64,000 bases of DNA from Pagrus major (Eukaryota; Chordata; Actinopteri; Spariformes; Sparidae), in the NCBI RefSeq assembly GCF_040436345.1, contig NC_133230.1:3307297-3371296 (forward strand), read 5' to 3'. Shown piece after piece: positions 1-64,000 of this stretch. The position numbers and the translations under genes were made by a program. Positions within the stretch are counted from its first letter, which is position 1; each line of letters opens with the position of its first letter. The notes beneath the pieces were generated by a model. The model had not been told where the DNA came from, did not search any database, and worked only from the letters and a program-made list of their open reading frames with translations.

Positions 1-217
1 CTTTCTGTTTTCAGTATTTAGAATAATTTGGACATGACATGCTCAATGAAAATGCAGTTACAGTTGGTTTCAGTGCAGGTTTTACAGACGAGAAGCAGTC
101 CTGAGTCTGTTTTTTTATTTGAAAATCTGCATCAGACAACAAGCAAACTGTAAGATTTGGTGTAACGCTGATGTACATACATGTGTGTTAGAGGAGAGAG
201 CGTATGAACGAGTGTAA

Positions 218-4665
<4,448 letters not shown>

Positions 4666-7600
4666 AGGTTAACGGGCCGTGAAGGAGGTCACGAGAGTCC
4701 ACTTCCTGTCCACCACCATCAGACCCTCCTCACTGTAAAACAGCCGAGTGTGAACGCTTCACATCTCCACACATTTAACTCGGCATCACACCACCAAGTG
4801 CTCGCTGTACAGGTTTTAAAGTTGCACTTTTTGAAGGTTTGTGCTCTCAGAGGGGATGTCGGGTGTTGTTTTTTTTAAATCTATACATATCGAGGAACAA
4901 GAGGAAAATGAACACGCAGTGACCCGCTGTGTGTTTCTGATCTGAGTGTGTATATCTTTTATTTTTTTCTATGTGCGTGTACTGTATGTACGTGTGAGCG
5001 ATCGCTTCTCAAATCAAGTTCCTGTTTAATATTTAATGCTGTCGCTTGAATGAAGGCAGACGCAGAGACGAGCTTTAAGCTTTACAAACATTTCTCTCGT
5101 AACTCGTCGGTTCAGTTTAATTGTTGTGGGTGAAGTTACACATTTTCAATTTGTGCCGAGCTGAAACAGATAAAGATCGATCGCCTCTTCACTGTGTTTC
5201 TATAGGTCGACTGTGAAAGCAGCTTATTACGACCCACGCCATGTTTCTTGTGAGGTGGCGACCTCTGGTGGCCGTAGTCGTTTTTTACAGCAGCAAAGGA
5301 GGAAGTCATGATTTTAATTAAGTCGTACCATCGTAACTGAAGCTACGTAAGAAATGCAGCTACTTTAAGTCAAATCACAACGTTTCCTTAAATCTAAACA
5401 AGTAGTTTTCTCGCCTCGACTTCAGGAAACTGTCACTCTACACGTTCAGTCGAGGACGCGTTCGATCGGGACGTTATCAAGCTGAAATGTGAAACCAAAA
5501 GTTGCACTGTTGTTCACTTCTACTCTCTACTCGTAGATCTTTATCTTTATCAAGTAAAGTTCATTTTGAAAGACGCCGTCTAACCGAACTTTAGATACTG
5601 TAACTCATTAATGAAAAAAGCCAACTTGCACTGGAGCTGTTTGGCTTCACCCACTAAACTTCAACTCAACTTCTGTCTCGAGAAATGTTTTAATAACTTA
5701 AACTACCGACTCTGCAGATACCCTGTCCAGCAATGACGTCTTTCTGTAGGCCGACCCGGACGTTTGCTCTCAGCTCTGCGTTCACTCTGCAGATTTCCAG
5801 CGAAAGCTCTGAACTGGGGTTTTGTGATTAATCAAGAAAATATAAGTTTTGACCTTATTTTCTGCGTTAATCCACGAAACCTTCAAGACAGAAGTGTCGG
5901 AAACTCTGCTCTTCTTTTCCTAAAATGTTCCGTCCTGTGTTGATTGAAGATTTTGCTTTTTGATGTATGAAGTTCTCTGTTTACATTTGGGTTTTTTATT
6001 TTGTATATTATATTTTATTTGTTCGTGCTTGCGCTGCTCTGAAGAGTTTCCTCTCTCTGTAAAAAGTCTTGAGAATAGCAGCGCTGTCTTTCCTAAACGA
6101 GGCAGGACGACGACGCGTGTTGGCACATGAAGGCCGGGCGACACTTTCTCAGGATCGAGGCTGTAGTTTCACACACTGACTGCAGATTTAAACGCCACTC
6201 CAACGTTTTTTTTTACACATTAGCGACGGCCGGAGAAATGTTACACAACTTTTTTTTACTTCTTTTAGTCGAGACAACACTTTACAACGCGAGTAAAGTT
6301 GAACGAATCCAACCAAAAAAGTGCAAATTATGAATTATTTAAAAAATAGTTATTGTCACGCCTGAGATTTAAGTCGCAAATGTAATGTGTATTTTTTTGC
6401 TATTACCAAAATATTCTCCAGATAGTTATAACTATTTAACAGATATATCTCACTACGATTCACTTTGACATCCAAAGTGTTGCTTAAAAACTGGAATAAA
6501 TAACTGACTTAATGAAAATACTGAATTTCACACAAAATAATCATAAACTTTGTATAAATACTGAAGGATTTATTACAAAATGGTCTATTGATTGTATAAA
6601 ACAGCGTTTAAAATCTGACAAAACTCACCGACTGAGTGTCGTTCTGAGATTTACGTTTCTAGTTTTATTGACCTTTATATTAAATAAAGTTCACTATGCA
6701 TACATGATCTTTTTTCTTTAAAGGGAACCAAGTTATGTTTATTTATCAAATTATTCTGGTGACACAGAACTTTTTACCCCGTTGATTAACATTTAGAAAA
6801 TGTAGTTTTATCAGCTGGTGTGTCTAATTTTTATGGTACCTTACCTACTTAAACTGAATTTAAATCTATTTTTAAAACACTTTTCTTTTACTGAACAAAA
6901 TAAGCCAAACTTATTAAATCTTAAATGTTGTTTAAAGTCAGATATCAGCACCAGAACGTTTCCAAACATAGATCAGATTTTCTGACGACAACATTTACTG
7001 CAGAATGAGTCGTTTTTCTTGCAGAAGTTTCATGAACGTGTAGTTTTTTGTGCAATAAGCTTTTTGTTTGACGTTCCCGTCCTTTATTGGAAAAACTCTT
7101 CTCGTCTCACCGTCCTGATTCTGATTCTGACTTTTAACTTGAAGGCTTTCGTTCCAAAACATCGTCCTTGAAATCCATTTTTCGTCCCAGATAATGAAAA
7201 GCAAACATGAAGCCCTGAAGTGTAAATATATATAAACGCTGAATAGATTTGATAACTTGGCGTGCCGGCAATAATTTTGTTAGATGTTAATTTCTTTTTG
7301 AATTTTTCTGTATAATGTTGATTTTATTTACTTTGTCGAGTGTTGAAGCTTCTTGTTGACTGTTGATCAGTCTGATCATCAACCTGCTCTGTGCTTGTTC
7401 TCTCTTTTAATCCTCATTATCTGACTGTCTTTACTGTAACGAGGCTCCACAAAGTAACGAGGCACATAACTTAACGACGTCTGATGAACCGGGCGACAGT
7501 TTGAGCGACGTCGGACAGGAAACACTTCAGAAACTGACAACAAAGTGACACAAAGTTAAAGTTTTGATGTCCTGAATGTTGTTTACAGAAAATTTAATGC

Positions 7601-9720
7601 AAACTAGTTTTATACGGAAGCAAAGAAAGGCCAAAATGTTATGCGTTAAAATTAATTAATCTGAATTTATGTGGTTTGAGTTTCCGTCTTAAGTGTTTAA
7701 GTTGGATCACAGCACGTAACCTGACGTAAAAATCTTAATTTATCGTCTTGAATTTTGGTGTAACTTGATTAATATTATCATTTTCTCATGACTTTGGTTT
7801 CTAGATCACAATTTTATATCTGAATTTGTCAGTAAAATTATGTTTTTGAGGGGATATGTTTATAGAAATATGCAAAAGTAAAATATTTTGAACCCTGAAG
7901 TTTTAGTTGTATGTAAATTCCCACATTTTATGTTCAGTGGTGACTAAATTAAACAATTAAGGATTAATTTGTTTATAAGATTCAAATCTTTTTGGCCTTT
8001 TCTTGTTTCCGTAGTTTTACTTATTTGATGCAATTTACTGTTTGAGGTAAAAAAACAGGAAAATATAATTTGTCGCACTACATTTTTGTAACGATTTAGA
8101 CGTATTTCAACCAAAGTTAAACACATTTTTCCTCTTTATTCTCTCTCATGTATTCGTATGAACACACAGTTCTGTCTACACTATATTTTCCCACTAATGT
8201 TTCGTTTCACACAGAAATTGTTGCCTGATTTTAGGTCGACGTTGCTCAAACTTTCGCCTCGTTGCAGAGGACAAACTGCAGCAGCCTGATGCTGATGATC
8301 ACACGAGGAAAACTTCAAAATCTGTCCTGAAACTACGACTTTTAATCAGGTTTTTAAATATGAATGTAAACGTACGGAGGAAACAACGACAGGTTTTATT
8401 TGAGTCTGTGTTTGTTTTCTTGTTGAAGCAGTGAAGGTCTCGCAGTCCGTCCTTTTTAAATCCTCCGCTCTCCTAAATCTAAAGTTTTTACGGGAACAAC
8501 TATTAAACACAAGTTTGAATGTCAAGTTGCACTTGTCCTCCATCGTTTTTTTGTTTTTTTAATGTGTGTAAGATGCAGTTTATCTTAAAGACCCTCCGTG
8601 TTGAATATGAAATCAAAGCGTCCGCTGTGTGTGTGTTGTATGTACACAAGATGCTCCTGGATGAGACTGGCTGTCATGAAACTACTCGTCCTCTGTAACT
8701 GCTGCTCTCTCAGACATGTAGGCTTCTCGTTCGTCTGCAGAACTGATGTTCCACTACGTCTTTTTGTTTTAATGACTAAAGTTCATTAAAAAGTTTGTCC
8801 AGCAAAATTATTTTACAGCTCAACTGAATTTGAATAAAATGATCGAATTCATGACTTTTGTACTGAGATTTTTAATGTTTTATCTGCTCAGGACTTCTGT
8901 AGTAACTTATTAAATCCTTTAATATTCAGAAATAAGGTGATAAAATTACTTTTATCCACATTTTTCTTGCACATTTTTTGTTTTTCTGTGACTGAAGATA
9001 CATCCGTCAAGGCTGTGGGTGTTAAGCACCAAAGGGTATATCCTTCAAATTATGATATACTTTACACTTGAATAGTTCAATTAAACCACAATATCAAATA
9101 GTCTTCAGGTTTTATCTAAATCTAGGCCAATTTTTATCTAAAAAAAGATGAAAAAATATGTTTTTAGAATAAATAAAACTGACTTTTAATCCTTGTTTTC
9201 ACTGCCTTGGATTTAAAAACAAAATCTGCATGATAAGAATGTGTAGTTTCTTTCCATGGAAGCATTTTTTTTTCACCAGACTTGATACTTCCTCATTAAT
9301 AGCTAAATTAATAATATAATGTGTTATTTTGCCAACAGAAAGCTTTTTAAATAACTTTATACAGATCTAGACAATATCAGTCTGCATATGTTGTACAAAG
9401 CAGCTCGAGATGAGCAACATAAGATGGACAAAGTATTAAAAATACATTAAATTAACAAAAAAAATGAACTTGTTAACATTATTTATCGTTCTTTATTCGT
9501 GAATATTATATTTTTATAGCAGAAAAGGAAGTTTCACACAGCTGTAACCATTCTGTTATCAGCACGATCAGATAATAAACCCTCTGAGCTCCTCAGAAAA
9601 ATAAATAAATAAACATATGACTGAATTTTGATGAGTATCAGCAGTCAGAAACAAAGAAACCTCAGTGTTTCCCTCCTGCAGCCTTGTGTTTTCACGGAGG
9701 CTGTAAAATCAAAACACCCC
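4666..9720 (+). other. klc1 3' UTR followed by intergenic DNA
   Basis: There is no supported gene between the klc1 stop and the zfyve21 promoter. The first part must be klc1 3' UTR. Candidate poly(A) signals AATAAA lie at 6495-6500, 6683-6688 and 8833-8838, and the sequence does not say which is used. All open frames are short and lack exon-like borders. In human, XRCC3 sits between KLC1 and ZFYVE21; no part of an XRCC3-like gene was recognised here. Confidence 0.6.
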
Positions 9721-16612
<6,892 letters not shown>

Positions 16613-19600
16613 CGGACCGAGCGTCTGGGCGGCGCACACCCAAGTGTTTTTGTACCCCGTCTCACTGGGGTTCGGTATCGTTTGGATTTTTATTAACGCC
16701 AGTTCTGATTCTGCTTCTCCGTCTGATTCCTCATCAGTTCTCGGTAATTTCTGCAAGAAACGTTTATATAAAAACAAAACAATTTATTACCTCTATAACG
16801 AGTACTTTGTACATCATGTTTACCAACAAGTCCTTCTAATTTTTTTACATTTTACATCTTTGATTTAAACTTTTCTCTAACGGCAGGAGACGCAGCTTCC
16901 CGACACGAGTTGGCGGCCTGTCGATCGTCGGAGGCTCCGACTTTTAAATACGGTTCTTTTACTTTCTCGCATTTGAGGATTGTTTTGGATTAACTTCTCT
17001 TTTTTCAGCCACGCGATCCGGCGACATTTTGTAGTTGACATTTTAACATCCGTGAAACGTGACGTCGAAGCTTTTCATAAACCGTTTTTTCATAACTTCA
17101 GAGATGCAGTAAAACACTTCGGATACAGGCACAGGTGTTTCCGTGGCAACACAATACTTTTATACTCTGCTGATAATGTTTTTTTCAGCGTGTCACTTTT
17201 TTTAATTTTATTTTCTGGAGGAAGTGACGAGACACTTTATGGATCCCTGTAGGGACGTTTTTTTTATTTGTCATTCTGCCGACCCGTCGACCACAGAGGT
17301 CAGCTGAACAGAACCAGGTAGGGACTGAACGTCTCGCTGCAGCAGGACGGATCGTTGATTGTTGAACCCAGATCGTCCAGATAAAGCAAGTTAAAGGAAC
17401 AGTTCACCCAAAAATGAAAATTTGTCCACTCAAGTTTGTAGTCAACAAAACATTTCTGGAGCTTCACAGCAAAACATCGTTGCATATAAAAAATAAAATG
17501 GCTCCATACAGCTCGTCCGGTGTAATACAAGTCTACAGAAGGCCTGAAATCTCAAACTGATATGCAAAGATGTTTTTTTACGCCCTCTTTTAAGCCAAAA
17601 TCTTCACTGTAGCTGGAAAGGTAAAAGCGTTAGCGTGCACCTCGCCTGAAGTCAGCAAAGTTTGAGTTTGTGTGTCGAGGGTGTAAATCAATAGTCACGA
17701 CCGAGACCAGTGTAATGCTGCGTTCACGTGCTCCTCTGAAGTCGTTCTTCCGACTCTGTTGTGTTCATGTGCGTCAGAATGAAGGAGCAAAACGGACGTC
17801 AAACAGAAGTTGTTTTGCATTTTATCTCTCAGAGAGTTTAAACAACACGTTGACGGCTGTTTCCAGTATTTGGTATCAACGGTGTTTTGATGTGAAGCTC
17901 CAGAAACCTTTTGTGGAAACTTCACCTGACTTTCCATCAGCATGTGGGGGAGTAGTTGTCATATTTTGGGTGAACTGTTCCTTTTAAAAGGATAAATCCA
18001 CCATAAAACCCTTTAACACAGACAGAAAAGCAGCTGCGTGTGATGCTCTTTGCATTTCAGGGCCACTTTGGTTTAATTTAAAGTAAATCTCACTGATGTT
18101 TTGTTCGGCCTTATCTCTTTAAAAACAACCCAGGAGCCTCAGAGAGCATTTTTTATGCACTCGCAGGATAAAGAAGACTTTTCCTGAAATGCAAAAAACA
18201 TCACAGATTTTAAACGAAGCCGTCAGAGCTGCTGTCACGAGTCCAGGCAACGTGTTTCTGCTCCTCCTCTGTGGATCGTTTTAACGACTCTGCTCTCTGC
18301 TGCGACTATTTACAGATTTAAATCTTTAGACGTCGTCGTCTAAGGAAACTACAGACTATTCACTGATTCAGGTGAAGCATTAACACACACACACACATAA
18401 ATAAATGCTTTAAATGTAGTTTCATGTATTGAGGTTTTGTATAAGCTATTTTGTTAACTATTCCTACTTTAACACGAGGCGTGTACGTACTCACATGATT
18501 TTCAAAGCTGAAGTATGACTATAGTTTTTTGTAACATTTGTAAACGGTAGTTCCTTTAATCCTTCCTCTCAGACCCGAACAGAGTCGGCTTCTCCCGGTT
18601 TTTATTCTTCTCGCTGTCCAGAGACGTGAAATCACCTCCTTCCATCAACCAAAACGCTGTCCGGTTCTGGTTTGGTTCGTCAGTTTAGTTGTGCTTCCCG
18701 AGGACCTATCGTAAACAAGGAAGGAAGTGTCGAGCGAAGAAATATTCTCCCGATCAATGTTTATTGCGTTAAAAAGGTTTCTGAGAGTTCGTCCCGGTTT
18801 GTGCCTCTTTTGTTTTATCACTACATTTTTTCCTCACAGAGTTACGAAGCTGTTCTCCTGGAAAAGTTATATTTTTTATTCAATTGTTAAGCAAGAAGTT
18901 GCAAATCAACCTGGCCTAAAATTTAAACACTTACTGCTCTTGATAGTATTTCCATAATCCTCAATAACTCTTCTCACCATCAGATTAAAGATATCCTGTC
19001 TGCTGCGTTAATAAAGTTTTTTAACCTGTTTCCGAGCCGAAAACGACATCTGATCCAATAATTTCTGTACACGTCGTATTGCAACTTAAGAAAAGCCTTA
19101 AAAATCGTCTTTTCTTACGCTGAAAACTGGATATTTTGTGATCCAGATGTTCAGATGAGTCTTTGGGGACTCTGGAAATACCTTCAGACCTTCTGCTTCA
19201 AATAAAATGGTGACACACGAGCGGCACAAACCAGGACGATCAGAAGACATTTAAACATTTCTGTGATGCCACGTCGCTTCCTGATGTTGTCACAGTTCCC
19301 ACAAATCCCTGATTTTCCTTCGAGCTCGATCTTTAAGTCTTGTAACTCTAAAACTGTTTTGAGTTGGAGGAAAACTTAAGTGAATTTGTGGCGCTGTTGA
19401 GGTTTTTATAACAAATTGAAGTCGTGTTTCTTTAAACACTTTTATTATTTCGCCGAAGCATGAAGTGTTTTTGTGAATTTAAGATTTGTGACGCAGAAAT
19501 CTCAACTCAGCGTCCTCTAACACGCTTTTAAATGGACCTTGAGACAAGACTTTGCATGCTCGACCTCCAATCTGTCCAGTCGTTGACACTATGTGCTACA

Positions 19601-20345
19601 TTTTCGCTGAGATTACCAAGTATGATTGGCTCCACGATAATTAGAGACATCTGTGAGTCTTCCCTGTTTTTTTTCGCAGCTCGAAGAAAGAAACTTCAGG
19701 TGGTTTAACGGAGCACAGAGCGGGTCGTATCGACGTTTTTTTGTGATTTAAACTTGTCGTATCCGCCACCTCCACCTCCACTTTGTGACATAAAGTTTAT
19801 TTTTATACGCTGCTCACCTAAGAATTTAAAAAATAAATCACATGTAGTCGTTTGGTTTCGAGGCTTTCGGACCAGAGACGGAGGAGGATGGAGAGGTTTT
19901 TATGTGTCGATGTTGTCTCGGAGGTGTTTTTTTTTTTTGTACGTTCGCACCAACAACACTGTTCTTCCATCGTAGAGCTGTTTGTTATGAAGTCGGATGA
20001 GACGGCTGCACGGTTAGCAGACGATAATGATCAAAAAACACATTATTTCCTGGATTTCATGTTAAAAATGATCCTTTAAGTGAATGAATCTGAGTAAAGA
20101 CTGTTAGATTCACCGTGCAGCCGCCTCACACCGTCCCGTTTGTACGTGAACGTTGAGTTTTTATGTTGTAAGTGTGCACGACGTGTGATCGTCACCAAGT
20201 CACGACTCAGCCAGTGTTTGTACCTGCACTTTATGCCCGCCTTGATTACATCCTTTTTATCCCTCCGCTGCATTTATTACGCTGAAGATACTCTGCTACA
20301 CCCCTCTGTTGGATTATTCTGTTGAGAATAAAATCAAGTGTTTAT
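16613..20345 (+). other. zfyve21: Probable long zfyve21 3' UTR
   Basis: No further coding exon was found after the stop. The best poly(A) signal is AATAAA at 20327-20332, followed by a GT-rich stretch (GCGGTGTCGTTTGTGTC), which is a good cleavage context. That implies a 3' UTR of about 3.7 kb. An earlier end cannot be excluded. Confidence 0.5.
17391..17987. mobile_element. MITE-like non-autonomous DNA transposon with terminal inverted repeats
   Basis: The left end reads TTAAAGGAACAGTTCACCCA and the right end is its inverse, GGGTGAACTGTTCCTTTTAA, one base longer. Inner parts also pair: CATTTCTGGAGCTTCACAGC at 17451-17470 is inverted at about 17893-17912. It is about 600 bp long with no coding capacity. 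The 'aacagttcacccaaaaatgaaaat' terminus is widespread in teleost genomes. It lies inside the probable zfyve21 3' UTR. Confidence 0.8.
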
Positions 20346-22600
20346 ACATCTGCGGTGTCGTTTGTGTCATTTGGGAGCCGAAGACGTCTTTAATGACGTC
20401 AGTCCAGACGAACTGATGGAGACGATGTTACAGCAACACTTAATAATTGTTGATTTTATTTAGTATTTTACTGTTTGTAACCCTCGTTTACCAAAAGTTC
20501 TTGTTGTTTAAATGCACAAACATTTGCTTTTTCTTTCACAAAGCAACAGGAAGTCGATGGACAGACTCTAAAACAAGAAAAGTAAAAGTTGTTTGTATGT
20601 TTTATAAATCTTGACCTGATGTTTCAGACGTTTACACAACGTTAACAGTGAAGACTCGTAGCTAAGTTAAGTGTGAGTTTCTAAAACAATAAGATTTTAT
20701 GTTTGTTGACAGTCTAATGACGAAATCTTAATGTTTTTATGCAGTTACACGTTTACTTTTAGTTTGTTCACAGTCGTTTGCTTTGTGTATTTAAGGCACG
20801 ACAACCATCAGTTCTTCATTGGGTCGGTTCTCGTCTCTTTCTGTCAGCAGTGACATGAATAAACTTCAGTATGATCCAATGAAAAGTCGGTGTTCGGCTT
20901 CATCGTTTCACCACTAGATGGAGACCAACACCATCTTAACCAAGACGGGACTCAAAGAGAAAAAAGCTCCACACCACCGACAGAAAACAGATCCCAGAGC
21001 AGTGGATCTCAATCTGGAGGAGGGGTCAGAGGTCAAGAGATGATTAAAGGAGTAAGATGACATCATTTATATTAAAATATTTGTTCATGTTTCTCGTAAT
21101 ACTGGAAACTTTTACCTCTTCAGGCCTAAAAAATACTTACTTGACCTTCCTTGACCCTGTGTTGGCTGCTACATGTCTGCAAAGAAGAAACAATTTCATT
21201 CACATTCAGCTTTCGCAACCAAATAAAGATTGAAACTGATGATAAAACTCGAAACAATCAGGCTGATGGACCCCAGCCGGTGATTCAGACACCTTGGCAG
21301 AGGAAGACGTAGCAGCATCGTCTCTGTGTCGGCGTCTCTCGGCAGGAAAGCACCGTGGATTTCCACCTACGAGCTTCCAGTCAGTGCTCAGCCTGCTGAT
21401 TTACCACCAAAGGCTTTAACGAGCGTCTCTTCCCTTCACTTCCTCTCGCTTTTCCAAGGGGAACATGTAGCTCTGACCTCCGTCTTCCTGAGCACATCCT
21501 CCCTCTCATCATACCAAACGCTACACAAACACAGACAGATACTTTGAGGAAATATACTAGATGCCGACAGAAAAACTGCAGCACAGACTTGCATCCTTCC
21601 TCGCGCCTCGAGTAGCTACAGAAATAATAAACTGGAAACACATCGGCTCGTTGCGTTCGGCCTGTATTCCCACACGTGGCGCTCGATTTCCCGCAATTGT
21701 TCGTTCGGGGCCGTTAGTCGTCTTTGAACTCAGCCGGTCTTTTAACGCTCCCCTGGTGAAGTGTGAAACTCTTCAGACAGATTCACTCTTCAGATGTCTT
21801 TCTTGAGCTCATTGTTGTTTTGAGCCGTGCTGGGGGAACGGTTAGCTCGGGGGATAACTCAAAAACTATTTTTTCGGTGGCGTACTGTGAGATTTGGTAC
21901 ATTTATTCCATTTATTTATTAAAAGTTTGAACATTCACGGTCGCCAGAGGATGCTCAGAGGTGATACCCTGAGTTTTCCTTTAGCATCGCCACCACGAGG
22001 TTGACATTTGTTAAATACTGTGGCGATCCTTTAACTTTCCCTTGCTCCTTCCTTTCCTGTCCAAAACTAAAAACATTCCCATCAGCCTCAGCTGTTTGGT
22101 GCTAATCCCCAAATCTCAACAGGCTAACACACTAAACCTGAAGATTTAATGTGCTTTAAAATAAAAAATTAAGTTATTTATTTGGTTGGTTGTGGCCTGA
22201 ATCACACACATGATGTCTGTCAATCAAAAAAGATCATTTTCCATCTTGAGAAAGTCTGAAAGAGCTGCTTTCACAGGACTGCAGGTGTCAACATGAGCAG
22301 ATTTATTGTGATTTTCATCTTTTTTAGGACCTTTTCAGGCGGCCATGTTGGTGTTGGTGACATGAGACGCAGATCTACATGATATTTTACGATCTTAACC
22401 ACAAAAAGCAACTTTACTGACTTGAAAAATTATCTTTTTCATTCACAAACATCATCAGTTTTTCTGATTAAGGTCCCTGATCCTGCACTGTCGGTTCATG
22501 TTCAGCATTTAAAGTCAACTAGAAATCATTGTTTCCGTCTTCGTGATGATAATACAACTTTAAAATGTAGCGCTCGGCAAAAATGAACCCTCAGATCACA
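20346..22600. other. Spacer between convergent zfyve21 and tnfaip2
   Basis: No supported gene. Short open frames near 21326-21806 overlap on both strands and lack splice sites or recognisable content. A second AATAAA lies near 20858-20863. The two flanking genes converge here. Confidence 0.6.
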
Positions 22601-22619
22601 CTTCAGACGTTTCACCAGA

Positions 22620-22625
22620 TTTATT
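22620..22625 (-). other. Poly(A) signal of tnfaip2
   Basis: TTTATT on the plus strand reads AATAAA on the minus strand, about 320 nt after the tnfaip2 stop. A second AATAAA at 22703-22708 (minus strand) is an alternative closer to the stop. Confidence 0.55.
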
Positions 22626-22940
22626 TTAAAAAACTTAACTTACATTTAAAACTTTCTGTACATCACATAACATATAAAAGTATAAAATTACAGCTTGATC
22701 TCTTTATTGCACCTTAAGTATGAACACTGATTTCATATTTTAAAGAAATTTACACTATCACACACACACACACAAGTAGAAAGCAGCTTATTAACCAGCA
22801 ACAAGGTGAACTGAATATTTAAACATTCATACAGCAACGACGACGCGTAGTTCATCGCTTCACAGTCGGTCTGCAGGCGACCGACCCATCGCACTGACAC
22901 AACAACACACGGTACTGTACGATCCAGCAGTTTGTGCGGC

Positions 22941-25900
22941 TCATTTGACCTGAACTGTGCAGAAGAACGGACGGTTGCTGCTGCAGCCGGTGACCTCCAG
23001 CGCCTCCACCAGGGTCTCTTTGACGGCTTTCCTGTTCGCCCTCGAGAAGTTCGTCTTGAGCTTGAGCAGAGCTGAAACATGTTTGGCACTGAGGAGGGGG
23101 AAGAAGGCAAGAAAACAACTTCAGCTTCTTTACTACAGCAGAAAAAGTAATAAAGTACAGGCTCAGAGTATCAGAGTAGAGCGTCTCCCGTCTGAGGGAC
23201 GTTACTGAAGACTGTAAAAGTTAAAGGTACAAGTAACGAGCCTGTCTTGAGAGTGTGAGGAGGAGGAAGTTCAGGTATTTGTGCTGCTCCTCTAGTTTCT
23301 AACCTTTGTATCTGACTTGCAGCACTCGTGTTAGTTTCAGCAGCGTCTGCTTTTAGCTCATAATCTCATCCTGCTGCCAGGAAACATCTGACCATATTTT
23401 CTCTTCCTGTTGTCCCTCAGCTCTCTCCCTCTCTCTGAAATGTGGGTCTGTTTATGCTCGTCCTGCAGTCGTGTAAACCGTGATGCTATCCCGTCCTCAT
23501 CAGGTCCATTACGCTTGAGACAACAGACGTAAACGAGGACGTCTGTGGAAAATACCCTGTAAATATTTGTCTTAAAGTTTAAAGTCACCTGAGGTCGGGG
23601 AAAGCAGTCCCCAGTGATACGACCTCCATCTGCACGGAGGCGCAGTCTTGGAGTTTCAGCACTTCTGCAATCTTGATCAGGATTTCCTTCAGCCACTCCT
23701 CCTTTGATCCCTGCGGAGACACAACAGTTAATCATCTACCCACGCCACATTTCCCTGAATCACTCATTAATCCGTCAGTTCAGCGACACACCCACTCACC
23801 ATGCTGAAGAATAACTCGTGCAGGCTCTCTGCGTCGTTCTTCACGGTGTCGAAGGCCTTCAGCTGCAGATCCCGGTCCTTCAGCTTCACTTCGCCCTTCA
23901 GGAGCCTCTTCACGTATTCTGCGGTCACTTCCTGGTGCAGCTGGCCAATCAGCTTCTGCAATTAAGCCAATCAACCAATCAGAAAACTCTTAAGTTGTTG
24001 TAAACTTTGAGTTGTTTAATCCAACACATTTAAGTTAAATCATGACCTCCTTCTTCAGTTTACCTGCTGGCTGGCGTCGGTCAGACCCTGAAGATCATGA
24101 AGCTCTTCTTTGATGCTGTCCAGCAGCTTCTCGAACGCCTTCTTATTCAGCCAGTCGCTGGTTCCCAACTTGCGATACTGCGACTGTGCGAAGTACAAAC
24201 ACGATGCATGAGACACGAAACACTTCCATCCACAGTCAACTCAACATATGTTAGTAAGACACATGCAGATAAACGTACCTTCAGGGCGTCGTGCACGGGT
24301 TTTAATAAAAACGCGTGGCCGGTTTGTTTCATCTCCTCCAGAACAAGCACACATGTTGTCTGAACTTCCTCCGGGAACAGATGACTCTTCTTCTGGACGA
24401 CGTCGCTGCACAAACACCAGAGAAGTTCACGTTAGCTCACAGAGGTCTCATCATCATCATCATCGTCGTCTCATCGCACCACAAAAGTTTAAAAGTCAGA
24501 AACGCACCTGAACTGTTCGATGCAGCCCAGATTGGCCTTGATGAACGAGCAGCTGTTCGGTTTGTTTTGCTTCATGATGTCGTTGTGGAAGCTCCTGAAC
24601 CTGCAGGAGTCGAGTGAAAACTTTAATAGTGTCGTTGTTGTGAAGTATAAAGACAAAAAAAGTGATATTATTCAGAAGAAAATCTTTTTTTTTTTTACCT
24701 TTGCATGAACTCTGTCAGTGGGCACGTGATGCTCTGGGCTTTGGGCAGGTCTCCAACAATCTTTGCAGCTGCCGTCACCATGCCGTAGAGTAGCTAAAGA
24801 CAGGAAGAGGAAACAGTCGATGAAAGCACGTAAAAATCACTGTGAAGAGCGAGAAAACATTCCCCGTGTGAAATATGTGTCAGCTTTCTTCAGACGCAAG
24901 ATGAAAAGCCACGTTAACTCGACTTTTTACCACCGTGACCTTGATCTGAAGGTGAAGTTAATCTTTACAGTTTGTTTTCTTCTCCGGTTTGGCTTTAATT
25001 AATATGTGAAACAGCCTGGAAAATATTTTGGAGAACACTTCCTGGATTAAAAAATGATAGAGGGAGACGAGGTGAACACTGTTTTACTCGTGACTCGACA
25101 AAAATCATGTCGTCTATCTTCGTTTATCGTCACGGTATTGTCATGTCAGACCTTCATCTGGAGTTTTCTCTCTTGCTGCTTATTTAACCATCCAGTAGTT
25201 ACGATCACGATCATTCATTTGCAGTTGTGTCCAATCTCCTCTCTCTTTTAGCTCCGTTTTTGGTCTCCACCACCTCCTGAGGGGAAATATCTGCCTCTTT
25301 AGCTGCTAAACGCTACGCTATGTTCACCAGCTAGTCTCTAACTGTGTCTGTCTCTTGTTTGCTGCTGACCAGGTGTTGGATTTTTTTGTTTTTACATTGT
25401 TATGATTGTAGCCGCTTTCACATCATGTCGTCTTCTTGATCGTGTACCTGAATGACGTCGTAGGCCACGGGACTGGCGAAGCAGCCGTCCTCTCTCGTCG
25501 GCTCCTCTCCTTTGATCCACTTCTCCTTCGCTTCCTCCAGGACACGGCCGACGTAAGTCGTCAGCTCATCCTGAAAAAAAAAACGACATGCAGCCGTCAC
25601 TTACAACATTCAGACTTTAATACACAGCTTCTGTTTTTTAGCTTCTGAACCAGGCAGCTCAGGTTACCTGCTGTTTGCTCAGGAACTGTTCCTCCAGAGG
25701 TTCAAGTAAGTCTTTCGACAGCAGCTTTCCCAACGCCGCACCGTCGATCTCGCAGGCGAGCTCCGGCTTTTGAAGGATCCTGACGCACAGAACAGAACTT
25801 TTATTATTAACGCCTCAAGACAAACATCTCACTTTCCCGTAAACCGCTTGCCTCATTAACTGGTTTGTGAGCATCGAGCCTCATCCGTCTTTTCATTGCA

Positions 25901-27646
25901 TTGCTTTCTGAGTTATTGTGGATTTGTGCCACTCCTGCAACGGATTTCAAAACTTTATAGACACTTGCACAATTTCAGGGCGAGCTGCTTCCTCCAACAA
26001 TCAACCAGAGCGGTTGAGTGATGCTTCTTCTTTCATGTAACTGGTTTCACATAATAAAATCATGCAGGACAGACTTTAGGTGACGATGGGGAGACAGATT
26101 TTAGTCTTTTGGATGCTCTAGAAGTGGAGTTGGATCTCTAAAGCTGCAACTAATGCTCATTTTCATTGTTGATTGATCTTTTTGGTCCACAAAATGTGAG
26201 GAAATGTCAAGATGACGTCCTCAAATGTCTTGTTTTGTCCACAACCCAAAGACATTCAGTTTACTGTCTCAGAGGAGGAAAGAAACCAGAACATATCCAC
26301 ATTAGAGGAGCTGAAAACCCTTTTTTTTTTTGGACAGTGCTGGACAGAGGATGGACTTACGGGTCAACACTCTGACAGATAACACCTGTTGCTCCCGGGA
26401 TAAAAATACACCGGCACAGAACAGAAACATGAGGCGCTGATGTCTTCAAAGTCACGACTTACCCTGGATAAAACTCGTTCACCCAGCGCAGGAGGAACTT
26501 GCAGTCCTTGTCGTCCAGAACAAACTCTGCAATCTTCCTGAGCCTGGTGCTGAGGTTTTGGTGGTACAACCTGGCGTAAAAGTTACAGATGTCCAGCTCG
26601 GGTGGGTAGCAGATTTTCAACACCTCCGCCACCCACAGCAGATCCTCCTTCAGCTGCCTGCACAGGCTGTAAATGTCCGCCTGGATGGACGACAGGTTCC
26701 CGTCAGGTGATGGCGTTGAGGGGTTGTCCATGCGCTGCTCCACCAAGCTGCAAAGCTTCTCATCGTGGAGCTTCTTCCAGCATCTGGGCCTCCAGGCCGG
26801 TGGTGTCCGGGTCCTCTGTTTCCACCGCAGGTCTTGTTCCACCTCTTGGTTGATGGCCTTCACAGCAGACGTCAGAGCCTCTGTGCTGATCTCTCCCGGG
26901 ATGAGTGATAGCTCCAGCGTCCACAGCACTTGGCCTTCAAGGTCTCTGTAGTCGACGGCAAGCTTGTCTACTTCTTCCTCGTGATGTACGAGCGTCTCTG
27001 CTTCCGTTATCTCCCCGAACAGACGCTCCTCTCTCTGAATCAGCATCTGGCTGGCCTCGCTCCAGAGTCGTGCCTCGAGCGTCTGCTGAAATGTGAGGAT
27101 CTCTGCGGAGGAGAGGGAAAGAGCAGGCCTCGTTTTACAATGTCGCAGATGTTTACAATAAAATGAGTCATCCACACTTCCTGGAACGACGAGAGGAAAA
27201 CTCTTTAGTTTGCTGTAAAGTCCCAGAGACTAAGAGACTCTTCAATCAGTTAAGATGCAGCAATCCTTGAGTTTTAAGCTTTTTTTCTGTCACATACGTG
27301 TAAAACTCTTGTCAAACATAAAGTCACTTGCTGTCACATGTGTGTAGAAGATAGTTTATGTCTTCCTGCCATGTTTTCCTGTAGGGAAGTGATATGATGG
27401 GCTCCAGTCGTGTTTATCTGGGTCACATTATTTCAGTCAGAAGTTGACTTAATGCCATCTTGCAATAATATATATAATAAAGTTACTGTAAGACTTCAGC
27501 TCAGCGTTAGCCGCTAACTGACCTTTCTGAGGCTCCTCCTCTGCTGGTGGGTGTTGTCCATCAGTGGTGGCGGCGTTGTTGTTCACACCCGTGTTTCCGG
27601 CCTGACCTCTGTGGCCTCGAAAAAACCTGACGTTACGGAGCCGCAT
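22941..27646 (-). CDS. tnfaip2: Tumour necrosis factor alpha-induced protein 2 (M-Sec), Sec6 family, complete
   Basis: Eleven coding exons on the minus strand (transcript order): 27646-27523, 27102-26463, 25779-25668, 25570-25448, 24793-24699, 24600-24508, 24405-24279, 24183-24064, 23955-23800, 23710-23589 and 23088-22941. They total 1860 nt, 619 aa plus TGA, close to human TNFAIP2 (654 aa). The protein starts MRLRNVRFFRGHRG, has a short polar N-terminus (to about 41), then an all-helical Sec6-like region to the end. Landmarks include LLRWVNEFYPG (245-255), AEYVKRLLKG in exon 9, and KHVSALLKLKTNFSR in the last exon, which align by eye with the TNFAIP2 C-terminus. TNFAIP2 is known to bind PI(4,5)P2, RalA and the exocyst and to promote tunnelling nanotubes and membrane protrusions; it is induced by TNF. 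It is the downstream tandem partner of the exoc3l4-like gene. Confidence 0.87.
26140..26335. repeat. Interspersed repeat fragment in tnfaip2 intron
   Basis: It shares AAGCTGCAACTAATG, TCAAATGTCTTGTTTTGTCC and CCAAAGACATTCA with the repeat at 13440-13745. It sits in the intron after the large 640-nt exon. Confidence 0.6.
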
Positions 27647-27684
27647 CGTTATCCAAGTGGAGCAACGGGACCAACGGGAACACA
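27523..27684 (-). other. tnfaip2: tnfaip2 exon with the start codon
   Basis: The acceptor tctccacag sits just above 27684. The exon carries 38 nt of 5' UTR and then ATG at 27646-27644. It ends CAGAAAG before a GTCAGT donor. The next exon continues in frame as EILTFQQTLEARLWSEASQ. Confidence 0.8.
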
Positions 27685-28498
27685 CTGTGGAGACACGAAA
27701 CCGACCAGAAGTTAGTGACAAGAGATTTAATGTGTGTTACGTTAAGTTTAGTAACTTTGAGCACAAAGTTAAGTTATTTGGCTCATCAACATTGTCAGGA
27801 AAGGACTCAGACAGATGTGAAATGTCATAAAAATACCAAAATACACTTTAACATATCACTTGCTCACCTAACATTACATTTATTTAATTTAAGTTAGCTA
27901 TTTTTCAATGTCAATTATGTATCTTAATACCTACACAAGGTATTTTCTCATATTTTATAAAAAGACATAACTTAATTCCTGTGCTATTTTCAAAATAAAG
28001 GCCCAGTTAACATTTGTTTTTAGTTTTTTGAGCTGTAAGACAACATTAACTATGCTTTTACTCAACAAACAAACAAATAACTACCATCACAACACACATT
28101 TACAGAGGAGAGCAACCTAAAAGCCAAAAGTCCAGATGTACCACATCAGCATCGTCCTCATCAGAGGATACTGTAGTTTTAAAAGTGGTTATTTCATGAA
28201 TAACACCAAGTACGGAAGAGGATGAGGGCCAAACGTGAAAAACATAGTTGAGTGCTGAGAAAAAGTCACAAGTAAAAGCCGCATGAAGACAAATTTAATG
28301 AATGATAACAATCACACGATAAAATTAATTCACTTCTTTCTTTAACAGCAGAAAAAACACATCCCAGAGGTGAGACACAAAAGGAAATCTCTCCTGTCCC
28401 GACATGTCAAACGTCCCTGATGATAAACACACAATTAATTAATCGGTCCGGACATGCAGATAAACGTCTGTATCGTCCGTGTGTGAGCTGTTACTCAC

Positions 28499-28570
28499 CC
28501 TGACCTCTGAGTCGCTGCTCTGTTGGAAAACACTGCAGCTGCTCTGAGTCAGGGGTGGTTTTTAAAGGGG
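28499..28570 (-). promoter_or_regulatory. tnfaip2 core promoter and noncoding first exon
   Basis: On the minus strand a TTTAAAAA TATA-like box (28566-28559) is followed by an AP-1 consensus TGACTCA (28551-28545), then a short leader ending in a perfect donor GG|GTGAGT at 28499/28498. The next acceptor is at 27685. A purine-rich stretch and the CA microsatellite lie just upstream. The AP-1 site fits a cytokine-inducible gene, but the start site is inferred. Confidence 0.6.
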
Positions 28571-28629
28571 GTGACAGGCTCCTCCTGCTGCCTCCCTCCT
28601 CCCTCCTCCCTCCCGAACCCCCGAGGGTT

Positions 28630-28636
28630 GGAAAGT

Positions 28637-28682
<46 letters not shown>
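28630..28682. repeat. CA/GT microsatellite upstream of tnfaip2, adjoining a kB-like word
   Basis: An uninterrupted CA run occupies about 28637-28682, some 80-130 bases upstream of the inferred tnfaip2 start. It is preceded by GGAAAGTCC (28630-28638), which resembles a Rel/NF-kB half-consensus. Open frames across it are runs of Cys-Val and are not genes. Confidence 0.85.
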
Positions 28683-28685
<3 letters not shown>

Positions 28686-28854
28686 AGCTGTCCCTTTTTT
28701 AGAAACACCAGCGCTGAGGCAACATCGGTCCCTCGCCTTTCTTTGGTTGAGAGTGAAATATCTCGACAACGATTTAAAGGACTGTGTGTCAACGTACTTC
28801 GATGTGAAGAAAGTTTGTTTTCATCATGTGTCAAACTGCTTCTGTTATTATTTC

Positions 28855-29060
28855 CCCCAGTTGATCGATCGATCAATCATTCGGTCTGTCAAACATCAGA
28901 AAACTGTGAAAATTGCCCGTCACGGTCTCCTGGAGCCCAAAGATATTTAATTTACGATAGTTTTACAACAAAGAAATCATCAAATGTTCAGTATTTCTGC
29001 TTAGAAATGGACCTAAATGATTAAAAGTTCATCAGAAAAGCTGCAGATAAGTTTAATTGA
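28855..29060. repeat. Interspersed repeat fragment
   Basis: The words CAGTTGATCGATCGATCAAT, CCCAAAGATATTTAATTTACG and AAGCTGCAGATAAG are a diverged version of the repeat seen at 13440-13745. Confidence 0.5.
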
Positions 29061-29496
29061 TAAGCATCACAACCTCCAGGGGCCGCTAAGAGTCCTCGAC
29101 AGAGAAACAACAGCATAGTTTGTTTGTTAACACTTTAAATGGGCCTCGTTTGTCTTTATCTGATACCTCTTGTGGTCATGTGAATAACGGCGAGGACACC
29201 CGATGTCCGACCTCCTGTCAGCTTTGTTTTTCTGAACCGTGGCCACGACCCTTTTGACATCTCCAACGAGTGGTTTCGCAGCAACGTAACCATCGTTAAC
29301 CATCGTTAACCACAGAGGGCGCAGATGAGGAAATGCTCGGTTTAGATGCCACTGACAAACAAGACTGTTGTTAAGATTGGTCAGGTTGGAGCTCAGAGAG
29401 GAAATAACACCCACAGACTCTGATCATGGTGTCTTTTCTCAAACAAGCCTCGTTTTCTTCTCTTTTCTTGGACTTTCTTGTCCCTTTGTGTGAATA

Positions 29497-29830
29497 TAAA
29501 CATTTCTGGAGCTTCACAGCAAAACAGCACTACAGCTTTTTCTCCAAAACAACTGAAGTGTGTTGTTTTAAAAGTTATTCACACTCTTTATAAGCTGCTA
29601 AGCTAAAAGCGCTAGCCCGTACCCCGATCGATTGTGCAAAAACATGTCCAAAAGACGTCTCTTCAACGTTCACTTGTGATGTTCAGGATTCAAAATGAAA
29701 GTTTTTTCAATCTTTTCAGCCTCAGTAGCAGACGTTAGGCAGGACAACGCTCCAAGGTTAGATGATAAAGTGGTACATTTCATGCAGACGACTGAGGTTG
29801 AGGCAAAAACTTTCATTTTGAACCAAGAAG
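29497..29830. repeat. Related MITE remnant with internal inverted repeat
   Basis: AAACATTTCTGGAGCTTCAC followed by AGCAAAACA matches the inner part of the MITE at 17391-17987, as do the words TAAAAGCG and TAGC further on. TTCAAAATGAAAGTTTTTTC at about 29689 is inverted at about 29804-29822. The outer TTAAAGGAACAG termini are missing, so this is a truncated relative. Confidence 0.55.
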
Positions 29831-32261
29831 TTCTTCAGACGTCTGTAATTAAAGTTGACAAGAAGCCTAAAATTACACTGTTTGGCCTCTCATAGGTTCA
29901 GGAGACTTGGATTTTATGTTTTTGTTTTGTTTTTACATTTTAAAACAAGACGCCATCTTATGGGTCATGTGGGCGCCACGTTTTGAAAAGGCAGAAAAAG
30001 ATTGCGTGGAATAAAACAAGGTGATATTTCTGGTTCTGCTGCATCGATTTCCATAATTTGTTTCCCCAACAGTGTTACAGGAGCATAAATCCAGACCTGC
30101 AGCCTACATTACCCTCAATGCAACGTGCACGCAGCTTCTTCTAGAGCCACAAAAGGCTTTATACTACCTTTTTCACCTATGCACCTATCCTTTAACAAGA
30201 GCTAATGTTATATTTTTCTTAGTGTGCATGATAAAGGCAACTTTTTATAAAGATTTCACACAGAATTATAACGACACAACATTTTTATACACGTAAAACG
30301 TGTATATAAATGTGAACCATCACTCTTCTGGTCAATATTAACATCTGACATCCATAAATCCTGCTGATAACTTCAACTGCTGAATGATGTCGTATTAAAA
30401 TCAGTTTCTTTTTACCTTCTCTTCTCCACAATGTGCACGAAAAACAGCTACGAAGCATCGAACTCATCGCTCCCGGAGGCTGCAGGACTCATAGGTGTGT
30501 GAAGTTCATCCGTTTTCTGCAGCAGGTTGATGAACCGCCGAGCAGTCGATCACATGCACACTGAACTTTTGATGTCAGGATGTTGGTTAAGTGACGCGAG
30601 TAGAAAGTTTCCTCTGCTTTCCATTTATGTAAATACTGCATCTATACGCATTTCCTCTGAGAACCCACTCTGAAGGTGTGAGAAACAGTTCAAAAACAGT
30701 ATGAAACTTGTCTCACACTGAGGGAAAGATGTTACTTTAGAGGCAAAATCCTAAAACGGAGGAATGAAATCAACGTCAGCTTTCTGTCAGGGTTTAATTT
30801 CAAACCAGATTAATCAAAAGCTTTTACATTTTAAAAGCTCTTACGAAGGTGCAAACCTCTTAAAACTACAAATAAATCTGGGGAAACAGTTTCACTTCTC
30901 TAGAAAACAGAGAAGAGAGTTCAGGTTTAAATTTGTTTTTGCGCTGTTGTGGCCGATACTTTTATTTTTAATATGTTAAAGCCACGCAACAGCGTCGCAC
31001 TTCACCTTTATAATAAGCAGCGTTGTTTCCAGCACTTGACTTACAGCAGAAGTTTAATGTTATCCTTTAATGTCATTGCTCCCTAAAAGAGAGAGTTAAA
31101 GTCTGATCTGATAGATGTGACCCAACCTGTACCACTTTTATATCAGTGTGTGTGTCATGATGTGGTTAGCGTCACTTAGCTTAGCATGAAGAGTGAGGTG
31201 AATGTTTAATTATGTTTGTTTAATGCATCCAAGCTGTGTGCCGGTACAAAACCCGAACTGAGGGTCCGCTCTTGCAAGCAAACTAGCTTTTTCTGAGATG
31301 TCAGTGGTTGTAAAATGAGGCCCAACGTCTCAACTTTCATGCTTAAGACACACTTTTGGTTTTTAGGTGGATTTGCAGACCAGAACTGCTCATCCATCCA
31401 CCGAAAAGGCCCTCTGAGGAGTGTCTCCAGCTGTGTCACAACAAGAGTTTGAGGGTTTTTACATGTTTATCACAGATTCTCTCGAGGTCTCGTCGGTTCA
31501 CACGAGAGGCAGTTTGCATTTGAAAGCGTTTCTTGCGGTTCGTTTCACTTCCAAAATGTCACAAGCAGCGTCTTGGCCACTCTGAAATCTCCACCACTGT
31601 GAAGCCAAATGAAAAGTGAAAGTGTCTCGACCGTTTGCCGCTTAAAAATTTGCATCAGCACCAAATGATAAACGACAGCAGACGTCCACGTGAAAACCGC
31701 CACAACGACCGCAGGTAGAAACGGTGGAAACGTTTTATAACCAAGGAAGCGTTTACAGGAAATGAGGCGTTCATCGTCTGCTCCCGCCAGCTCCAGATGT
31801 TTTCTGTCTTAACAAAGGCCGGGGCAGCTCAGTTTATCCCCCATTTAAGGCTCTCTGAACCAGAAGTGAGCACTGAAGAAGCTGCAAGACTACTTCTGCA
31901 AGAATCATGTTTAATTCTCGATTTTGAGAAGTACAGGCGTTGTGTCATAATGGACCGGCAGAGTGATATACAGTAAATACACAATGACCGTGTGTGTGTG
32001 TGTTCGCTCATTGGACGATTTCCTGTTTGGCACAATGAAGGGAAGAGAGTACTCGATGAATAATGTTCTCCATATCCGCCTCGAAAAGTCTCATGGACAA
32101 GTCATGCTCAAGGATTTTATCTGAAAAGTCTGAATCAGTTTATTTTGTAAAAATGGGAAAACCTTAAAAAATGTACAGTGTGTGTCACACAATCATTGTT
32201 CATGCTTTGTAGCCACGGATGACACAAATATTTCTTGCATTGGGAAATTTTTTTGGCTGCA

Positions 32262-33214
32262 GGAGGAGTGTCTCTGATCCACAGGAGGTCACCAGGACCA
32301 GAAGAGCTCGTCTCCAGACATGAGACCCCGAGAAACATCCAGAACAAACCAAGACTTTACTTTCAGGGATCATTTCTTTAGTTGCTGACTTGAGGAATGT
32401 GTTTCTACAGAGTTTGGTCTCGCTGCCCACGATGAAGAGTTCAGATGTTTCCTTCAGAGCAGGAAACTGGTGGGAAGACGTTGTTTCTTCTCCACTGTTG
32501 AAGATTGTTCAGAGTTTCTGGATGAAGCTCTGATGGAGGAAACATGATCTGAGTGGAGCTTTTTATACTGTTTAATATAAAACTTTATATTTAAATTTTT
32601 AGCTGCTGCAGAAATGTTGAACTTGTCAGGTTTTTGCTCACAAAAAGAGCTAATTCAACCTGAGCAGAGGTCTGATCAGACACAGTCGTTACAAACACCT
32701 GTGCAGGACCTGTAAAGACCCGCCCACACAGGTGTTTTCACTCAGTGTTGTCTGATCAGACCTCCTCTCAGGACGTCTCCTCCTTTCTTCTGCTGGTTCA
32801 GTTGCAGGATTTTAGAGACAGAGGTTAACTTCAACACAAACAGACGTCTGTTCCTGTTGTAATATGTGTTAAAAGACTTTAGAGATTAGTTTTTTCTTCT
32901 TTAAACAAGATCAGCAGTCCACTCAGATCATGTTTCCTCCATCAGAGCTTCATCCAGAAACTCTGAACAATCTTCAACAGTGGAGAAGAAACAAAGTCTT
33001 CCCACCAGTTTCCTGCTCTGAAGGAAACATCTGAACTCTTCATCGTGGGCAGCGAGACCAAACTCTGTAGAAACACATTCCTCAAGTCAGCAACTAAAGA
33101 AATGATCCCTGAAAGTAAAGTCTTGGTTTGTTCTGGATGTTTCTCAGGGTCTCATGTCTGGAGACGAGCTCTTCTGGTCCTGGTGACCTCCTGGGAATCA
33201 GAGACACTCCTCCT
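32262..33214. mobile_element. Fold-back (palindromic) element, copy 1
   Basis: Two arms of about 297 bp (32262-32557 and 32918-33214) are near-perfect reverse complements flanking a 360-bp centre. The arms start AGGAGGAGTGTCTCTGATCC and end GATCTGAGTGGA. The centre itself contains smaller inverted pairs (GAGGTCTGATCAGAC / GTCTGATCAGACCTC and AACACCTGTG / CACAGGTGTT). The whole could fold into a hairpin of nearly 1 kb. It lies 3' of the exoc3l4-like gene. No transposase was seen, and the open frame in the arms (MGSETKLCRNTFLK...) is shared only because the arms are repeats. Confidence 0.8.
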
Positions 33215-33341
33215 AGACACTCCGCCGTCCTTTTGTCATGAAGGTTCAAGATCAATATAAGTTTGATGTTTGTAGATTTGGAAATTAAGCTGCAATTTTG
33301 TGCCGAAACAGGATTCAGAGTTTCTGTTTGGTGTCTGAACT

Positions 33342-33917
33342 TCAGGTGAACAACTTCAGTCGGTGCAAGAAGATTAATTTAAAGAAACTGGACCTGTGAG
33401 GTGAAAATAACAACAAGTTTGTTTCCATCCATCTGCAGAAGTCGTGTGTGTGTCTGAGGTGGAAAAGTTGAAGATACAATAAAAACAAAATGTGATGGAG
33501 ATGTTTTCCACCGTGTGACTGGAGCCCATTAATCACATCACCTCGTTGTGTCTTCTTCTTCTGATGTGATCTATAAGCACCTGACTGGAGGATTACTAAC
33601 ACTGACTGTGTTGATGGAGGAGGAGGAGTGTCTCTGATCCACAGGAGGTCACCAGGACCAGAAGAGCTCATCTCCAGACATGAGACCCTGAGAAACACCC
33701 GGAACAAACCAAGACTTTACTTTCAGGGATCATTTCTTTAGTTGCTGACTTGAGGAATGTGTTTCTACAGAGTTTGGTCTCGCTGCCCACGATGAAGAGC
33801 TCAGATGTTTCCTTCAGAGCAGGAAACTGGTGGGAAGACTTTGTTTCTTCTCCACTGTTGAAGATTGTTCAGAGTTTCTGGATGAAGCTCTGATGGAGGA
33901 AACATGATCTGAGTGGA
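33342..33917. mobile_element. Single arm of the fold-back element with its outer extension
   Basis: 33621-33917 matches the left arm of the fold-back elements. 33355-33620 is the reverse complement of the extra flank at 36381-36617 next to copy 2. It therefore represents one arm plus the outer extension without centre or second arm, and is truncated at GAGTGGA (33917). It lies about 130 bases from copy 1. Confidence 0.75.
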
Positions 33918-35099
33918 CTGTTCAATGTCTCGTTAAAAAGAAAAGGAGCTGAATCTGTTCTTCATTAGAGTTTTGAAATGCTTCTTGCTCAACAGTGTTT
34001 TGTAACATGCAGATGAGTGTGTGGGAGACTCAGGAGAATAATTTGTTTCACATGTTTTATTAAAAAAAGATTAAATAGGTTTGAATTTTCTACATTTTTC
34101 TGAATCACCCATTTCCACAGTTCAGAATTTAACATGCAAACATTTAATATTTAAATTCGTTTAACTTTGGTTCCTAAAACAGACGTCAACGCTCCCAAAT
34201 AGAGATGAAACCCCGATAAACCATCCTGAGATATTAAACACAAACTCTACTCTAAACTCCTCCCAGCTGACAACAAACAAACAAATAAACTATTTACAAA
34301 AACAGGACAATTCAGTGATTAAATGGATGCATGACATGATGTACGTTTCGTGCGTCTGTGATCGAAGAAGGTCGTCTGAAATCAAAAGTTCAACAGAAAG
34401 GACAGTAGAAACACATATTTCACACAAAAACAGTCACTTTTCTTTCGCTCTGGGGTTAATTCCTCATTCAGTGCTTATCAGTTCCTCCGTCGATGGCACA
34501 TGACGCACTCCTGGCACGCAAAGAGTTTCAGTTACAGTTTTATTAACCGATCCGACCGTTTGAACTCAAACTGAGGTCCAACATAAATATCACAAAATCC
34601 ACTTGCTGAGAAATCCTCCTCGCAGCAAACACATTGGCACCGACACCGGCTTTTTATTTATCACATCTGCTGAGAGCTTCACACTCATCCTCACAGAAGG
34701 TTTCTCACAGAGGGTTTCTCAATCTTTTTATCCCCTGCGAACTTTGAGTTTGTTACGTTTTCTTTCCCAGAAATGCCGTGAATGCTCTAACGTGTAACAC
34801 ACAACATGTGCACGTTTAATTAAAGTCGTCTAAGTGATTACAGATGTTGTCAGATGAGATATTAACCAACATGCTGCACAAATATTTGCTTTTAGAGGAA
34901 AGAAACTTAAAGAATAATGCGATTTTACATGTTTTTTGTCCTTCGTTTTAATTCATAAATAATATCCTGAAGGCAAAATGACAAGTCGACTTGATTCTGT
35001 ACAAAAAGGTGCAGTTGGTTTGAGATTAGGTGGCTGTGTTTGAGAGCGAGGACCTCAGAAAAGCTGTAACTGTTAAACCCCACGTCCGCCCACGTCGCT
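33918..35099 (-). other. 3' flank of the exoc3l4-like gene
   Basis: No exon was seen beyond the TAG at 35102-35100. Candidate poly(A) signals on the minus strand are ATTAAA at 34952-34947 and AATAAA at 34544-34539. The 3' UTR therefore probably ends between about 34500 and 34930. Confidence 0.5.
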
Positions 35100-38000
35100 C
35101 TAGCTGTCGGGCAGCAGGCAGCTGAGGCAGGAGAACGGCAGGTTGGACAGGCAGTCCGTGTTGACGGTGACCTGCATGTCGCCGAATAAAACTCGGCTCC
35201 TGTCGCCGCCGCCGTCGCCCAGCTTTTTCTTCAGCTCCGAGAGTCTCTGGAGGATCAGCTGGTGCTCTCGGCCTCTCAGCAGACCTCGGAAATACAGGAC
35301 GGCAACCAGGTGTTTCTTGCTGCAGGTGGAGAAGAAGGAAAAGGAAACATATTGAGTCACTACGACGTCCGATCTGCAAGAACAAGTACCGACAAAAGCA
35401 GGTTACTGATTGGAGGAGGAGCGTCTCTGAGCCACAGGAGGTCACCAGGACCAGAAGAGCTCGTCTCCAGACATGAGACCCTGAGAAACATCCAGAACAA
35501 ACCAAGACTATACTTTCAGGGATCATTTCTTTAGTTGCTGACTTGAGGAATGTGTTTCTACAGAGTTTGGTCTCGCTGCCCACGATGAAGAGTTCAGATG
35601 TTTCCTTCAGAGCAGGAAACTGGTGGGAAGACTTTGTTTCTTCTCCACTGTTGAAGATTGTTCAGAGTTTCTGGATGAAGCTCTGATGGAGGAAACATGA
35701 TCTGAGTGGACTGCTGATCTTGTTTAAAGAAGAAAAAACTCATCTCTAAAGTCTTTTAACACATATTACAACAGGAACAGATGTCTGATTGTGTTGAAGT
35801 TAACCTCCGTCTCTAAAATCCTGCAACTGAACCAGCAGAAGAAAGGAGGAGACGTCCTGAGAGGAGGTCTGATCAGACAACACTGAGTGAAAACACCTGT
35901 GTGGGCGGGTCTTTACAGGTCCTGCACACCTGCACAGGTGTTTGTAACGACTGTGTCTGATCAGACCTCTGCTCAGGTTGAATTAGCTCTTTGTGAGCAA
36001 AAACCTGACAAGTTCAACATTTCTGCAGCAGCTGAAACTTTAAATATAATGTTTTATATTAAACAGTATAAAAAGCTCCACTCAGATCATGTTTCCTCCA
36101 TCAGAGCTTCATCCAGAAACTCTGAACAATCTTCAACAGTGGAGAAGAAACAAAGTCTTCCCACCAGTTTCCTGCACTGAAGGAAACATCTGAGCTCTTC
36201 ATCGTGGGCAGCGAGACCAAACTCTGTAGAAACACATTCCTCAAGTCAGCAACTAAAGAAATGATCCCTGAAAGTAAAGTCTTGGTTTGTTCTGGATGTT
36301 TCTCAGGGTCTCATGTCTGGAGACGAGCTCTTCTGGTCCTGGTGACCTCCTGTGGATCAGAGACGCTCCTCCTCCTCCTGCATCAGCACAGTCAGTGTTA
36401 GTAATCCTCCAGTCAGGTGCTTATAGATCACATCAGAAGAAGAAGACACAACGAGGTGATGTGATTAATGGGCTCCAGTCACACGGTGGAAAACATCTCC
36501 ATCACATTTTGTTTTTATTGTATCTTCAACTTTTCCACCTCAGACACACACATGACTTCTGCAGATGGATGGAAACAAACTTGTTGTTATTTTCACCTCA
36601 CAGATCCAGTTTCTTTTGACACTTTTCAGGAGTTTTGTGGCTTTACTGAATACACGACAGTGCCAACACAGACGCTCACTTCTCTGTTTTGGGGTCAATC
36701 TCTGACTGAAACGTGTTTTGTTTGCCGTTGTTTCATCATCACTTCCTCTTTGTTCAGATGAGGTCCAGAAGTGTGATTTTTAATCCAAAATTGGGGATTT
36801 CTGCACATCTTTAGTCTGCTGATGTGCCTCTCCTCCATCCCCGTCTAAACATTTAACACTTCCACAATTACAAAAGGGAAACTTTGACACTTTCTAAGCA
36901 TTTTAAAAAATTATCAAAATCAGGATGTTGGTTAAATGTCTTCACTCTGGGCTCTTCGTGGTCGACTTCGACTGGTTTTGTCATCACAGCTAACCTCCGC
37001 GTTTGTTTCACTTTAACAAAGCGGCCTGATTTACGAGAAACTGAACTGAACTGGAGGAAAATATTCCCCCTCATCATCGCCCGTAACCTTTCCTGGCTCC
37101 GAGCGGCACCGCTGGATCAAAACAACCTCGGCTCATTACAGAGCTCCATTCAAGCATTTTCCACTTTCAACCACTTTCCACTTTCAACTCCCACTGTAGG
37201 GAAGACTGGAGCCGTCACAATCACAACGATCCATCGCTCGTTTGACAGCAGGATTGCACAAAAATGACTCAATTTCCACCGAAATTGCCTGGAATATAAT
37301 TGGATTAACGCCAAACATTGTTAGAAAGATTCTTGTGAAACCATTTCAAGATAAAAAAAACCACATCAGTAAGATACGATCAACCCACAAACACAACAAA
37401 CCAGCCTGCAAACAAGCGTCTACGAAGTTTTGCCATCGATGAAGTGTCTGCGCTGCAGTAAAAAGTAAAATATTGAGTCCATAAAACATCATACCATGCA
37501 TAGATGCAGAGGAAAAGCTTTTATCTGTCCCGAAACTCTAATACTTTGAAGTAAAACGCTGTTAAACTGCAACAAGCTACTTAAGATGGCTGCCAAACTA
37601 CTACTTCTTTCACCTGAAGTCTGGGTAATGCTCCACGATCGGCTGCAGGTGCTCCTTTATCGTCGTCTTGTTTGTCTGCGTGATGATGTCGCTCAGGTCG
37701 TCTCCGACAGGGTGGAGCCACTCGTTGGTCGACCTCTGCGTCAGAAAAACACCCAGAAACATAACGAAGTGAACGTGTTGAGATCTTCACCAGACACAAA
37801 ACAAACCCTTACATTTATTTTCAGGCCATTTATATATTTTAATCGACGACATGAAGCCTTTTTTCGACGTCATTCTCTGACTCGAAGGTGTGTGTGTAAT
37901 ATTTATACTTTCTTTCATGATAATAAGATAAAACGTACCAACACTCCCACTTAAAAGGAAACTCCACCAAATGTACTCCTACATTTCAGTTAATGAGTCA

Positions 38001-41000
38001 CAATCTTCTTGGGTTGCATCATCAGAAAAGTAAGATGCAGCGTTTTTCGAGCTCGATCCAGCTGACTGCTTTTTCTTTTCCTCTGTCTGTTGTAACCTCC
38101 CTCAAACTTCTCCCGAGAAAGAGCAAAGCTAAATATTCGAAGTATCCCTTTAAACAGTGGTGGAAGAAGAAACTCGGATCCTCAGATGCTCCATAGAAGT
38201 TCATTAATGTGCTTTTATTCAACATTTTCAGCTTTATTTGCTAAATTCAACCTGTTAGATTGAGTTTTTTCCCTGTTTTAGATCCATTAGATTGTAAATA
38301 CTGATGCATCAATATGAGCTGCTCACGGTGGAGCTGCTTTGTGTACAGCTGCATCATTTTTACATGAATATTAGCGTATATGTGCAGGTTATATAGGTTG
38401 TTTCTGGTGTGTAACGTCTCAAACTGAATGCCGACTTAACTTGGAGGGAAGGAAAACCTCAACTTTAACATGCGTCACAGTGATTTTCTAGAAAAGGGGT
38501 GGAAATTAGTGTGTCACTACCCATGACCACTGCAGAGTCATGTGGACGTTCGTCACGTTGGCGTCCAGCGTGAGAGGGTTTTACCTCCACACTCCATTTA
38601 TATTTGTGGTAATTTTTCTAGACTTTCTAATCTTTCTAAATATTTACGTCTTTAAATTAAACAATGAGAGAAGTTTAGAAGCCAAAAAGATTTATAACGT
38701 TTATTTTTTTCCGCAGTTCTGTAACTATTTCTGTCAAATTAATGTAGTGAGAAGAGTTTTATCTGCAAAAAAATGATAAAAGCATCTTAAAATGAAAAAT
38801 CGAGACCTTTTTCATTCATTTCATAAATATACTTGGTTTCTTTCCGCTGCTTCCATTTTCTGCATCAACACTCGTGCTCACATATTGTGAAATATTATGA
38901 AATTATTGCTTCTTTCCGATATTTCACCACGAGCCAAACAAAAGCTTTTGTTTTTTTTCCTCGTTGTCGGGGGAAGTTAAACAGTTTTTTTTTTTACCAT
39001 CTCCACAAACAGATCCCTCAGTTCGCCCCACTGCTCGCGGATCTTTCCCGCCGCCTTCTCGTGTTTCCGGTTCTTGCACGAGTAGTTGCTCTTCATCAGC
39101 TGGCCGACGTACTCCTTCGCCACGTGGTGGTGCAGCCGGCTCGCAAACTCCTGTTGCCGGGAAACACACACACACAAACACACACAGAGGGAGTGATGTC
39201 GCACGATAACAGGATGGCCAGAAAAAATAGGGGGAAACGTAAGCATGTGCTTTTCTTCATTTGGCCAGATCATCTGAGCTAACACCTCCGACTTCCACCT
39301 ATTCATGTCTGGCTGCTACCAGGGTTCATCACTCTCGCTTAAACTTTTCCTGCAGTGGCAGGAAAACGAAAACAATGGTGCCCCTCATTGATTCACTGGA
39401 ACTTCCAAGAGGATTGATGGCAAAGTCAAGAAGGATTTCCTCTCCTGACTTTCAAAACCTTAAAATAAAAGTAATTCATAGCTGATTATCTTCATGTTTA
39501 GTCCCAGTACATCAACTCTAACCCTGAAAATACAAAAATAAATCCAGTTTAAGCACTTTGTTGAAGGTCTTAGTGACATGTTTGCGGGTTTTTTCTAATC
39601 AGGGTCAGATAAATGCCAGTAAATCCTTCGCTCTGACAAACTGGCATGTCACCAATCATCATAACGAGGCGGGTGTTTCCAGAAAGTGAAATTTGGCTGG
39701 TAAGTTCAACAAAGCGGCTGGAATGCCCCAACCAGCCCTTCTCCTCCTCCTCCTCCTCCTCCTCCTCCTCCTCCTCCTCCTCCTCCTCCTCCTCCTCCTC
39801 CTCCTCCACCTCCTCCTCCTCCTCACCTGGACTTGTGGAGGCCTCATGCGCGAGCAGTGCTGAGAGAGCAGGTCCGTCCGAAGAAGAAGCTGCTTAAAGT
39901 CGTCGTCGCTGGTGAGCCACTTCCTCGTCATCATCCTCCTCAGGAACGGCTGGAAGACAGCACGGAAAAACACATTTTAAAACACTTGATACACGAGGCT
40001 CGGTTTGAGGGGCGTCAGTGTTCTGCTGGGAAGCTTTGGGTCCACTTGGCACCCGTCCAAACACCGCTGCAGACTAAGTCCACCCCCTCATCATAACCCC
40101 AACAGGACATGAAGCCGCAAAAAACTGTTCAGGACGGCCCGAGAACGCGACGAAGAGCTTGACTCGGCCTCCAAGTTCCCCAAATCCCAGTCCGGTCAAG
40201 CGTTTGTGGGGAGGTGCTGCAACAACCCCGATCCACGGGTCAGACTTGACCTTTGACCTTTGCTACAAAATGTAAAATGAAGCTACTGGTGGGTTGAAGG
40301 TAATGGCAGAAAAAGATGAACAAAATATTACAATTATTTTGCCCCAAGTGCCCCAAATTGACACATTTCAGCTTCTTAATTGTACAAATTTTCTGTAAAT
40401 TCGACGATCTTATAATCGTCATATTCATTAATAATGAGCAGAAGAGTTAGTTGCGGCCGTATAGTAAATTATTGCTTTATTACCGTTTGTCAAACCGGTG
40501 ACGCTGATTGTTATTTAAGGCCGGCGGAGCTACTTGAGTTTGTTTTCGTGTCTGTTTCTTCAAACACTTGAAAATGACCTTCAGTGTGTTTATATTTTCT
40601 TTCAAAAAAATTAATGCCGGCTGTTGTTTGCTCAGGATTGCAAGGTGGAAGTGGAGCGTTGCTGAAGATAAAAGCACTCAGAAAACCTCTCGAGGACGAG
40701 GTCGGAGCCCGTCGTGTCCTGTTTCCTGCAAACTGTCAGCGTTGGTTTTCATGTCACTGCGGCCACAGTTTCTCCGTAACCGACTAGTTTTTGTGCTTTA
40801 ACGTAACCAAACATTAACCGTGGTGGTGGCAGATCAGGAAACAGTCCCATCAATCGTTTTTATGGTCATGTGTGATTGTGTTTTTGTCGGTTAGATGAGA
40901 CATCATGTGAGGTTATCAGTCCGGCTGTCTCACATCCATCTCTAGCTCCTTACTTGAAAGCATCTCTGTATTGTTCCTCAACAGTTTCAGGAAAGGGAGC

Positions 41001-44000
41001 GTCCCTTTTTACGATTCCTCTTTTAGAAACCACAAGTGAGGAAACGAATCAATGAAAACTAGAACCGAGCTTTCACCTAAAGTCACCCCGCTCGTCCTTG
41101 TACCTTCACGTCCTCTTTGAACTCGTCCTCCAGGTCCTGGCTGAGCCGGACAATCAGCCACTTCACCTCCTTTCTGAACGCTTCCACCTCGTCCGGGCAG
41201 GCGTCCCGGTATCCCTCCATGTGCCCCCTGCAGGACGAGAAACACCAGGAATGAAAGGTTATGCGTTACTTTTCAGGACTGAAGTTTCTACATCTAAAAT
41301 ATTGGCCACGTTTTTAAAATACAGTATTAAACCAGTTGTTTCTGTTAAAGGTTTGTGGCTCTTAAAACAGAAAGCAGCGTCTGCTTTGGGCACCAAGTAG
41401 AGGAGTGCTGTGGTTACGTATATTTTTCAGGTTTTGACTTTCCCTCCCGACATCTGAACACAAATATCTGAACTTTCTCCTCCTCACATTTTCAAAACAG
41501 GCTCGTTACTTTAGTTTGATGCATTTGAGGTGAAATGTGGATTATCTTTATTTGGCGTCATTGCACGCCGCCTTCCCAACATCACGAGACTGACTTCAGG
41601 TGCAGCGAGATGAGTGTGTGTCTCGTATCTGCAGAGATTTTTTCTTTTTTTCCCACTTTGTTGCTTTACCAACCCAAAATGTGGCTATGTGACGTCCTGG
41701 GAATGAGACTCAACAATGTCTACTTGAATAAAGAAGTTTAATCAGTCCTCGGTCCTGCACGGCGCCTTCAACGCCTTCTTTTATCAAATGTCCTCGACTG
41801 CAGGACTGAGATCCAGAGGAGGAAGAGATGTGGTGTCAGAGGTCAAACGTTCAGGGAAGCTGGTGTTTGGCGGTGTCGACCTGCGCTTTCAAAACCTCTG
41901 ATCCACGAATACAGAAAGCAGACATTGATTCCCATAAACACACACCGTCACGACAAGTACGAACATCTCACGCCAACACACATCTGTTTTGTTGTGACTG
42001 GCAGAAGCAGCTGGAGGAATCCAGAAGCTCAGCTCCTTGCTTTCTCTTTCCCCTCGACTCGTAACGCTGCAGCGTTTCTCTCTCCAGGCTCTGCTTCTCT
42101 GAAATCACGTGAGGTGGCACTCGCTCCACGGCTGTCGCGGTTCTGAGTGGCATGACCTCATTTTAAGCGAGCGTGTTATTAACGTCTGCTGTGCACATTG
42201 AAGAAACAGCCTCCCAAACAACTCCAGGATAAAGGAATGCAGTCATTTAAACTGTGTTGGCACGAGCGCTGGGAATCTCCCAGTAGGGTCTAAAATAGCT
42301 CAGTGATTAGTCACCCGCTCCAACTCTCATAACATCCTCCTGAATGTGACTTTTTATATGCTTTCTGCATTGAAGTTTGATAATAAAGATACAGAAACAA
42401 GGAGGCAATGAACCAAAATATGGCTCCTGAATCCTGACGGCGGGGTCAGTGCAGTGGGGTCGCTTAAATGTTTTGCAGCCTCCTCCTAGATAACTGGGGT
42501 AAGCTGGGGACTTTTAGCTCAGCGTCACGGTGAAGATATCAGCTCATAATGTCCTTTCAAATCAATCTGGGGATGTTTAGGAGAATGCTGCGTTCACTGT
42601 CTCGCTGAGAAGCTCCAGAAATGTGTGTTTTTAATAAACTGAGCTTTTATTTTGGAGATAAATCAACCGACCTAAAGCTGCCTGACAGATTTTAAAACAG
42701 TCGTTCTCTCTGACTGATCCTCTCTGGCTGAGCGTGTTGGCAGGCTGCCCCACTTGTGGTTCTGGCAGAGCGAGTTAGTTTATCGCGGTGCATTGTGGGT
42801 AACTTCCAGGGAAGTCACGTGACTTACTGTAAAGCAGTGAAGCTGTTAATGTAGGTTATCTGATACTCAGTCCACAGAGGCTGCGGTCTGCGAGCGCTGC
42901 AGTGGCTTCTGAACTCGGCCTCAAACCTGCAGAGGAGAGAGGAGAGAGGATTCAGCCTGTCAGACGAGTGGGAGGGCATCAAACTCCACAGACTTCCTGT
43001 TTATTTGCGGTTCAGATACATAAATATGTCGTGAAGTTAATCTCTTTCCAAAGAATGATCAGGGGGTGGACACAGGAATAATAACAGATAAAAAAAACAA
43101 CATTTAAAGAGGCAGACACAGTCAGAAATAACTAGACAAACACATAAACAACTCTAAATATATCACATTAGGGCGTCTGATAATGTGGTGCACACAGTTC
43201 ATTCGTTGTTTCTGTTTTCCTGCAGAGATAAAATGTCTCCAGAGAAAAAGATTACGATGAATCTTCTGTGAGGATGAAGAAAAACTCAGGAGGGGGATGG
43301 ACCACACGGTCTTCAGAGGGTTATGTGGTTTGGTTAAAAACAGGATTGGTCATAAATCAGGCAGAGAAATATTCTCAGATTACTCAACCGGAGGGGGCAG
43401 GATCCCGTTTTTGGTTTGTTTTCTGTGTGTGGGCTCCCCCTCAGACGTCTGCCTTCCCTTTTTTTTACCTTTATCAGATACAATACGAGTGGTATTCTCT
43501 TCCCCAAAGTGCGTGACTTGGCACGATGCTGCCCGCAACCGATTAAGTGAATCGTCACATGATGAAACAGAAGAATTGGTGCCTAAAAAGTCTAATGAAT
43601 GAGATGTAAAACCAAAATAAAGAGTTAAAACAGGCTAAAAATCGCTGCAGAGCTGCAGAATTGATGTGGTAATTGTGTTTTTTAAAAAGTATCCGATAGT
43701 CGTACTCGAGTAAAAGTAAAGATGTCGTTTTAAAAGATTACTTTGGTAAAAGTAAACGTCCTCCATACAGAAAGTATCAACAAGTGTCTGATATTAAACG
43801 TACTGAAGTATCAGAAGTACAAGTAAAAGTAAAGTATACATATATTTAATGTATATCAGATGTGATATTCAGGATTTTTTCTTTTTAATTTGATTGCAGA
43901 TAAAATAAACATATTTAAAAATCCACTTCTTTGTCTCTGATGCAGCATGTAATCTGCAAAGTAACTAGTAACTAAAGCCAGCAAATGCATCTAGTGGAGT

Positions 44001-47000
44001 ACAAAGTACAATAATTAATCAGTGAGTATAGTTTCATTTTGAGGCTCTAAAGATGAGCTGAAGTGTTTCCCTGCCAGCTAAATATTTATGTCAGTGTATC
44101 AACAAGCCTCCGTGTTTACAAACCTCTTGGGAAACTGTTTCAGCTCTTGGAGGCAGGACGAGGTCACTTTCTGCTCCAGCTCGGCATCGATCCGTCGAGA
44201 ATTCACAACAGTCCCTTTAATGTTCTGCAGAGAAACGATACAACAGTGATGATCAGTGGACGCTGAGGCGAATATGAAGCCGTCTGCTGCCCCTGCATGG
44301 TCACATCACTGCATTACAACAAAGTGGATGAGACTGCTGTCGTTAACTTCTGTCTGCATCTGATTAAAACGTCCACAGATCCGCCATGCTTAGGCTTTTA
44401 TTGTGTTGTGTTTCAAAAGAAAAACAAACAAATGCACAACAAATATCATAGTCATTGAGAATGATAGTTGTATATATTTCTTATGTTTTAAAGTATAATT
44501 TTAAGCTGTCGTACCGTCCAGATGTCCATGTCAATGTGCGACTTGGGGAGGTCTTCGTCGTCCCTCTCAGGAGTCTGTCCGTCCGTCCAGACTTCCTTGT
44601 TTTCGAGCTCAGTCACTCTGTCCAGTGAAGCGCTCGTGTCCTCCTGCAGCAACACACAGGCTTTTATTTTGAAGGTCAAAGTAATAGAGTCAAAACTGAC
44701 CTCTTAAAAATCTAATAGTTACCTTTCCAGCAGTATTTTCTAGTTATGTTGTAGTTTTGTGACTAAATGAGCAAATAAAAATGTAATCCACGTACAGTTT
44801 TCTTCGGTTACGTCTGGTTTTCTAGACCACGTTCCTTTTTTTTATTCTCCTTTTGTTTTCTATCTTGTAGAAACAACTACAACAACGTTCTTGTACCATG
44901 AAACCCTCCAAACATCCTAACCCTTCATCGGGTTTCATCTCGAGGAACCAAAAATGTGAATAAATCAGCGACAGCGTGCAGGATTTCTTTGTATTCTTGC
45001 ACAGAAAATAAACATTTTGTTTCCCAGCATGAAGGACAAAAGGGACAGAGTGTTAAAGGGCCTGTTTACTTTAAACACATTATGTAATATTCATTCGTTT
45101 GCAGACCTCCTTCCTCACTCTGATCTGATGTTTTAGCAACAGGCAACCAAATGAATGATGATATTTCAGTGCATAATTGTCACATATTAAATGACAAATG
45201 ACAGACAGCCAGCGTCCTGCGAGCTCCTGACCTTCACTCTGCAGCAGTACTTGTCTTTGAGCTGCCTCAGGAGGTCGTCCTCCAGCTGCAGATCGGTGCT
45301 CTCGTCCTCCATGTCCGGCTGCAGGGAGGGACTTCCCATGATCCTCTCGCTGTCGAGGTGAAACAGGATACGTTTTAACAACATGTCACGGTTACTGCGA
45401 TCAGGTGGCACTAAAGAACGCTGCAGAGGACGTGTTGCTTCACGTCGGGAGGAAGATGAAAATCAGGTTTTCACCAAAAACTGAAGTAAATGCAGCACAC
45501 TGTTCCCCCAAAATGCTGCAGTTTATCGGTTTAAATTCAGGATTTGTACTTATTCCTATGAAAAATGAGCTTCTGCAACAGCGTATTTGTGATATACTGA
45601 ATGAAGACGTCTTTTTTTAGGATGCTCAGAAATGTGAACACGACCTGATTTAAATTTTTCCGTTTCGGCCTCCAGAGAGTGTCGTGCCTCGTTTCTTTTT
45701 TTTTTTTATCAGATCAGCTGTTTATTTTTGGTCTCCCAAATGTTGTCTGGAGCGGTTTTTTGATGTTTGGTGTGGCCTGATTCGACAAATAATGTCAGCA
45801 TGCTGCCTCGTTTCTTGACTGCTCCCTTCTCTCACGCTCGCTCTGAGGCTGTCGTGGTGTCGAGATGTGTTTTCAGATGTGTTTTGGGTTTTTCCTATAA
45901 GTTTAAAACAAGTACAAATACTTAGTTGCTGTACTTATGTAGATTCTTCAGGTATCTGTACTTTGCTTGTGCTCGGGACGCTTTACCAACCCAACATGTG
46001 GCTGTTTGATGTCCTGGGAATGAGACTCAACAATCAACTATCTTTGTGGTGCGTTCAAGAACAGCTCTTTGAATTATATCAATATGACGTGAGCTCCACA
46101 CACATTAACATCCGTCCGTTCACTCACCTCTTGTAGCGGTTGACGATCCAGTCGAGCAGAGCGAACAGGTCCTTCAGCTCCGTCACCTGCCGCTCCAGCT
46201 TCTTCAGGTGCTGCCCGACGACTCGGTGGTAGCTCTTCACGTAGGTGCTGAACACTTTAAAGCTGGGCGGGTACGACCACCGCAGCTCCTTCTTCACCTT
46301 CTCCAAGTCCTCCACGATGGCCTTGCCCAGCCGACCCAGGTGAACCGCCAGCCAGGAGGCGTTCTGCTCCTTCTTCTCCAGGTGGACGCTCTCCACCTTC
46401 ACCTTCACCCCCTCGCCCACCGCCTCCCTCCAGGACTCCATCCAGCTGCCCGAAAGCCCGCCCGGCTCCTCGGCTCGCCTCTCCTCCTCTTGGATGATCC
46501 TGGCAACCGGAACCAGGAGCGCCTTGTTCCTGGAGGGAAGGGAGTTGGAGTCGCGCACTATGGTGTTGATTTTGTTCCTCAGGTCTCCGTAGAGGAGGCT
46601 GAGGTCCTTCTCCTTCTTGGCGAGCTCCATCGGCGAGTCGTCGCCGCACCGTTCCTGCTCCTGCTGGAACTCCCGCCGCAGGGCGAGCAGGTTCAGGTGA
46701 GCCTCCTCCAGCACCTCCATCTCGATCAGCTTGTTGATCTGCATCACTGGGAAGACAACGGAGGAGATGGTGAGTCTCTTCAAAACGGTTTAATACACCT
46801 GCAAAGGTTAAATATTCCAGTAGAGAAAGAAAAGCAGGAAATGGAAAGAGAAACTTGTGACAACTCATCTGTGAGGCAACAGGCATTTGAACGCTGACTG
46901 TTGTGTGTGTGTTTCCTAAGAAATAAGACTCCTTTCTTTGGCTGCTTTTGTTGCCAAAACACAGCGAGATAAGGAAGAAAGTTGAACGTACAGACAGAGA

Positions 47001-50000
47001 AAGGTGTTTGGGAACATTGTGTTAAACAGGTTGCATTTACAGCTCGCAGGCACGAACGTCTTTAAACACTCACAAGGTTGGCGGCCGACTCGGAAAGGAC
47101 ACATGCACTGTGCACGTCTCTACACAAATCTGACAACTAATGCAAATAAAAGCAACTGAGAATCAAATCAGAAAAAACCTGAAGGACAGAAGCACCTGGA
47201 AAAATGTGCAAAGAAGTTCAGTCATTTGAAGACTAAAGAGAGCGACTGTACCTGACAGTGGTGTGTGTGGTATTTCTGGCAGTGTGTACGCCTCCTCGAT
47301 CTCCTCCTCCACCACCACCACCTCCTCCTCCACTTTATCCACCTCCTTCTCCTCCACCGAGCCTTCAGAGACGGTGACGAGCTCCCTATTGCAGTTTTTA
47401 TCCTTGCTCTTCTTGCCTAATTTCAGGCTTCGTCGAATGGACTCCCCTCTTTGTAAGAGAGAGTCACCGAACCTGGTCATGTTGGGATCTGAGGAGGGAA
47501 AGCACAGTTAACAGATACTGGTCGTATGTTTTCCCTCTTTAGCTCGAGTCACGTGGATAATTAAACGAAAGCTTTACCTGTCTTTGAACGTGGCAGACCT
47601 TTACTTTTCTGTGAAGAGCCTTCGGCCTCGTCCTCCTCCTTTTTCTGGAAAATGCCTCCGATGTTCTTCAGAGGAGAGGACGCAGGAGAGCCAGAGCTCA
47701 GACCTGACAGGGAGGCAGAAAGTAGACGTCTGATAAGAGCCTTTCACAACCACATCTCTTTGCCAGTGAGGAAAGAAATCAATGTGAATACGCTTTCAGT
47801 TTCTCAAGGTGCATATCTGCATTTATGTGAGTGCATGACTTGGCAGTGTTTCGCCCTCTCAGTGACCTACAAATTAAATCAACGGAGGAATGCAAAGATT
47901 AAGTCGTGATGAGAACAGGCTCGGCTCCAGGATACAAAAGTGAAAGTCAAGAGTCGAGGTTTCAGAAAAGCTGTTTGTCTCGTTTTAAAAGAAACAACAT
48001 GAGTTCCTCTAAATGGACGAACTTAACAGTAAAACACTGCAGAAACCTGAAGGTTTTTTTAACTCCCTCTACAGGATCAGTTTCACTTTAGAAGTAAATG
48101 AGACTGAATGACGATGGTGCAATCAGCCTAAATTTAGATGATGTCTCTGCACTCTTAAACTTTTGTTAACAGCTATTAAAACAAGACAATGTGGCTCTAA
48201 ATGAAGCCTGATTCTGCATCGAAAGACAAATCCGAGGAGGAAAACGTGACAATCAACTAAAAGAAACGACTTCTTCACATGATTATCTATTCTGTGAAAC
48301 AGCGGATTGTTTTGAGTCACCTGGCCGGTGATTGTTTTCCTGAATCCTGCTGACAAACAAGACAAACAGACACAACCAGAAACCTCCTCTGCTGATGTAA
48401 TAACAGCCGTGGTTGAAAATCAAAAGTGAAAACTAAAGGCAGCTTAGTTAGATTTCCGGGAAGAACGAAGCGGAGGAAGAGGTCATGGTTTCGGCCTTCT
48501 GACTCGAGCTTGTTCATTGAAAGGATGGGAGGTATCGTCAGCAGCCATCATCCATCAGCGATGTTTGACTGCCGAGTCCTGTACCATCACAACACCATGA
48601 TTTAAAAGAGCAGAAAATATAGTGTGTCCCCTCAGAGTTGACGAGAGTTGAAAAGAAGTTGTTGCTCAACACATTTGTTTTTTCAAACCCTGCCCTGCAT
48701 GTTTTAGGTGTTTCCCTGCTCCAACACGCCTGGTTCACATGAATCGGGTCGTTATCAGGCTGCAGACGACGAGCTGATTATCTGAACCAGCCGTATCTTT
48801 ACTCTCAATCATGCCAAGCTGGCTGCGAGGCTGGTTACAAGTTAAGTTACGGTCGTGTTGTGGAGACAAAGACTCCTTTTAAACCCGGCACAGGGATGAA
48901 TGTGATAACACAAACTCTCACACGTCCTCAAACCAAAACCAGAAATGTACTTTAATCAAACAGGGTTCCACACAAACGAGCTAAAGGTGGTAGATGAGGA
49001 GGGTTTTTATGAAAGCTTATGTGAGGTTTAGTAAGTTTCAACAACAACAAGCCACAACAAGCGTTGCTACAACACACAGCGAAGGACAAACTCAGTGACT
49101 GCGGTGATTGTTTACATGATTTCCAAGGGGAAAAACCCCGGAAGAGTCCGGCGAGCTGACTCGCTCACTGGTTTGCTTGGCATATTTGGTAAATTTTTGC
49201 TTTTATTAACGTCTCTTTCACTTGGATCTAAGTCAGACTGCAGCTAACGATTACGACTGCGAAGGAAATTGATCTCTAAAAAAATATTCCTAATAAAACC
49301 AACGACAGGAGGACAGATGAAAGATTTAATCTCCTGTTTACCGTCTTTAACTGCAGATCACGTTCATGAGTCCGTCAGGTTCAAACATAATTACCGTTTT
49401 GTCCTGATGTTTAATAAACATCTAAATTAAATCTCTTGTAGACACAGAGACACATTTCTTGCGAACACAACAGGTTTTTTGTTTCCAGTTGTGTTTTAAT
49501 GATGTTTTCTCAACTGGAAAAACTGCCGCTCTTGCTCTTTCTGAACTGTATATTCCCACACTGCTGCTCTTTTTTACGCCTACGCACACAGAATCGCCCA
49601 CACACGAGTGGAACGAGCTCGCACACGGTGGGCGGTGAAGGGGATTCTGGGAAATGTATGCAAAGGGGAATTAAAGGGGGCGGGATGAGGGAAAGTCAGC
49701 TAAAACAATAAGTTGATTTCAAATGACTAATTCCTCCACATACTGATAAATAAACGGATACTTCCTCGTCCTTTAACCTTGAGGAGCCATGTTACTTCCT
49801 GTTAATCCCGTTTCACCATGACGGTACTCACTTGGCGACGGAGGCGGTTTCAACCCCGATTCGTCTCCTTTGGCTGTGACCTTTGACCCCTTCAGCGGGC
49901 TCTTCTCCGCCGCCCGCCGGATGCTGTTTCTGAACGTCTTCATTATGCCCAGCGCCTCCTTCGCGTCTCCGTTGGTGGGCGTCCTCCCGTTGCTCTTGAG

Positions 50001-50054
50001 GGACACAGTGTCCTCTTCGGGGTTTTCAGTGGGTTTATCCATCGTGTGCGACAT
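35100..50054 (-). CDS. exoc3l4: Exocyst complex component 3-like protein 4 (Sec6 family), complete
   Basis: Thirteen coding exons (transcript order): 50054-49832, 47703-47578, 47488-47252, 46746-46128, 45349-45232, 44643-44515, 44224-44124, 42926-42828, 41227-41104, 39949-39827, 39150-38998, 37735-37614 and 35319-35100. They total 2394 nt and encode 797 aa. Residues 1-195 are low complexity: a basic FRNSIRRAAEKSPLKGSK segment (about 43-60), GESIRRSLKLGKKSK (131-145) and an acidic run (158-182). A coiled-coil-like region (about 198-275) precedes the helical Sec6-like body, with LLDWIVNRYK at 392-401 and KEYVGQLMKS near 643. The last exon ends FSCLSCLLPDS. Sec6-family proteins resemble the EXOC3 exocyst subunit; the cellular role of EXOC3L4 is poorly known. 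The symbol rests on family features and its place beside tnfaip2 as in human; it could be called tnfaip2-like instead. Confidence 0.82.
35412..36617. mobile_element. Fold-back (palindromic) element, copy 2, inside the last exoc3l4 intron
   Basis: Arms at about 35412-35710 and 36077-36380 flank a 366-bp centre that is the reverse complement of the centre of copy 1, so the element is inserted the other way round. On the right it carries an extra flank (36381-36617), which also occurs, inverted, beside the single arm at 33342-33620. It lies in the 2.3-kb intron between 35320 and 37613, only about 90 bases from the last exon. Confidence 0.8.
36618..38997 (-). other. exoc3l4 last introns
   Basis: Apart from the 122-nt exon 37735-37614, this is intron with no recognised feature. 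Open frames on both strands are short and unsupported. Confidence 0.6.
39741..39824. repeat. TCC/GGA microsatellite at an exoc3l4 splice donor
   Basis: A run of CTC triplets (39741-39807, about 22 units), one ACC interruption and four more units end at 39824. On the gene strand this is a GGA/GAG run beginning directly after the GTGAG donor of the exon 39949-39827. Long Ser, Glu or Arg frames here are repeat artefacts. Confidence 0.9.
41661..41722. repeat. Interspersed repeat word, copy 1 (exoc3l4 intron)
   Basis: TTTACCAACCCAAAATGTGG and CCTGGGAATGAGACTCAACA occur in the same order and spacing as at 45981-46040. The pair is a dispersed repeat of unknown class. Confidence 0.6.
43680..44020. 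repeat. AAGTA/ACTCGAGTAAAAGTAAA-type interspersed repeat
   Basis: TACTCGAGTAAAAGTAAAG, AGAAGTACAAGTAAAAGTAA and ATCTGCAAAGTAACTAGTAA mark a non-autonomous (probably hAT-type) element very frequent in teleosts. A better end is preserved in the relative at 52665-52875. It lies in the exoc3l4 intron between 44123 and 42927. Confidence 0.65.
45981..46040. repeat. Interspersed repeat word, copy 2 (exoc3l4 intron)
   Basis: CTTTACCAACCCAACATGTG and CCTGGGAATGAGACTCAACA match 41661-41722 with few differences. The copy lies about 90 bases from the exon 46746-46128. Confidence 0.6.
47704..49831 (-). other. First coding-region intron of exoc3l4
   Basis: It runs from the GTGAGT donor at 49831 to the ctctgtcag acceptor at 47704. 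No exon or recognised repeat was seen. Confidence 0.6.
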
Positions 50055-50078
50055 CTCATCCCATTAACTGACGTCCAA
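50055..50078 (-). other. exoc3l4: exoc3l4 5' UTR part of the start-codon exon
   Basis: A tttcctcacag acceptor precedes 50078. Twenty-four untranslated bases follow, then ATG at 50054-50052. A second in-frame ATG lies four codons later (MSHTMDK), and either could initiate. Confidence 0.7.
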
Positions 50079-50479
50079 CTGTGAGGAAATAACAGGAAAT
50101 AAAAGGTTAAAGCCGGCGGAGGAGGTGTGTGTCTGCGCTCTGCTGAGGAGCGAGTGTAAACCGGACTTCAGGTGTGTTTTTGGTCATTGTGGCGCAGACG
50201 ACGGGGACAGGACGAGCAGTTCTGTTTACACAAAACACAGCAGACTGTTGTCGACACGTATGACACATACATCGTCACAACGGATACACGATGTGCTGAA
50301 GGAGTGTGCTGTCTGTCCTCAGTGCTTTTATAGTTTTACATTTCTTTTCTTTTTTCAAATCTCTGTAAACACTGTTGATTAAAATGTTGATCCTCCATCA
50401 GGCGCTGGAAACTGAAGCAGCCACCATCTGATAAAGACCTTTTGTTCCCCTGGGTTTTGCCTCTCAGGTTACACACAGC

Positions 50480-50720
50480 AGCCTTAAAGGTGCATTATGA
50501 AGTTTTGGGGAAAGAAATTGACAGATTTCTTTCTGTCTTAACAAACTAAACAAACAAACTCTCTTAGTTTTCATGACTGAATAAACTGAACAAACAAACT
50601 GACCTTGAAGGACGACACAACTTCATACTGTTTCACTTGTAAACTCCACCTTCCCCCGGCTTCATGAGGGGGCAGTCGTCTGGATTATTTAGATATATTT
50701 CAAAGCCGTAAAGTAAAATG
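50480..50720. repeat. Probable interspersed repeat in the exoc3l4 leader intron
   Basis: The stretch starts TTAAAGGTGCATTATGAAGT and includes repeated CAAACAAACT words and a GAGGGGGCAG stretch. A 'TTAAAGGTGCA' terminus is characteristic of a teleost non-autonomous DNA element. The far end was not identified. Confidence 0.4.
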
Positions 50721-51804
50721 ATAAAACCTGAGCTGCTGAGGGTTCGATTGCATGTCGAACTGCCACAGAGACGTCATTTTGTTACAGACAGCCAGGCGTT
50801 TGTGTTAACGTTTGGCATTGTGCCCCCTCGGCCCACACACCTGTAACGCTACACGGCCAATCTGTCCCCAGACAGACAGACATGTAAACACAACAAACTC
50901 GTTACAACTCGTCTCGTTACAAAATGTGTCTCCAGGACCTCGAAGTTGACACACGGTGACACAATACAGTAATGCCAATAAAACAATACTGTCTTTGATT
51001 ATCCTCGACCAGAGGGTCACAGTGCAACTACACATTAACTACATGTGACCCTTCAAGGAAAGGCAGGAAGCAGAAGGACGTGCAGAAGTGTTTTGCAGGG
51101 GTTGAACTGTCCTTTAAATATAAATTAAGTACAAAGGGGGTCGTTAAATCAGCTGTAACCAACATTAAAACATAGCGTTCTTCAGTGTTTGTAAAAGATT
51201 TGAAAATAGGGGATAAAACTTGAGGCTCGTAGGTGTTTTGTTGCCTTTTCAAGATAATAATCTGCAGAAAAAACTGTTTTTATTCTACAGTTTGTTCTCA
51301 TTCTTCTCCAAGAGTTGATGTAAAGATCAAAAACTGAATTAACCATCGCAAGCCAAACAAACAAAAGTGTTTATGTTACACTTTCCTTTCTATACAGAAG
51401 TCATCCAACACGCAACATAAGTCTAATTCCCTGCAGAGATTACATAATATAATCATAAACGCATAATCCCCTGTAATAAAACATGACCCTGTCACTTTAT
51501 AAACTCTCAATAAAGGGCTTCAACATGAGGATTTACATTTCACAGCCTTGTTTTTTAAGCCTTTGCCTTTTAAACAGTCCAGGATCAGCAGATTAAAAAG
51601 TCTCCAGAGTGCTGATAAGACTGTTTGACGGTCAAATAAACTCAGAATAACCTTTAAATGCACACAGAGCGCCTTTATTTCCACTTAACAGCCGACATGT
51701 ATGTGAATAAAGCTCCTCTACAGACTAATATGTGACTGATGCATACAAACAAGTTAAAGAGTTACAGCCTTTATGTTCAGAGAGAGGAAGGAAATGTGTC
51801 TTAC

Positions 51805-51900
51805 CTGCGCAGCTCAGGTGAAAAATCCCCCCGGCAGCTCTCCTTCCGCTGCTTTTAATGTTCCCAGTCTAACTTTCACTTTCTCTGCCTTTATGTTTAA
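51805..51900 (-). promoter_or_regulatory. exoc3l4 promoter and noncoding first exon with interferon-response element
   Basis: On the minus strand ACATAAAGG (TATA-like) is followed by GAAAGTGAAAGT (51883-51872), which fits the IRF/ISRE core GAAANNGAAA, and then a short leader ending CTGCGCAG before a GTAAG donor (51805/51804). The leader joins the start-codon exon at 50078. The transcription start is inferred to be near 51865. Confidence 0.6.
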
Positions 51901-52339
51901 ACTGGTTTTGGGAATGTACACAAGGAGGGAAGGCAGGTGAGAGGCAGGAGAGCCAGGTGCTGCTGGCTCGAGGATCCGCGTCCTGTGAACGCACCATGAG
52001 AGTTAATGATTACACACATTTATAAAGTGGAGGCGGGTTGTCAGCAGAGGTCACCTGGTCTCACTACACAGCCTGAGGTTACCTGATCAGTGCACAGGTA
52101 GATTATTTCTCCTTACCTGTGGAAGAATGTGGCGACCGTGGTGCGTTTAAGAGCCCCCTTGTAAAGTCCTGTTTCAAGGTGAACTTACTTATTTAGTTAA
52201 AAAACAAAAACATGTGATTTTTATCTCATATTTGTTGGGTTTGTGTGAAATATTTAAAAGTTTTACCTTTTAGCTGTTGAGAGGCAGCATTCAGTTATTC
52301 ACTCCAACTCTCACCTGTTTTATATCAAGTCTTGTCTCT

Positions 52340-52460
52340 TTTAAACCTATTTTCTTATTTTTTAACTTGTTTTTATGTCATTTTATGCCCCTGTAAAGCA
52401 CTTTAAGTTGCCTTGCGTCTGAATCGTGCTATACAAATAAACTTGCCTTGCCTTGCTGCT
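52340..52460 (+). mobile_element. 3' tail of a LINE or SINE-type retroelement
   Basis: GTAAAGCACTTTAAGTTGCC, GTGCTATACAAATAAACTTG and a TTGCCTTGCCTTG tandem end are typical of the 3' end of teleost L2/RTE-like LINEs and their SINEs. No upstream reading frame remains. Confidence 0.65.
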
Positions 52461-52664
52461 AACTGGAGCTGCGTGTTAGCCAGTTAGCACAGTTAGCCGT
52501 GCAGCTAGCGATCCAGACTGTGAGCTCGGGGACCGTGTCCACATAGCGTTTCTTTTTGGGCAGATAAAGGCTTTCAGGAGCGTTGACATGAAGCGCTGTC
52601 AGCATTTTTTCGGTTAACAGAATCAATCTTATTTTTTTATCCCAAAACAAAAGTACCATTTTGG

Positions 52665-52875
52665 CTCTGTAATCTGCAAAGTAACTAGTTACTCAAGTTA
52701 TCAAATAAATGTAGTGGAGTAAAAAAAGTACAATATTTGACTCCAAAATGTAGTCGAGTGAAAGTATAATGGAGCAGAAAATTGAAATACAAGTAAAAAT
52801 GGAAAATGGAAGTACAAATACCTCAGAATTATACACTACTTGAGTAAATGTACTTAGTTACATTCCACCATTGAA
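52665..52875. mobile_element. Non-autonomous hAT-type element
   Basis: ATCTGCAAAGTAACTAGTTA at the left and ACTTGAGTAAATGTACTTAG then TTACATTCCACCATTG at the right match the ends of a very common teleost element. It is related to 43680-44020. Confidence 0.7.
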
Positions 52876-53542
52876 CACAGGTGATGAAACACCCAGCAGG
52901 AATATGATGAAACAATAGAAAATTTAACTTTTGACACCAAATGTATTAAATAAATGTTAAAAACAGTGAGGTTCGGATGCTTGTGGTGCATTCAGGGCCT
53001 CTTGTGTGATGGTTAAAACTAATCTAAATTCCCACTTGTGTGTGTTTTCTTGTAATAATTGATGAATTGATGGATTTTTAAAGAACTTATGAGGTCAAAG
53101 TATCCAAAATAACTCTGAAGACAAGAAAACATCAGAATGAATAAACCTCCTATTAATCACGCTTATCTTTTACATGTCGAGCTGCATGCAGACCTCAAAT
53201 AACCCCTCAGTTGTTGACAAAGCCTCCATGTGCACTTTGTCAGTGTGCCAAAGTTGTAAAGACACACAATAAAACACTGCTTTCAGGGGCTGTCGTGCCC
53301 TTTTGTGCCCACTGGAGGGCGATATGTGTGACACTTTGGTTCCTGGTTGTCGTCTTCTTGTGCAGCTTTTAATTACAGGAGATGGAAGTTAAATCAAGTT
53401 TTTAAACATGTGGATAAAAAACCTTGAGATCTGTATTCAGCTGATGTTTTTTATAAGAGGTCAGACATCTGCTGCATCACAGGAGATCACGATCGAATGT
53501 TTCCGGTCCAGATGAGCGGCGTCGTGACCAACTGCTCCATCT

Positions 53543-53587
53543 TGTGTGTGTGTGTGTGAGAGAGTTAATGTGTGTGTGTGTGTGTGA
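53543..53587. repeat. GT microsatellite
   Basis: Two GT runs (53543-53558 and about 53570-53586) are separated by GAGAGAGTTAAT. Confidence 0.9.
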
Positions 53588-54109
53588 CCTATAGAGGATT
53601 ACAGATATACAGTACGGAAATGAAAGTCTTACCGAGCTGCTGTCTATAGTATCAGCAACAGCTTAACACAACATCACACCCTGTTTTATCTGTCCACGAA
53701 GCCTTTTCTTCTTCTCCTTCTTCCTCTAAACACAAAATCCTTCAGAAATAACAACTGAAGGTGAAAGATAACACATTTAAAACCCTTTTTTTTTTAATAT
53801 TGGCAGTAATATTCTTCACTTTTTGAGGATCTGAGAAGTGAAGCCAACGCAGAAGTGCCTTAATCGTGCACTCTTTCCTCTGGTTTATGAGAAAATGACC
53901 CAACTTCTCACTTTATTTATTACCTCAGTTAACAGTTTCTGGTCTCAGTCGCTTGTTTCAAGTCTTCTTCAACACAGCATGACGTTAATTTAGTAAATTA
54001 TCGTCCCATTTAGAGTAAAAAAGAAGTGTGTCCTCAGGAAATCCTCCCCAGCTCAGCCCTCTCGTCCAAATATGGTCACTTGTTGCTCCAGAAAACAAGA
54101 TGGCGACGG

Positions 54110-54245
54110 CGACTGACCACTTCTTCCACACGCTACCATGCTCACAATGTCAATGCTAACATGCTGATGTTCAGCGGGTATAAAGCTTACCACGTTCACC
54201 ATGCTATCATTAGCTAATTAGCATAAAAGTTTAATTTAAGTTTTA
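54110..54245. repeat. Teleost ATGCTAACATGCTGATG-type repeat
   Basis: The words CAATGCTAACATGCTGATGT, AGCGGGTATAAAGCTTACCA and TTAGCTAATTAGCATAAAAG belong to a frequent teleost interspersed repeat. The open frame across it is not a gene. Confidence 0.6.
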
Positions 54246-54820
54246 CCAGGGAGACTTGATGCACGTAGCCGAAAATAAATGTTAGTTAACGACGTCTCTG
54301 CAACATTTTAGGTTGGATTTTTCTATTTCTCACTTGTCACAACGCTGTGTTCGTGCTCTGGTCAGGTTTAGGCACAAAAAGCACTTGGTTAGGGTGAGAA
54401 AAACATCACGGTTTGGCTTAAAATACCTGTTTTGTTCACTGTGATCACAGATGAAGATGGTTAAACACATAATGTGAACGTGATACGCCACGTTTGCTTC
54501 ACATATCAACTTTTCGATGTATCTGTGGTTTGCAGAAAAGTTATCTGCTATGACTTTATCTCATCCCGGAGACTGGGCTGAATTTCCAACGTCACGGTGG
54601 TGCCAATTAAATAACTGGACGCTGTCTGAATGAGTAAAAACCTTTGTGATGTCGGGGATAACGCGCTGGTAATTTACTTCCTTTGGTTCACACGGTTCAA
54701 CAACACAACAGACTTTTATAAAATAATCTCAATTGCATTTCCTCTGTTTGACAATAAGGATTTTATAGCGCGGCAGTGTAATTGAACATTCAACATGCTC
54801 TGAGCTCTTGGACATCTGGC

Positions 54821-54850
54821 CACACACACACTTACACACACACACACACG
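54821..54850. repeat. CA microsatellite
   Basis: A CA run is interrupted once by TTA. Confidence 0.9.
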
Positions 54851-56984
54851 GCATTCACGCCACAGCTTTTCTTTCATTATGCAACACTAATCTGAAGCCT
54901 GAGCTCAAAAGCAGCCATTGTGTGGCGGCGGAGCTGCTGCTGAGTTAAACAGCACGGTGGAAATCCCTGAAACTGCCGGCAGAACTGGTTGTGCTGTCGT
55001 ATCATAGTGGAGACGTCTGTGGTGGAGAATAGAAACAAAGACAGAACAATGACTGACAGAAATGAAAGGATAAATTGTGTCACACCTTTTACTGGAACAG
55101 CCGGGTTGGTAAGAATCGACCTGGAAGTACAGGTCCACAGCTCAACACATGTTGTTGTATCTTGGAATAAACACGTACAGGACACCGTACCATCAAAATA
55201 ATCCAGTAGCTGTTATTTTAAGGTAAAAAGGTCACATAGTGTTGCTTTAAATTGCATGAGTCTGAGATGATGAGTGGTGAGAACACACAGACATGATAAT
55301 CTCTTCTTCGATTCATCATTCGCTCCGATGTCCATCGGAAGTGAACAAGTTCAGAGATCGTAGAATAAAAAGACGCTCCTCAGAACTGCAGAACTTGCCT
55401 TAGAAAAAGCAGATTTTTAAGTTTTCTTCAGTATCAAAGTGATCCAGTGATAGTTTTCTGTACATACATTGATTTATTGCAAAGAGGAACTGCTAATGTC
55501 TAATTCGGCATATCTTTAGTGGTGCCATATTATTTGTACTGTCCCTTTTTTTAATCATTTCATGTCGTATATGTTTTGTTCTGTCATGCTAGGCTAAGAT
55601 ATTGTTAGATTTAGATGTGTTACTGTAAAAATGTTATAATTTCCTTTTGCTATACTATGCTGCGATTCTTTAGCTGTTATCTTCTCAGTGTCAGAGTCCC
55701 TGTTGCACACTCAGAAACATATACCACCCACCTCATATGCTGTGTCACCTTGTACCCACGGGCGGCCCTCGAGTAAAGAGACATCTTGATGCTGTTATTC
55801 CTCATTTACATGCACTGACACTGATAACTCAGTGCTGATACAGCTCCAGCACTGACATAACACATAATCATGTTATTTGGATAAAATATTACATTCAGCT
55901 GAGTGAAAATTAGACATGGAAATTGGATGCATTCACGCCTGTCAGTCCTCCGGTCTTCAGGTGAGACCCAGACAGCTCGGAGGGTTTTTCTTTTGGTAAC
56001 ACCAGACAGGAAATCATCTGACATCTGTAGACCGCTCAGTCCTCGTCAATGCTTCGCTGCAGACGGCGCTCTGTCTTATCCAGATACGGCACATCAGGTT
56101 TGAACTCTGCTCTTTGGAGATAACTGAACCGGGATAATCAGCTGAACAAAGCATCGCTCTGTCCGCCTGTCCATCCGTTAAAGTAACCTGGGAATACCTA
56201 TTAACTGTGTATATTCGGGGTTATTGCAGTTTCAGTGTCGCTCTCCTCGTCCCTGTCATGACTGTAGAAATTCATTGTGAGTGACAGATTTTTCACCTCA
56301 TGTGTTTGCAGATTTTTTTAAATTCACAGTGGATTTTTTTTTGGGATGTCTACCACCATTGTTTGGAGGCTTTATATTCGTTTTCCCAGAATGCTGTGAT
56401 AAAAAAAAAGTACCCAACCAACCTTCCCCTAATCTTGCCCCAGGTGAATATCTGCTGTGTCTCGAGCTGTCAGTCTGTCTATCAGCGTTTCCGCTGCAGA
56501 GCTTGTTTATCCTTTCATTATCTGTCACAGTGACAGACTCAAGGTTTTTGTGCATCTGCTCGCCAAAATGTAATCCAGGGTTGAGATGTAATTTTTGTGA
56601 AAAATAAAAAATACACAATTAATTAAGGCCTAACCCTGTTTGGCTGCTTAGCTTACAAATTATTCATATTTTCAAACAATTTGTTTTGCTCTTAGCTTAT
56701 AAGAGACAGGGCTTCTCGGGTCCAGACAAACCAATTTGTTTGGCAAATGTGCTAACTCAGGTTACTTCTGAATCCAGTTAAGAGCTGGACAATGCTAACG
56801 TTACCCTAAAAGCAACTAACGTAAGCTAGCTTTCTACAGCGGATAAAATCTGCCTGCGAAAACTGTCATTGTAGTCAACAACACCGATGTTTTCTGGGTT
56901 GTTGTGGTTTCTTTTGCTTTGTTTCCTCTTGTGTTCTTGTGCTCCTCACCCACACCTACACTGCATCACTTTGATTAACCCAAC

Positions 56985-57300
56985 CCCATTCCTGGTGTTC
57001 CTCCAGCCTATCAGTTCCCCCCCTGATAGGCTGGAGGAACACCAGGAATGGGTTTCCTAATGTTTGTTCCAGCCTATCATTTCCTTCCTGTTCCTGGTGT
57101 TTTTCCAGGTGATCAGTTCCTCTCCTGTTCCTGGTGTTCATCCAGCCTATCAGATCCTCTCCATGTTCCTACTGTTTTTCCAGGTGATCAGTTCCTCTCC
57201 ATGTTCCTAGTGTTTTTCCAGCCCATCAGTTCCTCTCCTGTTCCTGATGTTCCTCCAGCCTATCAGTTCCTCCCCTGTTCCTAGTGTTTTTTCCACTCAT
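56985..57300. repeat. 37-38 bp minisatellite with an embedded perfect inverted repeat
   Basis: Units read like TTCCTGGTGTTTTTCCAGGT then GATCAGTTCCTCTCCTG, and start at about 57091, 57128, 57166, 57204, 57241 and 57278. The first unit (56985-57014) is followed after eight bases (TTCCCCCC) by its exact reverse complement (57023-57052), a perfect 30-bp hairpin. Confidence 0.85.
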
Positions 57301-59680
57301 TCTTCTCACCTGTGTTTTTCCACCTCACTCCACCTGCGCCTCATCCCCTCTTTCGTTTATTGTTTCCTGTTCCTGCTGTCGTGTTTCCCTGATCCTGATG
57401 TTCCCGTTGTGTTTGCCTGTTCCTTGTGTTGCCGTGACCCTGAACATCTCTTCATCCGTTCCGCTTCCTGTCTGCTGTCTTCTGCATTTGGCTCCACCTT
57501 CTCTGCTCAACAGAAAACCCTCTGAACAGTTGGTGTATTTGAGAGTTTTTCATGTTGTTTCATTCATATTTTTAGTCGACTGAAAGCTAATATGAAACAC
57601 TCATTCCAGATCACTTTTTTCGAAAACAAAATGTCAAGTGTTGGAGTGGGATTTTTGACATTAAAAGCATTTTGGGAAACACTGTGTCAAACACCAGAGC
57701 AAAATAAAACATTAAGAACATAAAGAAAGGAAAGTCGACAGACAGATGGCAGGAGAGTCTCAGCCACACAAGAGAAAGAAAACTGAAGCTTTTTTTTTCA
57801 TTGTCTTTATCTTTCCAGTTGGATTTCTGCTCTGTGACTCATTCTGTTTTCAGTTGTCTCTGCTCGGGGGAGAGCAGAGAAAAGGAAAAGATATCAGGTG
57901 AGGTGAGTTTTTATACTACACTGCTGTCAGAGATGGTTTTATGAAAAAAAAAAAATGGGTTGCTGGGAAAGTAGTAAAAGAAAGAGACAAAAGACGAAGA
58001 CAGATATATGGAGAAGACGAGCTTCAGAAAGGGAGACGTGGGGAGGAAAAATGTGAAGGCATGAGATGAAGAGAGAGGAAGAGAGAAGAGCTTAGCAGAG
58101 CAGTGGGAAGATACGGTGAACAGGAGGTTTTGGATTTAAAAATTGGGTTATAGGGAGAGATCAAACTTTTTTTTTTGCCAATGTGCTCTTCTCACCTGAA
58201 TCCAGGACAATTTTACAGTTTCCTGATGTTGTGACGCTGAACAAGTGAACATATAACACGGAGTAGGTTGAAAAACTTGTGTGAAAACAATAAGAAACGT
58301 TTGCGTCGCAATAAGATGCTTTCACAGTCGACTTATAACATTGTTTTTCTGGTGAGGACAGGCTTTATAGCTCACAGTGAACGTAATGTTGCAAAGATCT
58401 TCAATAAACAAATCCGATAAAAATACAGAGACCTTGTGAAACTTTAATCATCATGCTGAATGTTTTTATTCTGTTGCTGTGATCCTCTAATGACGAGTCA
58501 ACACAATGGTGAACATTTCACTGTCGCCTCCTCCGAGGTCTTGCTATTTCTCTATCATTAACCCTCAATGTTAATTAATGAGTCGGTTTGTCCGTCAGAT
58601 TTCTGTTTAATTAAGATCAGTAACAGATGACAAACAGCTGGTAGTCTTACGGAGATGGGTAATTGTTTGGATAGCACACGTTCATTGCAAATGAATGGGA
58701 AAAATACATAATGGATCAGTGTGGCTGCACTGTTGGATGAAGCCTGAAGTGAGAAAAGAGAGAGGGGCTAAAACTGTGAAGATAGCACTCTGACACCATC
58801 TGAACAAGAGGAAAAGCACACAATGCTGCTTTCCTGACGCTCCACACTCAGAGAATACACTAACATAATGGAGGTTTTGCTTTTATTTAAGATTTTTAGC
58901 ATAATCCCAGGTCAGAAGAGCAGCAACACATGACTCTTACTGCTCTCCAGTGATCTTTCCTTCAGCCCTTAATTATACGCTATCTTGTGTGATGATTTTG
59001 ATGAAAGGGGAGCTGATACAGCATCTACCTAGTTACACTCAGCGTAGTTCAGACCTGGCCACTTCGGCTGCAGGGGTCAGATCTACATCACAGTCTTATC
59101 GAGGCTTGGTAAACTTCTTACTGAGGCTTGTTTGATCAGTGAAAGGCTGAAAGGGAAAGAAGTTTGCGGTGATAAACAGTTCCCCGCGCTGCTCACATGT
59201 TGTCAGAAAGGCTTTGCTGTAACGTGTTGAAGGCAAACCCCCACCGAACACACACACAAACACACACAATAACCCCCACAGAATCCAGTGCTGCAGGCTT
59301 TCTTCACAGAGCAAGGTCACAGATGGCTACTAATGCCCCGATCACAAAAACATCAACTTCTATCTTCATCTCCGCCACTACAGTCAACAACAGACACACA
59401 CGCACCATCCTCCTCTCTGCCTTTTTTTTCAGAGATTAAATGAACCTTAACGGGAGCGTTTCGCTGTCATGCATTGCTCCCATGTTGCAGCACAAAATGT
59501 TGTCAGTAAAAACAGAGTTAAAGGAAAGATGCATTACGTAACACATTTGCAAGTTGCCAGTCACTCTTGTTAGATGTGTGGTTTGTGTGTGTGTGTGTGT
59601 GTGTGTTTATCAGATGTGAGGAAGAAAAAAAATAGTTGGAGGCAAAAAGTTAAGATTCACGGTTACCTGAACTGACTTGT
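57301..59680. other. Intergenic DNA, no supported feature
   Basis: Purine-rich stretches occur at about 57960-58090. No exon, RNA gene or clear repeat was recognised apart from the GT run at 59584-59607. Confidence 0.55.
59584..59607. repeat. GT microsatellite
   Basis: About 12 uninterrupted GT units. Confidence 0.9.
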
Positions 59681-59689
59681 TATGAAATA

Positions 59690-60115
59690 TGAAGCCTGTG
59701 TTTTCAGGTTTCTTTTCACCTTTTTTTCCCTCATAAAGCATTTTATAATATCTAGTTTTCACAAGTGGGATATAAATAAACATACATTCTCGGCAACCCT
59801 GAAATATTTTAACATTATTAAGCTGCTATGCTCATATTTAAGCCAACACTTCCCTACTTTCACACTGTCGACTTTGCGTTGTGATAAATCCCTGCTCTGC
59901 CTCTGATTGGTTGCCTTCGTTGGTTGGGCATGACTATGAGTTACCACTTTGAGTCGAACATAGAGGCTGTATTATGTGTAGCTCTAGTTGTGTCTGTGTT
60001 TTTTTGTGGTTGGTTTGGAAAACAAACAGCCAGCGGCCGTGCTGACGCAGCGGATTGTGAGCTGTAGTTTCCCCAGTAAACACACCGACCTCTTCAGCTT
60101 TTGCATCCTGCTCTC
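59690..60115 (+). repeat. Ancient direct duplication, copy 1
   Basis: Landmarks in order are CCTCATAAAGCATTTTATAA, GATATAAATAAACATA, GAGTCGAACATAGAGGC, ATGTGTAGCTCTAGTT and TTTCCCCAGTAAACACACCG then ACCTCTTCAGCT. The same order recurs at 61680-62010. The AAAGCATTTTATAA...GATATAAATAAA part resembles a LINE/SINE 3' tail. Confidence 0.75.
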
Positions 60116-60819
60116 AGGTCTTCTCCTCCTATGGAGCTGCTCTCCGAGTGTGGAAAAGTAACTACTACTAACTAAATACCACAGTCTGTTGCTCTGTATC
60201 ATTTGAGGTGCTGCTCAGTGTGTTAAATGCTAATTATTTCAGCTGCTGTACCAGTCATAGTGTCCATCTTATTCTGCCTGGGCGTAACATAGACAGCAAA
60301 GGCGGGGATAGGTTAACCTGTACTTTTACCCACGTTTTTGCAGTTTGATTGACTTAAAATAAAACACATCCACATGATGTAAGCCTCCCCTGTTTTCTCT
60401 TCATAGCCATTTGATTGAAGCCAGATTTTAGGAAAGCTTGTCGGCAGCATCTGTCAAGTTTTTAAGCTTCAAAGTGATTACAAAGCGATTAATACATGTA
60501 TATTGCGTCACAGTCTTACATCTTCATTGAATCTTTTACATTTAAAGGACTGACAGACAAAATATCCACACATTATTAGCTAAAAATTACAACAAGTGGC
60601 ATATTTAGACACTTTTCACCATCACAAATAAATCGCCTGATACCTGCTAGACTCAGTAAGAAAGATTGTCTAAACTAAGATTCAGAAGATCTCAGTTAAT
60701 GTTGTAAGTTTGACACCACGTTCATGCTAGTCTCACCCCAATTTGCACAATCTATATGTCACAGCTGTGATAATGAAAATCCAACTTTAACCTGACATCC
60801 CTCCCCTCCTTTAATAGGT

Positions 60820-61070
60820 GAAATCAACAGGGGACTTTGGTTTTTCCACCTGTGTCTGTTAAATCTATTTCACTGAAGGAGGATATACGTCTCGCCTGCG
60901 AGTGTCGACTACAACCAGGTTCTCTGTCATATATAGATTTATATCCAGTGTTATCTTTCATTTGTTCAATGAAGGTGGCGTTTGACATCACAGGTCTGCT
61001 TTCAAAGACCTGTTCCCTGTTTAGAGGTTGAGCCGCCTCGCTGCTGCGTGGTGCAAACATCAAACACAGG
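60820..61070. other. Segment with an unexplained minus-strand open frame
   Basis: A 79-codon minus-strand frame (61063-60824) reads smoothly (for example RRISSFSEIDLTDTGG) with a possible GT donor inside it. No partner exon or family was recognised, so it is described only as an open stretch. Confidence 0.2.
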
Positions 61071-61111
61071 TTCGGTCTCAGATGTATTTTTATCCCCTCA
61101 GTCCCCCCCCC

Positions 61112-61133
61112 TCACACACACACACACACACAC
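61112..61133. repeat. CA microsatellite
   Basis: A CA run preceded by a C tract. Confidence 0.85.
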
Positions 61134-61552
61134 TCCCCTTGTCTGCGGTGAATAGACCCTTTTAGAGGATTTTGTCTGACCACTTCCTTTATTCTCCCTG
61201 CTGAAGGCTAATTGAGGTTGTGCAAATTAACAGAGGGAGCTGTCAGACGGCGGGAGGCTGGGGGAGATGAGGGAGGGGGGGTTGGTTTGGATGGCGGCGA
61301 AAATAAGCACTTCCTCCTCAGTGGTTCCCAAAATAACCTGCGCCCCCGTGGCTTGATCGCCCCACTCCTGAGGACCGGGTATCCCAGCTGTGAGACGGGC
61401 TGCCAGAGTCTCTCTCTGACACACACTCCCTCCTCTATTGTTCAGAAAAAGCAATATCTCAATGACTAATTTATTGCTTCCATTCATGTTATTACACTTT
61501 TTAACTTTGATCTATTCTTAGATTGATGACAGCCAAATCTGTCCATCTGTCT

Positions 61553-61650
61553 ACACTACATGGCCAAAAGTATGTGTACACTTCAACATTACACCCATAC
61601 GTGTCTGTTAAATGTGTCATCTCAAAACCAAGAGCAGCTATGACCCTCTT
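61553..61650. mobile_element. Fragment of a DNA-transposon terminus (Tc1/mariner-like)
   Basis: ACTACATGGCCAAAAGTATG followed by TGTACACTTCAACATTACAC is close to a well-known teleost transposon end of the type 'tatggccaaaagtatgtggacacctgaacattacacc'. Only this end was found, and the class assignment is from memory. Confidence 0.55.
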
Positions 61651-61679
61651 CTTATGGAGGAAGAAAAGTTGTTGTTTCT

Positions 61680-62010
61680 TTTCAGCTTTTTTCCCCTTAT
61701 AAAGCATATATAATATCTACTTTTCATGAGTGGCATATAAATAAACGTATTATATATTATTATTATCAAATTCTCTGCAACCATTACATATTTTACTTTT
61801 TTTATTGTTATTGCAAGACCTGGCCTGCTCCGCTTGGTTGCCTTTGTGTGAGTTAAAAGTCTGAGTCGAACATAGAGGCGTTATGTGTAGCTCTAGTTAC
61901 ATCTGTGTTTTTCTTTCGGTTGGAGTGTAAAACAAATACTGATACAGGGGATTGTGAGCTATTGTTTCCCCAGTAAACACACCGACCTCTTCAGCTGTCG
62001 CATCCCTCCT
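61680..62010 (+). repeat. Ancient direct duplication, copy 2
   Basis: CCTTATAAAGCATATATAAT, GCATATAAATAAACGTA, GAGTCGAACATAGAGGCG, TATGTGTAGCTCTAGTTA and TTTCCCCAGTAAACACACCG then ACCTCTTCAGCT follow the same order as 59690-60115. It is about 95 bases shorter and clearly diverged. Confidence 0.75.
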
Positions 62011-63239
62011 GCAGTCACTGTTCTGCCAGCATTGACTGAATTTTGGCATTGAAAATAAAATTTGTCACTGAAAACAAAACCTAAACTAAAGATTGCAAGA
62101 GATCTATAAGATGATTTTATCCATAGTTCCATCCATCCATCTTAAACACACATACTCCTACTGTCTCTTGTTGTTGAGATCAAAATGGCCCCATGATTGC
62201 AAATAGCATACAAAGTAAGCAGCTGAAGGCCCGAGAGAGTTTTACAGCTCCTTTGTTCGGCAGAAGGCAGAAATACGAGACAGAAAATGACGGGTTTAAA
62301 TCACCTCCAATTTTATGTCCGAATGAGGTTTCATCTTTTTTTAAGTTCGCAGACAAAGCTTGATTCTTTGCGACACTGAAGTCAAATCCAGGTTAAGCAC
62401 AAAAGTGTTAGACCCTGTATTTTTCTTTTCTTTTTCTTTTTTGCTGTGCAGAATCTGATGTAATCGCTCTTTGTGGAATTTATGAGCACTAAAATTTTAA
62501 ACCTGGCTTTGATGTTAGAGAACAGGGTGGTTGTTGAGAGCGGAGGAGCTCCAGTCAGAGATAATTTAGATGAATTAGCTGCACAAGACCTGAAATATTG
62601 AATCAAATCAAACCGGAGAGAGCAAAAAAGTTCAAACAGGAAAGTCTGACTGCAGACTTTACTGCAGGCTAAAAGGAAAGAGTGGATTATAGCACAGGAT
62701 GTTGGAAAATCTGAGACGGACAATAATGCTTTCATGCTCAAATCTAGAAATGTCCACAGTGAAGCCAAAAGTGAGCTGCAGCTTCCAGGTATGTGGATGT
62801 AATTGAATTTGAGAAAAGCAGTGAAAAAGAAAACAGAAAATGCAGTAAAGGGAGACACAAAGATAAATATAAAAAGAATAAAATAAACCTCACAGGAACA
62901 GAAACAACCTCAGTCAACAAAAAAGCAAGAAAACAGTCGAATTCTAGAAAAAAGACTGGTCATCGAGATCAAGTAAATAAATAAATAAATAAATACGATG
63001 CAATATGCATTTCAATATGTATATTAGAAAGGGTCATATGTTAAGACACATCTCCTCAGGATAAATATAAGTTAAAACAATATAAATATGGATGTCTTGG
63101 TTTTTTCCTTCTGCCTGTTCTCTTAAGCATGCCAGCCTCGAGTCATAAAAATCATCATCAAATCAATCATAAAAACTGTTATTTTTCAGTATTTTGTTGG
63201 TGCCCCAATTTTTCTTTCACAGTTTTTTTTACATTGCAG
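62011..63239. other. Intergenic or intronic DNA, no supported feature
   Basis: The 158-codon minus-strand frame at 62858-62382 is low-complexity in composition and has no splice context or recognised family. Nothing else stands out. Confidence 0.5.
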
Positions 63240-63325
63240 TTTCTATTTCATATGTGGGGACCCAGAGCTCTTTGAATGACAGCAGGGTGAAGGTCATCCT
63301 CCACCTGCTGTGCGAGCTGCCTCAG
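63240..63325 (+). CDS. Candidate internal exon of an unidentified gene
   Basis: A strong pyrimidine tract and ACATTGCAG acceptor precede 63240, and CTCAG|GTATGG ends the exon at 63325. Only one of three frames is open; after a two-base carry-over it reads SISYVGTQSSLNDSRVKVIL then HLLCELPQ. The segment is much more GC-rich than its surroundings, as expected of coding sequence. I do not recognise the protein. It would belong to a plus-strand gene continuing to the right of the window. Confidence 0.35.
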
Positions 63326-63670
63326 GTATGGTATTCAACATATGGACGCCACCAGGGGAGGAAATGTAGGACGCCGAGGGGGTTATTACAGGTCGTACAT
63401 GATCTATCTATTCTCTCCCGCTCTGTGTTCACATGTAAGAAATCACGCTAATGAATCTAATTTAAGCGTTTGTTGTTAAGATTAAGCTGGAGAGCACCTT
63501 CTGATTAATGATCCTCATTACGATATTAAATCTTAATGACCTGGTTTCTCCAGATGTTGTGTTGCAATGTTTGAATTTGAAAATGCTGTGGTGAAATTCA
63601 TGATCATAAAGGAATGTGTTTGTGTCTTTAAAGATCTTTAATTTGTGTATTCACTCACTGTCCTTCATAG

Positions 63671-63933
63671 TTGGCACTTATATGTGAGCAGACTCCGGGT
63701 GTCTGGAGATACAGACATGACGAGCCTTGAAGACGTTCCAGACTTCCTCAATAATAATGAGCTGAGGGAGAACAGTGACCAAGAGTTACACTCACACTGT
63801 CTGCTGCCCTCCTGTCGGATGAGGATACGAGAATCTGTATCACCAATAAGTCAGCATCTTTGCACTTCCAGTTTTCTCCTCTCAAAGTCAGTTAGTTTTT
63901 CCAATAGATTTTCAGTTTCATGTCCAAAACAAG
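63671..63933 (+). CDS. Second candidate exon of an unidentified plus-strand gene
   Basis: A TCCTTCATAG acceptor (or GTGAGCAG at 63691) opens a frame of 87 codons including GDTDMTSLEDVPDFLNNNEL and ending PKQ before a possible donor AAG|GTGTGTGG at 63933. The frame needs two bases carried over from upstream, whereas the exon at 63240-63325 ends on a codon boundary, so the two cannot be joined directly. Weak evidence only. Confidence 0.25.
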
Positions 63934-64000
63934 GTGTGTGGTGAAGATGAGCTTAAGATAGTTAGTTAGTTAATGTTTGTTCGCAAAATCGTTTTAACTC

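Follow-up and report, generated by a model that had tools for sequence, protein, structure and literature searches.

We found that the arms of two presumed fold-back elements in a 64,000-nt stretch of the Pagrus major genome (the window) are U3 snoRNA genes. Each arm of about 297 bp consists of a promoter of about 90 bp followed by a full-length, 207-nt U3 gene, as identified with the Rfam RF00012 covariance model: all five arms match positions 1-219 of the 219-position model and score 128-134 bits, the gathering cut-off being 34 bits. The cluster is laid out as two convergent U3 pairs (w1/w2 and w4/w5) and one single gene (w3) (Table 1). U3 is a small RNA required for ribosome making, and the five copies are most likely working genes of this known kind. 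We favour, at a probability of roughly 0.83, a five-gene cluster shaped by inverted duplication and conversion, in which each copy would be transcribed by itself from a PSE Pol II promoter and yield a functional U3 RNA; transcription, snoRNP assembly and function are what we infer for these genes.

Table 1. Features of the U3 cluster, in window coordinates.
Feature	Position	Strand	Basis
U3 snoRNA gene w1, 207 nt	32351..32557	+	RF00012 132.2 bits, model 1-219
U3 snoRNA gene w2, convergent with w1	32918..33124	-	RF00012 133.9 bits
U3 snoRNA gene w3, single ("third arm")	33711..33917	+	RF00012 133.3 bits
U3 snoRNA gene w4	35504..35710	+	RF00012 133.0 bits
U3 snoRNA gene w5, convergent with w4	36077..36283	-	RF00012 128.2 bits
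PSE-like motif of w1, CACCAGGAC at -61	32290..32298	+	
PSE-like motif of w2, at -61	33177..33185	-	
PSE-like motif of w3, at -61	33650..33658	+	
PSE-like motif of w4, at -61	35443..35451	+	
PSE-like motif of w5, at -61	36336..36344	-	
3'-box-like sequence after w2, starting at +12	32891..32906	-	
3'-box-like sequence after w3, starting at +15	33932..33947	+	
3'-box-like sequence after w4, starting at +12	35722..35737	+	
Centre of unit 1 (3' flanks of w1 and w2)	32558..32917		arm and unit alignment
Centre of unit 2, inverted copy of centre 1	35711..36076		arm and unit alignment
Outer flank of w3, inverted counterpart at w5	33381..33628		98% over 248 nt vs 36369-36616
Outer flank of w5, inverted counterpart at w3	36369..36616		98% over 248 nt vs 33381-33628
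Palindromic stretch, centre 1	32659..32772		related to dispersed short repeat
Palindromic stretch, centre 2, matching that of centre 1	35856..35977		related to dispersed short repeat

The original prediction described two copies with inverted arms, mutually inverted centres holding nested inverted pairs, and a third arm sharing the outer flank of copy 2. This architecture was confirmed. The arms of unit 1 (32261-32557 and 32918-33214) form an inverted pair of 297 nt and those of unit 2 (35412-35710 and 36077-36375) one of 299 nt, each at 99% identity, which is far beyond chance for pairs of such length. Aligned in opposite orientation, the whole units are 97% identical over 962 columns, and their mutually inverted centres show 7 mismatches and 10 gap columns over 358 aligned columns. 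Each centre contains a 24-nt inverted pair enclosing a nested pair of 11 nt. The same palindrome plan was not borne out elsewhere: of two other cases, one has its two arms in the opposite orientation and the other has no inverted pair. The third arm lies at 33621-33917, and its outer flank recurs, inverted, beside w5; beyond the cluster, the matches listed for this flank comprise only 41 nt on contig C5, and the flank is no dispersed repeat. Substitutions, an 8-nt indel and dissimilar flanks set the two units apart, and for this reason we do not favour the explanation that one sequence was assembled twice.

Variation within the cluster is unevenly spread: 4 of 207 RNA sites are variable, compared with 10 of 92 promoter sites (p = 0.0016); leaving out two positions on the arm edge gives 8 of 90 (p = 0.009). 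When unit 1 was compared with unit 2 alone, the RNA (4/414) and the rest (13/538) did not differ significantly (p = 0.14). The arms are near-identical, as first noted, while w1 and w2 are followed by 3' flanks unrelated to each other, and this combination suggests gene conversion. Differences within pairs (w1-w2, 4 of 297 sites; w4-w5, 4) are no greater than those between counterparts (w1-w5, 5; w2-w4, 5), which is the pattern that conversion would leave, in numbers that are small. The conversion guessed at originally stands as a suggestion; the reading as a family of fold-back elements does not stand.

The promoters share a PSE-like motif. CACCANGAC is found at -61 in all five window genes and in all three U3 genes on contig C10, where this offset holds CACCATGAC; in a shuffle control, a match of this quality was reached by 14, 19 and 23 of 2000 shuffled pairs. 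Despite this common motif, the w4 promoter agrees with the C10 promoters at only 29-33 of 90 sites. The U3 array on contig C1 lacks the motif, as judged from 19 of its 20 matches (one, at the edge of the fetched stretch, was excluded here and from the box comparison). Up to 600 bp upstream of the window genes, we found no octamer or SPH-like match to the consensus. A 3'-box-like sequence follows three of the five genes (w2, w3 and w4) and was not found downstream of w1 and w5; the search pattern was composed after inspecting the sequences, from the 3' box consensus.

Genome-wide, a U3 search returned at least 28 matches at three places: 20 on C1, 3 on C10 and the 5 in the window. This count is a lower bound, since 59 of 7728 candidates were scored. 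We found that the window U3 is a distinct sequence type within this genome. At 40 of 217 alignment columns it has no letter in common with the 3 C10 and 17 of the 20 C1 copies (two broken C1 copies, at 98.9 and 51.4 bits, and a third at the edge of the fetched stretch were excluded), and 4 of these 40 columns fall within RNA nt 1-70. The rRNA-pairing 5' part is little altered, whereas divergence in the 3' part is accompanied by compensating changes. Of the 63 model pairs, 13 have changed on both sides relative to a C1 copy and are paired in both RNAs, 2 both-sides changes are not paired in both, and neither are 7 one-side changes; relative to a C10 copy, 13 both-sides changes are paired in both and 4 are not. 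These counts take one copy per U3 type from model-fitted alignments, which are biased towards pairing. Box A (GGGATCATTTCT), the C' box (CGAUGAAGAG) and box D (CUGA) occur in all five window genes. Boxes B and C are off consensus, reading GAGCAGGAAA for GAGCGUGAAG and UUGAAGAU for UUGAUGAU. The B/C motif of U3 is a kink-turn bound by SNU13, and the adjoining stem is kept in the window type, with one G-C pair replaced on both sides by A-U. As to type-specific pairing of U3 with different pre-rRNAs, the 18S matches found in this genome are two fragments, on contigs C8 and C18, with 118 bp in common; Rfam reported no rRNA in either of the stretches fetched there, and 10-nt complementary matches of U3 to them are meaningless.

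Could the cluster be dead or dying, its members once functional but now pseudogenes that owe their likeness to recent duplication or conversion, while C1 and C10 provide the real U3? Consistent with such decay, the window genes score below both other loci (147-169 bits for 18 of the 20 C1 matches and 155.7-156.7 bits on C10), boxes B and C are altered, w1 and w5 have no 3'-box-like match, and the lone fold of w3 (z = -2.84; 2 of 200 shuffles fold as well) stands out less from shuffles than a C1 copy does (z = -4.40; 0 of 200). However, all five genes are full length with few variable RNA sites, box D reads CUGA, and the -61 motif is identical throughout. Moreover, w2 forms standard pairs at 16 of 21 positions in the 5' part and 37 of 42 in the 3' part (4 of 42 gapped), compared with 14 of 21 and 38 of 42 in each of the C1 and C10 copies. 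We consider it unlikely that the cluster is dead.

Unit 2 likely lies within the last intron of a Sec6-family gene. A Pfam test of eight open stretches gave two matches to Sec6, both on the minus strand, one clear (46789-46127) and one below the cut-off (39315-38980). The intronic position first proposed for this copy is likely; the presumed last exon (about 35103-35330) gave no match. A long hairpin RNA from unit 2 is possible only if the host transcript runs through it. It is very improbable that the pair has been retained to supply long double-stranded RNA acting on the host gene: a 299-nt, 99% inverted pair in a probable intron would suit that role, but three of the five genes are located past the presumed last exon, the arms are accounted for by their U3 identity, and inverted duplication can yield a convergent layout.

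Scarcely credible is the fold-back (inverted-repeat) transposable element of unknown family originally proposed, even though inverted arms do flank a centre, part of which shows relationship to a dispersed repeat: the arms are U3 genes with promoters, copies at 98% or more (at least five) all lie in this cluster among the matches listed, the outer flank is not dispersed, and the suggested check for target-site duplications, made for lengths of 4-6 nt directly abutting three units, found none. We reject a mobile element.

In the favoured reading, a U3 gene cluster, inverted duplication would have produced the convergent pairs, one being the inverted duplicate of the other, and gene conversion among the copies would hold promoter and RNA close in sequence, with the 3' flanks left to differ. 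Each gene would be read singly from its snRNA-type (PSE) Pol II promoter, and the resulting 207-nt RNA, by homology, would enter a box C/D-type snoRNP, its 5' domain pairing with pre-rRNA to help 18S rRNA processing.

With three U3 sequence types and two promoter motifs in one genome, the C1 array using one motif and the C10 and window genes the other, the window type and its re-made B/C motif might represent a specialised U3 for a given stage or job apart from bulk U3. We raise this as a speculation, by analogy with Drosophila U3:9B and with the maternal and somatic rRNA types of zebrafish (PMC6468398). Among the papers listed, in searches that reach a minority of subscription journals, no title or abstract opening described such a U3 cluster in fish. 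A supposed unknown repeat is removed, and five likely genes of an essential RNA are mapped in its place. The genome also offers a clean natural case in which three U3 types have diverged side by side, with compensating stem changes and two promoter motifs, and in which apparent gene conversion holds inverted gene pairs alike.

Human SNORD3 genes are likewise clustered, with inverted copies. The window genes resemble vertebrate U3 genes (SNORD3; RF00012) in their full-length model match, box A, C' and D boxes, PSE-like motif near -60 and multiple copies, and differ in their 207-nt length and changed boxes B and C. Drosophila snoRNA:U3:9B (PMC12309367) is similarly a U3 paralogue of distinct sequence that shares its genome with two other U3 genes; it is reported to have a chromatin and antiviral role, whereas the role of the window genes is assigned by homology only. 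The Euglena U3 genes (PMC2784804) are also multi-copy, vary mainly in the 3' stem-loop domain and have a convergent small-RNA neighbour downstream. There the partner is U5, whereas in the window U3 faces U3, creating an inverted repeat.

A repeat search placed two inverted units, a third arm, centres inverted relative to each other and an outer flank common to the third arm and the second unit where the original prediction, which viewed the units as fold-back elements, had them. We found that the arms are filled by the only five above-cut-off Rfam matches in the whole 64-kb window, all to U3 snoRNA (four overlapping same-clan matches of lower score were omitted). Because these matches cover the full model, each arm can be read as ~90 bp of promoter followed by a 207-nt RNA. 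The genes w1 and w2 converge on the first centre and w4 and w5 on the second, and w3 with its promoter is the third arm. We consider the cluster to consist of working U3 snoRNA genes, with a probability of roughly 0.8.

U3 genes and centre repeats in the window
Feature	Position	Strand	Evidence
U3 gene w1	32351-32557	+	Rfam, full model
U3 gene w2	32918-33124	-	Rfam, full model
U3 gene w3	33711-33917	+	Rfam, full model
U3 gene w4	35504-35710	+	Rfam, full model
U3 gene w5	36077-36283	-	Rfam, full model
Inverted pair of dispersed short repeat around TCTGATCAGA	32659-32772 and 35856-35977		

Of at least 26 places that match the arm in the 786-Mb genome, the five found at ≥98% identity all fall in the cluster; the other 21, 18 on chromosome C1 and 3 on C10, match it in part and at 82-91% identity. 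A genome-wide U3 family search yielded at least 28 matches (20 on C1, 3 on C10 and 5 in the window), and further copies are possible, since it scored 59 of 7728 first-look candidates. The C1 matches, 18 strong and 2 weak and broken, form an array of ~22 kb (C1:24404696-24426988; 14 on the plus and 6 on the minus strand), and the three C10 genes share one orientation and a third sequence type (C10:7862558-7865691). Separately, two matches to the 18S rDNA 5' end, at C8:31815415 and C18:3781603, have just 118 bp in common; a full rDNA unit was not found in the genome with an 18S 5'-end probe.

All five window genes and all three C10 genes carry CACCANGAC at -61, a putative PSE like that of snRNA-type promoters. 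The 17 full C1 copies examined carry AACCCTGAG at -60; of two broken copies, one has it at -65 and the other lacks it. The w4 and C10 promoters agree at 29-33 of 90 sites overall and at 8 of 9 within the -61 motif, an agreement reached by 14, 19 and 23 of 2000 shuffled pairs in the three comparisons; the best stretch between w4 and a C1 copy was reached by 1545 of 2000. A 3'-box-like sequence, by a pattern composed after inspecting the sequences, lies at +12 to +15 after three window genes (w2, w3 and w4) and after each of the three C10 genes, and the pattern had no match in w1, w5 or the 17 full C1 copies.

When 3 C10 copies and 17 from C1 were aligned with it, the window type had no letter in common with any of them at 40 of 217 columns. 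Of these columns 4 fall within RNA nt 1-70; the other 36 lie beyond, and some are gaps where the window-type hairpin is shorter. Its box C is UUGAAGAU (Rfam model, UUGAUGAU), its box B GAGCAGGAAA (model, GAGCGUGAAG), and its box D CUGA, versus CAGA in C10 and the full C1 copies. PMC8162545 describes U3 C'/D and B/C as Snu13-bound kink-turns. The stem pair adjoining window-type boxes B/C has changed on both sides, from G-C to A-U, and both kink-turn G-A pairs may still be able to form, with the flipped-out base changed.

We compared one copy per type (w2 for the window) over 63 model pairs in Rfam alignments, which are fitted to the model and so bias the counts towards pairing. Between w2 and the C1 copy, 13 pairs changed on both sides and are paired in both copies, and 2 changed on both sides without being so; one-side changes left 7 not paired in both and 3 paired in both, 33 were identical and 5 gapped. 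For the C10 copy, the two-sided changes numbered 13 paired in both and 4 not. Folded alone, w3 reached -72.3 kcal/mol (z -2.84; 2 of 200 shuffles fold as well) and a C1 copy z -4.40 (0 of 200).

Arms differ at 4 of 297 sites both between w1 and w2 and between w4 and w5, and the cross-unit counterparts w1-w5 and w2-w4 differ at 5 sites each. Both genes are present in both units, so the within-pair split should predate the unit duplication. The likeness of w1 and w2 ends at most ~20 nt from the RNA 3' end. This equal divergence, together with the unrelated 3' flanks, tentatively suggests gene conversion between the window copies, the numbers being small. The RNA varies at fewer of its sites (4/207) than the promoter does (10/92; p 0.0016), also minus two edge sites (promoter 8/90; p 0.009); the unit-to-unit comparison alone was not significant (RNA 4/414 versus rest 13/538; p 0.14).

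The nested inverted pairs of the centre sit in a ~115-bp stretch. Half of this stretch has matches at 15 further places, spread over 11 chromosomes (81-88% over ~46-66 bp), so a short dispersed repeat is present in the centre as an inverted pair. One dispersed copy (L047) contains a 49-nt inverted pair at 80%, its arms turned the opposite way to the centre's; another (L048) has none. Since both centres contain the pair, its presence probably predates the duplication of the unit. The outer flank (33215-33710) is not dispersed: its sole match outside the cluster is 41 nt on C5.

Two of eight stretches tested gave minus-strand matches to the Sec6 family: 46789-46127 (E 3.6e-19; closest solved relative, TNFAIP2) and, below the cut-off, 39315-38980 (E 3.6e-5). 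They mark a Sec6-family gene, putatively exoc3l4 according to the original prediction. Probably w4 and w5 lie within the last intron of this gene and w1-w3 past its end. Within the gene stretch, 39640-39890 is a long simple repeat whose reading frames include poly-E and poly-S.

The U3 gene family is already known; what is local is the arrangement of the genes, along with a third U3 type in the window. We keep a specialised U3 type as a less likely reading because in Drosophila, according to PMC12309367, one U3 paralogue has a separate role.
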